From contig NZ_CP091056.1 of NCBI RefSeq assembly GCF_021535045.1, positions 310,001-374,000 on the forward strand: a DNA stretch of 64,000 nt. Reading direction: 5' to 3'. A model generated the notes under the pieces. That model saw only the letters and a program-made list of their open reading frames with translations. It was not told where the DNA came from and made no database searches. This DNA comes from Ornithinimicrobium sp. INDO-MA30-4. Its GTDB lineage: Bacteria > Actinomycetota > Actinomycetes > Actinomycetales > Dermatophilaceae. Position numbers and translations under genes: made by a program. Shown piece by piece: positions 1-64,000 of this stretch. Within the stretch, counting starts at the first letter, position 1; the number at the start of each line of letters is the position of its first letter.

Positions 1-66
1 CCCGGTGTCCAAGATGACCGAGCCCATGCCTGACTGAGGTTCGTAGGTGTGCACGCTTGCCTGCAT
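1..66 (-). CDS. Conserved hypothetical protein, partial (5' end only)
   Basis: Twenty-two codons run off the left window edge from an ATG at position 66. The visible N-terminus begins MQASVHTYEPQSGMGSV. From memory, actinobacterial genomes often carry a short protein of unknown function with a similar opening beside the F420 guanylyltransferase gene, so this is probably that family, but too little is visible to test it. It lies 25 bp downstream of cofC on the same strand and is probably co-transcribed with it. No function is assigned. Confidence 0.5.
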   Translation of the reverse strand, partial: MQASVHTYEPQSGMGSVILDTG

Positions 67-91
67 ACGCCACACCCTAGGACAGGCAGGT

Positions 92-699
92 CTACAGTGC
101 GGCCGGCCAAGCGGCAGCAGTTCTTGGCCCCACTCAAGCGCTCGGGCTTGGACCAAGTCTTCGGCGCGATCGACATCACGCTGAAGGTGGGGCAACTCAA
201 GTTGCAGTGGGGTAGCCCAGGTCGCATGCTTCGCCGCTGAACCTGGCCCGAAGCTGGGGCTGATCATCGGGTCCTGGCTCGTGAGGAGCACCGTCCCGGT
301 GCCCTCGGCGTCAGCCAAGAGAGACGCCGAATGGTGACGCGCAGCGGCCAGGGCTTTCGTTAAGTCTTCCGGCCGAAGCGCCGGCACATCTGCCAAGAGA
401 ACGGCTACTGGGCCTGCTGGCACGTTTGCCAACCCGGCGATGATGGCTTCGTTCAGGCCGGCCTGCGGGTCCGCGACCGTGCGGATGCGATGTTCGTCAG
501 CGAACTTGGTGAGATAGCTGTCGTTGGAGACGAGAAATATGCGGGGAGCCGGGACAAGTTCGAGTGCCACGCTCAGCACGTCCATCGCCATTGCTCGGAC
601 AAAAGCGGGCTTGTCGAGCGAGAGTGGCGTGATAAGTCGAGACTTCGCGGCGTCGGCCTCTTTGACCGGGATCACGAGCGACCAGGGAATCGGCATCAT
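92..699 (-). CDS. cofC: 2-phospho-L-lactate / phosphoenolpyruvate guanylyltransferase (F420 biosynthesis)
   Basis: The enzyme joins GTP to 2-phospho-L-lactate or, in actinobacteria (where it is called FbiD), to phosphoenolpyruvate, giving the guanylated precursor of the deazaflavin cofactor F420. About 202 residues, cytoplasmic. The N-terminus reads WSLVIPVKEADAAKSRL, matching the nucleotidyltransferase loop of this family, followed by LVSND, DPQAGLNEAI and LLADVPAL in the expected order. The start is one of two adjacent ATGs at 699 and 696. The frame breaks near 130, where one base appears to be missing; the other frame then gives the usual GPRTAAAWPAAL ending and a stop at 92. Without that correction the frame runs into the next gene. 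It is divergent from plsC, with 62 bp between them. Family assignment is firm; the substrate is inferred from the phylum. Confidence 0.8.
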
Positions 700-761
700 C
701 ACGGCATCATTCTGGCCTATGGCCCGAGAAAGTCTGATGTTTCGCCGCCTGTGATGACAAG

Positions 762-1526
762 ATGGCAGGCGTGAAGAAGCAGCCCGCCCGGACAGCAGCC
801 CCGAAGCCTTACAAGTTTGTCGTCGCGGGAGTGCGCCCTCTCCTGCAGGGGATCACCCGGCGCGATTGGCATGGAGGCGAAAACTTGCCTGCTTCAGGCG
901 GCTTCATCGTGGCAGCCAACCATGTGTCCGAGATTGACCCCTTCACGGTGGCTCACTTCCTGGTGGACCATGGCTGTCCGCCGATGTTCTTGGCAAAATC
1001 GTCGCTCTTTGAGATCCCCGTGGCAGGTAAGGCGCTGAGTCACCTAGGGCAGGTGCCGGTCTATCGAGGCACTCGCAAGGCTGCGAACTCGCTCGCGGCT
1101 GCGGAAGAAGCGATCCGAACCGGTCATTGCGTGGTGATCATGCCTGAAGGCACGCTCACTCGTGATCCCGACCTGTGGCCGATGAAGGCGCACACGGGAG
1201 TGGGGCGCCTCGCCCTGCGGACCGGAGCTCCCGTCATACCCATTGGGCAGTGGGGTGCCCACGAATTGCTCGCTCCCTATGCCCGCCGGCCCACCAACCT
1301 CCTTAAGCGTCCAGTGATCCATGTTTCGGCCGGTCCGGCCGTTGATCTCAGTGACCTGGCCGGTCAAGCCCATCGCAGCAGCGCCATTTCTACGGCAACT
1401 GGGCGAATTATGGCTGGCGTCACCGCGCAAGTAGCCCGGTTTAGGTCCGAAGAGCCGCCGAGTGCGCCGTTTGATCGGTTCGCGCAGGACTCCACCAACA
1501 ATGACGCGACGGAATCTAATGACTAA
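762..1526 (+). CDS. plsC: 1-acyl-sn-glycerol-3-phosphate acyltransferase
   Basis: This enzyme acylates the sn-2 position of lysophosphatidic acid to make phosphatidic acid, the second acyl step of phospholipid synthesis, at the inner face of the membrane. It is 254 residues and unbroken. The acyltransferase signature NHVSEIDP is at about residues 53-60, with the catalytic His and Asp, and the glycerol-phosphate binding PEGT is at about 128-131, followed by IPIGQWG. The tail after about residue 225 is Ser/Asp-rich and unlikely to be part of the fold. It overlaps the gpsA start by 8 bp, so the two are translationally coupled; gpsA supplies the glycerol-3-phosphate backbone. Actinobacterial genomes carry several paralogues and the exact lipid substrate cannot be told from sequence. 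Confidence 0.88.
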
Positions 1527-2521
1527 GCGAGTTGCGGTCATGGGTGCTGGCTCATGGGGCACTGCCTATGCGGCGATCGTGGCGGATGTAGGCCATGAGG
1601 TCACCATCTATGCCCGACGACCAGAAGTGGCCGACAGGATCAACAAGCAGCATCGAAATCCGGACTACCTGCCTGACTTGGTGCTGCCCCCACTATTCGG
1701 GCCACCAGCGACCCGCGCGAGGCGGCCAGTGAAGCCGATGCAGTGATCTTGGCTGTGCCCTCCCAGTCCCTGCGTGGCAACCTCGAAGCGTGGGGTGATT
1801 GCCTGCCATCAGGTGCCCTGGTTGTCTCGCTGATGAAGGGCATTGAACTGGGCACCGGAATGCGGATGAGTGAGGTCATCCAAGAGTCGGGTGCCGTGGA
1901 TCAAAGCCGCATCGTGGTTGTCTCGGGCCCGAACCTGTTCAAGGAGATTGCGGCCAAACAACCGGCTGCGTCGGTCGTTGCTGCGTCAGACATTGAAGCC
2001 GCGGAAGCCATCGCCGCGATTAGTGCAGCACCCTACTTTCGCCCGTACACCCAAACCGATGTGATCGGCACCGAAATCGGGGAGCGGTGAAGAACGTGAT
2101 CGCTCTTGCAGTCGGCATGGCCGAGGGCCTTGGCTACGGGGACAACACGAAGTCCAGCATCATCACTCGAGGGTTGGCTGAGACAGCGCGTCTCGGAGCG
2201 GCACTGGGAGCAGACCCAGCGACCTTGATGGGCCTCGCGGGCGTCGGCGACCTGATTGCGACGTGCATGTCGCCGCTATCGCGCAACCACACCGTTGGTG
2301 TGGGACTCGGGCAAGGCCTCAGTCTCGCCGAGTTAAGCGCTCGCAAGCACCAGACGGCCGAAGGGGTTAAGTCGTGTCGCTCCGTGCTGGACTTGGCAAC
2401 GAGGCATGGTGTCGAAGTGCCGATTTGCGCTGGAGTGACCGCGGTCGTCGAAGAAGGCATGGCCCCCTCAGCGCTGGCTGATGGGCTGATGGCCCGCGCG
2501 CGCAAACACGAGCAAGCCTGA
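1519..2521 (+). CDS. gpsA: NAD(P)-dependent glycerol-3-phosphate dehydrogenase (two frame breaks)
   Basis: GpsA reduces dihydroxyacetone phosphate to sn-glycerol-3-phosphate for phospholipid synthesis. The reconstructed protein is about 334 residues, the normal family length. The Rossmann motif [14 protein letters not shown] opens the protein, and the C-terminal half carries [19 protein letters not shown] with the conserved catalytic lysine, then TRGLAE and GVGDLIATC. The frame changes at 1687-1691, a C run one base short, and at 2079-2082, a G run one base short (GTEIGGAVKN expected). The ATG at 1519 overlaps the end of plsC. Both halves are fully conserved, so I treat the breaks as sequence errors and the gene as functional. 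Confidence 0.88.
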
Positions 2522-2568
2522 CCCTGGGTGCTGCGTCTGCCCCTGATCTCCCGATAGGCTCAATCTTG

Positions 2569-3703
2569 ATGACTAGTCACTCGGATCAAAACACCTCGAC
2601 CGGCTCACGGGTGCGGGTTGCCCTCATTTTTGGTGGGCGCTCAACGGAGCATTCGGTCTCTTGTGCGACAGCGGCCAGCGTGCTGACGGCCATCGACCGC
2701 ACCCGGTATGACGTGGTGCCTATTGGCATCACGCCGCAGGGCCAATGGGTGCTCGTTGATGACGACCCCAGTGCGCTAGAGATTCGTGAACGGCAGTTGC
2801 CGCAGGTCGCTGATACTGGCGCTCACGTGTTTGTGCCAATGGGTGGTGCCGATCGGCACTGGCGCATTCGCCGCGATGGCCAGTGGGAAGGCCTGGGCGA
2901 AATTGATGTCGTCTTCCCGCTCCTGCATGGACCCTTCGGCGAAGACGGCACAGTCCAGGGGCTTCTTGAAGTCGCCGACGTGAAGTATGTCGGCTGTGGC
3001 GTGTTGGCCTCGGCGGCCATGATGGACAAGCACGTGATGAAGGTGTTGTTTGCCTCTGCTGGCCTGCCGATGGGGCCATTCGAAGTCATCACAGCGGCTC
3101 AGTGGCAGCGGGACGCTCCGGCGGCAATGGAGCGAGTGAACGAGTTGGGGTTCCCCGTGTTCGTGAAGCCGGCCCGGGCTGGCTCGTCGGTCGGAATTTC
3201 GCGGGTGGCCGACGCAAGCGAGCTGCAGGCGGCGATCGAGGCTGCACACCAGCACGACCAAAGGTTGTCGTCGAAGCCGGCATCGACGGGCGTGAGGTCG
3301 AGTGCGGCGTGCTGCAGGCGCACGGCAATGCTGCGCCTCGGGTGAGCCAAATCGGTGAGATCAACGTGGTCTCGGGCCATGAGTTCTATGACTTTGAGGC
3401 AAAGTATCTCGACTCGGCCAACGTGGAGCTAGCGTGCCCCACCGAATTGCCTGAAAAGGCTCGCGAGGAAATGCAGCGAATTGCGTCGATTGCCTTTGAC
3501 GTGGCTGGCTGTGAGGGCTTGGCCCGAGTGGACTGCTTTTACACCGAGGACGGCGAGGTGCTGATCAACGAGATCAACACCATGCCCGGCTTTACCCCTT
3601 GGTCAATGTATCCAGCAGTGTGGGCGGCGAGTGGCCTGCCCTATCCAGACCTGATCGATGAGTTGATCACCCTGGCTCTTGAGCGCCCCTGGGCTTGCGC
3701 TAA
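2569..3703 (+). CDS. ddl: D-alanine--D-alanine ligase (frame breaks)
   Basis: Ddl condenses two D-alanines with ATP to give the dipeptide that ends the peptidoglycan stem; it is cytoplasmic. The N-terminus has ALIFGGRSTEHSVS, then PLLHGPFGEDGTVQGLLE, FVKPARAGSSVGIS in the ATP grasp and INEINTMPGFTPWSMYP at the Mg site. The frame breaks near 3260 (AAHQHD to PKVVVEAGID) and near 3690, where restoring one C gives the usual ending ALERPLGLR with a stop at 3701-3703. Without the second correction the frame would run to 3773, into the opposite-strand gene. A TTG at 2566 precedes the ATG at 2569; I prefer the ATG. The gene order ddl, DUF3515, Lrp, thiL is typical of actinobacteria. Confidence 0.87.
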
Positions 3704-3707
3704 GCCG

Positions 3708-4153
3708 CTAACTGCAGCGGCGATCGCCCTGGTCGACCATCATCGCCACGTCCGTAAAGGCGGGCATAAGTAGTGCCTGTGGCTCGTAGTCATCTGGCAC
3801 CAGCACCTCTAGGGCAGGGCTACGGCCGTAGGTCGTGAACTGCACGCCGTCCTCAAGTTCCGTCGCGACCCAGTCAACGCCGTCGATATCGAGGCACTGA
3901 TCGGTGGTCGGGCCGGGAATGGGCCTCCGCATCGGGCAATGATGGCTGGCTCGCCCCAGGCCGCCACTGAGGTGGACTCCACCGCAGTGACCACGGGTTC
4001 TTGACCGGCGACTCTGGCTGGCCAGGCATCGGCGACAAAGTCACAACTGCCATCGTCAGCACCCTCATAGGGAGCAACCTTGATGGCGCTAGTGCAGCCG
4101 GTGAGCACCAGAGCGAGGCAGGTTAGCGCCCCGAGTCGTGAACGACGGTGCAC
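3708..4153 (-). CDS. DUF3515-type lipoprotein of unknown function (one frame break)
   Basis: The GTG at 4153 starts a short basic region, then a hydrophobic stretch ending LVLTGC, which reads as a lipoprotein signal with the acylated Cys. The mature part includes CDFVADAWP, AAWGEPAIIARCGGP and VPDDYEPQALLMPAF, which I recognise as the DUF3515 family of small secreted actinobacterial proteins with conserved cysteines. The frame breaks near 3920, where one base is missing from the run between CGG and PIPGPTTDQC. It converges on ddl with 4 bp between the stops and overlaps the end of the Lrp-like gene upstream, so it is translated from the same minus-strand message. The role is unknown; it is presumably extracytoplasmic. 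Confidence 0.72.
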
Positions 4154-4364
4154 GTGGTGGTCCTTGTCATGTGGGGCACATCCTGGATCTTGGCGATCAC
4201 CAGTCGGCCTAGGTCGTCCACCGTGGGGGCCTGCACGTGAGCAATAACATCGTAGGGCCCGTGACATCCTGGGCGCTCAGCACGCCATCAACGCCGGAGA
4301 TCGCCCTCGCCACCGAAGATGACTTGCCGACTTCGGTCTGAATCAAAATGTAGGCCTCGACCAT
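4123..4364 (-). CDS. Lrp/AsnC-type stand-alone ligand-binding domain protein (one frame break)
   Basis: About 80 residues, matching the alpha-beta RAM domain of the Lrp/AsnC family without the DNA-binding helix-turn-helix. It begins MVEAYILIQTEVGKSS, continues with DVTGPYDVIAHVQAP and ends in THR-rich MTRTTTCTVVHDSGR. A good ribosome site, GGAG, lies about 9 bases before the ATG at 4364. The frame breaks near 4257, where a run of three G on the plus strand should be four. Stand-alone RAM proteins can bind amino acids and modulate partner regulators; in actinobacteria this one sits beside thiL and DUF3515, but no partner is known to me. It overlaps the downstream gene by about 30 bp. Confidence 0.75.
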
Positions 4365-4444
4365 GACAGGCTCCTGGTTCGTTTCGGTCCATCGTCGCCC
4401 ATAGTGGACGATGGCAATCACGCTATCGCGGATGAGGAGTAGGA

Positions 4445-5453
4445 ATGCCAGAGCAGGACGATGCTCAAGCGCGGGGACAAGTGGTCACCTTGGGCGAGTT
4501 GGGGGAGTCGGGGATCCTCCGCGAGGTTTTGCGCGGCTAGGGCCGGGCCGCGAGGCAACATCTGCCGAAGTTGGGCCAGGAGACGACGCCGCGGTCCACG
4601 ACATCTCGGGGCCGGTGATCGCCACGACCGACGCAATGGTTCGGGGTCGTGATTGGCTGGATCAGTGGTCGACTGGCCACGACGTAGGGGTCAAGTGGTC
4701 ACCCAGAACCTTGCCGACATATCGGCGATGGGTGGAGTGCCCACCGGGATTCTGGTGACTCTGATCGCCCCGGCTGACCTCAGCGTCTCGTGGGCGATGG
4801 ACTTCACCGAGGGGCTTTCGCAGGCGTGCCAGGCGGCCGGAGTGGCTGTCTTAGGCGGAGACCTGTCATCGTCGCTTGGCGAAGTTGTGGTGAGCGTGAC
4901 CGCTTTGGGTGTGTTGACCGAGCACGGGACTGTTCTGCGCTCTGGGGCGCAAGCCGGAGATGTCCTAGCAGTCTCGGGGCCGCTAGGCCGTTCGGCTGCC
5001 GGCTGGGACCTCCTGCAGCGTTCTGACACCGGGTGGTGGCCACCAGAGTCCGAAGGGGCTACTGCAGCCGACTGGGTGGGCTTCCACTGCGCGCCCAGTG
5101 TCGATTTCACTCAGGGAAGTCTGGCAGCCAAACATGGGGCAACGTCCATGCTTGATGTCTCGGATGGGTTGGGGCGAGACGCGCGGCGAATTGCCGAAGC
5201 AAGCCAGGTGGACATTGACCTCGAGGAGTCTGCAATCCAAGCGATGGCTTCGCGCTTCGCTGGCGTGTTAGGCAGCCAGGCGGCATTGAGCCATGTGCTC
5301 GGTGGTGGCGAAGAGCATGAACTCCTGGCCACTTTTGCCAATGCAGCCACCGTGCCATCGGGCTGGACGGTGATCGGTGCAGTTCGCTCGGTCCAGGAAG
5401 TCAGCGATGGCGACCAGCGCATACCCGCGGTGTATTGGGCGGGAAGCCGCTAG
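4445..5453 (+). CDS. thiL: Thiamine-monophosphate kinase (two frame breaks)
   Basis: ThiL phosphorylates thiamine monophosphate with ATP to thiamine diphosphate, the active cofactor. Reconstructed length is about 336 residues. The opening LGELGESGILREVL is followed by GPGDDAAV, the PurM-like ATP-binding Asp pair, then IATTDAMVRGRDW, QNLADISAMGG, GGDLSSS and LDVSDGLGRDARRIAE. The frame breaks near 4530 (one G missing before CGCGG) and near 4693 (DVGVK to VVTQNLAD). AGGAGT lies just before the ATG at 4445. It is divergent from the Lrp-like gene, with about 80 bp between that holds both start regions. A bidirectional terminator follows at 5514-5546. Confidence 0.88.
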
Positions 5454-5513
5454 AAAATCTGGGCTGGGACCATTTTGAAGGCTCAACTGTGTAGTGGGCA
5501 GGGCCGGAGGCAC

Positions 5514-5546
5514 AAAAAGACCGACGTCAGATGACGTCGGCCTTTT
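5514..5546. terminator. Bidirectional intrinsic terminator between thiL and rpmB
   Basis: The arms CCGACGTCA and TGACGTCGG form a 9-bp stem at 5521-5540 with a very short loop, flanked by an A run on the left and CCTTTT on the right. The A and T tracts allow it to end transcription from both sides, and it lies between two convergent genes (thiL and rpmB). Confidence 0.85.
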
Positions 5547-5558
5547 CGTTGCAAGTTG

Positions 5559-5750
5559 TCAGCGAGTAACTTTGCCTGCCTTGAGGCAGGAAGTGCACGC
5601 GTTGATGCGCTTCGGGGTCGATCCGCTTCCGACCATTGCGCGAACGCGCTGGATGTTCGGGTTCCAACGACGCTTAGTGCGGCGGTGAGAGTGCGAGATG
5701 CTGTGACCGAAGCTCGGTCCCTTGCCGCAGACGTCGCAAGTGGCAGCCAC
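5559..5750 (-). CDS. rpmB: 50S ribosomal protein bL28, zinc-binding form
   Basis: Sixty-three residues, starting at a GTG at 5750 with AGGAGAC upstream. It has the family sequence [18 protein letters not shown], then [12 protein letters not shown] and a C-terminal [10 protein letters not shown]. The two Cys pairs (CDVC and CTSC) make this the C+ form, which holds a zinc ion; a C- copy that is expressed under zinc starvation would be elsewhere. It is a component of the large ribosomal subunit. It is the only gene on the minus strand here and is divergent from yjbQ, with 120 bp between them. Confidence 0.95.
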
Positions 5751-5870
5751 GGTGTCTCCTGAAGTAGTTGTTGTTTTCGGGCAACCCCAGGCCGCGAACG
5801 GCATCCGGGGAACCGGTCGATCGTAGCCGAGAAGGTGGTGACCCCCCAAATTGACCATCCCTGACACCAT

Positions 5871-6290
5871 ATGAGCATGCAGACCACGACTCTACGAGTG
5901 CACACCGGGTCAACCGAGGTTGTGCAAGACCTCACCCGTGAGTGTGCCCAGTTCGCCGGCGATGCCCGCGGCGATGGCCTCCTCCAAATCTTCGTCCCAC
6001 ATGCGACAGCTGGCGTTGCCATTCTCGAGGTGGGAGCCCGCAGCGATGACGATCTGCTCGCCGCGCTGGAGGAGTTGCTGCCTCGCGACGACCGATGGCT
6101 ACACCGTCACGGGTCGGACGGGCACGGCCGCTCGCACGTCATGCCAGCGATCATTGCGCCATCGATGACCGTCCCGGTGGTTGACGGGCAGTTGCTGTTG
6201 GGCACGTGGCAAAGCATTTGCTTGGTAGATCTCAACGTGGATAACCCCGTTCGGGAAGTCCACCTGTCGATGATGCTCAGCGCCGGATAA
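5871..6290 (+). CDS. yjbQ: YjbQ/UPF0047 family protein
   Basis: A 139-residue protein of the secondary thiamine-phosphate synthase-like family (YjbQ). Motifs seen are [10 protein letters not shown] near residues 41-50, [12 protein letters not shown] with several metal-binding His near 98-109, and [14 protein letters not shown]. Members are small trimeric proteins; the E. coli protein shows weak thiamine phosphate synthase activity, but the real role is not settled. Two in-frame ATGs lie at 5871 and 5877. It is followed 12 bp downstream by the DAK2 gene. It is unbroken. Confidence 0.85.
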
Positions 6291-6302
6291 TCTCCTAGCA
6301 CC

Positions 6303-8005
6303 ATGTCAGAAACTCAACTCGACCTCGCGGCCGCCCACCGGTGGGCCCTGAGCGCGCATGCCCTGCTCGATGAGGCTTGCGCCAGGATCAATGAGTTGAA
6401 CGTGTTCCCGGTGCCCGATGCCGACACCGGCACCAATCTCTTCCTCACCTTCGATGGCGCCCTTCAGTATGTCCGTAGTCACGACTCGCTGATGAGCGAG
6501 CCGTTGACGCTGGCCCAGGGCTTGGAGTTGCTTGCCCGAGGCATGCTGCTCTCTGCCCGCGGTAACTCGGGGTGATCCTGAGCCAACTAGCGGCGGGTAT
6601 GTCCGAGGAGGTGGTGCTTAGTCAAGAGGCCTCTGGCAGCATCGTGACCGAATTGGATGCCCCAATGCTGGCCGCCTCGTTTGAGCGCGCTGCCGACTTG
6701 GCCTGGGCCGGAGTGGCCCGCCCCGTTGAAGGCACGATCTTAAGTGTGGCGAGGGCGGCCGCACAGGGATCCCGGCGGCTGCCGATGAAGGTCAGGACCT
6801 GCACCAGATCGCCGAAGCCGCATTGCGGGCCGGCTCGGATGCTCTGTCGCATACTCCCGAGCAGTTGCCTAACCTGGCCAGGGCTGGCGTCGTGGATGCC
6901 GGCGGTGCCGGGTTGTTGCTGGTCATCGAGGCTCTTGAGGGCGTCTTGGCCGGCAGATCTGCTCAAGATGCGCGGCGGGTGCCGACGTGGTGGACCGAAG
7001 AAATTGCCCATCGACCGCCAGAGGCGAACGTCGCCATCACTGTCGATGGTGACTCGCACTGCGATCACAGTGATGGGGCGTTCGAGGTGATGTATCTACT
7101 CGAAGGCTCCGACCCAGAAAGCGCCCATCGGCTGCGGCAGCACCTGGTGCGAGTTGGTGCCTCGGTGCTCGTGGTCGGTGGACCCACCCAATGGCGCGTG
7201 CACGTTCACCTGGACGACCCTCGGCAAGCGTTAGAAGCGGGGGCCCTGGCTGGCAGGGTCACCAACGTGACAACCAGTGCTTGACTCCGTCGGGTGGTGC
7301 CGAGACCTACGAAGCCATCGAGACCGCCGCCCAGCCCAGCGTCGGAGTCGTAGCCTGCGCGGCTGGTGCAGGCCTTGAGTCGGCGTTTTCGCGTGCAGGG
7401 GCTGAAACCGTCAAGTCACACGTGGGCGCGCGGGCCTCGACTGGGCAACTGCTCAGCGCGATCCGGGCCGTGCGGGCCACCGATGTGTTGGTGCTGCCGA
7501 ATGACCCGGACACCATCCTGGTGGCGCAGGCCGCAGCGCGGGCGGCCCGCAACGAAGGGCTGTCGGTGCGTGTTTTGCCGACCCGGGCCGCAGTGCAGGG
7601 CTTGGCCGCGCTCGCGGTGTGGGATCCGCAAGCACCCGTTGAATCAGCCTTGGAGGGAATGGCTGAAGCTGCTGGTGAGGTCACCTACGGCTCGGTCGTT
7701 CAGGCCGGCGAAAATGGGGAAACTCCGGCTGGTCGGGTGCAACGCGGACAATGGCTCGCCTTCGTCAGCGGGGAGGTCGTCGCTGTCAGCAAGGGTCAGG
7801 GCAGGCGCTGAAGAAGGTCCTGCGCGCCGCTGAAGCAGCGCACGCCGGACCCGTGGAGATCTTGACGGTGATCGCTGGCCAGCCGGCTGAGTTCGACGTA
7901 GCCGAACCGCGAGTGACTAAGTGGGGCAAGGCCCATTCGGAGGTCTCGATTGAATGGCTTACCGGGGGACAGCCAACCTTTGCGTGGCTGGTGGGGATGG
8001 AATGA
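6303..8005 (+). CDS. DAK2-domain kinase-like protein, FakA/YloV type (about four frame breaks)
   Basis: Reconstructed at about 568 residues. The N-terminal DAK2 (DhaL-like) domain shows the Mg-nucleotide motif FPVPDADTGTNLFLTF and SARGNSGVILSQ; the C-terminal part carries VVACAAGAGLESAF and PNDPDTILVAQAA, the DegV-like region of this family. In Firmicutes the homologue FakA phosphorylates FakB-bound fatty acids. In actinobacteria the gene normally sits between rpmB and recG, as here. The substrate is not known in this group. Frames break near 6572 (G run one short), 6768, about 7270-7290 and about 7795. The stop overlaps the recG start (ATGA). Separate 'genes' predicted in this stretch would be artefacts of the breaks. 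Confidence 0.8.
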
Positions 8006-10234
8006 CGCGACACCTGCATTCGGTCCCCAACGACCCAGACGCTCCAGATCCAGCCCTGACTCGGGATTCGGGGCTGCGGAGCATTTGGGGCGTTCTGCCG
8101 CTACCTGGGCCAAGGCCAAAGAGATTTCTACGGTTGGCCAACTGTTGGACTATTTGCCGCGGACATACCTTGATCCAACCCGACCATCGAATTTTGATGA
8201 GGTGGATGAGGGTGAGGACGTCGTGGTGGTGGCCACCGTAATGAATGCCAAAACCCGCCCCATGCGCCAACGCCGAGGCAGCATGTTTGTCGCCACGATT
8301 CAGGATGAACAGGGTGGCGAGCTCGACCTCACCTTTTTAGCCCGTATGGGCACGAACGCCAGCTGACTCCGGGGCGCCGCGTGGTCTGCTCGGGCACCGT
8401 CAGCAGCTTTGGGAGACGTCGGCAACTGACCCACCCCGACTATCAGGTTCTCGGCAATGCTGGGGACGCCCAATCCACCTCCGTGGTCCTGCGCGATGGC
8501 CTCATCCCGGTCTATCCGGGAGTCAAGGGTATGAGCGCGATCAAAGTGCTGGCTTCGATGGACCTGGCACTGCATGCAGCCCAGGACCTCCAAGACCCGT
8601 TGCCGCCCGAGGTCCTGGACGCACGCAAACTGCCCACCCTCGCCCAGGCATACCGAATGGTGCATCAGCCACAAACTGCGACCGAGCATCGTTTAGGTCT
8701 GAAGAGGTTGAAGTACCAAGAGGCCTTCACCATCCAGGCGACATTGGCCCACCGCAGGCAAGCGAGTTACCGACAACCAGCAGTGGCCCGCCCGCCTCGC
8801 GAAGGTGGTTTGGCAGAGGCGTTTCGTGGGTCTTTGCCCTTTGAGTTGACGCAAGGGCAGAGCGCGGTCGGCGAGGAACTCAGCGCGGATCTGTCGAAGG
8901 AGTTGCCGATGAATCGGCTGCTCCAAGGTGAGGTTGGCTCGGGCAAAACGATCGTGGCGCTGTTGGCGATGTTGCAGGTGATTGATGCTGGGGGCAGGCC
9001 GCGCTTTTGGCTCCCACGGAGGTGCTTGCCGCGCAGCATCACCGCTCTATCGTCTCGATGTTGGGTTCGCTCGCTCACGGTGGACTCTTTGCGGACACGG
9101 TGGGCAGCACCCGCGTGGCGCTACTCACCGGCAGCCAAAACACTGCTGGCCGCAAGGAAAATATGCTGCTCGCTGCCAGTGGAGAGGCAGGCATTGTGAT
9201 CGGCACACACGCCCTCATCCAGGACAAAGTGCAGTTTGCCGACCTGGGCCTGGTCGTCGTCGATGAGCAGCACCGGTTTGGCGTTGAGCAACGCGATGCA
9301 CTGCGCCAAAAGGCGTCATCTGCGCCGCACGTTTTGGTGATGACGGCAACGCCGATCCCACGCACCGTGGCCATGACGGTGTACGGCGACATGGAGGTGT
9401 CGACGCTGCGGGAGTTGCCCGGCGGGCGCAAACCCATCAGTTCCCATGTCGTCAGCGGCGAGAAGACGCACTGGATTGCCCGGATGTGGGAGCGCGTCGC
9501 CGAGGAAGCAGCCCAAGGCAACCAGGTGTATGTCGTGTGCCCCCGGATCGGCAGCGAAGATGACCCTGACTTGGAGGCGCCAGGCGGCCCCGGGGAGCCG
9601 ATCGCCGTAGGTCCCGACGAGAGCGCGCCCTGCACTCGGTCGATCAAGTGAGCCGCAGTCTGAAGGCGCTGCCAGCCACTCGCAATCTGCGGATCGACTC
9701 CTTGCACGGGCGCATGGTGCCAGCCGACAAAGAAGCAGTCATGACGTCATTTGCCGCCGGCGACATTGATGTCTTGGTCTCAACCACGGTGATCGAAGTT
9801 GGCGTGGACGTGCCCAATGCAACCGTGATGGTGATCTTGGATGCCGACCGTTTTGGTATCTCTCAACTGCACCAACTGAGGGGTCGCGTCGGACGTGGCG
9901 GCAAGGCTGGGTTGTGCCTGCTCGTCAGCCAGCAGCCTGATGGGCCCGCTCAAGAGCGGCTGGATGCGGTCGCTGCTACCAACGATGGATTCGAGTTAGC
10001 TCGGGTCGACGTTGAGCAGCGCCGCGAGGGGGACGTGCTTGGCGCGTCACAGAGCGGCGGGCGGAGCGCGATTCGCTTCCTGCGACTCGTCAAGGACGAA
10101 GCGCTGATTGTTGAGGCGCACGAAGACGCCTGGCAAGTGGTGAATGACGATCCTGACCTGGACAAACACCCCTGCTGCGTCAGGACTTGGCGCGACTGGA
10201 CGCTGAGCGTGCCGAATTCTTGGAGCGTGGCTAG
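8002..10234 (+). CDS. recG: ATP-dependent DNA helicase RecG (about five frame breaks)
   Basis: RecG remodels stalled replication forks and branch-migrates Holliday junctions. Reconstructed length is about 745 residues. The N-terminal wedge region has VGQLLDYLPRTYLDP, and the helicase core shows Walker A GEVGSGKTIVALLAM, motif DEQHRFG, MTATPIPRT and QLRGRVGRG, then the C-terminal DLARLDAERAEFLERG. Frames break near 8088 (AGCATTTGGGG, one T short), 8335 (T run one short), 8996, about 9612 and 10170 (C run one short, which restores HPLLRQDL). The start overlaps the DAK2 gene by 4 bp. All helicase motifs are present, so the gene is probably intact in the cell. Confidence 0.88.
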
Positions 10235-10270
10235 AGCGATCTGAAAGCCAAGATCTGCCACCATGTCGGG

Positions 10271-10875
10271 GTGACACGGATCATTTCTGGCTCCGCTGGC
10301 GGGCGCCGTTTAGCAACGCCCCGTGGCGACGGCACCAGGCCAACGACTGATCGAGCCCGCGAAGCGCTGTTCTCTCGCCTTGCGGCGATGACCGAAATTG
10401 ACGAGGCGTGGGCGCTGGATTTGTATGCCGGGTCGGGGGCCTTTGGCCTGGAGTTGGCCTCGCGAGGAGCGACCCGCGTGCTGTGCGTGGAGAGTAATCG
10501 TGTGGCGAGCCAGGTGATTCAGCGCAACGCCCGCGACTTGGAGTTGCCGATGGTCAAAGTTGCCGCGGAAAAGGTGCTGCGGGTGCTTGAACGGGGACCA
10601 GCCGAGGGTGGGTTTGACCACCCGGAGCGGCCGGGGGCAGACATAATTTGGCGGACCCGCCCTACCCGCTCAGCGAGGCTGAGGTTGCTGACGTGATTGC
10701 TGCTATTGCGGCGGGCGGCTGGCTCGCACCCGACGGTGTCTTTGTCTTGGAGCGATCAACGCGCAGCCCGGCGCCCCAATGGCCAGAGGGCTGGGCAGCG
10801 GTCGCGAGCCCCGCCTATGGTGAGACCACATTGCATTTTGCGCAGCGAGAATCCGACGGAGAGGTCGCACCATGA
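10271..10875 (+). CDS. rsmD: 16S rRNA (guanine966-N2)-methyltransferase (one frame break)
   Basis: RsmD methylates G966 of 16S rRNA in the small subunit. About 201 residues from a GTG at 10271. The opening MTRIISGSAGGRRLATPRG and TRPTTDRAREALFSRL are diagnostic; LDLYAGSGAFGLE binds S-adenosylmethionine, and the catalytic ADPPYP follows a frame break at about 10646, where one T is missing (DIIL then ADPPYP). The stop overlaps the coaD start. The recG-rsmD-coaD order is conserved across bacteria. Confidence 0.88.
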
Positions 10876-11339
10876 CGAGGCGCGCGGTTTTGCCAGGATC
10901 GTTTGACCCAGTGACCAACGGCCATGTCGACATCATCGAGAGAGCCCGTCAGCACTTTGATGAGCTGATTGTCGTGATCATGCACAACCCGGCCAAGGCC
11001 GGTCGCTTTCCTGTGGCGGAGCGAGTTGCGTTGATGCGGGATTCGCTCAAGGACGATCGCGGAGTTCGTGTAGAGACCTTCTCGGACGTCTTGCTTGTTG
11101 ATGTCTGCGCTGACCTTGGAGCCGGGGTAATCGTTAAGGGCATTCGCGGGCCGGCTGACTATGAATACGAACTCCCGATGGCTCGGATGAATCGGCAACT
11201 AGCCGGTGTAGAGACCTTCTTTTTGCCGTCTGACCCAGAGTGGGACCACGTCTCCAGTTCGTTGGTGACGGAAGTGGCGTCATACGGGGGAGACGTCTCC
11301 CACCTTGTTCCCCGGGCTGTCTGGGACGCTCTGAAATAG
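10872..11339 (+). CDS. coaD: Phosphopantetheine adenylyltransferase
   Basis: CoaD adenylates 4'-phosphopantetheine to dephospho-CoA, the fourth step of coenzyme A synthesis. It has 155 residues, the usual length, with no break. It shows the nucleotidyltransferase motif PGSFDPVTNGH at residues 8-18, KGIRGPADYEYE near 97-108, and SSSLVTEVASYGGDVS near the C-terminus. It begins inside the rsmD stop codon (ATGA), so translation is coupled. Confidence 0.95.
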   Translation: MTRRAVLPGSFDPVTNGHVDIIERARQHFDELIVVIMHNPAKAGRFPVAERVALMRDSLKDDRGVRVETFSDVLLVDVCADLGAGVIVKGIRGPADYEYELPMARMNRQLAGVETFFLPSDPEWDHVSSSLVTEVASYGGDVSHLVPRAVWDALK

Positions 11340-11461
11340 ATCGCCGAGCCCGCACGGAACAGCAGAGTTGGAGTAGAGCCACTCCTGCAGGTAATCTTGC
11401 ACGTCGGCCTGCCTTAACCCGTGAGGCTGACCCAACAGACAACGACAGGCAGTGTTTCAGC

Positions 11462-12042
11462 ATGGTGCACCAGGAAGAAGAAGGCCCCTGGGTCTTCGAT
11501 ACCCGGGAACTGGTCCGACGACCGGGCACGATGCAAACGGCTCAGCATGTCGTCACTCTCAAGGACCTCATCGGCACTGACGTCATGGGCATCCAACCTG
11601 GCCAGCAGGTCAAGTTGGATTTGCGCATGGAATCGGTTGTCGAAGGTGTCCTGGCAACGGGGTCGGTCAAAGCAACCGCTACCGGCGAATGCGTGCGGTG
11701 CCTGGATCCGATATCCACCAACGTGGATGTCTTCTTTCAGGAACTGTTCGCTTATCCGGACCGGGCTGCACACCACCGCGAGGTGGGGGCAGACGATGAG
11801 CAAGATGAACAACGCGAGCTCGTCCAGGACATGATGGACCTGGAAGAGTTGGTAACGGATGCGGTGGTCACCACTTTTCCGTTCCAGCCCGTGTGCCGGG
11901 AGGACTGCCCAGGTTTGTGCTCGAATGCGGTGCTCACTTGAGCGATGACCCCGATCATTACCATGAAGTTTTAGACCCACGGTGGTCTGTGTTGGCAGAT
12001 TTGACCCACACAGCCCCCACCGACGACGAGAAGAGGACCTGA
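11462..12042 (+). CDS. yceD: DUF177 / YceD-like ribosome-associated protein (one frame break)
   Basis: About 193 residues. The family lies directly upstream of rpmF in most bacteria and is thought to take part in 23S rRNA processing or large-subunit assembly. Seen here are WVFDTRELVRRPG, ATGECVRCLDPI and CREDCPGLCSECGAHL, giving a cysteine pair set that probably binds zinc. The frame breaks at about 11922, where one G is missing after TGCTC; the other frame completes the zinc site and ends at 12042, one base before rpmF. The ATG at 11462 has only a weak ribosome site. The 120 bases between coaD and this gene hold no clear promoter. Confidence 0.82.
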
Positions 12043-12043
12043 C

Positions 12044-12238
12044 GTGGCCGTCCCGAAGCGCAAGATGTCTCGCTCCAACACCCGGAGCCGCCGTGCGAAC
12101 TGGAAGGCAGCCCCGGTCGCATTGACCGTGTGCCCCTGGTGCCAGTCCCCGGCACAGGCCCACCGCGCCTGCCCCTCGTGCGGCAACTACGGCGAGCGTC
12201 ACTACGACGTCGCCGAGCGCACCGAGCACCAGAACTGA
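12044..12238 (+). CDS. rpmF: 50S ribosomal protein bL32
   Basis: Sixty-four residues from a GTG at 12044, preceded by AGAGGACC as ribosome site. It starts AVPKRKMSRSNTRSRRANW and holds a zinc ribbon CPWC...CPSC, so it is the zinc-binding form. It follows DUF177 by one base and precedes rnc by 19 bases, the standard order. Unbroken. Confidence 0.95.
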   Translation: MAVPKRKMSRSNTRSRRANWKAAPVALTVCPWCQSPAQAHRACPSCGNYGERHYDVAERTEHQN

Positions 12239-12257
12239 GTAGATCCGATACGCAGTC

Positions 12258-13089
12258 GTGAACTCCTCGACTAGCGCATCACCTGCATCGTCAGCAGCGT
12301 CCGACGCTCATCCGCTCGATGACTTCAACGAATATCTTCGTGGAGTTGTTGGCGGGTTGAGCGGCGAGGCGCTGCTTCGGCGTGCCGTGACCCACCGGTC
12401 GTACGCGTACGAAAATGGCGGGATCCCGCACAATGAGCGCCTGGAGTTTTGGGCGACTCGGTGCTCGGCATTGTGGTGACTGACGCTCTCTATCGAAAGC
12501 ACGAAGACCTCCCGGAAGGGCAACTCGCGAAGTTGCGCGCCGCGGTGGTCAACACCCGTGCCCTGGCGTCTGTGGCTCGGACGATTGGGCTCGGCGACTA
12601 CGTGCTTCTGGGCAAGGGTGAACTTGCCACCGGCGGGCGGGACAAGGACAGCATTCTGGCTGACACCACCGAAGCCGTGATCGGGTGCGTCTATCTCGAA
12701 TTGGGGATGCCCGCCGCAGACGCGTTGGTCCACCACCTGCTCGACCCGCTGATGCGCGAAAGCGCTTCTCTCGGTGCTGCACTGGACTGGAAGACCTCCT
12801 GCAAGAGATCGCCGCAGAGTTGGGCAATGACGTGGTCACGTATGACGTCGAGTTCGACGGGCCAGACCACGACAAACTCTTCACCGCTTCGGCCTGCTTA
12901 GGCGCCGATGCCATCGGGCTCGGCACTGGCCGCTCCAAGAAGGCCGCCGAGCAACAGGCCGCGGAAGCTGCCTACCAAGTGCTGTCGGAACGAGTGGCCG
13001 CCATGGCTGGTGCAGCCGATGACGCAACCCTGGGCGCTGTCGGCCCCGATTGTGACCAGCAGGTGTCGTGCCGGAGTTACCTGAAGTAG
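12258..13089 (+). CDS. rnc: Ribonuclease III (two or three frame breaks)
   Basis: RNase III cuts double-stranded RNA, releasing rRNA precursors and processing mRNA and small RNA. The catalytic signature NERLEFLGDSVLG appears across a break at about 12450 (T run one short). [14 protein letters not shown], with catalytic acidic residues, follows. A second break near 12797 leads into the double-stranded-RNA-binding domain, with [20 protein letters not shown]. The GTG start is at 12258. In the given sequence the frame stays open to 13089, overlapping mutM by 22 bp; one more missing C near 13048 would give an earlier stop (VGPRL), so the 3' end is uncertain by about 40 bases. Confidence 0.87.
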
Positions 13090-13967
13090 AAGTCGTCCGC
13101 CGTGGCGCTGCGCAGCATGCGATTGGCCGGACCATCGCCCATGTTGATATCCGCGGTGATCGGGTGGCTCGGCGCCACGTAGCCGGGCCGCTGGACCTGG
13201 CTGATCGCTTAGCTGGCGGGCAACTATTGGCTGCTGACCGGCGGGGAAGTATCTCTGGCTGGTCGTGCAGACGCCTGATGAGGACCCGCAAGCGCTTGTT
13301 GTTCACCTCGGGATGAGCGGTCAACTGCTGGTTGATCCTGCCCAGGCGCCCCGGCAAAAGCATGCGCATGCCGTCTTCACCTTTACCGATGGCGATCCGC
13401 AGTTGCGGTTTGTCGACCAGCGCACTTTCGGTGGTCTCGCCTTGACCGACCTGGTCCCAGATCATCGCGGTGGTGCCGCTCAGGGTGAACACCCGCACGG
13501 CATACCGGCATCGGTCACGCATATCGCCGCCGATCCTCTTGAGGCAGCCTTTGACCTGCCGGCTGTTGTCAGGGTGCTCAAGACCAAAGACACCGCGATC
13601 AAACGTCTCTTGTTGGATCAAAACGTGGTCAGCGGAATTGGCAACATCTATGCTGACGAGGCCCTTTGGCGAGCCAAGATTCATGGGGCACGTCCGGCCT
13701 CTTCGCTGACCAAGCCAGCGCTGACCCGATTGCTGGAGCACGCCACCGATGTGATGACCGCCGCCCTCGACGTCGGCGGGACAAGTTTGATGCCCTCTAC
13801 GTCAACATCAACGGACAGAGCGGCTATTTTGACCGCTCCCTTGATGCCTACGGGCAACTGGGCAACCGTGCTCGCGCTGCGGCACGCTGATCCAACGTGA
13901 GGTGTTTATGAACAGGTCCAGCCACTTCTGCCCAAAGTGCCAGCCAGCACCCCGAGGCTCACGATGA
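13068..13967 (+). CDS. mutM: Formamidopyrimidine-DNA glycosylase (three frame breaks)
   Basis: MutM (Fpg) removes 8-oxoguanine and formamidopyrimidines and nicks the abasic site. The catalytic N-terminus is [12 protein letters not shown], with the N-terminal Pro after the initiator. [31 protein letters not shown] and the C-terminal zinc finger (CSRC then CPKC, within about 25 residues) are all present. Frames break near 13246, 13790 (T run one short) and 13868 (one base missing before TGCTCGCGC). The GTG start at 13068 lies within the rnc end, and the stop overlaps the acyP start. Confidence 0.88.
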
Positions 13968-14260
13968 GCGAGCAGTCATCGACACGGGCCCTGGCGTTTG
14001 TCCGGGGAAATGTCCAAGGTGTGGGGTTCCGCTGGTGGACTCGGGCCAGGGCACTCGAGTTGGGATTGGTGGGTTATGCCCGCAACCTGCGTGATGGCCG
14101 GGTTGAGGTGTGCGCTCAGGGCGGTGAAGAGCAGATCGAAGTCTTGCTGAGTATGTTGGAACCTGACGCTGAGCCGGCGGGTCGCCCGGGCCGGGTGGTT
14201 GGCCTCGTGAGGCAGTGGCATGCGGCTCGACCGGAGTTGAGCGGCTTTCGAGAGAGGTAG
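13964..14260 (+). CDS. acyP: Acylphosphatase
   Basis: Acylphosphatase hydrolyses acyl phosphates such as carbamoyl phosphate. It has 98 residues. The active-site signature is [16 protein letters not shown], with the catalytic Arg, and [16 protein letters not shown] holds the Asn of the second motif. The ATG at 13964 overlaps the mutM stop. It lies between mutM and smc as in many actinobacteria. Unbroken. Confidence 0.9.
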
Positions 14261-14263
14261 ATC

Positions 14264-14704
14264 GTGGCGCGCAGCATTCAGATTGTGGTGGACACCCAGG
14301 CAGCTCATGAGTTGGCTGATTGGTGGGCTGAAACTCTTAACTGGGTGGTTGAGCCCACGGATGAAGCCTTCATTCGAAGGATGCTCGACGAGGGCTTCGC
14401 CTCTGACTCAGACACCGAAGAGCATCGCGGTCAGATTGTCTGGCGAGGAGCTGCGGCCATCACTCCTGGCGACCTCGGGGATGGGCCCAGCCGACAGCGG
14501 ATCCTGTTTCAGGATGTGCCGGAGGCCAAGAATGTTAAGAACCGCCTCCACATCGACGTTCGAATGCCCGAGGTCCCTTTGGGTCAGGCGCGAGATGCCC
14601 TGCTAGCCCGAGGCGCGACATACCTAGAGAGTGGTTCGCAGGGACCACACCACTGGCACGTGATGGCCGATCCGGAAGGCAATGAGTTCTGCGTCAGTGG
14701 ATAA
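14264..14704 (+). CDS. VOC / glyoxalase-like domain protein
   Basis: A 146-residue protein from a GTG at 14264, 3 bp after acyP. It begins ARSIQIVVDTQAAHELADWW, has RLHIDVRMPE near the middle and ends HVMADPEGNEFCVSG; these fit the glyoxalase-like fold PF18029, with the typical 'DPEGNEFC' end that supplies a metal-binding Glu. The family includes isomerases, dioxygenases and resistance proteins, so the reaction cannot be named. Unbroken and compositionally like its neighbours. Confidence 0.75.
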   Translation: MARSIQIVVDTQAAHELADWWAETLNWVVEPTDEAFIRRMLDEGFASDSDTEEHRGQIVWRGAAAITPGDLGDGPSRQRILFQDVPEAKNVKNRLHIDVRMPEVPLGQARDALLARGATYLESGSQGPHHWHVMADPEGNEFCVSG

Positions 14705-14780
14705 CCGCTCGTCGTGGCGCAGCCGCGAGTAAAGTGGCAAAACCTGCGCCAAGAGACCAGCACCCAGGAGCGACCGTCCG

Positions 14781-17700
14781 ATGTATGTCAAGAGTCTGAC
14801 CCTCAAGGGGTTTAAGTCGTTCGCCTCGGCAACGACGATGCGACTCGAACCAGGCATCACCTGCATCGTCGGGCCCAACGGATCTGGCAAGTCGAACGTC
14901 GTTGACGCACTCGCATGGGTGATGGGGGAGCAGGGGCTAAGAGCCTGCGTGGCGGCAAGATGGAAGATGTCATTTTTGCTGGCACGACCGGACGCCCTCC
15001 GCTGGGCCGAGCTGAAGTGTCGCTCACCATCGACAACACCGATGGTGCATTGCCGATCGACTACTCGAAGTCACCATCACCCGCACCATGTTCCGTAGTG
15101 GTGGCTCGGACTACGCCATCAACGGAACCTCGGCCCGACTGCTCGACGTGCAGGAGTTGCTTGCTGACTCTGGCATCGGGCGCGAGATGCACGTCATTGT
15201 TGGGCAGGGACAACTAGACCAGGTGCTGCGCGCCACCCCCGAGGAGCGTCGCGGCTTCATCGAGGAAGCCTCTGGCGTGCTCAAGCACCGCAAACGAAAA
15301 GAGCGGGCGCTGCGCAACTCGACGCAATGGAGTCGAACCTGACGCGGCTGGCCGATCTGACCACCGAGATCCGACGCCAATTGGGGCCCTGGGCAGGCAG
15401 GCAGAAACCGCCCGGCGAGCTGGCTCGATTCAAGCGACCGTCCGCGATGCTCGGCTGCGCCTGCTTGCTGATGATCTTGTGCAGATGACCTCTGCTTTGG
15501 CCGCAGAGTTGGCGGATGAAAAGGCGATGCTGACGAAGCAGACGGCGGCCCGCCAGCAACTGGATGCCGGCCGTCTCAGCCTCAGCGAGCTTGAAGACCT
15601 CAACGCTGCCGCCGCGCCAGATCTCGATGACGCACAACAACGCTGGTATGCGCTGTCTTCCCTGGTGGAACGGGTGCGCTCAACAGCTGACCTCGCGGCA
15701 GAGCGAGTGCGACTGCACAATGCCGAAGCGGACGAAGAGGCATCCAACACCAAGCGTGGTCGCGACCCAGAAGAGTTGCGGGACCAGGCAGCCAACATGC
15801 GTGATCAAGAGGCCGAGATTCACCAACGGATCGAGCGGTTGCAGGGCGATCTTGGCGGCGCTGGACTCAGGCGGGCCGAAGCGGAGAAAGCCTTCAAGCT
15901 GAGCAGAATCGGTTGGCCCAACTCGCCAGGGCTGCTGCCGATCGCCGTGAGGGCTGGCAAAGTTGGCCGGTCAAGTCGCGGCTAGTCGCAGCCGGGTCGA
16001 AGCTGGCGATGCTGAAGTTGGCAGGTTGGGTCAAGCTGTGGCCGCGGCGAGCGAACGTGCCAGCAAAGCAGAGCGCGAATTCGCCGCGCTTGAGGCAACG
16101 ATCCTGGACGTGGAGCAGGGCGAAGGGGGCCTCGACGCAGCATTTGAGAAAGCGCAGGCGGCTCGTGAAGCGGCTGAAGCTGCAGTTGAGCAGTTAAAAG
16201 GGCAGCGTAGGGCGGCTCTAGATAAGCAGACCGGACTCAGGTCGCGGTGTGAAGCATTGGCCCTCAACCTGCAACGTAAAGACGGCACTGAAGCCTTGGC
16301 CACATCAGGTCTGGACACAGTCAAGGGCAAGTTGGCCAGGGCGCTCAAGGTGGAGCCAGGCTTTGAAGCTCAGGTGGCGGCGGCGCTGGACTGGGCCGCT
16401 GAGGCTGTCTTGGTCAAGGAGGCAGGCGGCGCTGCGAGTGCCCTGAGTTGGCTACGTTCAGCTGACGCCGGGCAAGCCGGCGTCGTGTTCGCAGACGGTG
16501 CTACCCGCATACCGGAGGGTTTGGGGGTCCGAACGACCCGCGCCCCAGCCTTCCCGAGGGGCACGGTGGGCGCTAGATGTCGTCTCCCTGGAGCCGGAGC
16601 TCGCGCCTGTGCTCGAGACTCTGCTTGCTCAAACGGTGCTACAAACTGATGACTCCTTGGCTCAGGGCTTGGTGGATGACCTGGACTCACCACACGTTCG
16701 CGTCGTGACCCCACAGGGAGATGTGTATGGGCGTGGCTGGGCACGTGGTGGCAGCAGCACGGCACCCAGCACGATCGAGGTGCAAGCCTCCCTGGACGCC
16801 GCCAAGGATGAGTTGGACCGCATCACGGGGGAGGTCGAACGCCTTGGCTTTGAGTTGCAAAGGCGACTGACACGTTGCGTGACTTGGCGGAGTCCGAAGA
16901 CCGAGCCCTAGATCAACTGCACAACTCCGATGCCAAAATGACGGCCATTGCCGAACAGTTGGGCCAGTGGGGTTCAGCGATGCGAGACGCGGCGGCCGAC
17001 CGGGATCGCAACCAGGCCACGGTCGGTGTCGCGCAGTCCGCGTTGGAGGACAAGTTGCAGACCCTGGCTGAGCTAGAGCAGCGGCTCGCGAACGCCACCG
17101 AAGAGCCCGCACCAGATGAGGAGTCGGATGCCAGCCGCAAGGATGAGTTGGCTGAGCTAGCGGCGCTGGCGAGGACTCAGGAAACTGAAGCCAGATTGGC
17201 GCTGCGCACCCAAGAAGAGCGAGTGCGTGCGATCTCTGGGCGGGCAGATGGGCTGGAGGCGGCCGCCAAACATGAGCAGGTCAGCCAAGAGCGCGCTGCA
17301 GCTAAGCGCCAACGCCGGGAAGCGTCTGTCGCCGCAGCCATCGCCGTGACGCGAGGTGCTAAGTATGTCGCTGAGCAGACCGAGGTGTTGGTTGAAGCAG
17401 CCGTGCGCCGACGCGACGGACTGTCTGGTGAACAGGCTCAGCGCCATCACGAGCTCACCGAGCGACGCGCGGGACTGCGCGGTCTTGAAGATCGGCTGCG
17501 GCAACTCACGGACGCGGTGCATCAGGATGAGGTGGCCCGGGCTGAGCAGCGGCTACGGATCGAGAGTTTGCAGCAGAAGGCGGTTGACGAGTGGGGGATG
17601 AACGCCGAGCAACTTATTGACGAGTTTGGCCCGCATCTGCCGATTCCGGCTATCCCCAGCCCGCAGGACCCTGAGGGTGAAGCGGAGCCAGAGCACTTTG

Positions 17701-18397
17701 TCCGTGCAGAGCAGGAGAAGCGACTGCGCAAAGCCGAACGGCAGCTCAACGCTCTGGGCAAGGTCAACCCGCTGGCGCTAGAGGAGTTCACGGCACTGGA
17801 GGAGCGCTACAACTTCCTGAATGCCCAGGTGGAAGACCTGCGACAGTCCAAGGCGGACCTTCTCGAGATCGTGCGCGAGGTTGATGACCGAGTGGAGCGA
17901 GTCTTACCGAGGCCTTCGCCGACACCGCCGAGCAGTTTGAGGGTGTCTTCTCGCGACTCTTCCCGGGCGGCGCGGGTCGGCTAGTCCTGACCGATCCCGA
18001 CAATATGCTGACGACTGGCATTGAAGTGGAGGCTCGACCGCCGGGCAAAAAGATCAAGCGCCTTTCGTTGCTCTCTGGTGGTGAGCGCTCGTTGACGGCG
18101 GTGGCCCTGCTGGTCGCGATCTTCAAGGCCAGGCCCAGCCCGTTCTACATCATGGACGAGGTCGAGGCGGCGCTCGATGACACCAACTTGGGCAGGCTCA
18201 TCACACTGTTTGAAGAGTTGCGCGACTCAAGCCAGTTGATTGTTATCACTCACCAAAAGCGGACGATGGAGATCGCCGATGCACTGTATGGCGTGACGAT
18301 GCAGGGCGATGGGGTGACCACCGTCATTTCTCAGCGCCTGCGCGAAAACCACAATGTTGAACCACAGTCGGAACAACTCGCGGAGTCAACTGGTTGA
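14781..18397 (+). CDS. smc: Chromosome segregation protein SMC (about ten frame breaks)
   Basis: SMC forms the condensin ring with ScpA and ScpB and organises the nucleoid. The reconstructed protein is about 1200 residues. It shows the N-terminal head [19 protein letters not shown] with Walker [18 protein letters not shown], the Q-loop region GQGQLDQVL, long Ala/Glu/Arg-rich coiled coils either side of a hinge at about 16300-16680 ([21 protein letters not shown]), then signature [14 protein letters not shown] and Walker [15 protein letters not shown]. Breaks lie near 14936, 15068, 15312, 15388, 15893, 15955, 16545-16610, 16868 and 17905. AGGAGC precedes the ATG. With so many breaks the sequence is unreliable in detail, but every functional block is present in order. 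Confidence 0.9.
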
Positions 18398-18404
18398 ACC
18401 GCAC

Positions 18405-19108
18405 ATGACCGAAACACAGCCCCGCACCGTTGAGTTCTTCTTCGACCCCGCCTGCCCTTTTGCTGGCAGACCGCCAGGTGGTTCCGGCAGGTTGCGCGTC
18501 AGGTCGAGATCAAGCCCACCTGGCGCTTCATTTCCCTCGCCATGCTGAACAACGAAATGGATGACTTGGACAGCGCAACTGGCCACCAGGTCGGCCACAA
18601 GATGTTGCGAGTTGCCGCTGCCGCCAAGAAGGCGCATGGCGCTGACGTCATTGGTGCGTTGTACGAAGAGATGGGCAACCGTCTGTGGGAGACCGCGCCG
18701 GAGATCGACGGCCCGCTTGAAGGCAAGGACTTGTACGCCGCCATTGGCCCACACCACCTGGCCATCCTGGCTCAATTGCCAGAGATCCTCGAGGCAGTGA
18801 ACCTGCCCGCCGACTTGGCTGCTGCAGCCGAAGACACCCAGTACGACGCCGAGTTGCAAGAGTCCACGGACGAGGCCATGCGCCGCACCGGCGGCAACGT
18901 TGGCACGCCCATCCTGGCTTTCGGCGATGACCCCAACGGCCCGGCCTTCTTTGGCCCGGTCATCTCCTCGACGCCTTCCGACGAAGACGCTGTGAAGTTG
19001 TGGGATGCAGTCGAGACGATGACGACCTTCAATGGCTTCGCCGAGCTCAAGCGCTCGCTGCGTGACCCGCTTGATAACGGCCTCATCAACTCGCTGTCTG
19101 GCCGCTGA
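18405..19108 (+). CDS. DsbA-family oxidoreductase, Rv2466c (mycothiol nitroreductase) type (one frame break)
   Basis: About 235 residues with a DsbA-type thioredoxin fold and helical insert. It opens VEFFFDPACPFAWQTARWF; the second half has GTPILAF (the cis-Pro loop) and FFGPVIS. This is the pattern of the actinobacterial Rv2466c-like family, whose M. tuberculosis member is a mycothiol-dependent oxidoreductase that activates some prodrugs. The active site here is CPFA, so the second Cys of a CxxC pair is absent. The frame breaks at about 18464, where one T is missing between FA and WQT. Start ATG 18405 is 7 bp after the smc stop. A hairpin follows at 19127. Confidence 0.78.
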
Positions 19109-19126
19109 GCATGTGAATCACCTCAC

Positions 19127-19158
19127 CCCTCGGCGTTTCTATGCGGACACGCCGAGGG
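19127..19158. terminator. Putative terminator hairpin after the DsbA-like gene
   Basis: CCCTCGGCGT at 19127-19136 pairs exactly with ACGCCGAGGG at 19149-19158 across a 12-base loop. There is no T run after it, so it may be a terminator of the U-less kind often reported in actinobacteria or just a stabilising 3' hairpin. Confidence 0.6.
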
Positions 19159-19199
19159 ATGAGTTGGTCCTGTAGCGCGGGCGAGCGCACTCTAGAGAT

Positions 19200-19457
19200 A
19201 TGCCTTTTCTTGTCGTCAGCATCCTGCTCGTTCTGATCATCAGCGCTGTCGTCATGGGGTATGTCGCCGTCGAGGCGCGCAAGGAAGAGCGTCAGTTCTG
19301 GACGCCTGAGGGCGAGCGGCTGATTGCCGAGGCCCGTCGCCGCGGCGAAGGCATGCGAGACCGGGGCGACGCATTTGCGCAGCGCACCAAGCAACAGGTG
19401 GGGCGAGCGTCGCAGCGGGGCCCCAAGTCCTCCGGCGAGAGCAGCGACGACAACTAG
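19200..19457 (+). CDS. Small single-pass membrane protein of unknown function
   Basis: Eighty-five residues from an ATG at 19200. A single membrane segment FLVVSILLVLIISAVVMGYV fills residues 3-22 and is followed by a charged cytoplasmic tail rich in Arg, Glu and Gln and ending with Ser/Asp. I do not recognise a family. It lies between the DsbA-like gene and ftsY, which also starts with a membrane anchor. The following 100 bases hold only a T-rich stretch before ftsY. Confidence 0.6.
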   Translation: MPFLVVSILLVLIISAVVMGYVAVEARKEERQFWTPEGERLIAEARRRGEGMRDRGDAFAQRTKQQVGRASQRGPKSSGESSDDN

Positions 19458-19560
19458 CACGACAGCAGACATCACAACGGCCTCCGATTTGATCGGGTGG
19501 TCGTTGTTTTTTGTTTGCCGACGAACTGACCGAGTCGAAGAAGTGGAACAATAAGGCGCG

Positions 19561-20755
19561 ATGGAAAACTACTGGGAGTACATAATCTTTGCCAGCATCT
19601 TCTTGCTGGTGCTTTTGTCCGTGGTGGTGGGCCTGACTCGTTCGCGCCTGCGAAGTCGTCGGGAAGCCGAAGAAGCCGAGTTAGAGGGTGAATTTGGCGA
19701 GGCGGCCGGCACTGACCTTTCACCCGATGGGCAGCGGGGGAGTGCGGATCTTGACTCGGACGGCGTCACCACGACGCCAGGTGATGGTGAAGCCGAAGTA
19801 GTAGCTGAGCCCACCTCCCAGATTGAGACGCCCGAGAGCGCCCGAGGGCGGCTCGCTCGGCTGAGAGCGCGCCTGGCCGGTTCCAATAGCGCCATCGGCA
19901 ATGCGCTGCTGGCCCTTCTTTCGCGAGGCGGCCTGGATGAGCAAGCCTGGGAAGACGTCGAAGACACCCTCTTGCAGGCTGACTTAGGCGTGGAAGCAAC
20001 CGAAGAGTTGGTGGCCTCCTGCGCAAGCGCGTCCAGGTTGACGGCAGCAAGGACGCCGCTGAAGTCCGGCAGTGGCTGCGTGAAGACCTTTGGCTCTGGT
20101 CAACCCATCGATGGACCGCACGATCGCGGCTAGTCGCGTTGGTGACCGACCCGCCGTGGTTATGGTCGTGGGGGTCAATGGCACGGGAAAGACGACCACA
20201 GTGGGCAAACTTGCCCGGGTCTTGGTTGCCGAAGACAAGGATGTGCTGTTGGGTGCGGCAGATACCTTCCGAGCCGCCGCCGCCGACCAACTCCAGACGT
20301 GGGGTGAGCGAGTGGGTGTCCCCACCGTGCGATCAGATGTCGATGGCGCGGATCCTGCTTCGGTGGCCTTTGACGCGGTTGCTGCCGGCATCGAATACGA
20401 GGCAGACGTCGTGTTGCTCGACACAGCCGGGCGGCTGCACAACAAGGTCGGTCTGATGGACGAGCTGTCCAAAATTAAGCGTGTCGTTGAAAAGCGCAGC
20501 CAAATTGATGAAGTGCTGCTGGTGCTCGATGCGACTACCGGGCAAAACGGGATGCGTCAGGCTGAGGTGTTTGCGCAAGCCGTCAACATCACCGGCATTG
20601 TGCTCACCAAGCTCGATGGCACGGCTAAGGGCGGCATCGTGGTCAACGTCCAGCGCCGTCTCGGAGTGCCGGTCAAGCTCATCGGATTGGGCGAAGGGCC
20701 TGACGATTTGGCGCCATTTGACCCTGAGGCCTTTGTCGACGCAATAGTTGGCTGA
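19561..20755 (+). CDS. ftsY: Signal recognition particle receptor FtsY (two frame breaks)
   Basis: FtsY docks SRP-ribosome complexes at the membrane and, with Ffh, hydrolyses GTP. An N-terminal membrane segment ([18 protein letters not shown], residues 8-25) is followed by an acidic linker of about 70 residues, then the NG domain with RKRVQVDG, G1 [36 protein letters not shown] and [10 protein letters not shown]. Frames break near 20023 (one C missing, VASLRKRV) and about 20092 (one T missing, REDLLALV). The anchored form with an acidic A domain is usual in actinobacteria. It is followed 21 bp later by ffh. Confidence 0.9.
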
Positions 20756-20776
20756 ACTATTCGTTAACCTGGGGAG

Positions 20777-22386
20777 GTGTTTAACAGTCTCTCCGATCGC
20801 CTGACAGATACCTTCCGCAACCTCAAGCGGAAGGGAAGCCTGACTGAGTCCGACGTCAACGCCACGATTCGTGACATTCGCCTGGCCTTGCTGGACGCCG
20901 ATGTGGCCTTGCCGGTCGTGAAGTCCTTCACTGGGGCCGTGCGTGAGCGGGCCTTGGGTGCCGAGGTCTCCAAGTCGCTTAACCCGGGCCAGCAAGTCGT
21001 CAAGATCGTCAACGAAGAACTCGTGTCGATCCTGGGTGGCCAGACTCGGCGCCTCAACCTGGCCAAGCAACCGCCAACTGTCATCATGTTGGCCGGCTTG
21101 CAGGGTTCAGGTAAGACGACCTTCGCGGGCAAACTGGGCCACTGGCTGAGGAAGCGGGGCATACCCCGATCTTGGTGGCAGCTGACCTGCAGCGGCCCAA
21201 CGCCGTCAACCAGTTGCAAGTCGTCGGTGAGCGGGCGGGCATTCCGGTGTTCGCGCCGGAGCGAGGAAACGTCTTCGGCCACGATGCTGCAATGGACTCC
21301 GGCGAGGGCACCAAGTCCTTCGGGGATCCGGTCGATGTTGCTGTCGACGGTGTGGAGAACGCACGCACTAAGGGCCACGACGTCGTCATCATTGACACCG
21401 CCGGTCGGTTGGCCGTCGACGTTGACCTGATGCGCCAAGCCCATGACATCCGCCTGGAAACGCAGGCTGACGAGGTTCTCTTTGTCATTGACGCGATGAT
21501 CGGGCAGGCGGCCGTCGAGACCGCCAAGGCCTTCGCCGATGGCGTCGGAATCACGGGTTCGGTGCTGACCAAGCTTGATGGTGATGCTCGCGGTGGTGCT
21601 GCCCTGTCTGTGGCCACCGTCACGGGTGAGCCCATCCTCTTTGCCTCGACCGGTGAGGGATACAAGGACCTTGAGACTTTCCACCCTGACCGGATGGCAA
21701 GCCGCATCTTGGACATGGGTGACGTCCTTACGCTGATTGAACAGGCTGAAAAGGCGTTTGACGCAGCTCAGCAGCGGGAAATGGCCCGCAAGTTCATGGC
21801 CGAGGAGGACTTCACCTTTGATGACTTCCTGGAGCAAATGCAGGCCATCAAAAAGATGGGCTCACTGAAGCAGATGCTGGGCATGATGCCCGGTATGCAG
21901 CAGATGCGGGCGCAGTTGGACTCCTTGGATGAGCGCGAATTTGATCGTGTTGAAGCCATGGTCAGGTCCATGACTCCGTTTGAGCGCACCCACCCCAAGC
22001 AGATCAACGGGTCTCGGCGGGCCCGCATCGCACGCGGTTCCGGTGTGACGCCCTCCGACGTCAACCAGTTGTTGGAACGGTTCGGCCAAGCTCAAAAGAT
22101 GATGCGGCAGATGCGCAAGGGCGGCGGGATGCCCGGTATGCCAGGTATGCCCGGAGGCGGCGCTGGCAAGGCCAAGGGCAAGCAACAACCTCAGCGCAAG
22201 AAGTCCAAGAGCGGCAACCCGGCCAAGCGGGCCGCCGAGGAGAAGGCAGCCGCCCAGCGCCAAGAAGAAGGCGCACAAAAGGCACTGGGCAATGCGTTCG
22301 GGGCCGGTGCCGCGCAAGGTGATGACATGTCTGACTTGCAGTTGCCGAAGGGCTTCGAGAAGTTCTTGGGGAACGACTCAAAGTAA
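20777..22386 (+). CDS. ffh: Signal recognition particle protein Ffh (one frame break)
   Basis: Ffh binds 4.5S RNA and signal peptides and delivers ribosomes to FtsY. About 536 residues from a GTG at 20777 with GGGGAGG upstream. NG domain: GLQGSGKTTFAGKLGHW, VAADLQRPNAVNQL, DTAGRLAVD, TKLDGDARGG. The Met-rich M domain has KKMGSLKQMLGMMPGMQQM and the RNA-binding SRRARIARGSG. The C-terminal tail is long, with a GMPGMPGMPGG repeat and a Lys/Gln-rich stretch. The frame breaks at about 21163 (RKRG then HTPILVAADLQ). The SRP RNA gene itself is not in the window. Confidence 0.92.
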
Positions 22387-22421
22387 GACAGGGCAACGCT
22401 TCACCGGCGAAGGGCGACGAC

Positions 22422-23505
22422 ATGAGCACTGGCACCATCGAGGTCACTGGGCAAATCAGGTGAGCCCTGAGGAAGTCGTCGGTGCCATGTGGGTGGTTGA
22501 TGGACGGGTGACCTTTGATCGGCCCTCGTCCGTCGATCACCGGCTCAACGGTTTTGTCCTGCCCGGCCTGGTGGATGCGCATTGTCACGTTGGCCTAGAA
22601 GCGACTGGCGGCGTCGACAACGAGCGTGCTCGAGAGCATGCAGAACGAGACCGCGATGCCGGAGCATTGCTGCTGCGCGATGCGGGTAGCCCGGTCGACA
22701 CGTCATGGATCAACGATGAGGTCGATCTGCCGCGGCTGATCCGTGCTGGCCGGCACATTGCTCGAACCAAGCGCTACATCCGCAATTTTGCGCACGAGAT
22801 CGAGCCAGAATTGCTCGTCGAATACGTCCGAGTCCAAGCCAAGCGTGGCGACGGCTGGGTCAAGCTGGTGGGGGACTGGATTGACCGCGAGACGGGTGAT
22901 CTCAACACCTGTTGGCCCCGCGACGTGCTTACCCTGGCGATTGCCGCAGCACACGACGAAGGTGCCAGGGTCACAGCGCACTGCTTTGGCGAGGAGTCTC
23001 TGCGAGACTTCGTGGCCGCCGGCACGGACTGCATTGAGCACGCCACAGGTTTGCGCAGCGACACAATCGACTCTTTCGCAAAGCTGGCGTCGCTATCGTG
23101 CCGACGCTCGTGAACATCGAGAACTTTCCCGACTTTGCCGCTGCGGGCGAATCGAAATTTCCTACCTACGCCGAGCACATGCGCGATCTCTATCGGCGCC
23201 GCTACGAAACGATGGCTGCGGCGCGCGACGCCGGAATTGCGATCTTTGCCGGCACTGATGCAGGGGGCCAACTGCCACACGGACTCATTGGCAGCGAAGT
23301 CGCCGAGATGGTCAAGATCGGGATGGCGCCCCTGGAGGCGATCAACACGGCGTGCTGGAGTGCTCGCGAGTGGCTAGGCCGCGACGCCTTGAGCGAAGGT
23401 GCTAGCGCAGATTTCGTGCTCTATGACTCTGACCCAGCCCAGGATGTTCAGGTGCTGCGGGCACCCAGCAGCATTGTGCTGCGTGGGCGCCCGGTGACCG
23501 GGTGA
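22422..23505 (+). CDS. Amidohydrolase-family protein (imidazolonepropionase-like; two frame breaks)
   Basis: About 361 residues of metal-dependent amidohydrolase. The metal motif VDAHCHVGLE supplies HxH; KLVGDW carries the candidate carbamylated Lys; TAHCFGEES and EHATGL hold the next two His; FAGTDAGGQLPHG supplies the Asp. The C-terminal small domain ends IVLRGRPVTG. The substrate is unknown; imidazolonepropionase-like and prolidase-like members use cyclic amides or peptides. Frames break near 22458, just after VTGQI, and near 23083 (one A missing, FAKAGVAIVPTLV). The start ATG at 22422 is 35 bp after ffh. Confidence 0.8.
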
Positions 23506-23559
23506 GCTAGGTTGCTATTCGCTATTCGCTAAGGCGCGCAGGCTCAGCGTGCTGACGGC

Positions 23560-24600
23560 CTAGCTCAGGATGCGAGTCTGATCCTGCGTCACGGAGTGTC
23601 CGGCCATCAGCAGACCCACGACATACAAGGCGTGAACAGTCTCCGCGACCGGCGCCGTCTCGTCTTTCATCAGGCGGGCAACCACTGGGTGATTGCCATT
23701 GAGGATCAGAGTGGCCGACGCATTGTCCATGCCACGCGCTTCGGCGGCGGACCACCACATGGCCGGTCGGGTGTCCGGCAAAGAGCGCTACCTGGACATT
23801 GATGCGGTGCTCGGCGAGTGCCTCAGCGCCCAGCCACGCCACGCGGTCCGCAGCGGCGGAATCGGGGTGGTTCTCCGGCTTGGCCAAGTGGACGATGTGA
23901 TCAGCGTCGACTTCACGGAAGCGCTGTTGCTCGGTTTTGTTGATCCGCTCTAGCAGGGCTTGGTCGTGCGGACCACCAGCGTCGATCACCAAAGCGTCGG
24001 CGTGCACTGCGACTTCCTCAAGCGCGGCATAGGCACCGGCATCGCTGACGTAAGCGAGGTCATCGCCCTGGCGGATCAAGTCATCCAGGGTGAACTTGCC
24101 CATGGTGGTCGTCAACGGCAGGCTCGTCCGCAACAGGCTGAGCATGTCAGGGCCTTGAACCGCGAGCGACTTCAGGCCAGCGGAGTGCAACCGGATGATG
24201 TCTTGGTACACATCGGGGGCCATTCCTTGCACCATGATGAGCTCGCTCAGCAGACGAGCACCCAGGCGTTCGCTGACAAAAGACTTCGAGTTGGACTCGA
24301 GGAGGGCCTCGCGGGAGGCCGTCAGCGGGAGGTCGCCGGAGTCAACAACAGCCCGGCAGAAGAACGCCCAAGACGGGACTAACTGGTCATCAGAGTCTGC
24401 GACGAGCATCCCGTTCGAGTAGATGCGGTCACCGGTGCGGTGGCCTGGCTGCGCGGTATAGGGCAACACAAACGCCACGCCGCGGACATTCAGCAGCGAG
24501 GAGTCCAGGGCGATGATGCCCATTGCTTCAAAACCAAGTCGTTCGCGACACCATTGAAGCTGCTCTTCAACTGGCATGTCCCAAGGTCGAAATTCTGTTT
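23560..24600 (-). pseudogene. Hsp90-family chaperone lacking its N-terminal ATPase domain
   Basis: The encoded fragment corresponds to the middle and C-terminal domains of the actinobacterial 'HSP90 family protein', a distant HtpG relative of about 600 residues. Seen in order are PWDMPVEEQLQWCRERLGF, VRGVAFVLPY, the diagnostic VVDSGDLPLTASREALLES, and C-terminal LILNGNHPVVARLM. The GHKL ATPase domain of about 220 residues that should lie upstream is missing: beyond about 24600 the minus strand is occupied by a different gene on the plus strand. One frame break at about 23775 precedes the last 70 residues. The frame happens to stay open to 24733, but that part is a shadow. Without the ATP-binding domain it cannot act as an Hsp90; a deletion or an assembly join are both possible. 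Confidence 0.7.
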
Positions 24601-24611
24601 TTGGTAGTGGA

Positions 24612-25040
24612 ATGAACGAAGCGCCAACGCCCGAAGTTGGCGAAGGCGAACCCCAAACGAAAGAAGCACCTCCCGTGAGTGACCACACAACTGCACTGAA
24701 CGACGCAATGCAGATCGAGGGCGCCATGGGCATTGCTTTGGTCGACCGTCAAAGTGGCATGGCTCTGGCTACCGCAGGCAACCCGAACGGGTTGGACCTC
24801 AACGTGGCCGCTGCCGGTAACAGCAACGTTGTCTCCGCCAAGATGCGCACGATGGCTGACCTGGGCATCGATGAGGAGATCGAGGACATCTTGATCATCC
24901 TCGGCAGCCAGTACCACATCATCCGTACCTTCGGTAAAGAGGGCGGTATGTTCCTTTACCTGGTTCTGGACAAGTCCCGCGCCAACCTGGCGATGGCTCG
25001 CTTCCGCTTGAACCGCATTGAGCAAGAACTGAAGCTCTGA
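24612..25040 (+). CDS. Roadblock/LC7-like conserved actinobacterial protein
   Basis: The core from about 24675 reads DHTTALNDAMQIEGAMGIAL, then NLNVAAAGNSNVV-like, MRTMADLGIDEEIEDILIIL and FLYLVLDKSRANLAMARFRL. I recall this as a conserved actinobacterial single-domain protein with a roadblock/LC7-type fold; such proteins often work with small GTPases, but no GTPase partner is nearby. In-frame starts are ATG 24576, ATG 24612 and GTG 24675; the conserved part begins at the last, and the upstream residues look unconserved. Its 5' region abuts the broken end of the Hsp90 gene on the other strand. A strong terminator follows at 25057. Confidence 0.65.
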   Translation: MNEAPTPEVGEGEPQTKEAPPVSDHTTALNDAMQIEGAMGIALVDRQSGMALATAGNPNGLDLNVAAAGNSNVVSAKMRTMADLGIDEEIEDILIILGSQYHIIRTFGKEGGMFLYLVLDKSRANLAMARFRLNRIEQELKL

Positions 25041-25056
25041 TTCAGTCTTAACTCTG

Positions 25057-25090
25057 AGAATGCCCGGCCCCTGTGGCCGGGCATTCTTTG
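25057..25090 (+). terminator. Strong intrinsic terminator after the roadblock-like gene
   Basis: AGAATGCCCGGCC at 25057-25069 pairs perfectly with GGCCGGGCATTCT at 25075-25087 across a 5-base loop, followed by TTG. A 13-bp GC-rich stem ends this transcription unit before the rpsP operon. Confidence 0.85.
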
Positions 25091-25291
25091 TATCCGGCCC
25101 CTGTGACGCAGGCAGAGTTCGGTCAGGTTCACGAGATTCGGTCGTTGTCTGGCACAATGGCGGGGTACTCATCCAGCCCGGCCCCTCTCACCGGGCTAGG
25201 ACGTGTCCATAGATTGCTAGCCCCACGCGTGTTTCCCCACGTGGACGGCTTAGCGTTCGCCCCAGAACAAGAATGAGGAGACACCGCAAAC
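25091..25291 (+). promoter_or_regulatory. Leader and presumed promoter region of the rpsP operon
   Basis: Two hundred bases without a gene upstream of rpsP. It holds a possible hairpin around AGCCCGGCCCCTCTCACCGGGCT (arms AGCCCGG and CCGGGCT, about 25177-25199) and a ribosome site GAGGAGAC before the GTG at 25292. A promoter must lie here because a strong terminator closes the unit upstream, but I cannot fix the -35 and -10 boxes with confidence. Confidence 0.4.
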
Positions 25292-25751
25292 GTGGCTGTC
25301 AAGATTCGTCTGAAGCGCATGGGTAAGATCCGTGCACCTTTCTACCGTGTTGTCGTGATGGACTCTCGCGCAAAGCGGGATGGTCGCGCCATCGAGGAGA
25401 TCGGCAAGTACCATCCGACCGAGGAGCCTTCGCTCATCGACATCGACACTGAGCGTGCTCAGTACTGGCTCGGAGTTGGCGCACAGCCGACCGAGCAGGT
25501 GCGCGCGCTCCTCGAGGTGACCGGTGACTGGGCCAAGCACACTGGTGTTGGCGACCCGGCAGGTTCCTTGAAGCAAGGAGCCCCGCCCAGACCGCAAGGC
25601 TCTCTACGAAGCCGCTCTAGCCGCCGCCGATGGCGCCGACGCTACGACTGCTCCCACGAAGAAGAAGGCCAAGAAGGCTGAAGAGCCCAAGGCCGAGGCT
25701 GCCTCGACTGACGAGCCGGCCGCCGACGAGGCTGCTTCAACCGAGGCCTGA
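25292..25751 (+). CDS. rpsP: 30S ribosomal protein bS16 with charged C-terminal tail (one frame break)
   Basis: bS16 stabilises the body of the small subunit. It starts at GTG 25292 with TGAGGAGAC upstream. The conserved part is [37 protein letters not shown] and a C-terminal [13 protein letters not shown]. After a frame break at about 25582 the protein continues with [15 protein letters not shown] and an extra tail of Lys, Glu and Ala ([18 protein letters not shown]...), ending at 25751. Reconstructed length is about 153 residues, much longer than the E. coli protein of 82; such low-complexity tails on bS16 occur in actinobacteria. Confidence 0.9.
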
Positions 25752-25753
25752 GC

Positions 25754-25996
25754 ATGTTGGAAGAAGCGCTAGAACACTTGGTGAAGGGCATTGTTGATCA
25801 CGATGGAGACGTCGTGGTTCGGCAAAAGACCGTGAGGCATGGCGATGTCCTCGAAGTTCGGGTTCACCCGGACGACTTGGGACGCGTCATTGGCCGCCGG
25901 GGTCGCACTGCGGGTGCACTCCGCACCGTGCTAGGCGCCTTGTCCGACAACTCAAAGGTCCGCATCGACATTGTTGATACAGACCGGCTTCGCTAG
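25754..25996 (+). CDS. khpA: KH-domain RNA-binding protein
   Basis: Eighty residues, a single KH domain of the KhpA/YlqC family, which partners KhpB/Jag in RNA binding. It has the GxxG-type RNA loop in RVIGRRGRTAGALRTVLGAL. The start ATG at 25754 is 2 bp after rpsP. The rpsP-khpA-rimM order is conserved in Gram-positive bacteria. A hairpin follows at 26011. Confidence 0.88.
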   Translation: MLEEALEHLVKGIVDHDGDVVVRQKTVRHGDVLEVRVHPDDLGRVIGRRGRTAGALRTVLGALSDNSKVRIDIVDTDRLR

Positions 25997-26010
25997 TTCA
26001 TAGCATCGCT

Positions 26011-26044
26011 TTGGCCCCCGTAGTGCTCGACACTATGGGGGCCA
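26011..26044 (+). terminator. Hairpin between khpA and rimM
   Basis: TGGCCCCCGTAGTG pairs with CACTATGGGGGCCA over 14 bp with one G-U pair and a 5-base loop, followed by TTGCTATT. It lies inside the operon, 32 bp before rimM, so it may act as a partial terminator that sets the ratio of rpsP-khpA to rimM-trmD-rplS messages, or as a 3' end protecting the upstream part. Confidence 0.65.
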
Positions 26045-26076
26045 TTGCTATTAACAGTCACAGGAGTGACATCACC

Positions 26077-26616
26077 ATGAATCAGAACGCAGCGGACGCA
26101 GATTTCGTCATCGCGCGCATTGGAAAGCCGCACGGAATCAAGGGCGAGGTGACCGTCCAGGTGCACACCGATAGCCCCGAGACGAGACTCGTGCCCGGTG
26201 CTGAGTATGCGACCGACCCGGCTAGCCGTGGTCCGCTCACGATCGTTGGGGTGCGGGTTCACCAGGGCACGTATCTGCTGAGGCTCGATGGTGTCGCGGA
26301 CCGAAACGCTGCTGAGTCGCTCCGCAACACCACCCTGGTGGGTGCGCATGAAGAGTTAGATGATGAGGAAGACGCCTGGTTCGCCGAGGACCTCATGGGC
26401 TTTGCCGTCGTCACCACCAACGGTGAGGTCGTCGGTGAGGTGGCTGACCTGCATACCCGGGAGGTTCAGGACCTGCTTGAAGTGACCCGCACCCAGGGGC
26501 CGAACGCACTGATCCCGTTTGTCGATGAGCTTGTCCCTGAGATTGACGTTGACGCCCGACGCGTGGTCATCGACCCACCTGCCGGGCTGCTAGAACTTAA
26601 CGAGAGCAACCAGTAA
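26077..26616 (+). CDS. rimM: Ribosome maturation factor RimM
   Basis: RimM binds uS19 and helps fold the 16S rRNA 3' domain. It has 179 residues and is unbroken. The N-terminal beta-barrel begins VIARIGKPHGIKGEVTVQ, and the PRC-barrel part carries AWFAEDLMGFAVV and PFVDELVPEIDVDARRVVIDPPAGLLEL. The ATG at 26077 has CAGGAGTG upstream. trmD starts directly after the stop. Confidence 0.93.
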   Translation: MNQNAADADFVIARIGKPHGIKGEVTVQVHTDSPETRLVPGAEYATDPASRGPLTIVGVRVHQGTYLLRLDGVADRNAAESLRNTTLVGAHEELDDEEDAWFAEDLMGFAVVTTNGEVVGEVADLHTREVQDLLEVTRTQGPNALIPFVDELVPEIDVDARRVVIDPPAGLLELNESNQ

Positions 26617-27361
26617 ATGCGCATCGATGTTCTCAGCATCTTCCCTGAATACCTTGTCCCGCTAGACCTGTCGCTCATCGGCAAATCCCGCGAACGTGGC
26701 CTGCTCGATGTCCGCGCCCATAACTTGCGCGACTGGACGACCGACCGGCACAACAGAGTTGACGACACTCCGTATGGCGGCGGCGCCGGCATGGTGATGA
26801 AGCCCGAGCCGTGGGCCCAAGGCCTTGATGCCGTGGCGGATGACATTGCGGGCAATCATCAGGGTGACCTTGAGCGGCCGATTCTGATTGTGCCGGGCCC
26901 CTCGGGGCAGCGGTTCACGCAAAGATGGCCGCAGAATTGGCTCAGGCACCAAATCTGGTCTTCGCCTGTGGGCGCTATGAGGGCATCGACGAGCGTGTCT
27001 ACGACTTCGCTACGCAGCGATATGACGTGCGAATCGTGTCGCTGGGTGACTATGTGCTGAACGGGGAGAGGTAGCCGTGCTGGCCATGGTCGAAGCCATC
27101 GTGCGGCTGGTGCCAGGCGTCATCGGCAATCAAGAATCCCTCGTAGAAGAATCCCACGAGGATGGTTTGTTGGAGTATCCGGTCTACACCAAACCCGCAG
27201 TCTGGCGAGACCGTGGTGTCCCAGAGATTCTCTTGTCAGGCAATCACGCAGCAATCCGCACCTGGCGTCACGAGCAGCGACTTGAGCGGACGGCCGCACG
27301 GCGTCCCGACCTATTGTCTGCCACTCAAAGCCTGCGCCCGCAGAGCATAGAGAGCAGCGAC
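26617..27361 (+). CDS. trmD: tRNA (guanine37-N1)-methyltransferase (two frame breaks)
   Basis: TrmD methylates G37 beside the anticodon and prevents +1 frameshifting. It has the SPOUT trefoil-knot fold. The N-terminus [13 protein letters not shown] and [18 protein letters not shown] are diagnostic; after a break at about 26923 come [16 protein letters not shown] and, after a break at about 27068 (G run one short, LNGGEVAV), [17 protein letters not shown], then [18 protein letters not shown]. The TrmD part ends near 27320; the frame remains open into the GNAT domain that follows, so either the two are fused or one more base is missing and the stop is TAG near 27348. The boundary given here is the GTG at 27362. 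Confidence 0.87.
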
Positions 27362-27813
27362 GTGCAGACGGCGCTGCCGGCAGATGCAGGTGAACTCTTA
27401 ACGCTGACGGTCGCTTGCTACGTGGCAGAGGGCGGGACCATAATTCGTTTGGCCTGCCAGCCCTGAACGAAACGACAGAGTCAGTTCGCGAGGCGCTGGC
27501 CGAATGGACGACCTGGGTCCTACGTTCGCAGGGGCGGATGATCGGATCGGTGCGCGCCCGCATGAGCGGTCATGACTGGGAGATTGGCCGCCTGATTGTT
27601 GCTCCTGACCTGCAGAGCCAAGGGATTGGTCGTTGGCTCTTGGAGTTGGCTGAGTCGCAGGCGCCAGAGGAGGCCAGGTCAGTTGTCCTCTTCACCGGTG
27701 CGAAGTCCAAGCGAAACCTGACCATGTATCGCAAGGCTGGCTACCGTGTGACGGGGGCAAGCGAACACTTGGGCGTGCCGACGAAGCATTTAGCCAAGCG
27801 GATTTCCCGCTGA
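27362..27813 (+). CDS. GNAT-family N-acetyltransferase, fused to or coupled with trmD (one frame break)
   Basis: About 150 residues with a GNAT fold: acetyl-CoA loop [20 protein letters not shown] and the later [18 protein letters not shown]. The substrate is unknown. A GTG at 27362 ([13 protein letters not shown]) is the only reasonable separate start; no clear ribosome site precedes it, and the frame from TrmD enters without interruption. One break lies at about 27434, where a G is missing between AEG and RDHNSF. If fused, it would give a protein of about 398 residues. A neighbouring GNAT may acetylate ribosomal protein or another target, but that is speculation. Confidence 0.7.
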
Positions 27814-28001
27814 TCGGCGATTTTGGCCGTTGTGCTTCATGTGGCAAACTCAAGAGTTGCGTCTGCTGACGCAGAGGTGTGCCCCTGCCACAGGGGGTGA
27901 GTGCACCAGTTTGCAGCGCAACTTTGACTTCCATTCGCACCACTCGATGGTGCACCTGAACCGCGTTGATGACCTGTGGCATTGGCGAGAAAGAGACACT
28001 C
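27814..28001 (+). promoter_or_regulatory. rplS leader (188 nt)
   Basis: No gene is seen here. The stretch holds a small hairpin CCCCTG-CCA-CAGGGG at about 27884-27898, and a longer-range inverted repeat GTGCACC (about 27901) with GGTGCAC (about 27950). Such a structured leader could host a promoter and ribosomal-protein autoregulation, but none of the described L19 leaders can be identified by eye. The last bases give GAGAAAGAGAC before the rplS ATG. Confidence 0.35.
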
Positions 28002-28363
28002 ATGCACAAGCTTGACGCTGTTGATGCAGCCAGCCTCCGCGACGACATCCCGGACTTCCGCGCCGGTGACAACATCAAGGTGCACGTGAAGGTTATTGAA
28101 GGTAACCGTCAGCGTGTCCAGGTTTTCCAGGGCGTTGTTATCCGTCGTCACGGTGGTGGCGTTGGCGAGACCTACACGGTCCGCAAGGTCTCCTTCGGCA
28201 CCGGCGTGGAGCGTACTTTCCCGGTGCACACCCCCAGGTCGAGAAGATCGAGTTGGTCAGCCGCGGTGACGTTCGTCGCGCCAAGCTGTACTACCTCCGT
28301 AACCTGCGCGGTAAGGCCGCTCGCATCCGCGAGAAGCGCGAAACCCCGAGCGCCGCGAAGTAA
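28002..28363 (+). CDS. rplS: 50S ribosomal protein bL19 (one frame break)
   Basis: bL19 lies at the subunit interface. About 120 residues. The sequence [54 protein letters not shown] and [13 protein letters not shown] is typical. The frame breaks at about 28236, where a C run is one short ([11 protein letters not shown]). It follows trmD and precedes lepB as in other actinobacteria. Confidence 0.93.
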
Positions 28364-28445
28364 ATCGCAGCAACCCCTCAGGTGCCTGGCTTACGGTGCT
28401 TCTAGATTTAGCAGGCATCACTACTAGGCAACCTAAGGACACTTT

Positions 28446-29201
28446 GTGACGGACGAATCCTCAACTGGTTTCGATCCTGACATGCCGTCGCGCAGGAGTC
28501 GACAAGACTCCGGCGCGGCGGCATCGTCGTCTCTAGGGCGCTTTGGTGCTCTGATCAAAGAAATCGCCATGGTGGCGGTCATCGCCTTGGTCGTGTCGTT
28601 CTTGATCAAGACGTTCCTGGTGCAGGCCTTCTGGATCCCGTCCGGATCGATGGAGAACACCTTGCAGGTAGGGGACCGGGTGTTGGTCAGCAAGATTCAG
28701 GCCGGGCCTGCTGACATCGACCGCGGTGATGTTGTCGTTTTCGAAGACCCCAACGAGTGGCTCCCCGCAATCACCCCCGTTGACCGTGGCCCGTTCTTAA
28801 ACGGTGCAGTCGATGTCATGGAGTTTGTCGGATTGGCGCCCACGGGCGAGGGCAATCACCTGATCAAGCGAGTGATCGGTGTCAGCGGCGATCATGTCGT
28901 CTGTTGTGATGCTGGTGGCCGCATTACGGTGAACGACCAGCCACTGGATGAGGCTTACCTTTATCCGGGCGATGCGCCGAGCACCATCGAATTCGACATC
29001 ACGGTGCCACAAGACAGCCTCTGGGTGATGGGTGACCACCGTTCCAACTCCGCTGACTCGCGAGTGCACGATGATGGCACCGGGGCTGTTGGCTCGGTGC
29101 CGATGGACAACGTTGTGGGACAGGCTTTCGTGCTGGTTTGGCCACTCAACCACCTCGATTGGCTCTCGCCGCCGGACACGCTGAGCCAATCCCGCGCCAT
29201 G
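28446..29201 (+). CDS. lepB: Signal peptidase I
   Basis: LepB cleaves signal peptides of exported proteins at the outer face of the membrane. It starts at GTG 28446 with AAGGAC upstream. A cytoplasmic Ser/Arg-rich N-terminus precedes one membrane segment (VAVIALVVSFLIKTFLVQAF). The catalytic Ser is in WIPSGSMENTLQVGDRV and the catalytic Lys in NHLIKRVIGVSGDHV; box E is MGDHRSNSADSR. About 250 residues. In the given sequence the frame continues without a stop into rnhB; a single missing base near the end of lepB would give the ATGA overlap common in this cluster, so I place the boundary at the rnhB ATG. Confidence 0.85.
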
Positions 29202-29908
29202 AGCGTGACGCGCGTTAAGAAGATCCCCAGCGGCAAGCCCTCCCTGCGCCACGAACGGACACTGCAACGTCAGGGGTATGACGTGGTCGTGGGCATGGAT
29301 GAAGTGGGCCGGGGAGCATTGGCTGGGCCGGTCAGCGTGGGGGTGGTAGCGATCAACACCGCAACCAAATCGGCTCCAGCGGGGGTCAAAGACTCCAAAT
29401 TGCTCAGCGCAGCAGCGCGAGAGCGGATGGTTCCCCAACTGCAGCGGTGGGCCTTGAGTTGGGGGGTGGGCCACGCATACCCAGAAGAGATTGACGCCCA
29501 CGGGATCATGGCTGGTCTTCGGATCGCTGGTCAGCGTGCCTTGGCGCAACTGGATCTGGTGCCCGACATCATCATCCTCGACGGCAATCACGATTGGCTC
29601 ACGGTGCCTGAGCAGGTTGGCCTCTTTGGCTTTGCCGACCCGCAGTCTGCGCCGGCTCCACCCGTGCAGACGCTGATCAAGGCAGATATGTCGTGTTCGT
29701 CCGTAGCGGCAGCCAGTGTTCTGGCTAAGGTGACTCGAGACAGCATGATGGTTGACCTAGCGACGTCGTATCCGCCCTTCGAGTGGGACCTCAACAAGGG
29801 GTACGCTGCGCCGGGTCACCAAGAGGCTTTGCGCGAGCATGGCCCTGCGAGCATCACCGGCGGAGCTGGAACCTCACCGGCGCACACGAGAAGGGACGTC
29901 AGGTATGA
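29199..29908 (+). CDS. rnhB: Ribonuclease HII (one frame break)
   Basis: RNase HII cuts RNA-DNA hybrids, including single ribonucleotides in DNA. The catalytic motif GMDEVGRGALAGPV gives the DEG/DD acidic residues; DSKLLSAAARERM, ILDGNHDWL and KADMSCSSVAAASVLAKVTRD follow. The frame breaks at about 29858, where one C is missing; the other frame gives the C-terminus RRSWNLTGAHEKGRQV and a TGA at 29906 that overlaps the next ATG. Starts possible are ATG 29199 and GTG 29205, both in frame with lepB. Confidence 0.85.
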
Positions 29909-30209
29909 GCACCGAAGATCTCGAGCGCTATGAGTCCGACATGGAATTGCAGTTGTATCGCGAATATCGCGATGTCGTCGGGCTTTTAGCCATGTCGTAG
30001 AGACTGAGCGACGCTTCTATTTGGCCAACGACGTCGATGTGCAGGTCCGGAACGCTGGATCCGAAACGTGGTTTGAGGTCACGATGACCGACGCCTGGGT
30101 GTGGGATGTGTATCGGCCGGCCCGATTCGTTAAGAAGGTGCGAGTCATCACCTTTAAAGACGTCAACGTCGAAGAAATCTCCAAGTCAGATCTTGAGGTT
30201 CCGTCTTAA
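29905..30209 (+). CDS. DUF2469 family protein (one frame break)
   Basis: About 101 residues. The family lies after rnhB throughout actinobacteria and has no known function. It begins STEDLERYESDMELQLYREY, a markedly acidic and aromatic stretch, and continues with VETERRFYLANDVDV, WFEVTMTDAWVWDVYRP and KVRVITFKDVNVEE. The frame breaks at about 29986, where a T run is one short (VGLFSHVVE). The start overlaps the rnhB stop. The 148 bases that follow, before yraN, hold no gene. Confidence 0.85.
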
Positions 30210-30357
30210 TCGAGCTGCAGACTCGACGAGCGAAACGAAAAGTAGCTCGGTGGTCATTTCCACACCCCTGCTGTGAGCTTGAGGTTGTCCACCTCGACCG
30301 GCTTATGCCCCTGCGCTCCATGCTCACCAGCGAGAGTGAGTGCTGGAGGTGGGGGAG

Positions 30358-30735
30358 ATGCCCAACACGGGAATGTCGCACAAACTTGCTCGCGCAGTGG
30401 GGGACCACGGCGAGGAGATCGCAGCAAATCTGGCCTCGGAGTGGGGCTGGCAGATCATTGAGCGCAACTGGCGCTGCCAATGGGGCGAGATCGACCTAGT
30501 AGCCCGCGATGGCTCGACCCTGGTCGTTGTCGAGGTGAAGACCAGAAGATCGGCTCGCTTTGGTGCCCCGGTCGAAGCTGTCACGAGGGCAAAGCTGGGG
30601 CGGTTGCGCCGGTTGGCGTGGGCCTACGCTCGCGAGCACAAGGTGCAGGCGAGTTTGATCCGGGTTGACGTCATCGGAATCATGCTCCGGCCTGGAGCAG
30701 AGCCGTTGGTGCAGCACCTGCGTGGGGTGGCGTGA
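30358..30735 (+). CDS. yraN: YraN / UPF0102 family nuclease-like protein
   Basis: About 125 residues of the Holliday-junction-resolvase-like UPF0102 family. Motifs are AVGDHGEEIAANLASEWGW, NWRCQWGEIDLVARDG and LVVVEVKTRRSARFG, giving the E..D..ExK catalytic set of the PD-(D/E)XK nucleases. Activity has not been generally shown. GGAGGTGGGGGAG lies just upstream of ATG 30358; another in-frame ATG is at 30373. The stop overlaps the comM start. Unbroken. Confidence 0.88.
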   Translation: MPNTGMSHKLARAVGDHGEEIAANLASEWGWQIIERNWRCQWGEIDLVARDGSTLVVVEVKTRRSARFGAPVEAVTRAKLGRLRRLAWAYAREHKVQASLIRVDVIGIMLRPGAEPLVQHLRGVA

Positions 30736-32271
30736 TGGGGTTTGCCTCAACCTTCGCGGTTGGACTCAACGGTGTCCGAGGCGCTGTGGTGCGCGTTGAA
30801 GCCTACGGTCACTCGGGGTTGCCCGCCTACGTCGTCACTGGGCTCGCGGACGCAGCCTGTGCTCAAGCCCCCGACCGGGTCCGGGCAGCCACCTCGATCA
30901 CCGGGGTCGCGCTGACGGCGCAGAGGTGGACCCTCAACCTCTCGCCAGCCAGTGTGCCCAAAAACGGCAGCGGCTTTGACTTGGCCCTGGCCGTTGCTCT
31001 GCTTGCTGCTGACCGAAAGATCACTGCTCGGCAGTCTGCGGATTTTGGACACATCGGTGAATTGGGGTTGGACGGCACGGTTCGACCCGTCGCCGGGGTG
31101 CTGCCGATGGTTTTGGCTCTCTCTGAGGCGGGGGTTAGCAATGTGATGGTCCCGTTGGGTAGCGCTCGTGAGGCGGCTCTAGTGACTGGGGTTCAGGTCA
31201 TTGCCGTGCGGGACTTGGCTGACGTGTTGGCCTTCTACGAGGGATTGGCGCAAGGCGACGAGCCGCCATTGTTGGGTATCCCGCTCTCAAAACGGGGCCC
31301 AATCGAGCACCCTGACATGTCCGACGTCGTGGGACAGCCCGAAGCCAGGCTCGGCCTGGAGGTCGCGGCTGCTGGGCGTCATCACATGTTGCTCATCGGG
31401 CCACCCGGTGCAGGAAAGACAATGTTGGCAGAGCGGATGCCATCGGTGCTCCCACCCCTGCCTTATGACCAAGCGATCGAAGTCACGAGCATTCATTCGG
31501 TTCTGGGTGAGTTGCCGGGCAGCGAAGATCTGATCGAGCGGGCGCCGTTCGTGGCGCCGCATCATGGGGCCTCGATGTCTGCAGTGATCGGTGGCGGATC
31601 GGGCCGGGTGCGGCCAGGCGCGGTGTCCCGGGCCCACCAAGGTGTTCTTTTCTTGGATGAGGCCCCGAGTTCCGGCGAGATGTCCTCGACGGACTGCGCC
31701 AACCGCTGGAGTCTGGCCGAGTGGTGATTGCGCGAGCAGAGCGCCACGTGCATCTGCCGGCTAGCTTTCAACTGGTGCTGGCAGCCAACCCGTGTCCGTG
31801 TGGCCACGGCTACGGCAAGGGCGCAAAGTGCACTTGCACACCCGCCGCCCGCAGGGCCTATCTCGCCAAATTATCCGGGCCACTACTGGATCGCATGGAT
31901 GTGCGCCTGAACGTGCTGCCCGTCGCTCGGGTAGATCTGATGGCGCCGGCGGGCGAGACGTCTGCCGACATCAGCGCACGAGTGTTGCAAGCCCGTGAAA
32001 AGCAAGGGCACGGTGGAGCGCCAAAGGCTGGCAAGTGAATGCTCAGGCACCGGGCCGCGAATTGCGTGATGGCCGATTTCGACTGCCCGCGAGGGTGCGA
32101 TCAACCATCGATCGGGCGCTTGATCGCGGTGATCTCACGCTGCGCGGATATGACCGATGCCTGCGGGTCGCCTGGACCGTTGCCGATCTGCAAGGCCACG
32201 AGACCCCGACGGCTGATGATCTGGGCGTGGCTTTGAGCCTACGAAATCACGGGGGAGTGCGAGCGGCATGA
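30735..32271 (+). CDS. comM: ComM/YifB-type Mg-chelatase-like AAA+ protein (two frame breaks)
   Basis: ComM is a hexameric helicase that helps branch migration during integration of transformed DNA. About 512 residues. The N-terminal Lon-protease-like domain holds YVVTGLADAACAQAPDRV and VPKNGSGFDLALAVALL; the AAA+ module has Walker A GPPGAGKTMLAERM and Walker B GVLFLDEAPEF; the Mg-chelatase zinc-binding region is NPCPCGHGYGKGAKCTC. Frames break near 31670 (DEAPEF to RRDVLDGL) and about 32005. Starts GTG 30732 or ATG 30735, overlapping yraN. It is next to dprA, also a transformation gene, as is usual even in species not known to be competent. Confidence 0.88.
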
Positions 32272-33429
32272 GTGAGCCAGCGACGGGGACGGAAGCCACA
32301 AGAGGCCCGGATGTAGACGATCTGCGGGTCAGGATCACCTGGGCAAGAATCGCCGAGCCACAAGACAAGCTGGCACGCAGACTCATCGAGCAATGGGGTT
32401 TACCTGAAGCTCTGGAGCGCGTGCAGACCAGCATCTCGCGCGGAGGCGGCAAGGAACGCGACGTCGAAGTCGACATCGGAGCAAGATTTGCTGCCCGGTT
32501 GGCCCATGTGGACGTCGACCGCGAGTTAGAAATGGCCGCCAAAGTGGGTGCCGTCATTCTGTTACCCGGCCAGCCGGGATGGCCATCCCGACTTGATGAG
32601 TTAGAGCACCCACCCTGGGCGCTGTGGTCTCGAGGTGAGCAGTCCCCAGCCGTTGCCTGTCATCGATCGATCTCGATAGTGGGCGCTCGCGCCAGCACTC
32701 ACTATGGAGACCGAGAGGCGTCCACCCTGGCTGGTGAATTGTGCGACCAGGGTTTCAGCATCGTCTCCGGTGCGGCCTACGGGATCGACGCCGCCGCCCA
32801 CCGTGGAGCGCTCGCCGCGGGTGGCTGCACGCTCGCGTTGTTGGCCTGCGGTGTTGATCGGGCCTATCCGGCCCGGCATAGCAATTGCTGGCTCAAATCG
32901 CCGAGAGCGGCGCGGTCCTCAGCGAAGTCCCACCGGGTGCAGCGCCTCTGCGGACTCGATTCTTGGCCAGGAACCGCCTGATTGCCGCGGCCAGCGGTGG
33001 CACGGTGATGGTGGAAGCGGGTCTGCGCTCTGGAGCCAGGAGCACGGTGTCGGAAGCGGTCGCCCTGAATAGGCCGGTGGGGGCGCTACCGGGGCCGGTG
33101 ACCTCGATGGTCTCCGCTGGCTGCCATGAAGAGATTCGAGCAGGTCGGGCCGTGCTGGTCACCGACGCAGCCGAGGTGCGTGATCTGTGTGGCGCGTTAG
33201 GCGAGGACATGGCACCGCTCAAAGCGGTCCCCATCGCTCGCATGACGGCTTAGAAGGGCTTGAGTTGAGGGTGTGGGAATGTCTGAGGCCACCTGGCCGG
33301 CGCGGAATGGACGTTGAAGAAGTCACCCGCGTCGCGGGGCTCAGCGCGCTGGAGGCGTTGTCAGCGCTAGGCCAACTTGAAGCGAGTCGGCGGGTTCGTA
33401 GGGAGGGGCTTCGATGGCAACGGGTCTAG
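32268..33429 (+). CDS. dprA: DNA-processing protein DprA (two frame breaks)
   Basis: DprA protects incoming single-stranded DNA and loads RecA in natural transformation. About 387 residues. Its Rossmann core has ISIVGARASTHYGDREA, GFSIVSGAAYGIDAAAHRGAL, LLACGVDRAYPARH and FLARNRLIAAASGGTVMVEA with the conserved Arg and Gly residues. A C-terminal winged helix follows (MDVEEVTRVAGLSALEAL). Frames break at about 32882 (ARHS to QLLAQIAE) and about 33238. The end overlaps the M23 gene. Confidence 0.88.
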
Positions 33430-33908
33430 TAAAGAGGCTGCCGATGTTGATTGCTGTGGTGGCGCTTGTGCTGCCGCCCTTTGTTGAGTCGGAGCCGATC
33501 TGGGAATGGCCACAGGGGCGGGAGGTGGCGGTGAGAGAGGCGTTCGATCCGCCGGCTCAACGTTGGCTGCCTGGCCACCGCGGAGTCGACTTGTCTGGAG
33601 TCGATGGGGACCAGCTCTATGCAGTGGACGAGGGTGTGGTCGCCTTTAGCGGCTCGATTGCGGGCATCGGCATTCTGTCCATTGCCCACGAAGGCGGCAT
33701 CAACAGCACCTACCAACCCATCAACGCCTCAGTCTCGAAGGGCGATCGCGTGGCGCGGGGTGAGCCTATCGGGCATCTGGTTGAAGGGATGGACCACTGC
33801 GCGATCGGGACTTGCCTGCACCTTGGCGCAAAACGGGGAGATGCCTACCTCGACCCGATGTTTCTCTTACAGGGCTACGAGGTGGTGCTGTTGCCTACGC
33901 GGGGCTAG
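33414..33908 (+). CDS. M23/LytM-type peptidase-like protein
   Basis: About 164 residues with an N-terminal membrane or signal segment (MLIAVVALVLPPF), so exported. The LytM domain starts GHRGVDLSG with the zinc-binding HxxxD; the second site reads CLHLGAKRGDAYLDP, where a canonical M23 enzyme has HxH. Here the first His of that pair is Cys, so catalysis is doubtful; some M23 proteins act as non-enzymatic activators of amidases. Actinobacterial homologues of this position, upstream of rpsB, are of this short type. Unbroken; it overlaps the dprA end by 16 bp. Confidence 0.75.
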   Translation: MATGLVKRLPMLIAVVALVLPPFVESEPIWEWPQGREVAVREAFDPPAQRWLPGHRGVDLSGVDGDQLYAVDEGVVAFSGSIAGIGILSIAHEGGINSTYQPINASVSKGDRVARGEPIGHLVEGMDHCAIGTCLHLGAKRGDAYLDPMFLLQGYEVVLLPTRG

Positions 33909-33954
33909 CTTGCTGGGCGTGGCCGGCCCCTGCCGCAATGGCATGGGGTGGTGA

Positions 33955-34870
33955 CTAGGCCCGCGGGTGTGCTTGCCGATAGGCAGCGCGGAGCCGCTCA
34001 GTCGAAACGTGCGTGTAGATCTGCGTGGTCGCCAAACTGGCGTGGCCGAGCACTTCTTGCACGGTCCGCACGTCGGCGCCGCCATCGAGCAGGTGAGTCG
34101 CCGCGCTATGCCGCAACGCGTGGGGTGAAGCGTCGGGTGCATCGGGTAAGTGCTGAAGCAGATCGCTGAGGGCGGCTCGGATCTGGCGTTGGTCGGCTCG
34201 CTTGCCTTTCCTGCCCAATAGAAGCGCTGCGCCAGATTCTGCTGTCACCAGCTGTGGGCGAGCGCCCTTGAGATAGGCCTCGATGGCATCGCTAGCCGGT
34301 TTGCCAAAGGGCACGACGCGCTGCTTTTTGCCCTTACCCAGGACTCGCACGGTGGCATCCATCAAATCGACGTCGTCGATGTCGAGCCCAACGAGCTCGC
34401 CTACCCGGATGCCGCTGGCGTACAACAACTCCAGCGCAGCCCTATTGCGCGCGTGCAAGGGTCACCGTCATCGCTAGCCAGGGCTGCAAGGTCGAGCAGT
34501 CCACTTGCCTGGTCGGCAGCCAACACTTCGGGCAGGTGGCGTTCTTTGGCTGGAGCCACTAAGCGCAGTGAGGGATCAGCGACGATGACACCGCGGTCAA
34601 GAGCCCAGCGAAAAAAGTCTTGGCGCTCGCACACCGGCGCGAAATGGTGGAGCGCGCCGCGCCAGATTCGCTTTGCAGCGCCAACCAGGAGCGCAGCACA
34701 CGAAGGGTCACGTGATGAATCGAGGTGATCCCTTGCTTGGCGAGCGCGTCATTGAGGGAGCGCAGATCACCCAGGTAGGCACGCACCGTGTGCTCTGACC
34801 TGCCCTGCGAAACCTGCAGATGATCGGCAAAGGAGTCGAGCAGCGTTGCCGGGAGTGCCTGCTGCGACAT
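33955..34870 (-). CDS. xerC: Tyrosine recombinase XerC (two frame breaks)
   Basis: XerC with XerD resolves chromosome dimers at dif. About 305 residues. The N-terminal SAM-like domain opens [20 protein letters not shown], and the catalytic domain has the Arg in [13 protein letters not shown], then [15 protein letters not shown] with His and Arg, and the nucleophile Tyr in [13 protein letters not shown]. Frames break near 34622 (TFF to RWALDRG) and near 34458. The position between the M23 gene and rpsB is standard for actinobacterial chromosomes, so this is a core gene and not a phage integrase. Confidence 0.9.
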
Positions 34871-34871
34871 C

Positions 34872-36048
34872 TCAGGGCGTTTTCGCGGGGCCAGCGGCGA
34901 GGGCGGAGAGTTTGTTTAACCCGGCGCTGATGGTCTCTGGCAGCTTGCAATAGGCCAGTCGCACCAACGATGCCGAGTGTTCAGTCGTGACGCAGAACGC
35001 AGAGACGGGCACGGCGACCACGCCATACTCTTGTGGCGCTCGCCTACAGAAGGCAAGGGCATCTTCACCGCCAACGCCGGAGACGTCGGCCACGACGAAG
35101 TACGTCCCCGCTGGCTGCGCAAAGGTATGCCGATCTCAGTCAGGCCAGCAAGGAGCAAATCGCGGCGCGACTGCAAATCTTCGGCGCCAGCCGCGAAGAA
35201 CTCATCCGGGAAGCCCAAGCCTTCGGCGATCGCATCCTGGAACGGACCGGAAGCCGCGAAGGTCATCACCTGCTTGACCGCCTTAACTGCGGAGATCAAC
35301 TCAGCACTTCCATGGACCCAGCCGACTTTCCATCCAGTGGCTGAAAAGGTTTTGCCACCTGAAGAGATCGTCAGGGTCCGCTGCGCCATCCCTGGCAGCG
35401 CGGCGATCGGCGTGTGAGTGTGACCGTCAAAACTAAGTGCTCATAGACCTCATCGCTGATGACGATCAGGTCGTGCGCACTGGCGATGGCGGCCAACTGG
35501 TCCAACTCTTCTTTGCTAAACACTCGCCCGGTCGGGTTGTGCGGGTTGTTCAGCATGATGGCCCGGGTGCGGCTGTTGATCTGCGCCTCGAGCCCGTCGA
35601 AGTCCAAGGCGAAATCGGGAAAGAGCATCGGGACTGTGCGCTGAACGCCACCGGCAAGTGCTATCGCCGAGGCGTAAATGTCGAAGAACGGCTCGAAGGT
35701 GATGACCTCATCGCCAGGCTCCACGAGGGCAAGCACCGATGCGGTCAGCGCCTCGGTCGCACCGACTGTCACCAACACTTCGGTGTCGGGGTCAACAGTG
35801 AGCCCATAGAACCGGCGTTGATGCTCGGCAATTGCTTGTCGCAGCACTGGCTTGCCGATCCCCGGGGCGTATTGGTTAGCGCCGCCAGCGATCTGGTCCT
35901 GGGCAATCTGCTTCAACGAAGCAGGTGTGTCTTGGTCAGGAAACCCTTGGCCCAGGTTGACCGCTTCGTATTGGAGCGCGCGTTGAGTCATCTCAGAGAA
36001 GATCGAATCCGCGAACCCTTGCATCCGGCTAACTAGTGGTGACGACAT
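34872..36048 (-). CDS. PLP-dependent class I/II aminotransferase (two frame breaks)
   Basis: About 392 residues of fold-type I. N-terminal [32 protein letters not shown] and [10 protein letters not shown] are typical of the methionine/kynurenine/aspartate aminotransferase group (YbdL, KAT and DapC-like). The PLP-binding Lys is in [16 protein letters not shown]. Frames break near 35420 (EHLV to FDGHTHTP) and near 35105 (LTEIGIPL to APAGTYFV). It is 1 bp upstream of xerC on the same strand. The substrate is not decidable from sequence; candidates are methionine, aromatic amino acids or succinyldiaminopimelate. Confidence 0.83.
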
Positions 36049-36290
36049 ACCTCCACCGTAGTAGGAGAGTCACTCATGACCAGGCCAATCGAGGCGTGCT
36101 CACCGATTTCGTGTCCTTGTGCTCAAGGCTTAGACTTAGACCACGCTCAGTGTGCTCACTGGGCGAATTCGCGTGTCATCGAGCCACCCGCAATGAGTGG
36201 GCCAACCTTCGCGGTCCGCAGCAGAAGCTGCGGTGGAGGTGGGTGGTGGCACCAGGGCCAACTGCACATCTAAAGAAAGAGAGACACGGC
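36049..36290 (+). promoter_or_regulatory. rpsB upstream region (242 nt)
   Basis: The gap between the divergent aminotransferase and rpsB. No gene is seen; the plus frame is open here only by chance. It must hold promoters in both directions. A repeated TTAGACTTAGACC at about 36129-36141 could include a -10 box, but I do not see a convincing -35. The rpsB ribosome site is AAAGAGAGA just before ATG 36291. Confidence 0.35.
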
Positions 36291-37202
36291 ATGGCCGTCG
36301 TCACAATGCGTCAACTCCTCGACAGCGGTGTCCACTTCGGACACCAGACTCGTCGTTGGAACCCGAAGATGAAGCGCTTCATCATGACCGAGCGCAATGG
36401 CATCTACATCATCGACCTGCAGCAGTCGCTGACCTACATCAACGAAGCGTACGAGTTCGTGAAGCAGACCGTTGCTCACGGTGGCTCGGTGCTTTTCGTG
36501 GGCACGAAGAAGCAGGCTCAGGAGTCCATTGCCGAGCAGTCGACTCGCGTGGGCATGCCCTACGTGAACTACCGCTGGTTGGGTGGAATGCTCACCAACT
36601 TCGGCACCATCTCCAAGCGTTTGTCGCGCCTCAAGGAGCTCGAAGAGGTGAACTTCGACGATGTGGCCGGTTCGGGCCGCACCAAGAAGGAGCTTCTGAT
36701 GATGCGTCGCGAGAAGGACAAGCTCGACCGCACCCTTGGTGGTATCCGCGACATGGGCCGCGTTCCGTCGGCCATCTGGGTCGTTGACACCAAGAAGGAG
36801 CACCTCGCAGTTACTGAGGCTCGCAAGCTTGGCGTTCCCGTGATCGCCATCCTCGACACCAACTGCGACCCCGACGAGGTCGACTACAAGATCCCCGGCA
36901 ACGACGACGCCATCCGCTCGGTCACTCTGTTGACCCGCGTGATCGCCGACGCTGTTGCTGATGGTCTGATTGCTCGCTCCGGCGGCGGCTCCAGCACCGA
37001 CGAGGCCGCTGAGCCGATGGCTGAGTGGGAGCGCGAGTTGCTCGCTGGCTCCGAGGAGACCAAGGCCGCTGACACCGAGGCTGCTGCCCCGGCCGCGACC
37101 GAAGAAGCTCCTGCTGCTGAGGCTCCTGCTGCTGAGGCTCCTGCTGCTGAGGCTGCCGACACCGAGGCTGCCGCTCCGGCCGCCGACGAGTCCAAGTCCT
37201 GA
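36291..37202 (+). CDS. rpsB: 30S ribosomal protein uS2 with Ala/Glu/Pro-rich tail
   Basis: uS2 binds late to the small subunit and bridges uS1. The core of about 250 residues starts [20 protein letters not shown] and includes [28 protein letters not shown] and [17 protein letters not shown]. It ends in about 50 residues of low-complexity Ala, Glu, Pro and Thr (303 residues in all), built partly from a 15-bp tandem repeat. Such acidic tails are seen on uS2 in several actinobacteria. It is unbroken, and tsf follows after 38 bp, as usual. Confidence 0.95.
37107..37151 (+). repeat. Three tandem copies of a 15-bp repeat in rpsB
   Basis: GCTCCTGCTGCTGAG is repeated three times without change at 37107-37121, 37122-37136 and 37137-37151, encoding APAAE units in the tail of uS2. 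The unit keeps the frame, so copy number could vary without damage. Confidence 0.9.
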
Positions 37203-37240
37203 TTCTTCCTTCCTTCTTCTTTAAGGAGCACAGAACAGAT

Positions 37241-38073
37241 ATGGCGAACTACACGATTGCCGATGTTAAGGCTCTGCGTGAGCAGACTGGCGCCGGCATG
37301 ATGGACGTCAAGAAGGCTCTTGACGAGGCCGAGGGCGACAGCTCCAAGGCACGCGACATCTTGCGCGTCAAGGGCCTCAAGGGTGTGACCAAGCGTGAGG
37401 GCGTGCAGCCTCCAACGGTCTGGTCCGCGTCCAGGTTGAGAACAACGTTGGCACCATGGTTGAGGTCAACTGCGAGACCGACTTCGTCGCCAAGGGCCCG
37501 AAGTTCGGCGAGCTGGCCGACGAGATGTTGGCACAGGCCGCTGCGGTTGGCGCTGTCGACGCGGAGACCTTCCTGGACTCCGAGCGTGATGGCAAGACTG
37601 TCAAGGAAATCCTCGACGAGGCCAACGCGGCCATCGGCGAGAAGATCGAGGTCCGTCGCGTTGCACGCGTCGAGGCCGCTGACGGTGGCGCTGTCGTGTC
37701 CTACCTGCACAAGACGAGCCCCGACCTGCCCGCGCAGATCGGCGTCTTGGTGGCAACGGACGGCGACGAGCAGCTCTCGCGTGACATCGCGATGCACGTC
37801 GCAGCCTTCAGCCCGACCGTGTTGACTCGTGACGAGGTCGACGCTGAGACCGTTGAGTCTGAGCGTCGCATCGCCGAGGAGACCGCACGCGAGGAGGGCA
37901 AGCCCGAGGCTGCTCTTTCGCGGATCATCGAAGGCCGCGTCAACGGCTACTTCAAGGAGAACGTCCTGCTCGACCAGGCGTTCGCCAAGGAGCCACAGAA
38001 GTCCGTGGCCCAGGTGGCCAAGGAAGGCGGCCTCGAAATCTCCTCCTTCGTGCGCTTCAAGGTTGGCGTCTGA
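37241..38073 (+). CDS. tsf: Elongation factor Ts (one frame break)
   Basis: EF-Ts exchanges GDP for GTP on EF-Tu. About 278 residues. The N-terminal domain has [20 protein letters not shown] and [25 protein letters not shown] is the core signature; the C-terminal part includes [18 protein letters not shown]. The frame breaks at about 37402, where one C is missing ([12 protein letters not shown]). A strong terminator follows at 38093. GGAG lies before the ATG. Confidence 0.93.
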
Positions 38074-38092
38074 TCTTCACCTGATCAGCTAG

Positions 38093-38140
38093 ACAATGGC
38101 TGTGGCCGGATCCCATCGGGGGTCCGGCCACAGCCATTGT
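38093..38140. terminator. Terminator between tsf and nadC
   Basis: ACAATGGCTGTGGCCGGA at 38093-38110 pairs perfectly with TCCGGCCACAGCCATTGT at 38123-38140 (18 bp, 12-base loop). It separates two convergent units. No long T run follows on either side, but the stem is very strong. Confidence 0.85.
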
Positions 38141-38148
38141 GTATGCCG

Positions 38149-39000
38149 TCAGTCGCCGACCGCGTCCAACCCAAGATCGAGCGTGGGGGCACTGTGGGTG
38201 ATCCAGCCGGCTGAGATGGTGTCCACGCCGGTCTTGGCGATATCGCGCACCGTGCTCAGCGTGACATTGCCGAAGCCTCGATGGTCATCCGCCCATCGAT
38301 CAGAGCGACAGCCTCGCGCAGCATTATCGGTGGCATGTTGTCGAGCATCACCACATCAACCGGGCTCTGGAGCAGTTCGCGCAACTGGTCCAGGGTGTCG
38401 ACCTCAACTTCAATTGCAACGAGGTGGCCCACCGACGCTCGAACACTTTGAACGGCGGCAGTGATGCTGCCAGCGACCGCGATGTGGTTGTCCTTGATCA
38501 GCACGGCATCGTCAAGGCCAAAGCGATGATTCTTGCCACCACCGCAGCGCACGGCAACTTCTCCAACGCCCTCAGACCCGGCGTAGTTTTCCGCGTGCAG
38601 GTGATCGCAGTGCCTGTGCCAGCCACGGCGTCCACCAGTTTCGTCGTCTCGGTGGCGACGCCACCAGATGGCCTAGGAAGTTCAACGCGACCCGTTCGGC
38701 GGTCAGGATGCTCGCGGCTTGGCCGGAAATACTGGCAACTTCTTGACCGGCGATCACGCGAGCGCCATCGCTCACCATGCTGGTGTACCTGACGCCGGTA
38801 TCGACAAGACGATAAGTCTCGCGCGCGACCTCTTGGCCAGCGATGGTTCCGGCTTGGCGAGCAACAATGTTGAAGACTGCTTGGGTGCCAGAGCCGACGG
38901 TGGCCGTGGTTGTTATGTCTCCGACCCGGCCCAGGTCTTCGGCCAATGCCAACCGCATGGTGTCGGCATACAGGATCGTGGGCAGGGGAGTAATGCTCAT
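38149..39000 (-). CDS. nadC: Quinolinate phosphoribosyltransferase (decarboxylating; about three frame breaks)
   Basis: NadC turns quinolinate and PRPP into nicotinate mononucleotide, the last step of de novo NAD ring synthesis. About 285 residues. N-terminal [65 protein letters not shown] and [10 protein letters not shown] are the active-site motifs. Frames break near 38663, 38575 and 38275. The start overlaps the nadB stop (ATGA). It forms the 3' gene of the nadA-nadB-nadC operon. Confidence 0.9.
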
Positions 39001-40526
39001 CGGGCGCTCCTGGCGGTTGTTTGCGCGGCCATCACGGTGTGCTGAGCCTCGCCGAGGCGCAGCACGGGGTGGTCGCTGCGGAAATGTCCTCCTCGGCTTT
39101 CCAGGCGAGCAAGCGCAGACTTCAACACCATTGTGGCGACGGCCGCCGATGGCGGGTTGCTCCGATAGTGGTGCTCGATGAGGTCGATAGCCCCCTGCAA
39201 GCCCTGCGCATCGCGGACCAGCCCTGCTGCGCTGGTCATCAGCGGTGCGATGGTGGCAAGAGCACGCCACGACTCAACCTGGCGTTGGATGAGAAATGCA
39301 GCGTGGTCGTGCGACGGCGCGGCAACAGCGCGCGGCGTGCCGAGGGCACTGCCGGGATCACGTGCATCATCGAGAAGGTCCACTGCGGCTTCCCGTCCAG
39401 TCACGACAGCCTCGAGCAAGGAGTTGCTTGCCAAGCGATTGGCGCCATGCAGCCCGGTGCTGGCCACCTCACCCACGGCCCACAGCCCGGGGACTGACGT
39501 CCGTCCGTGAGCATCGACCAGCAGGCCACCGCAGTGATAGTGGGCAGCCGGCCGCACCGGAATGAGGTCCAGGCGTGGGTCCAAGCCTTCCTGCAGGCAG
39601 GCCCTCATCATGGCGGGGAAGTGCGCTGAGAGGTCTGCGCCGACTGCCCGGGCATCGAGGAACACGTAGTGGCCAGCCAAGGTTTGGTCGTGGATAGCCC
39701 GAGCTACCACGTCGCGGGCGGCCAGGGAATCGACGAATTCTTGGTTCTCGTTATTGACCAACACCGCTCCGTGCCCGCGCACCGCTTCACTGATCAACGG
39801 CATCGGACCTGGGCCAGCGAAGAGCGCTGTGGGGTGGAATTGCACCATCTCCAGGTCTCGGGCCAAGGCGCCCTGCTCCAACCCGAGGGCCAACCCCGAA
39901 CCCATCGCGCCGGCTGGGTTGGTGCTGAACTGCCAGAGCGAGCCAGCGCCGCCGGTCGCCAGCACCACGGCGCTTGCGGCGATGGTGCGGACAGTCTCAC
40001 CGTGTTGGACCGTGACACCTGTGATGTGACCCTCTTGCGAGATCAATTCGAGGGCAGTGTGATGTTCAGCCACCGTGATCGAGGGCGTTCGGCGAACTGA
40101 GTCCACGATGGCCTGCATGATGAAGTGGCCGCTGGTGTCGCCGCCAATATGCAAGACCCGTGGTCGGCCGTGGGCACCTTCCAAAGCCATGTCGTACTGA
40201 CCGGAGGTATTGACGTCGAACTGCACGCCGTTGGTCTCTAGGAAGTCGACAGCCTGTGCGCCCTGACGCACAATGTGCTGGACGGCCTGGGCATCGCACA
40301 GCCCAGCACCAGCGGCCAGGGTGTCGTTCACGTGCTCAGCAATGCTGCCGCCTGGCCCCACGGCGGCTGCGATGCCGCCCTGTGCCCAGTCGCTCGCGCA
40401 TACCCCAGGGAATTCACCTGAGGTCAGGACCAGGCAGGGGTGCGGCGCCAACGAGAGGGCGGTGGTCAGACCAGCCAGCCCAGCGCCCACGATGACGATG
40501 GGGCCCTGCGTCTGGCCAGCAGCCAT
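38997..40526 (-). CDS. nadB: L-aspartate oxidase
   Basis: NadB oxidises L-aspartate to iminoaspartate with FAD; iminoaspartate goes to NadA. It has 509 residues and is unbroken. The FAD motif is VIVGAGLAGLTTALSL; CASDWAQGGIAAAV, HTALEL and the substrate-site EMVQFHPTAL plus GANRLASNSLLEAVV are all present. Its stop overlaps nadC and its start is 2 bp from nadA. It is one of the longest unbroken genes in the window. Confidence 0.95.
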   Translation of the reverse strand: MAAGQTQGPIVIVGAGLAGLTTALSLAPHPCLVLTSGEFPGVCASDWAQGGIAAAVGPGGSIAEHVNDTLAAGAGLCDAQAVQHIVRQGAQAVDFLETNGVQFDVNTSGQYDMALEGAHGRPRVLHIGGDTSGHFIMQAIVDSVRRTPSITVAEHHTALELISQEGHITGVTVQHGETVRTIAASAVVLATGGAGSLWQFSTNPAGAMGSGLALGLEQGALARDLEMVQFHPTALFAGPGPMPLISEAVRGHGAVLVNNENQEFVDSLAARDVVARAIHDQTLAGHYVFLDARAVGADLSAHFPAMMRACLQEGLDPRLDLIPVRPAAHYHCGGLLVDAHGRTSVPGLWAVGEVASTGLHGANRLASNSLLEAVVTGREAAVDLLDDARDPGSALGTPRAVAAPSHDHAAFLIQRQVESWRALATIAPLMTSAAGLVRDAQGLQGAIDLIEHHYRSNPPSAAVATMVLKSALARLESRGGHFRSDHPVLRLGEAQHTVMAAQTTARSAR

Positions 40527-40528
40527 GG

Positions 40529-41507
40529 TTACTTCACGTCCAACATGCGTTGCACAGCCAATCGAGCCCGATCAGCCACATCGGGGTCGATCTCGACCGG
40601 GTGGCTCATGGTCTCCAACGCGCGCCGGATATTTGCCAGGGTGATCCGCTTCATGTGTGGGCAGAGGTTGCAGGGGCGGACAAACTCGACTTCGGGCATC
40701 CCGGCGGCGATGTTGTCGCTCATGGAGCACTCGGTGATCAACGCGACCTTGGCGGGTTTGGTGGTTTCGACAAAGTTGAGCATCTGGGCGGTTGATCCGG
40801 ACATGTCCGAAACCGCGATCACCTCCGGTGGGCACTCGGGGTGAGCCACCACCACTGCTCCGGGGTGGTCGGTCCGAATCTGCTCGATGTCACCGGGGCT
40901 GAAGCGCTCGTGCACTTCGCAGTGACCGGCCCAGGTGATGACCTCGACGTCGGTCTGAGCAGCAATGTTTTGGGCTAAGTACTCATCGGGCAGCATGATG
41001 ACGCGATCAACACCGAGGGACTCGACGACCTTGATCGCATTGCCCGACGTGCAGCAGATATCACTCTCTGCCTTCACCGCGGCAGAGGTGTTGACGTAGG
41101 TGACGATCGGCACCCCTGGGTATGTCTCGCGCAAGCCGCGCACGTCGGTGGCGGTGATGCTCTCCGCCAATGAGCAGCCAGCGCGCAGGTCCGGGATGAG
41201 GACGGTGCGGTCTGGGTTCAGCATCTTGGTGGTCTCCGCCATGAAGTGCACACCGGCCATCACGATGACGTCTGCCTCGACATCGACCGATTCACGAGCC
41301 AGCGCGAGTGAGTCGCCCACGATGTCGGCTACGCAGTGAAAGATCTCTGGCGTTTGATAGTTGTGCGCCAGGATGACCGCATTGCGTTCCTTCTTGAGCC
41401 GATTGATGGCCTCAATGTCAGCCTCGAAGCCAGCCCACTCAACCTCGGGTACGACGTGCTCGATGCGGCGGTACAACGATTGGGTGTCGATGGTCGTCGT
41501 GCTCATA
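40529..41507 (-). CDS. nadA: Quinolinate synthase
   Basis: NadA condenses iminoaspartate with dihydroxyacetone phosphate to quinolinate, using a [4Fe-4S] cluster. About 325 residues, unbroken. [20 protein letters not shown] opens the core; the three cluster Cys are those of [18 protein letters not shown] and [16 protein letters not shown] lies just before the ATG at 41507. A palindrome that may be an NrtR operator lies at 41528-41544, 20 bp upstream. Confidence 0.94.
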
Positions 41508-41527
41508 GGGATGCACCTCATCTCAAT

Positions 41528-41544
41528 GTCAGCCTTATGCTGAC
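41528..41544. promoter_or_regulatory. Inverted repeat upstream of nadA, possible NrtR operator
   Basis: GTCAGC-CTTAT-GCTGAC is a 6-bp inverted repeat with a 5-base spacer, 20 bp before the nadA start. A second, wider inverted repeat, TTATGCT (41535-41541) and AGCATAA (41573-41579), overlaps it. On the minus strand TACAGT around 41555 could be a -10 box with the repeat just downstream, a position where a bound repressor would block transcription. Assignment to the neighbouring NrtR-like regulator rests on proximity and on the known role of that family. Confidence 0.45.
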
Positions 41545-41630
41545 TCTGAGCAATACTGTAATGCTTCATTTGAGCATAAGTGTCACAAGGGCAGGAAAGA
41601 GACGAGTTTCACATGTGGGAGCGCGAATGC

Positions 41631-42520
41631 TCAGGGGCGGGCAATAGGCAGTTTTGTCCCTGCCACGCTGCGAACGTCCAAGACATCGCGCCGGAAGCGG
41701 TACGCCTTGGCCGGGCGACCTCCGGTGGCCGAAACGGTCGCTCCAGTTTCCTCGACGAGGTCTTGCTGCAGCATCAGTCGGCGGAAGTTCTGCTTGTGCA
41801 GGGCGTGCCGGCCAACGACTCAACCACCGATTGCAACTGCCCCAGGGTGAACTCTGGAGGCATCAACTCAAAGACGACGGGGCGATACTGAATCTTGGCC
41901 CGCAGCCGTGCGAGGCCGGTGGCGAGGATGCGGCGGTGATCTTGCTCCATCGCTCGGCCAGGGGCGGGCGCAGACAGCGAGGTGGAGCCCGGTGATTCGG
42001 GAAGTAAACCTGCTTCATACAGGAGTTCGTATCGGTTGAGCACCAGGTCGGAGCGCCACGGACGTTGGTCCAGCCCGAAGGTGACAGCGGCCCGTAGTGC
42101 GCGTTCTGCGCCTGGCTGGCCCGCTTCCAGGGACCACCGCTGCAACGCGGCTAGCCACGGCGTCGTGGTTGGGGCGCCTCCACGGCGATCTTCCCAGCCG
42201 AAATAGTCATACCAAGGCCGCCATCCGGCCTCACCGGCGTTTCCGCGAGTCAAGCCCAGATAGGAGACCGAGAGAACCCGAATGTCCCCGGTTTCCCGGC
42301 CAGGGTCGGCAAAGGTGTAGAGCTGCTCGACATAACCCAGCTCATGTCCGGTCTGACGCTCTACCCACGCCCGCATACCTGACTGCATGGTTTGGTGGTC
42401 TGACTGCAGGGGGCCAGAGGGCAGCCGGGTGCCCTCTCCTGCCGTGAGCACCATAGGCACGCCGTCGATCACGGAGGTGATGACTGCCACCAACTCGGCT
42501 CGCATTTGCTCATCGCTCAC
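41631..42520 (-). CDS. nrtR: NrtR-type Nudix-related transcriptional regulator of NAD synthesis (one frame break)
   Basis: About 296 residues from a GTG at 42520. The N-terminal half has a Nudix fold ([39 protein letters not shown]), but the catalytic Nudix box is degenerate: the usual RELxEExG region reads [11 protein letters not shown]. The C-terminal half ends in a winged helix ([13 protein letters not shown], then [13 protein letters not shown] and [10 protein letters not shown]). This is the architecture of NrtR, which represses NAD genes and is released by ADP-ribose or NAD-related ligands. It lies directly upstream of nadABC on the same strand. One frame break is at about 41817. Confidence 0.8.
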
Positions 42521-42623
42521 GACGCCATCATGCCTTGCCTTACGTCACCAGATGGGTGAGCCGCTCCGAATGTGGCAGTATCGAGCGACCGCTGAAGTTA
42601 GTCGCGCTGCCGGGAGGCCAAAA

Positions 42624-43390
42624 ATGAATGATGCGCCGATGAACGACCACGACGGGGATGTTCCGCTGCAAGATAAGCCGGAATCAATCAGGCGTGTGCT
42701 GCTGAAACTGTCGGGGGAGGCGTTCGGTGGGGGCAACATCGGGGTAGATCCCGATGTTGTGCGCGGTATCGCGCGCCAGATCGCATCAGCGATCAGCGAC
42801 GACGTGCAGGTGGCCATCGTTATCGGGGTGGAAACTTCTTCCGGGGTGCTGAGTTGCAACAACGGGGCATGGAACGTGCGCGCGCTGACTACATGGGCAT
42901 GCTGGGCACGGTGATGAACTGTCTCGCGCTGCAGGACTTCCTGGAAAAGGAAGGCATTAACACGCGCGTGCAGACGGCGATCACGATGGGGCAGGTTGCT
43001 GAGCCCTACATCCCTCGTCGCGCGATTCGCCACCTGGAGAAGGGCCGGGTCGTCATCTTCGGTGCCGGCGCTGGCATGCCGTACTTCTCCACCGACACGG
43101 TTTCGGCCCAGCGGGCGCTTGAGATCAAGTGCGACGCGGTCTTGATGAGCAAGCATGGGGTCGACGGCGTCTACACCGCTGACCCACGCGTTGACTCTGA
43201 AGCAGTGAAACTCGATCAGTTGACCTTCTCCGAAGCGCTGGCCCAAAACCTGCGAGTGGTGGATGCTGCGGCGTTCAGCCTGTGCATGGACAACGACCTG
43301 CCGATGCTGGTTTTCGGGATGGATAACCCGGGGACTATTGCGGCCGCTATTCAAGGTGAGAAGATTGGGACATTGGTGACCGCAGGCTGA
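42624..43390 (+). CDS. pyrH: Uridylate kinase (one frame break)
   Basis: PyrH phosphorylates UMP to UDP and is hexameric. About 255 residues. [16 protein letters not shown] is the N-terminal nucleotide loop; [17 protein letters not shown] crosses a break at about 42826 (G run one short); [27 protein letters not shown] and GTLVTAG follow. GGGAGG lies upstream of ATG 42624. In many actinobacteria pyrH follows tsf; here the nad genes and regulator lie between. Confidence 0.9.
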
Positions 43391-43431
43391 GTGCCGAGGT
43401 CAACAACCACCACAAGGAGCAAGGCGTATTT

Positions 43432-43998
43432 ATGTCAGAAGAAACTGAAATGGTCATGCTTGAGGCCGAAGAAAAGATGGGCAAGGCCGTTGAGGTCGCC
43501 CGCGAGGACATGTCCTCGATTCGCACTGGTCGTGCCCACCCGAGTTTGTTCAGCAAGCTGACCGTGGAGTACTACGGTGCGCCCACGCCGCTGCAGCAAC
43601 TTGCGTCTTTCCAGGTGCAGGACGCCCGCACGGTTCTGATCGTGCCCTTCGACAAGAGCTCCATGAGCGCGATCGAAAAGGCGCTGCGCGAGTCGGATCT
43701 GGGCGTAAACCCGGGCAACGACGGCAACCAAATCCGCATCGTGATGCCGCAGCTGACCGAAGAGCGCCGCAAGGACTACATCAAATTGGCTCGCACCAAG
43801 GGTGAAGACGCCAAGATTGCCGTGCGCAACGTGCGTCGCCACACCAAGGACGCCATCGATAAGTCCGTCAAGGACGGCGACATCGGTGAGGACGAGGGCA
43901 ACCGCGCTGAAAAAGAACTTGAGGCGCTCACGAAGAAGCACGCCGACCAGGTCGATGAGCTGCTGAAGAACAAGGAGGCAGAGCTCCTCGCGGTGTGA
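43432..43998 (+). CDS. frr: Ribosome recycling factor
   Basis: RRF splits post-termination ribosomes with EF-G. It has 188 residues, unbroken. The helical arms are seen in MLEAEEKMGKAVEVAREDMSSIRTGRAHPS and the long C-terminal Lys/Glu helix; YYGAPTPLQQLASF and TEERRKDYIKLA are family signatures. CAAGGAGC lies upstream. Its stop overlaps the cdsA start region. Confidence 0.95.
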   Translation: MSEETEMVMLEAEEKMGKAVEVAREDMSSIRTGRAHPSLFSKLTVEYYGAPTPLQQLASFQVQDARTVLIVPFDKSSMSAIEKALRESDLGVNPGNDGNQIRIVMPQLTEERRKDYIKLARTKGEDAKIAVRNVRRHTKDAIDKSVKDGDIGEDEGNRAEKELEALTKKHADQVDELLKNKEAELLAV

Positions 43999-44886
43999 TG
44001 ATGACCAACGCTCCCACCTCCCGACGGGCCTACCGCAATAAGCGACGGGCCGAAGACTTGGCCGCGCGAGAAAATACCCCGTCGCGCGCCGGTCGGAATC
44101 TGCCTGCCGCCATCGGGGTGGGTGTTGGGCTGGTCCTCGTCATCATGGCTTCGCTATTTTTTGGAAGCCAGCCTTCGTCATCGTGCTGACCGCAGCGGCC
44201 GCGTTGGCCGTCACCGAATTGATTGATGCGCTCAAAGAAGGGCGGGTCAACGTCCCCTACGTCCCCGTCATGGGTGGGACTTTGGTATTGGGCGCAACCG
44301 CATACATCGCTGGTACGGAGGGGCTGGCTGGGGGATTCGCCCTGGCCTGCCTCTTGGTGCTGGTCTGGCGGGCCTCCGAACGAGGCGAACACGCCTTGCG
44401 CGATGTGGCCGGCGGAGTTTTTGTCTTGGCCTACGTGCCGCTGTTGGCCGGTATCGCTGTCCTGATGGTGGCTGAGGACGACGGGCCAGCGCGGGTGCTC
44501 ACCTTCATCTTGGTCACTATTGCTAGCGATACGGGTGGCTACATGTTTGGTGTCCTGTGGGGCAACACCCCATGGCCCCATCCCTCAGCCCGAAGAAGTC
44601 GTGGGAAGGCTTCACCGGATCAGTGGTGTGGAGCGTCGCGGTCGGGATTGCCGCTGTCGTCCTGTTGCTTGACGGTTCTTGGCTGGTCGGCGTAATGGTC
44701 GGAGTTGCCGCGGCGTGTTTCGCCACTGTCGGTGATCTCGCGGAGTCAACCTTGAAGCGGGACCTGGGCATCAAGGACATGGGCTCCATCCTGCCGGGCC
44801 ACGGCGGCATCATGGACCGGATGGACTCGCTGCTGGTTGTCGTGCCGGTGACCTGGGCATTGTTGACGATTTTTGTCCCGGTGTAG
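43998..44886 (+). CDS. cdsA: Phosphatidate cytidylyltransferase (two frame breaks)
   Basis: CdsA makes CDP-diacylglycerol from phosphatidic acid and CTP; it is a polytopic membrane enzyme. About 296 residues. A charged N-terminus precedes several membrane segments (AAIGVGVGLVLVIMASLFF, VPVMGGTLVLGATAYIAG and others). The signature KRDLGIKDMGSILPGHGGIMDRMDSLL region is at the C-terminus, and ATIASDTGGYMFG-like motifs precede PSLSPKKSWEG. Frames break near 44161 (T/G run) and 44568 (GNT to KHPMAPS). Starts GTG 43995, ATG 43998 and ATG 44001 are all possible. Confidence 0.87.
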
Positions 44887-44918
44887 CACCGCGTTATAAA
44901 CCTGAGACACTGGAGGGG

Positions 44919-46079
44919 ATGAGCACTGATCTTCCTACTCCGACCGCAGCGCCCCCGCCGGGAGCCCTGACCTTCAAGGCACCCAAGCGGGGCAAGGCTC
45001 CCAAGCACTTGGCAGACCTCGACGTGGCTGAACGCCGCGAGTGGGCTGCTGAACTGGGGCAGCAGAAGTTCCGCGCTGACCAACTCTCGCGCCACTACTT
45101 TGAGCGTCTTGTCGTTGACCCGGAGGAAATGACTGACCTCCCCGCGGCGACCCGTGGCGATATTGCAGGCGTCATGCTGCCGGAGTTGCTGACTCCATTC
45201 GCACCCTCACCGCGGACGGTGGCGACACCGTCAAGCAGGTGCACAAACTGCACGACGGCGCCATGGTCGAAGCGGTCCTGATGCGCTACCCCGGCCGGGT
45301 CACTATGTGTATCTCAAGCCAGGCTGGCTGCGGGATGAACTGCCCTTCTGCGCCACTGGCCAGGCTGGCCTCACGCGCAACCTGTCCACCGCCGAAATTG
45401 TCGAGCAGGTCGTTGCTGGTGCCCGTGCGGTTCGTCAAGGCACCGTGCAAGGCGTTGGCGGAGACGGGTCCACCGAGCAGGCCCTGCGTGTCTCCAACGT
45501 GGTCTTCATGGGCATGGGTGAAGCCCTCGCTAACTACAAGGCAGCGATGGGCGCGATCCGCCGCATGGTTGAGCCCGCACCCTCTGGTCTGGGTATGTCC
45601 GCTCGTCACATCACGATGTCCACCGTCGGCTTGGTGCCAGCAATCGACAAGTTGGCTGGGGAAGGTATCCCGGTGACATTGGCGCTGTCGCTGCACGCCC
45701 CGATGACGAACTGCGTAACGAACTCGTGCCGATCAACACCCGGTGGAAGGTCGACGAAGCGCTGGACGCCGCCTACCGCTACTACGAAGCAACCGGTCGC
45801 CGAGTCAGCATTGAGTATGCGCTGATCAAGGACATCAATGACCACGCCTGGCGGGCTGACCTGCTCGGCGAAAAGCTTGCTGCGCGCGGCAAGGGCTGGT
45901 GGCACGTCAACCCGATCCCGTTGAACCCGACGCCAGGCTCCAGTGGACTGCGTCGCGCCCCGGAGTTGAGCAGCAGTTCGTTGAGCGCTTGCGGGCGCAC
46001 GGCATTCCCACCACCGTGCGGGACACCCGTGGCTCGGACATCGACGGCGCCTGCGGCCAGTTGGCCGCGACAGTTCTAA
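44919..46079 (+). CDS. rlmN: 23S rRNA / tRNA (adenine-C2)-methyltransferase RlmN (several frame breaks)
   Basis: RlmN is a radical-SAM enzyme that methylates A2503 of 23S rRNA and A37 of some tRNAs. About 388 residues. The cluster motif CGMNCPFC is present; [33 protein letters not shown] and [13 protein letters not shown] follow in order. Frames break near 45200, 45348 (CPFCATG), 45698-45708 ([13 protein letters not shown]) and about 45942. The 3' end is uncertain by a few codons because the last frame runs past the expected stop; it meets the end of the convergent LOG gene. TGGAGGGG precedes the ATG. Confidence 0.88.
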
Positions 46080-47257
46080 GGCGTAGCGGCAATCAGGTCG
46101 GGCACCTCGTCAATCGAGTCGACGAGGTGCAGGGCCTGGCCCATGGGTCGACCAGCGCCGAGAGCATGCAGCAACGGCCACACCGGCAGTTTCTCGTTCC
46201 AGTGCTCCTTTCCGACCAAAATCATCGGTGGCAGCGGGCCGTCCTTTTCGTAGTACATCCGGGTCGACATCTGGAAGATTTCCTGAGTGGTCCCGGCAGC
46301 ACCCGGCAATACCACCAAGCCAGCCGTGCTGTGCTCTAGCAGCAAATCTTCGCGCACGGCGTTGGAGAAAACTTGGCGATGTGGTCACCAAACACGTTTG
46401 GTGGCTCATGGCCGTAGAACCAGGTGGGGATGGCCAGACTGCGGACACTGTCGTCGTCGCGATCTTGGGGATAGGCGCGAGTGATCTCGAGCGCAGCTAA
46501 GGCCCAGGCGCCAATGTCCTCGGCAAAATTGGGCACGGCGGCGATGGCCTCGAGGGCTTGGGTCAGGATCGCCTGGGTGGGCGCCCACGCACCTAAATTG
46601 GCAGCCTCCATGGCACCCGGACCGCCGCCTGTCGCCACGAGGCACCCGGCGTTGGCGAGGGCATGACCCAACTGTGCAGCCTGCGCAAAGCGTCCGTGCC
46701 TCTGGCCAGCGCGTGCCCGCCCATCACGCCGACAACCGGGCGATTGCGGGTATGCGCCGCGAGCGCATCGCTCATGGCGTCGTCGTGAATTGCCCGCAAC
46801 ACCGTGACGTAGGCATCGTGGCGCAGACAGGCGTCCTCTGCCCATGCATACGACATGGCGTCGGGGGTGTGTTCATATCCGTGTTCGCTGACACCTTCGT
46901 AGAGTTCTTCAGCGGTATAGAGCGTCCCTCGGTAGGGCCGGACCGGCGCATCAGGGGCCGCCGGAAAATGATGGCCCCGCCCACCCGCAGGTGATGCTCC
47001 AGGGTCATCGACACTTCGCCGCCTAACACGACCAAGCCGGAGAAGTCCTTGCGCTGCATCAGCGTGGCTTCAACATCGCCGAGGGCCAAACCTTGCCAAC
47101 GCAACCCAGCCAGGGATGTGTCGCGCGCCAGAACCTCCCGGAGCGCATCGAGGGACTCGATTTCTATACCAGCTTGGCGAGCCGGTGTGGATCGAGCCAT
47201 CCGGCGATAGGTGACCTCGCCGGTTGGGACCTGGTGGAGGGCAGAAGGATCGGGCAT
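46076..47257 (-). CDS. Two-domain LOG-family nucleotide-binding protein (about four frame breaks)
   Basis: About 395 residues. The C-terminal LOG (lysine decarboxylase-like Rossmann) domain has [31 protein letters not shown] and [18 protein letters not shown] enzymes hydrolyse nucleoside 5'-monophosphates to the base and ribose phosphate. The N-terminal 150 residues (for example [43 protein letters not shown]) form an extra domain as in PpnN-like proteins. The usual PGGxGT reads PGAAGT here. Frames break near 46945, 46690, 46365 and in the linker. ATG 47257; divergent from the next gene by 50 bp. Confidence 0.75.
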
Positions 47258-47306
47258 GGGCCGAGGTTAGTTGGTATCCGAGCCCAGGGCGAGAGACCAT
47301 GCGGGT

Positions 47307-48312
47307 ATGACTGATGCAACGACTCCGCAGCCGCAGCCTGTTGATGAGCAGTGGGCAGCGCGACCTGACTGGGAGCACGATGTCACGCGCCTGTCTTGGG
47401 TGAAGAAGCCGGCCCGTGCATCTGCGGACGCCGCCTGGGGCAACGACTGGAAAAGTCGCGCTTCAACCTGGGCTACAACGCCGTGGATCGGCACATCATC
47501 GATGGGCGGATCGATGAGGTTGCGCTGGTGTTTGCTGATGAGACCGGGGCCCTAGCCGGACCTTGAGCTTTGCGCACCTGGTGCAGGAGACGGGGCAGTT
47601 CAGCGGCGTGCTGCAGGCGCTGGACACCGGTGCGGCCAAAGCCTGCTCATCGCGATGCCCATCTGCGCCGAAAGTGTCATCGCCTATCTAGGAGCTTTGC
47701 GCCTTGGCGTTGCCGTCGCCCTTATCGATCCAGCCACTGCTGATGTGCAGGAATTGCGTGACGTCATCCAGGCACAGAGGTCGCATGTCGTGCTGACGTC
47801 TAGCAGCGGGGGAGACGACGATCCGTTGACTAAGGTGCGGTCAGCCTTGAGCGACGCTGAGCATCAGCCGCTGCGCTCTGTGGTGGTGCAGCGCGAGCCA
47901 GCAGCAGGATCTTGGGGGATGACGAACTCGCGTGGGCCGGCGTCATGAAGCCTGGCGTCGTGCAACCGGCCGGATGGCGGCCATTGGTCGGCACAGTGCG
48001 CCATGCCCTGACGCGAGCAAGGACATACCTCGGTGGTCCGCGACGTTGGCAGTAGCTTTGCGTGGCGCCTTCACCGGCGAGAGTCAAGACGAGGCGGCAG
48101 CTGACAGCGCTTGGTGCTGGGCCCACGGCCGAGTTTGGAGCCAGGCAGCTTTGATGAGTGTCTTGGTGCCGATGCTCTCTGGTGTGCCTGCCGTGGTGTG
48201 CGCCACCCCTGTCGGGTCCTGGTCAGAGGCTATTCGACGCGAAGTCAGTGCCACGATCGGCGCGCCCCTGTATGCAGCGCACCAGGAAGGCGCCTGGCCG
48301 CTGACCCCCTAA
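47307..48312 (+). pseudogene. Acyl-CoA synthetase-like protein, short and without the ATP-binding motif
   Basis: About 335 residues across several frame breaks. The N-terminal part resembles AMP-forming acetyl- or propionyl-CoA synthetases: RFNLGYNAVDRHIIDGR, VALVFADETG, then MPICAESVIAYLGALRLGVAV. The P-loop YxSGTTGxPKG expected after that is not found in any frame, and the end (LVPMLSGVPAVVCATPVGSW) stops before the adenylation core. Breaks lie near 47450, 47560, 47640 and 47925. Missing bases cannot explain the lost core, so this is either a decayed gene or a non-catalytic relative. It has no conserved partner nearby. Confidence 0.5.
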
Positions 48313-48398
48313 CCTGTGGACAACGAAAGCCACCATCGGTGAAGTCTCTCTAGATTGTTTCCGTGCCCGCTTGGGTGCGGTAAGCCGGGAGGGGCAAG

Positions 48399-48718
48399 AT
48401 GACATCGCAGGGGACCTCGCCGTTGACCCAGGGGCGGTCGAAACGCGTGGCAAGGCACTGGTGCAATCGGCAGACTCAAGTCGGCGTATTGGCGTCCGAG
48501 TGCAGGCCGCCCTGGAACAGTTGGGGCAGGTAGCCGGTGTGGCCAGCCTCAACGCCGCCGCCTTGGACGGTGCGAGCAGGTGGAGCGTGGGCCTTGACCG
48601 CGTCGGGGCTGCTGGTGAATCACTGGGGCTGGCAACTCAGGCAAGTGCCCAGGCTTATCGTGATGTCGAGTGGGCCAGCCAGTCGCGCTTCTTGCCAACC
48701 ACCGGGGCTGGCCAATGA
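48399..48718 (+). CDS. EspC/DUF2580-like small T7SS-target protein (one frame break)
   Basis: About 106 residues. GGGAGGGGCAAG lies just before ATG 48399. After a break near 48412 (G run one short) it reads GDLAVDPGAVETRGKALVQS, then ALDGASRWSVGLDRVGAA and ATQASAQAYRDVEWASQ. This 'VDP...' opening, helical body, W-x-x-G-L turn and Y near the end match the pattern I recall for the type VII secretion target family DUF2580 (EspC). Such proteins are small, helical and exported. The next gene overlaps its stop, so the two are probably co-expressed. Confidence 0.55.
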
Positions 48719-50044
48719 GCGTGATGAACGCCTCGCCGTCCGCACTCTCAGCACTGGCAAGGGATCTCGGCGCGCACTCCCAAGGGCTGCGAACACTGGG
48801 GCAGGGTGGCAGTGCGACGGGGCTTTGGCGTGGACTGGCCGCCTGGGAGCAGCAAGCATGCGAAGACCAATGGTGTGCTGAGCTAACCCACTGCGCTCCG
48901 GCCCTTGACCAACTGGCGGAGCAGATAGCGCGCTACTCCGCCACGGTCCAGGCGCTGCAGGAGCAATGGAGCCGCTGGGATGCCCACATCCAGGGTGGTC
49001 CGCCGAAGCAGACCGGATCTGGGCCCTGCTGGCTAGCGCAGACCCCGGCACCCGCGTTGCTCTTGAGCAGCGTTGGGAAGAGTTGACGGTGTCGATCAGA
49101 TCCGGCCGGCAAACGCTCTCGGGCCTGGACGATGAGTTAGACGAACATGCCGTGGCGCTGGGGCAGCAGATCAGGGACTCCTGGCCAGCCCAACTCGTGC
49201 GGGACGGAATCAACGGGTATGGCATCTATAAGGGCACCACGCGCGGATTCACCGGGCTCACTCAGGCCGCGCTGGGCACCGGGATTCTCTCCTTGGCCGT
49301 GCAACTGTCCAGGGCCGTCGATGTTGCAGCGCGGTCGCGCATCCTGAGCGATATTCGCCTCTTCAGTGACCTTGCCCGGCGGGTTGGGCCGGTCGCCCGC
49401 GTCCCCCTTCGATTTGTCCCCGTCGCGTCCGTTGTCAGCACGGCCTCCACCGCCATTCCAGACCTGATCGATGGCAATGACTACGAAGGATGGCGAGGAA
49501 CGACCACCCAAGTCTTAGCCGGTGGCGCGCTGGTAGGCAGCGTGGCGATTTCCATCCCCACGCCGGTCACAGTTGGGACAGGTGCTGTCGTTGTCGGGGC
49601 TTACACCGCGTGGATGGGTGGGAACGCGGTCTATGACAACCGAGCGGTCATCATGCGTTACGGCTCCTTGGGTTTTGCTTGGGCAAGCAGAGTGCCGCGC
49701 AACTGGCGCAGGAGCTGCCCGATCCGGACGATGTTCAGGAGGCGACCGGGCAGTGGCTTCACGACAACGTTGTCTCTTTACCAGATCCAGGCGAGGTCAA
49801 AGTGCCAGTTTCGGTCGGGTTGCCGGGGATTCGGGTCCCGGTCAACGTGCCCATCCCACGGATACCCACCATTGACGTCGATGACCTGAATCTGGACTTG
49901 CCCGAGATCCAGAAGTGGGGTGACTACCTGGGGCCTATGCCACCGATCCCCATCCCAAACCCCATGGAGTTTGACTGGCCGCCGCTGCTCCCGCGCACCA
50001 ATGTTGCCCCTGAAGCCGTGCCTCCGACGGAGATGATGCCATGA
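48715..50044 (+). CDS. WXG-domain protein with hydrophobic centre and Pro-rich tail (two frame breaks)
   Basis: About 443 residues. The N-terminal 90 residues are helical with a WRG turn (GLWRGLAAWEQQACEDQW), as in WXG100/T7SS substrates, followed by LDQLAEQIARYSATVQALQE. The middle has two hydrophobic stretches (FTGLTQAALGTGILSLAV and VLAGGALVGSVAISIPTPV). The last 90 residues are Pro- and Val-rich repeats of PV/PI (VPVNVPIPRIPTIDVDD). Breaks lie near 49003 and 49678. No known toxin domain is visible. Start ATG 48715 overlaps the upstream stop, and its stop overlaps the next gene. Confidence 0.6.
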
Positions 50045-50858
50045 GCGTCCGCGAGGTGGTGGCCCAACTGACTGACGAGGAGACCCAAGTCCTGATGGAC
50101 GGGCCGGGAGATCCGGTCATCTACCCATACTTGGCTTCGCTCAGCAGGGACGAAAGCGCCAGAGCTCGACTCGCCGCCGAGCGGAGTTGCAAGCCCGTGG
50201 TTTATTGCGGTTTGCCGATGAGGCAACCGTGGCCAGTTCGGCGGCAACCGACCCCCACGTCATCGACACTGAGTCAGGCACCGCAGTGGTTGACTCATCG
50301 CTGAGCCCAGTGGTTGCCGTGCGACGCGGGGCGCTGGTGATCTTGGTCGCCCATCGCACGATCTGCCGAGTCGGGCCAACCTCGCCGTTCGGTCGGGAGT
50401 TGACCCGCTATCTCTTCGTCCTGGACGAAGTTGTCGTGGTGGAAGACGTGACCGCCGAGGGTATGCATGTGCTCTCCATCGGGTCACTCAGCCACTTAGA
50501 CGAGTTGCTCAGTGAGTTCCTCGTGCCGCCAGGAGCGGCCCAAGCCCCGGAGTGCGAACCTGTCGTAGTCCAGCAGTCATTGCCTCCCGCCGGCGTTGAC
50601 GCGTCACTGCATCGCCCTGTTCTTCTGGCCGAGGTTTGTCTGCTGACGCCTTGGACTGTGCCTGAGCCAGCCATCCTGGCTTTAGGCGGTGGTGGCTGCT
50701 ACCGCAGCGGGGAGGCCTCCGCAGGGCACTTCAGTTTTGAGCCAACGTCGTCAACGGTGATCGTGACCCAGGTAGCAGACCTGCTTCGCAGCGCCAATGA
50801 TCGACAGCGGCGAGAAGTCAGCAGCCTTCCAGGTGATCAAGGCACAATGAGCGCGTGA
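50041..50858 (+). CDS. Hypothetical protein, third gene of the T7SS-like set (one frame break)
   Basis: About 273 residues. It begins SVREVVAQLTDEETQVLMDG and, after a break at about 50183, continues ELQARGLLRFADEA, VVAVRRGALVILVAH and TRYLFVLDEVVVVEDV. Its length and its mixed alpha-beta pattern, with a start resembling 'Lt.eE...L...LG', could suit an EspG-like T7SS chaperone, but I cannot assert homology. It overlaps both neighbours by 4 bp, including dxr. Confidence 0.45.
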
Positions 50859-52090
50859 ATAGTGCGCGCTCTGTCGTCATCCTGGGATCAACGGGGTCCA
50901 TTGGCACCCAGGCCATCGAGGTCATCGACAACCACCCAGGCCTCTATGAGGTGCAGGCGCTCGCCGCCGGCGGTGGACAGATCGACGTCTTGGCGCAGCA
51001 GGCTGTTCACCTCCAGGTCCCCGTCGTTGGAGTTGCGGCAGACGTTGCTGCTGAGTTGGCAGCAGCCATCGAAACGGCGGCGCGACGGGTCAACCTCGCA
51101 GGGTATTCACCCAAGATCATCGCTGGCACTCAGGCAGCCGAGAAGGTCGCCGAGCTTGGTGTTGATGTGGTCCTCAACGGGATTACCGGCAGCATTGGCC
51201 TCGCTCCGACGCTGGCCGCACTGCGAGCAGGCAGCACCCTGGCGCTGGCCAACAAAGAGTCGCTGATTATCGGTGGGCCACTCGTGAAAGAACTGGCCAA
51301 GCCCGGGCAGATTGTCCCCGTGGACTCAGAGCACAGCGCGATCGCGCAATCGCTCCGTGGTGGACGGGCAGAGGAAGTGCGGCGGCTTGTCGTGACAGCC
51401 AGTGGCGGACCCTTCCGCGGCTGGAGCAAAGAAGAATTGCAAAGCGTCACGCCCGCGCAAGCCTTGAAGCACCCTAATTTTTCCATGGGCAAGGTCATCA
51501 CGACCAACTCAGCGACGCTGGTTAACAAGGGCCTCGAAGTGATCGAGGCGCACCTGCTGTTTGACATCCCCTATGACCGGATTGACGTTGTCGTGCACCC
51601 ACAGCAACAAATCCACTCGATGGTGGAGTTCCACGACGGCTCAACCATCGCCCAGATGGGCCCGCCACGGATGCTGGTGCCGATCGCGCTGGGCCTGTCG
51701 TGGCCAGAGCGCCTCACCGATGTCGATGAGCCCTGCGACTGGACGCAGGCATCAACGTGGAACTTTGCGCCGCTGGACGATGAGGCATTCCCCGCAGTAC
51801 AACTCGCCCGTCAGGCCGGCTTGGCTGGAGGCACCTATCCCGCGGTTTACAACGCCGCCAATGAAGAGTGTGTCGAGGCCTTCCATGCGGGCGTGCTGAG
51901 TTTCGTTGAGATCGTCGAGACCGTGGGCCAAGTGCTAGGCCAGCATGAGCAGGCCGACATTGCCACCAAGGAAGCCGCCGAGGTCACACTCGACCGCGTG
52001 TTGGCGGCCGACCAGTGGGCTCGCAAAGCCGCGCGTAAGATCATCGAGAAGAGTGAGTTGACCGGCCAGCGAGAGGAGCAAACGCAATGA
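50855..52090 (+). CDS. dxr: 1-deoxy-D-xylulose-5-phosphate reductoisomerase
   Basis: Dxr makes 2-C-methyl-D-erythritol 4-phosphate, the first committed step of the MEP isoprenoid pathway. It has 411 residues, unbroken, from a GTG at 50855. NADPH motif ILGSTGSIGTQAIEVI, then LANKESLIIGGPLV, VPVDSEHSAIAQSLRG and TASGGPFRG carry the metal and substrate sites; HPQQQIHSMVEF and AANEECVEAF follow. The downstream rseP and ispG genes give the usual dxr-rseP-ispG order; ispG is a later enzyme of the same pathway. Confidence 0.96.
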   Translation: MNSARSVVILGSTGSIGTQAIEVIDNHPGLYEVQALAAGGGQIDVLAQQAVHLQVPVVGVAADVAAELAAAIETAARRVNLAGYSPKIIAGTQAAEKVAELGVDVVLNGITGSIGLAPTLAALRAGSTLALANKESLIIGGPLVKELAKPGQIVPVDSEHSAIAQSLRGGRAEEVRRLVVTASGGPFRGWSKEELQSVTPAQALKHPNFSMGKVITTNSATLVNKGLEVIEAHLLFDIPYDRIDVVVHPQQQIHSMVEFHDGSTIAQMGPPRMLVPIALGLSWPERLTDVDEPCDWTQASTWNFAPLDDEAFPAVQLARQAGLAGGTYPAVYNAANEECVEAFHAGVLSFVEIVETVGQVLGQHEQADIATKEAAEVTLDRVLAADQWARKAARKIIEKSELTGQREEQTQ

Positions 52091-53411
52091 TGTACATGCT
52101 TGGCGTGCTGCTCATGCTGATCGGCATCTCTCTGTCTATTGCGCTGCACGAGATAGGCCACCTCGTGCCGGCCAAGAAATTTGGCGTGAAAGTCACGCAG
52201 TACATGGTCGGCTTCGGTCCAACTCTGTGGTCACGCAAGCGCGGCGAGACTGAATATGGCGTCAAGGCGATCCCGCTCGGTGGCTATATCCGAATGATCG
52301 GGATGTTTCCGCCACGGGCCCAAGATGGCGAGCGCCTCCGACCGTCGACCACGGGCAGGTTTAGCCAACTGACTGAGCAGGCCCGCGCCGAGTCTCTTGA
52401 AGAGGTTGGTCCTGACGACTGGGACCGAGTTTTCTACAAACTGCCCGTCTGGAAGCGCGTCATCATCATGGCCGGAGGGCCGGTGATGAACTTGGTCATT
52501 GCTGCCGTGCTGCTGACCGGCATCCTGACTGTTTATGGTCTGCCAGCCGTGACCACCACCGTTTCCTCAGTGGCCGCGTGCGCACCTGTTGATGTTGCAG
52601 CGACCGATTGTGCTGGGGAGCCAGAGGCCCCCGCCCAAGCGGCCGGGCTGCAAACCGGAGATCAGATTGTCTCGATCAACGGTGAGGCCACAGCCGACTG
52701 GACGACCGCGTCGTACTTGATTCAGAACGCCTCTAACCCCGCCACGATTGAGGTAGAGCGTGCGGGTCAGACACAGACCTTGACCGCTGAACTGCTGCAA
52801 CGCGAGCGACCGCTGTTGAACGCCGACGGATCACTGCAGACCGACGCCGCGGGGGAGCCGGTTATTGGTTTGGTCAATTACCTCGGCGCGAGTGGTTCGG
52901 TGGAGTACGTGACACAGCCCATCACCGAGGCCCCTGCTTTCGTGGGTGGCGCGGTGGCTGACACCGCAGGCATCTTCTTGTTGCTGCCGCAAAGCTGGTA
53001 GGTGTTTATGACGCAGCCTTTGGCGATGGCGAGCGAGACACGGAAGGCCCAATGTCCGTGGTGGGCGTTGGCCGAGTCGCGGGCGAAGTGACCTCGGGCG
53101 ACCTTGGCTTGCTTGCTGATGGCATGACGGCGCGGATGGTGCTGCTGCTCTCGCTGCTCGCCTCGCTGAATATCGCCCTCTTCGTCTTCAACATGATCCC
53201 GTTGCTGCCACTTGATGGTGGGCATATTGCCGGCGCCCTGTGGGAGGGCGTCAAAAAGACATACGCAAAAGTTCTGGGTCGCCCCGATCCAGGCCCCGTG
53301 GACATCGCCAAGGCGTTGCCAGTGGCCTATACCGTCGCGATTGGACTGATCGCGATGACTCTGTTGTTGGTCTATGCAGACCTTGTTAACCCGATTCGAC
53401 TCATAGGCTGA
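52087..53411 (+). CDS. rseP: Site-2 intramembrane metalloprotease, RseP/Rip1 family (one frame break)
   Basis: It cleaves membrane-bound anti-sigma factors within the bilayer. About 441 residues. Membrane segment 1 holds the zinc motif [18 protein letters not shown]; a PDZ domain lies around 52630-52800 ([15 protein letters not shown]); the LDG motif is in [18 protein letters not shown]. Other segments include [20 protein letters not shown] and [17 protein letters not shown]-like. The frame breaks at about 52995 (LLLPQK to [10 protein letters not shown]). Mycobacterial Rip1 has the same architecture. Confidence 0.88.
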
Positions 53412-53425
53412 GAGATGCTGAAACT

Positions 53426-54595
53426 ATGACTGCTGGAACCCCTATTTCCCTTGGTATGCCGTCCGCACCGCCTCCCGTGGTCACGCCGCGTCGCAAGTCG
53501 CGCAAGATCAAGGTCGGCAAGGTTGAGGTCGGTGGCGACGCACCCGTGTCGGTGCAATCCATGACCACCACCCAGACGACTGACATCAACGGCACGCTGC
53601 AACAGATCGCTGAGCTAACCGCGACCGGTTGTGACATCGTCCGAGTCGCCTGCCCGACATCTGATGATGCCGAAGCGCTTAAGGCGATCGCCGCCAAATC
53701 ACAGATCCCGGTGATTGCTGACATCCACTTCCAGCCGAAGTATGTCTTCGCCGCGATCGACGCTGGCTGCGCGGCCGTCCGGGTGAACCCAGGCAACATC
53801 CGCAAGTTTGACGACCAGGTCAAGGAGATTGCCAAGGCTGCTGGAGATGCGGGTGTCTCGATCCGCATCGGCGTCAACGCTGGCTCGCTCGACAAGCGCA
53901 TCATGGCTAAGTACGGCAAGGCGACCCCGGAGGCTCTGGTCGAATCGGCCGTCTGGGAAGCCTCGTTGTTTGAAGAGCACGGCTTCCACGACTTCAAGAT
54001 CTCGGTCAAGCACAACGATCCCGTCGTGATGGTCCAGGCCTATGAAATGTTGGCTGCTCGCGGCGACTGGCCCCTCCACCTCGGTGTCACCGAGGCGGGC
54101 CCCGCCTTCCAGGGCACGATCAAGTCATCGGTTGCCTTCGGTGCGCTGCTGTCCCGCGGCATCGGCGACACCATTCGAGTGTCGCTTTCGGCTCCACCGG
54201 TCGAAGAGGTCAAGGTCGGCAACCAGATTTTGCAGAGCCTGAACCTCAAGCCTCGCAAACTGGAAATCGTGTCTTGCCCCTCCTGCGGCCGAGCCCAGGT
54301 CGATGTCTACACGTTGGCAGAAGAGGTAACGGCTGGCCTTGAGGGCCTCGAGGTCCCACTTCGCGTCGCCGTGATGGGCTGCGTAGTCAACGGCCCCGGC
54401 GAGGCCCGTGAGGCTGACCTTGGCGTTGCTTCGGGCAATGGCAAGGGCCAGATCTTCGTCAAGGGTGAGGTCATCAAGACTGTGCCCGAGAGCCAGATCG
54501 TCGAGACGCTCATCGAAGAGGCAATGCGCATTGCCGAAGAAATGGGCGAACCGGTCGACGGTGAAGGCGCTGCACCCTCAGTGACGGTTGGCTAG
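53426..54595 (+). CDS. ispG: 4-hydroxy-3-methylbut-2-enyl diphosphate synthase
   Basis: IspG (GcpE) converts the cyclic diphosphate of the MEP pathway to HMBPP with a [4Fe-4S] cluster. It has 389 residues and is unbroken. The TIM barrel has [18 protein letters not shown] and [16 protein letters not shown]; the cluster Cys lie in [13 protein letters not shown] and [17 protein letters not shown]. It follows rseP by 14 bp. The last bases overlap a possible start of the next gene. Confidence 0.95.
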
Positions 54596-55219
54596 TCCAC
54601 CGTTGCCTCCTTCAGGTTTCCTGCCTGTCCGCCAACTGGTCCTTGTCGATCTGTTGGCTTTGATCGTCGGCACCAAGCCGACTGAGCGAGCCGTCGTCGC
54701 CCTTGACGGTGACGGCTCGCGCCATCAGCAGCAGTTGGTTGCAGAGTTGCTTGCTTTGCCCCGGCCGTCACTGACCGGGACCTCGTTGGGGTTTCGACGG
54801 AGAGTTTCACTGCGCCGGGTAGCGAGGCACAGGGGCCCGCAACAGGTGCGGACTATTACCGCGAGCACTACGACCACGCTCGGTTGCACAATGACTTGTT
54901 GACGCCCTTTCAGCAGGGGCGAGAAGTGGTCCTTGACCCACGCAACCCTGATGAAGAGCCGCAACTCATTGAGCCGAGCGACACCTCCATCTTGATTGTC
55001 AGCGGGCCGTTCTTGCATCGACCAGAGTTGACGTCGCTGTGGGACGCGTCGTTGCTCGTGCACCCTGCCGGCGGAGGCGATGCCACCAGCGTCGCTAGCA
55101 AAGCGTGGGAGTTCTACGTTGAGCAGTCCCCGGCGCAGCAGGCTCGGTGGGTGGTTGATCTGAGCGACCCACAGCGACCTCACTTGCTGGTGGTCGACCC
55201 CGAGGAGCCCGTGGTCTAG
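54588..55219 (+). CDS. Uridine kinase-like protein without a Walker A motif (frame break)
   Basis: About 210 residues. The order of blocks resembles uridine-kinase-like P-loop proteins: VVALDG at the N-terminal strand, [32 protein letters not shown] and then [22 protein letters not shown] (the typical 'DG.FL.RPEL...WD' region). The nucleotide loop that should read GxxGxGKT reads [12 protein letters not shown], with no Lys or GK. One break lies near 54765. The start is unclear (TTG 54588 overlapping ispG). It may be a nucleotide-binding relic or a protein with another role; the end shows an unusual Pro/Glu tail. Confidence 0.55.
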
Positions 55220-55250
55220 CGTCTTCATCGTGGGGGAGCGCCGACATACG

Positions 55251-55289
55251 GTGCATCAAAGCACTGTGCATCAAAGCACTGTGCATGAA
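55251..55289. repeat. Short tandem repeat before a terminator (15-bp unit, about 2.6 copies)
   Basis: GTGCATCAAAGCACT occurs exactly at 55251-55265 and 55266-55280, and a third partial copy GTGCATGAAAG follows. It lies in the 70-bp gap between two convergent genes. Such repeats may reflect slippage or be a binding site; nothing else is known. Confidence 0.85.
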
Positions 55290-55326
55290 AGATGGGCCCG
55301 AACTGTTCACCAGTTTGGGCCCATCT
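55290..55326. terminator. Bidirectional terminator between the kinase-like gene and glpK
   Basis: AGATGGGCCCGAACT (55290-55304) pairs with AGTTTGGGCCCATCT (55312-55326) over 15 bp with one G-U pair and a 7-base loop. It lies between convergent genes. Confidence 0.85.
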
Positions 55327-55366
55327 CTATGCCTCCTGTGAGGCGCTTCTGCTAGTCAGAAGCGAG

Positions 55367-56913
<1,547 letters not shown>

Positions 56914-56980
56914 GCGTTGTTCTCCACATCGTTGTGTGAGTGTTGCAGGATTGTGAACGTGTCAGGCGATTCGTTGTTGC

Positions 56981-57702
56981 TCAGAATGCGGCTGCGGCGG
57001 CCAGACCGGCCAATACGCCACCGACCAGGGGGCCAGCAACGGGAACCCAGGAGTAGGCCCAGTCATTGCCGCCCTTGCCCTTGATCGGCAGCACGGCGTG
57101 TGCCAGACGGGGGCCAAGGTCACGTGCCGGGTTAATGGCATAGCCGGTGGGGCCACCGAGGCTCGCACCGATACCAACAACTAAGAACGCGACCGCTAGC
57201 GGGCCAAGACCTGAAGGCGTGTTGGCGAAGCTCAAGATGACAAAAACCAGCACGAAGGTGCCGATGATCTCGGTGATCATGTTGCTGGTGTAGTTGCGGA
57301 TCTCTGGGCCAGTGGAGAAGATTCCCAACTTGGCTGCGGGGTCTGCTTCCTCGTTGAAGTGATCCTTGTAGGCGGCCCAACACAGGACGGCACCAATGAA
57401 GGCACCCACCATCTGCGCTGCAAAGTAGATCAACACGTTGACGAACGAGACAGCAACGCCGGGAGCGAGTTCTTCAGCGCCACTGCTGACAATGCCAACG
57501 GTGACGGCCGGGTTCAGGTGGGCACCGAAGCAAATGAAACCCACACACCCGAAAAGACAGCCAAACCCCAACCGAAGTTGATGAGCAGCCAGCCGCCGTC
57601 AAAACCCTTCGACTTGGGGAGCAGCACGTTTGCCACCACACCACAACCAAGCAGGACCAGCAGTCCCGTTCCCATCACCTCTGAGAGGAATATGTCTCCC
57701 AT
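56981..57702 (-). CDS. glpF: Glycerol facilitator / aquaglyceroporin (one frame break)
   Basis: GlpF is an MIP-family channel that lets glycerol enter. About 240 residues. The two NPA boxes are [11 protein letters not shown] and [12 protein letters not shown]; six membrane segments can be traced, including [19 protein letters not shown] and [18 protein letters not shown]. The frame breaks at about 57540 between WGLAVFSGV and the [14 protein letters not shown] part. It lies 67 bp upstream of glpK in the operon. Confidence 0.9.
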
Positions 57703-57762
57703 TACTGCTCCGATCTATTTCGAGTTGGCCGCAGGAACGGGGATTCCCGCGGGTCTTGCCAA

Positions 57763-57786
57763 GGCGGCCTGATCAGCCAGGCCGCC
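57763..57786 (-). terminator. Hairpin between glpD and glpF
   Basis: GGCGGCCTG (57763-57771) pairs with CAGGCCGCC (57778-57786), 9 bp and a 6-base loop, in the 94-bp gap between glpD and glpF. It could be a partial terminator separating glpD from glpFK or an RNA-stability hairpin. Confidence 0.6.
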
Positions 57787-57796
57787 CCGATGACTC

Positions 57797-59537
57797 CTAG
57801 CCCAGGGGCTGTAGAGGTGCTACAGATTCGGCTTGGCTGCGCAGGATGGCAGCGGCCTTGTCGCTGTCCGCGTGAGTTGCGGCTTCTTCGGCCTGAGCGC
57901 GGGAGATGTAGGCATCGACTTCAGCCTGCTTCTTTCCTCGCTCCAGCCCAGCTTGTCGGCGGCAATGTCGGCGATCTCCGGGACTGCCTCCTGGCCTTGG
58001 TGCAGGACCTCATAGACCAGCCGAGTGCGACGGCACATGAGGTCTTCCAGGTGCACAACACCCTCGTGGGTGCAGGCATAGGCAATCTCAGCGCGCAGGT
58101 AAGCGGTGGCGTGCTCCAGTGGCTTGGCCAGTGATGCGTCTTCTTCGATCGACTCCAGCAACTCCTGCATGAGTGAGCCGTAGCGGTGCAGCAGGTGGTC
58201 GACCATCTGGTCACTCCAGCCGTGCTGCTTCTGGATGACCTTCATCTGGCGGCGGATTGCAGCCTCGCCAACGGCCCCCAACAGCGGGATCTCGTCGGTG
58301 ATGCTGGGCAGTTCCTTGGCGCGGTTGCCCAAGGCAAAGTCAACTGCGTCCTTGGCCATAATCCGGTATGTCGTCAACTTGCCGCCGCCGATCACCGTCA
58401 AGCCCGGGATCGGGCTGGCGACGGTGTGCTCACGGCTGACCTTGGCCGAGTTGGTGCCTTCCTTGGTGCCTGGCTGCAGCAGCGGACGCAAGCCCGCATA
58501 CCAACCGATGACGTCATCGCGAGTCAGCTCAGTGTTGAGGACCTCGTTGGCGTGCTCCAGCACGTACTCGATGTCAGACGCGGTGGCGACTGGGTTCTGG
58601 CGGTCCAACTCCCACGCGGTGTCCGTGGTGCCGATCAGCCAATAACGCGACCACGGCACGAAGAAGAGAACTGACTTCTCCGTCTGGATCAGGACGCCCG
58701 AGGTGCCCTTCAAACGCTCACGGGGCACGACAATGTGAATGCCCTTGAAGCCAGCACGTTCAAGCCGCCGTCAGTCTTGGCAAGCGTGCCCACATCGTCG
58801 GTCCACACACCCGTGCAGTTGATGACGTGGTTGACCTTGGCGGTGATCTTGTTGCCGGTCTCCAGGTCCTGCAGGACAGCGCCACTGACTCGGCCAGCAG
58901 CATCCTTGAGGATCTCGACGACCTGGGTGCGGGTGGCAGCCTTGGCGCCATAGGACACGGCAGTGCGCACAATCGTGGCGACCAGGCGGGCGTCATCCAC
59001 GGTGGCGTCGTAGTACTCGACGGCGCCGATCGCCTGGTCGTGCTTGAGGTCGGGGAACTTCTTCGCCAAGCCCTTGCGGCTGCGGTGCTGGTGGATCGGC
59101 AGAGCCCGGCGTCCCGGCATCAGGTTGGCGAGCGCGTCATACAGGGTCACGCCGGCGCCGTAATAGGCACGCTGCCAGATGCGGTGCTCGAGCGGAATCA
59201 GGAATGGCATCGGCTTCACCAGGTGAGGTGCGATGCGGGTGAGGAGGAGGCCGCGCTCGGTCAATGCCTCGTGGACTAATTTGAAGTCGAGCATCTGCAA
59301 GTAGCGCAGGCCACCGTGAACAAGTTTGGTGGACCACCGCGAAGTGCCTGAGGCCCAGTCTTGAGCGTCAACAACGACCGTGTTCAGGCCACGCGTTGCC
59401 GAGTCGAGTGCGGTTCCGGCGCCGGTGACGCCACCGCCGATCACCAAAACGTCGATGACTGGCCCACCTTCAGCGCTGGCTGAAAGGGCATCTAAGGCTT
59501 CTTGACGGGACTTGGCTGTCAGCGCTTGGGCTTTCAT
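57797..59537 (-). CDS. glpD: Glycerol-3-phosphate dehydrogenase, FAD-dependent (two frame breaks)
   Basis: GlpD oxidises glycerol 3-phosphate to DHAP at the membrane and feeds electrons to quinone. About 580 residues. The FAD motif is VLVIGGGVTGAGTALDSA, with STKLVHGGLRYLQ; later YYDATVDDARLVATI, the second-frame part IHIVVPRERLKGTSGVL and GGGKLTTYRIMAKDAVDF. Breaks lie near 58740 and 57930; the last gives the true end, with stop at 57797. It is the first gene of the glp operon, read from a start with GGAAGG upstream. Confidence 0.92.
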
Positions 59538-59628
59538 TGCTGCCTTCCGTTGGTGGAATGGAGGTGATGACTTTGGGACACCCCAGAGTCTCGCATGTGA
59601 AGTAGGTTACGCCACCCCTAGAGTCGAC

Positions 59629-60498
59629 ATGCGTGATTCCATGAGGGAGGCTGAACGGTATGTGGCGAACCTTGGGCTCGGTGCGCCCCTTGAGGCCTCT
59701 GACCGGGCTTGGGCGCTCGAAGTCTGTGCCCAGGACCCCATTAGCAATGTCTTTGTGGCGGCCCGCATTTTGGAGTCTGGTCTCTCAGGCGCCCGACCTG
59801 TGGCCTACGGCTATGACCACGGCGGGCACGAGTCGATTTGCTGGGCCTCGGCCAACATCGTTCCCGCGAGCGCAGACTCTGCTGCCATCGCCGCCTTCTC
59901 AGCCAAGGTGATGAAACGCCGCCGCACAGCATCCTCCGTTTTTGGGCCCGCGGAACAAGTGAAAGAACTGTGGTCCCGGCTTGCCCGGCGTGGGAGCCGA
60001 GGCGTGAATACCGACGCGCTCAACCGGTAATGACGATCGGTTCGGGGGAGTTGCCCTCGACTGCGCCGACCGATGAGCAGGTGCGGCCCGCAACCCTGAC
60101 AGATCTCGATGCCGTTGTTCCAGCAGCAGCCGCCATGTTTACCGAAGAGATTGGCTACCCGCCCTACCGCGGCTCTGATCAGACCTACCGCCGTGGCGTG
60201 GCCAGTTTGATCACCCGCGGGCACACGTTGATCCGCACCGAACACGGCAAGGTCGTCTTCAAGGCAGACCTAGGCTCGGTCGCGCTCGGGGTCGCCCAAC
60301 CAGGGGGTATGGCTGGCACCTCACCTACGCGGGCAGGGCTTGGCTCCAGCCGCGATGGCCGCCGTCGTGCGCTATGCCCAAGCGCACGTGGCCCCGACCG
60401 TGACCCTCTATGTCAACGACTACAACTCGGCGGCGATCGCGACGTACCGCCGCGTCGGTTTTCAGCAGACCGGGACGTTTGCCACCATTCTGCTCTAG
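59629..60498 (+). CDS. DUF4081-GNAT acetyltransferase (two frame breaks)
   Basis: About 290 residues in two parts. The N-terminal DUF4081 half has CAQDPISNVFVAARILESG and ICWASANIVPASADSAAI; the C-terminal GNAT half has MFTEEIGYPPYRGSD, VFKADLGSVALGVAQ, then QGVWLAPHLRGQGLAPAAM and LYVNDYNSAAIATYRRVGF. This matches the conserved actinobacterial protein that usually follows ispG. Substrate unknown. Breaks lie near 59997 and about 60303. The start is uncertain (ATG 59629 or 59641). Its stop overlaps the convergent peptidase stop by 4 bp. Confidence 0.8.
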
Positions 60499-62527
60499 TC
60501 GTTACTGCCGAGGTGGCGGTGCAAGAAGGCCCACGGCAGGGTATGCCACTGCGCCGTTTGCTCAGCAGTCGAGGCGCCCCCGTGTCCGCCTTCGGTCTGC
60601 TCCCAGTAGGTGACTTCCTTGCCAGCAGTTCGCAGCAACTCGGCCATCTTGCGCGCGTGCCCCGGATGCACCCGGTCGTCCTTGGTGGACGTCGCAAGAT
60701 AGGTCGGGGCGTGTTGTCCTTGGGATTAAAGCGGTGATAGGCGCTATACCCCTCCAAGAACTCCCAGTCCTCAGCGACATCCGGGTCGCCGTATTCAGCC
60801 ACCCACGACGCTCCGGCCAATAGCTTGGTGTAGCGCTGCATATCGAGCAGGGCACCTGACAGACGATGGCGCCGAAGTCGTCTGGGTAGCCGGTGAGCAT
60901 GTTGCCGACCAGCAGGCCGCCATTGGATCGCCCAACGCAGCCCAAATGCTCGACTGAGGTCACCCGCGACTGACCAGGTCGCGCGCCACCGCAGCAAAAT
61001 CGTCGTAGGCTCGGACCCGCTTTTCGCGCAACGCCGACTGGTGCCAGGCAGGTCCAAACTCGCCACCACCGCGAATATTGGCCACGACATAAACACCGCC
61101 GCGCGATAGCCAAGCCAGGCCGGTGATGGCGTCGTAGGCCGGCGTCAAGGGGATCTCGAATCCGCCATACCCGTGCATCACCGTGGGGTTCGACCCATCG
61201 AGGTCCAGGTCTGCGGAGCCGATTTGGAAATAGGGGATACGGGTGCCATCCGCTGAAGTGGCCCAGTGTTGGGTGACTGCCAACCCAGTGGAGTCGAACC
61301 GCGAGGGTCCTTGCTTCAACATCTCGGTGGTTGCCCGGGGGTCAGCGAGATCCAACAAGCCAACCGTCAGGGGCGTGATGAAAGAGGTCGCGTAGACCCA
61401 GACGACATCGCTTTCCCGAGAGTCCACCGGGCCGAGCGTGACGGTGGCGAGATCCTCGACACTGAGCTCAAGGTCCTGGGCCTCCCACACGCCAGTCGAG
61501 GGATTGATCGTGCGGACCTGATGGCGCACATCGTGCAGGACAGTTAAGACGAGGTAGTTCTTCGTCCACGCCCAGCCATCCAAACTGGAGTGCGCATCCG
61601 GGACAAAAACCGCCCGGAAGTCGCGGCTACCAGCCATGAACTGATCGAAGTCGATGACCAGCACGGACCCACTGGGGTGGTCGCGTCGCCGATTTCCCAG
61701 TCGTGACGCAGCAAGATCGTGAGCCATTCGCGGTGCAACGATGACTCAGCCGAATCGGGGATATCGATCAGCCGTTGCTCACCCTCAATAAGCACATATT
61801 GCTGGTGGGTGTAGAAGTCTTTGGCTCGCCAAAAAGTAGTCCGCTCAAATCCGGGCGTGAGGTCGTGGCTGGCCTGAACCAAGAGGTCCTCCGTCTCGCC
61901 CTCAAAGACGATCGGTGCCGCGCTGAGATCGGTGCCGCGCTTCCACTCCCGCACGGTCCGTGGATAGCCAGACGTCGTCATACCGCCTGCTCCGCCATCG
62001 GTGAAGACCAGGGTGGTGTCGGCATCGAGCCAGGTGATCCCGCCCTTGGACTCGGGCCGGACGAAACCATCGGCGGCAAACTCACGGGTCTCCAGATCAA
62101 ACTCACGCGTGACATCAGCATCCGATCCGCCCGGCGACAGCGTGATCAAGACCTTGCGATAGTCGGGGCGCAGCAATCGCGCTCCATGCCAGACCCACGA
62201 TTCCCCTTCGGCGGCGCCCAGCGCGTCCAGATCCAACAAGATGTCCCACTCGACGGCATCACTGCGATAGGAGTCCCAGGTCGTGCGGCGCCACAATCCC
62301 CGCGGGTGCTCCGCATCCGTCCAGAAGCTATAGAGAAAGTCGCCAGCTTGGGCGACGACTGCAAGTCGGTCATCGGCCTGCAAAGCCGCCAAGACGTCTG
62401 CGTGAATGCCAGCAAAGCTGGGCTCGGTCTCAAGGTCCGCCTCGGCCTCGGCGCTGCGGGCCGCTACCCACTCCATCGCGCGCTCGCCGGTCACGTCTTC
62501 CAGCCACAGATTCGGATCGTTGCTCAT
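60495..62527 (-). CDS. Prolyl oligopeptidase family serine peptidase, S9A (about four frame breaks)
   Basis: About 679 residues. The N-terminal beta-propeller begins DPNLWLEDVTGERAMEWV. The C-terminal hydrolase has YGGFEIPLTPAY, GGVYVVANIRGGGEFGP, then the Ser nucleophile in GRSNGGLLVGNMLTGYP (GxSxGG), the Asp in DRVHPGHARKMAEL and the His in EGGHGGAS. Breaks lie near 61683, 60960, 60865 and 60700. It cuts after Pro in short peptides or degrades oligopeptides; no secretion signal is seen, so it is cytoplasmic. Confidence 0.87.
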
Positions 62528-62606
62528 GGCCCTACTTCATCATGTGCAGCCCCGGCAGCGTTGGCCTGCCCAGATTGAGGGTTGCCGAACTGTGCTCTGA
62601 CGATTA

Positions 62607-62624
62607 TCGTTTGGAGCCAAACGA
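62607..62624. promoter_or_regulatory. 18-bp palindromic operator candidate upstream of the Rieske locus
   Basis: TCGTTTGG-AG-CCAAACGA is a perfect inverted repeat of 8 bp with a 2-base spacer, 23 bp before the ferredoxin-reductase start. A well-placed palindrome of this kind usually marks a repressor site. The core TTGG-AG-CCAA resembles, from memory, the Caulobacter vanillate operator TTGGATCCAA bound by GntR-type VanR. No regulator gene is visible in the window. Confidence 0.6.
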
Positions 62625-62646
62625 CAACCAAAATTCGGAGGAACGT

Positions 62647-63612
62647 ATGGCTACACAGACGGTGGTCCGAGAGGCCGAAGTGCAAGTCAACGTCGTCGAC
62701 GTCGTGAAAGAGGCGGACGGGGTTGTCTCACTGCACTTGGCAGCACAGGACGGCGAAAGCTTGCCGCCATGGACGCCTGGAGCACACATTGACTTGGTGA
62801 TGGGCGATGGTCTCATCCGGCAATACTCACTGTGCGGATCGGCGACCGAGTCCAAGACCTATCGCATCGGCATTCTGCTGAGCCCCGAGAGCAGGGGCGG
62901 CTCACAATTCGTGCACGACAACCTGCACGAGGGCGCGTCGCTGACGGTGCGTGGCCCTCGCAACCACTTTTCCTTCGCCGCATCTGCTAAATACCTGTTC
63001 ATCGCTGGCGGCATTGGCATCACGCCCATGTTGCCGATGATTGCGGAGGCCGAGGAGGCCGGGCGCGATTGGGAACTCTTCTACGGGGGTCGCTCTCGAG
63101 ACTCAATGGCCTTTCTGGATGAACTGGCCGCTTACGGCGACCGAGTCACGGTCGTTCCTCAGGACGAGGCTGGCCACTTAGATCTGCCAGAGATCCTGCG
63201 CGAGCCTCGCCCGAATACCTTGGTCTATGGGTGTGGCCCGGAGGGCATGCTCAACGCGCTGGAAGAGCAGTGCGGGCACTGGCCCTCCGGCAGTCTGCAC
63301 CTTGAGCGGTTCACCGCCAAGGAGCAAGATGCTGACGCCACCGACACTGCCTTTGAGTTGGTGCTAGAGCGCTCTGGGCAAACCTTGCAGGTGGGAGCCG
63401 ACCAAAGCGTCTTCGAAGTCGTTCGTGAGGCTGGGGTGAGTGTCTTGGGCTCTTGCCTGGAAGGCATCTGCGGAACCTGCGAGACCGAGGTCATCTCCGG
63501 CGATCTGGATCACCGCGACTCAGTGCTCGACCCCGAAGAGCGTGAATCCGGCGAAGTGATGATGATTTGTGTCTCTCGCTGCCGTTCCGCCCGACTCACC
63601 CTCGATTTGTAG
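62647..63612 (+). CDS. Ferredoxin reductase-type oxygenase reductase (VanB-like)
   Basis: About 321 residues, unbroken. Three modules in order: FAD/FMN barrel (GAHIDLVMGDGLIRQYSLCGS), NAD-binding (FIAGGIGITPMLPMIAEA, YGCGPEGMLNALEE) and a C-terminal plant-type [2Fe-2S] ferredoxin with Cys in CLEGICGTCETE and a fourth in MMICVSRC. This is the phthalate dioxygenase reductase / VanB type that passes electrons from NADH to a Rieske oxygenase, whose gene follows by 19 bp. A strong ribosome site (GGAGG) lies before ATG 62647, and the palindrome at 62607 is just upstream. Confidence 0.87.
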   Translation: MATQTVVREAEVQVNVVDVVKEADGVVSLHLAAQDGESLPPWTPGAHIDLVMGDGLIRQYSLCGSATESKTYRIGILLSPESRGGSQFVHDNLHEGASLTVRGPRNHFSFAASAKYLFIAGGIGITPMLPMIAEAEEAGRDWELFYGGRSRDSMAFLDELAAYGDRVTVVPQDEAGHLDLPEILREPRPNTLVYGCGPEGMLNALEEQCGHWPSGSLHLERFTAKEQDADATDTAFELVLERSGQTLQVGADQSVFEVVREAGVSVLGSCLEGICGTCETEVISGDLDHRDSVLDPEERESGEVMMICVSRCRSARLTLDL

Positions 63613-63631
63613 GACAAGACGGAGATCTGTG

Positions 63632-64000
63632 ATGAGCACTAGAGAAGGCACCCGCAGCACTTTCCCCCGCAATGCTTGGTATGCGTTGGCCACCAGCGAG
63701 GACGTCGGACGTATGCCCGTGGCCCGCCGCTTGATTGACCAACCCATTCTCCTCACCCGCAAGACCTCTGGCGCCGCGGTCGCTCTGCGCGATCGTTGCG
63801 TCAATCTGCCGTTCCCGCTCAGCCGGGGAACCGTCACCGGCGACACCATCGTCGATGGCTACTCGGGTTTCACCTATTCCTTGGACGGGGCTGTCATCGC
63901 CGTTCCCACCCAGGCTGAGGTGCCCTATGACGCGAAGGTCCAGAGTTTCCCGGTGCACGAGAGCGGGGGATTGATCTATGTCTGGATTGGCGACCCAGCG
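63632..64000 (+). CDS. VanA-like Rieske oxygenase subunit with degenerate cluster site, 5' part only
   Basis: The first 123 residues, cut by the right edge. The sequence PRNAWYALATSEDV and IPTQ-like VPTQAEVPYD and LIYVWIGDP align with the N-terminus of vanillate O-demethylase oxygenases. The Rieske site, normally C-P-H-R then C-x-x-H, reads C56-V-N58 and D75-G-Y-S78, so only one of four ligands (C56) is left. The frame is clear through this region and no base change would restore the ligands. The catalytic iron domain would lie beyond the window. It is 19 bp after the reductase, in the same unit. Confidence 0.75.
   Translation, partial: MSTREGTRSTFPRNAWYALATSEDVGRMPVARRLIDQPILLTRKTSGAAVALRDRCVNLPFPLSRGTVTGDTIVDGYSGFTYSLDGAVIAVPTQAEVPYDAKVQSFPVHESGGLIYVWIGDPA

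Follow-up and report, generated by a model that had tools for sequence, protein, structure and literature searches.

What becomes of a Rieske oxygenase that has lost the residues holding its metals? The question is raised by a VanA-like gene that begins at the right-hand end of the window, the 64,000-nucleotide stretch of Ornithinimicrobium DNA analyzed here, just behind a gene for a VanB-like reductase. The features concerned are the following:

62607..62624, no strand assigned: perfect palindrome TCGTTTGG-AG-CCAAACGA (inverted-repeat scan)
62647..63612, + strand: VanB/PFOR-type reductase with flavin, NAD and C-terminal plant-type 2Fe-2S parts (domain matches, solved relatives)
63632..64000, + strand: VanA-like protein, N-terminal 123 of its 341 residues (Rieske fold; C56, N58, D75, S78)
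63797..63805, + strand: first Rieske motif, C-V-N (canonical C-x-H; translation, alignment)
63854..63865, + strand: second Rieske motif, D-G-Y-S (canonical C-x2-H; translation, alignment)

The VanA-like gene is an open frame of 341 codons that runs past the end of the window (L001:1501-2523), its coding part ending outside at the position equal to 64654. The product has the domain order of a Rieske oxygenase, a Rieske domain (Pfam PF00355, E 1.4e-10 to 9.2e-10) followed by a VanA_C-type catalytic domain (PF19112, E 6.8e-25 with the full protein), and its best match among solved structures is dicamba O-demethylase DdmC (3gb4, E 1e-21). Overall sequence, the order PF00355 + PF19112 and a VanB-type reductase next door are what it shares with DdmC and VanA; it differs from them in being situated in P450 gene clusters and in having kept just one of the four ligands at the Rieske site and one of the three at the mononuclear iron. 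Where DdmC and all 33 canonical homologues have the cluster ligands C-x-H...C-x2-H (CHCH), the translation of 63632-64000 reads ...RDRC56-V-N58...D75-G-Y-S78-GF..., that is, C-x-N...D-x2-S, with TGC (63797), AAT (63803), GAT (63854) and TCG (63863) as the codons of the ligand positions. The Rieske ligand loss reported in the first-pass annotation is confirmed by this comparison. One of the ways out that the annotation offered, direct reduction of the mononuclear iron by the reductase, is unlikely because the triad is lost as well: in the C-terminal half, reached by extending the contig to the right of the window, the 2-His-1-Asp site is broken, with H166 its only remaining ligand, Ala in place of H171 and Val in place of D297 (the bridging Asp, D163, is still present). 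The protein is a Rieske oxygenase by fold and descent, not by ligands, and its ligand losses suggest that it binds no metal.

Could the losses simply be error or decay? Three ligands have disappeared together, and some other genes of the window assembly are split into several frames and are whole in O. laminariae, yet a decaying pseudogene or a sequencing artefact is scarcely credible as an explanation. The independent genome of Ornithinimicrobium laminariae Arc0846-15 (L026), from the same genus group as the window genome, encodes a protein 98% identical to the window's with the same ligand residues, and sequencing error and indels are therefore excluded; the original judgment that the frame is intact was sound. 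Internal stops are absent from all listed homologue matches. The two Ornithinimicrobium copies of the gene differ at 59 synonymous and 6 nonsynonymous positions, a dN/dS of 0.027 (by a simple counting method), to be set beside values for the same genome pair of 0.031 for the reductase, 0.029 for the LigB-like gene, 0.009 for the P450, 0.017 for the glutamine synthetase (GS)-like gene and 0.008 for FAH. Three further pairs from the clade show the VanA-like gene somewhat above its reductase (0.197/0.123, 0.390/0.326 and 0.142/0.128), and the one canonical VanA pair gives 0.098; dS is high in some pairs. The VanA-like gene is under purifying selection: at a dN/dS of 0.027 and with an open frame, it shows neither the relaxed selection nor the broken frame of a pseudogene.

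The split genes of the window assembly are those for an FAD-dependent oxidoreductase of the DAO family (which we label glycerol-3-phosphate-dehydrogenase-like) and a prolyl oligopeptidase, lying in overlapping frames at 57820-59537 and 60960-62527 on the minus strand. In O. laminariae they are single ORFs of 620 and 678 aa, so the window assembly probably carries indel errors.

Together with 46 other distinct actinobacterial proteins, all from the window's class, the VanA-like protein makes up a clade. The underlying searches, whose sets overlap, took in 97 relatives and, at E <= 1e-60, the order (396 genomes) and the class (394); at E <= 1e-85 they took in four families (301, 17, 149 and 186 genomes) and the phylum (296), where the window genome was the sole match. 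Plasmid records were also searched, and coverage of other phyla is confined to these and one close-relative scan; the one scan made for viral relatives returned none. Ligand positions were compared on an alignment of 80 distinct homologues (the 47 clade members and 33 others). In the tree, built with the ligand columns omitted, the 47 form a single group (SH-aLRT 97) with a canonical Paraburkholderia protein (L094) next outside; this tree and those that follow are quick searches with SH-aLRT as their only support measure.

Ligand states vary across this clade in a graded manner. The 33 relatives outside it are uniformly CHCH at the Rieske site, and the iron triad is intact in 32 of them. In the outer subgroups (n=30) the Rieske site is likewise CHCH in 29 and CHSH in one; the iron site is altered throughout, N160 having become His in 30/30 and H166 surviving in only 2/30, while H171 is kept in 26/30 and D297 in 30/30. 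A shifted iron triad that uses H160 is accordingly a possible reading of the outer alignment columns. Two outer members, L047 and L111, have the extra His at 160 beside an intact His/His/Asp triad. In subgroup D, the 17 proteins that include the window's, H171 is lost in 17/17, D297 is Val or Met in 17/17 and H166 is lost in 7/17 (position 171 is Asp in six members and Arg in one); the Rieske site takes the forms CNDS (2), CHSS (1), CHAT (4), DHSS (1), CHST (1), CHDH (1) and CHCC (7). Of the 47 clade rows, only those of the two Ornithinimicrobium genomes show precisely the C/N/D/S set, and their relatives have other substitutions: the conserved subfamily anticipated from the window alone exists, but not as bearers of that particular set. 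Because the H171 and D297 losses are common to all of D and the Rieske changes vary within it, the iron site probably went before the Rieske site, an order that depends on parsimony, with the branching among subgroups partly open. Six residues, F161, W236, D238, F254, Y293 and Y294, are invariant in 16/16 D rows and present in 0/24 canonical rows. Conversion of the iron Asp ligand to Tyr was considered and rejected: the aligned Asp column is 297, and Y293-Y294 are adjoining D-specific residues.

The CHCC members of D (L007, L042-L045, L124 and L128), proteins without the iron triad, have a Rieske site of the form C-x-H...C-x2-C, a candidate and possible three-Cys one-His cluster site.

A normal oxygenase elsewhere in the genome had been proposed as something to look for; at E <= 0.001 neither the window genome (75% complete) nor O. 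laminariae (99% complete) yields another VanA-like gene. The reductase gene is complete; its start is taken as the ATG at 62647 (a longer frame opens at 62542). It ends 19 nt before the VanA-like gene and, as noted at first reading, retains the Cys residues of its C-terminal ferredoxin domain (CLEGICGTC...C; Fer2, E 5.9e-12). Among solved chains it matches best the reductase portions of 6kbh (E 3.7e-85) and 6laa (E 2.8e-77), two P450 chains which we take to be CYP116B enzymes; phthalate dioxygenase reductase (2pia, E 1.2e-59) comes next. By itself this likeness is no proof of a P450 target, because identity to the window's reductase reaches 59% among those encoded beside canonical VanA genes. 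A VanB-like reductase adjoins the VanA-like gene in 47/47 clade rows, and in a reductase tree (56 rows: 43 clade, 13 canonical) the five subgroups known from the VanA-like proteins come out again, each set apart by a single branch; the arrangement inside D differs somewhat (L072).

The third partner is a cytochrome P450. In the window genome its gene (best solved match CYP125MRCA, 8vxi) adjoins the VanA-like gene on the opposite strand; the two are convergent here and in several D relatives, and elsewhere all three genes run in the same direction. Of 46 testable clade rows, 41 have a P450 in the vicinity, vs 2 of 19 canonical VanA loci; since the rows are related, Fisher's p of 2e-9 is a guide only, and the flank surveyed on either side ranges between about 1.5 and 10 kb. 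By subgroup the counts are 15/16 for D (in L041 the P450 is on a separate contig; L131, at a contig end, was left out), 12/12 for a subgroup with a gene fusion, 7/11 for the other C rows, 5/5 for B and 2/2 for A, with one A call (L111) a partial 27% match; in L093 an aldehyde dehydrogenase gene stands between P450 and reductase. The canonical loci (19 of the 33 were taken, with ~6 kb on each side) gave a P450 match in 2 and a VanB match in 13. The fusion, in an outer subgroup, places P450 and reductase in one reading frame in 12/12 rows, although in 9/12 only the C-terminal part of the P450 falls within the locus; a Tsukamurella record carries the annotation 'cytochrome P450/oxidoreductase', and the end of this gene overlaps the VanA-like gene. 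Self-sufficient P450s with a PFOR-type reductase (6kbh, 6laa) have the same flavin/2Fe-2S reductase type and are paralleled by this fusion; the window genome differs from them in that its P450 and reductase are separate, unfused genes on opposite strands, accompanied by a third, VanA-like gene. Taken with its neighborhood, the window reductase probably serves the P450, and electron flow from reductase to P450 is likely in the window organism.

How tightly the three are bound together can be judged from the P450s. In a P450 tree of 32 rows, 14 D P450s make up one group, including the detached copy of G488, a genome in which the P450 is on a different contig from the reductase + VanA-like pair; the P450s of other subgroups are distant, on long branches. 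Because of that distance, the stable unit, as far as the trees tell, is the reductase + VanA-like pair, combined with different P450s, and not the trio. Conversely, D-type P450s (E <= 1e-80) occur in 6 of 149 order genomes sampled, and 3 of the 6 are without a VanA-like match (G039 at E <= 0.001; G107 and G150 at E <= 1e-60). G039 has a P450 76% identical to the window's and, ~4 kb from it, a reductase 53% identical; near the P450s of G107 and G150 (57-58% identical) such a reductase was not found within the 20 kb inspected. The P450 clusters of these three genomes (L167, L168, L169), which lend themselves to comparison, are otherwise similar, with GS-like and ADC genes in 3/3 and LigB in 2/3. 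Four outer members (L108, L114, L116, L120) have the reductase + VanA-like pair, and no P450 was found within ~6 kb of it. Since related P450s occur without the VanA-like protein and pairs occur without a nearby P450, the VanA-like protein is probably an accessory and not an absolute need.

We favor, with confidence a little better than even, the reading that the VanA-like protein is an accessory or adaptor in a reductase-P450 system. A two-component VanA/VanB Rieske oxygenase would have been its ancestor and would have become tied to P450 gene clusters. Electrons from NAD(P)H would pass to the flavin of the VanB-like reductase, thence to its plant-type 2Fe-2S domain and on to the P450; the VanA-like protein, no longer binding a Rieske cluster or a catalytic iron, would be retained as an accessory subunit, docking on the reductase that was its ancestral partner and either presenting it to the P450 or stabilizing it. 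The residue losses, the purifying selection, co-inheritance with the reductase, the P450 neighborhood and the fusion in a sister subgroup constitute the computed support. The suggestion that the protein might have a different job was, it seems, right; of what had been read from the window at the outset, the ligand loss, the frame and the subfamily also stand, and what finds no support is direct reduction of the mononuclear iron. A fuller history, in which a Rieske oxygenase lineage was captured by P450 clusters, was stripped of metal stepwise (the iron site changing first, the Rieske cluster then being lost in several ways) and persisted under selection, without metal, as the adaptor of a reductase + VanA-like module paired with different P450s, is put forward tentatively.

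Partly overlapping with the adaptor reading is the proposal that the CHCC members of D and the CHCH outer members still hold a 2Fe-2S cluster, through which electrons would be relayed from the reductase to the P450, a function lost in the window lineage. The possible three-Cys/one-His ligand set in 7/17 D members and CHCH in 29/30 outer members, all beside a reductase and most near P450s, are in its favor; in the 12 fused members, however, the reductase is already attached to the P450, so that a separate shuttle is not obviously needed, and we regard the proposal as possible but somewhat doubtful. Rather unlikely, though deserving of attention, is a new non-redox job in the pathway, such as binding, converting or sensing a substrate or intermediate, with the shared cluster reflecting only the joint inheritance of reductase and oxygenase genes. 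The D-specific invariant residues of the C-terminal half (161, 236, 238, 254, 293, 294), the related P450s that do without a VanA-like protein and the location of the G488 P450 elsewhere would all fit; reductase adjacency in 47/47 rows and matching trees are hard to explain without a role in electron delivery. We consider it improbable that the protein continues to work as an oxygenase, taking electrons straight from the reductase into an atypical metal site. H166 and D163 remain in the window protein, six D members offer Asp at position 171 (one has Arg), and the shifted outer triad (N160 to His in 30/30, H166 lost in 28/30, D297 kept in 30/30) could hold iron, but in D the facial triad is absent at the aligned positions: D297 is replaced by Val or Met and H171 lost in all 17, H166 in 7 of them as well.

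NirD, a small, single-domain nitrite reductase subunit of the Rieske fold, is said to lack cluster ligands, and would then set a precedent for a Rieske fold that has no cluster and is retained as a partner subunit, although the enzyme it partners is an unrelated one. Among the matches listed in the open-licence PubMed Central literature on Rieske proteins in connection with P450s, redox partners or pseudoenzymes, none was seen to describe a metal-free Rieske-type partner of a P450. A review, in the text covered, states that a self-sufficient Rieske oxygenase had not been identified, and makes no mention there of a case like the VanA-like protein (PMC12445004). Riboflavin catabolism was set aside as a parallel: according to the part of the account consulted, its P450 has its own electron-transfer domains and its Rieske enzyme is a four-component dioxygenase (PMC12746152). 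If the adaptor reading is true, a Rieske oxygenase has turned into a partner without metal in a P450 system, and extant proteins still mark the stages, from canonical forms by way of altered-iron and Cys3His ones to those that have no cluster. The annotations 'aromatic ring-hydroxylating dioxygenase subunit alpha' and 'Rieske 2Fe-2S domain-containing protein' (e.g., in Tsukamurella and Mycobacterium paragordonae) may then in some cases stand for something other than an ordinary oxygenase, and an accessory not yet explored would become available for P450-reductase biocatalysts.

The genes around the trio hint at the pathway. In O. laminariae and the window genome the cluster contains a glutamine-synthetase-type gene, a PuuC-like aldehyde dehydrogenase, a Peptidase_C26 gene (PuuD-like in our own labeling), MarR, an amino-acid permease, an acetoacetate-decarboxylase-family gene (checked whole in O. 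laminariae) and HpaD-, HpaE- and HpaG-like genes, these names being guides only because none reaches the NCBIfam curated cut-off. Such a gene set suggests amine catabolism via gamma-glutamylation, with a P450 step, and also suggests meta ring cleavage of the homoprotocatechuate type within the amine pathway. PipA/MorA-type catabolic P450s, for piperidine and morpholine, offer a likeness: glutamine synthetase genes lie near related P450s in Gulosibacter, with a reductase nearby, although MorA uses a ferredoxin and a ferredoxin reductase (PMC9477822). The terms Rieske, ring-hydroxylating and VanB are absent from that paper's main text (PMC9477822). A catabolic cluster at L002:9020-17719 comprises GS-like, Peptidase_C26, two aldehyde dehydrogenase, FAH, LigB, permease and MarR genes.

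The palindromic operator said to precede the reductase and VanA-like genes proves to be a perfect inverted repeat, ending 22 nt before the reductase start. Within the cluster of the window genome, imperfect copies lie near the start of the GS-like gene (2-3 mismatches) and before the permease (1 and 4 mismatches); the three other matches in the window itself are at chance level (2.35 expected). Eight outer loci gave two weak matches, both within coding stretches. Each of the other D loci scanned has matches with <=4 mismatches, mostly above shuffled expectation, and this distribution suggests that the palindrome-linked genes form one regulon.
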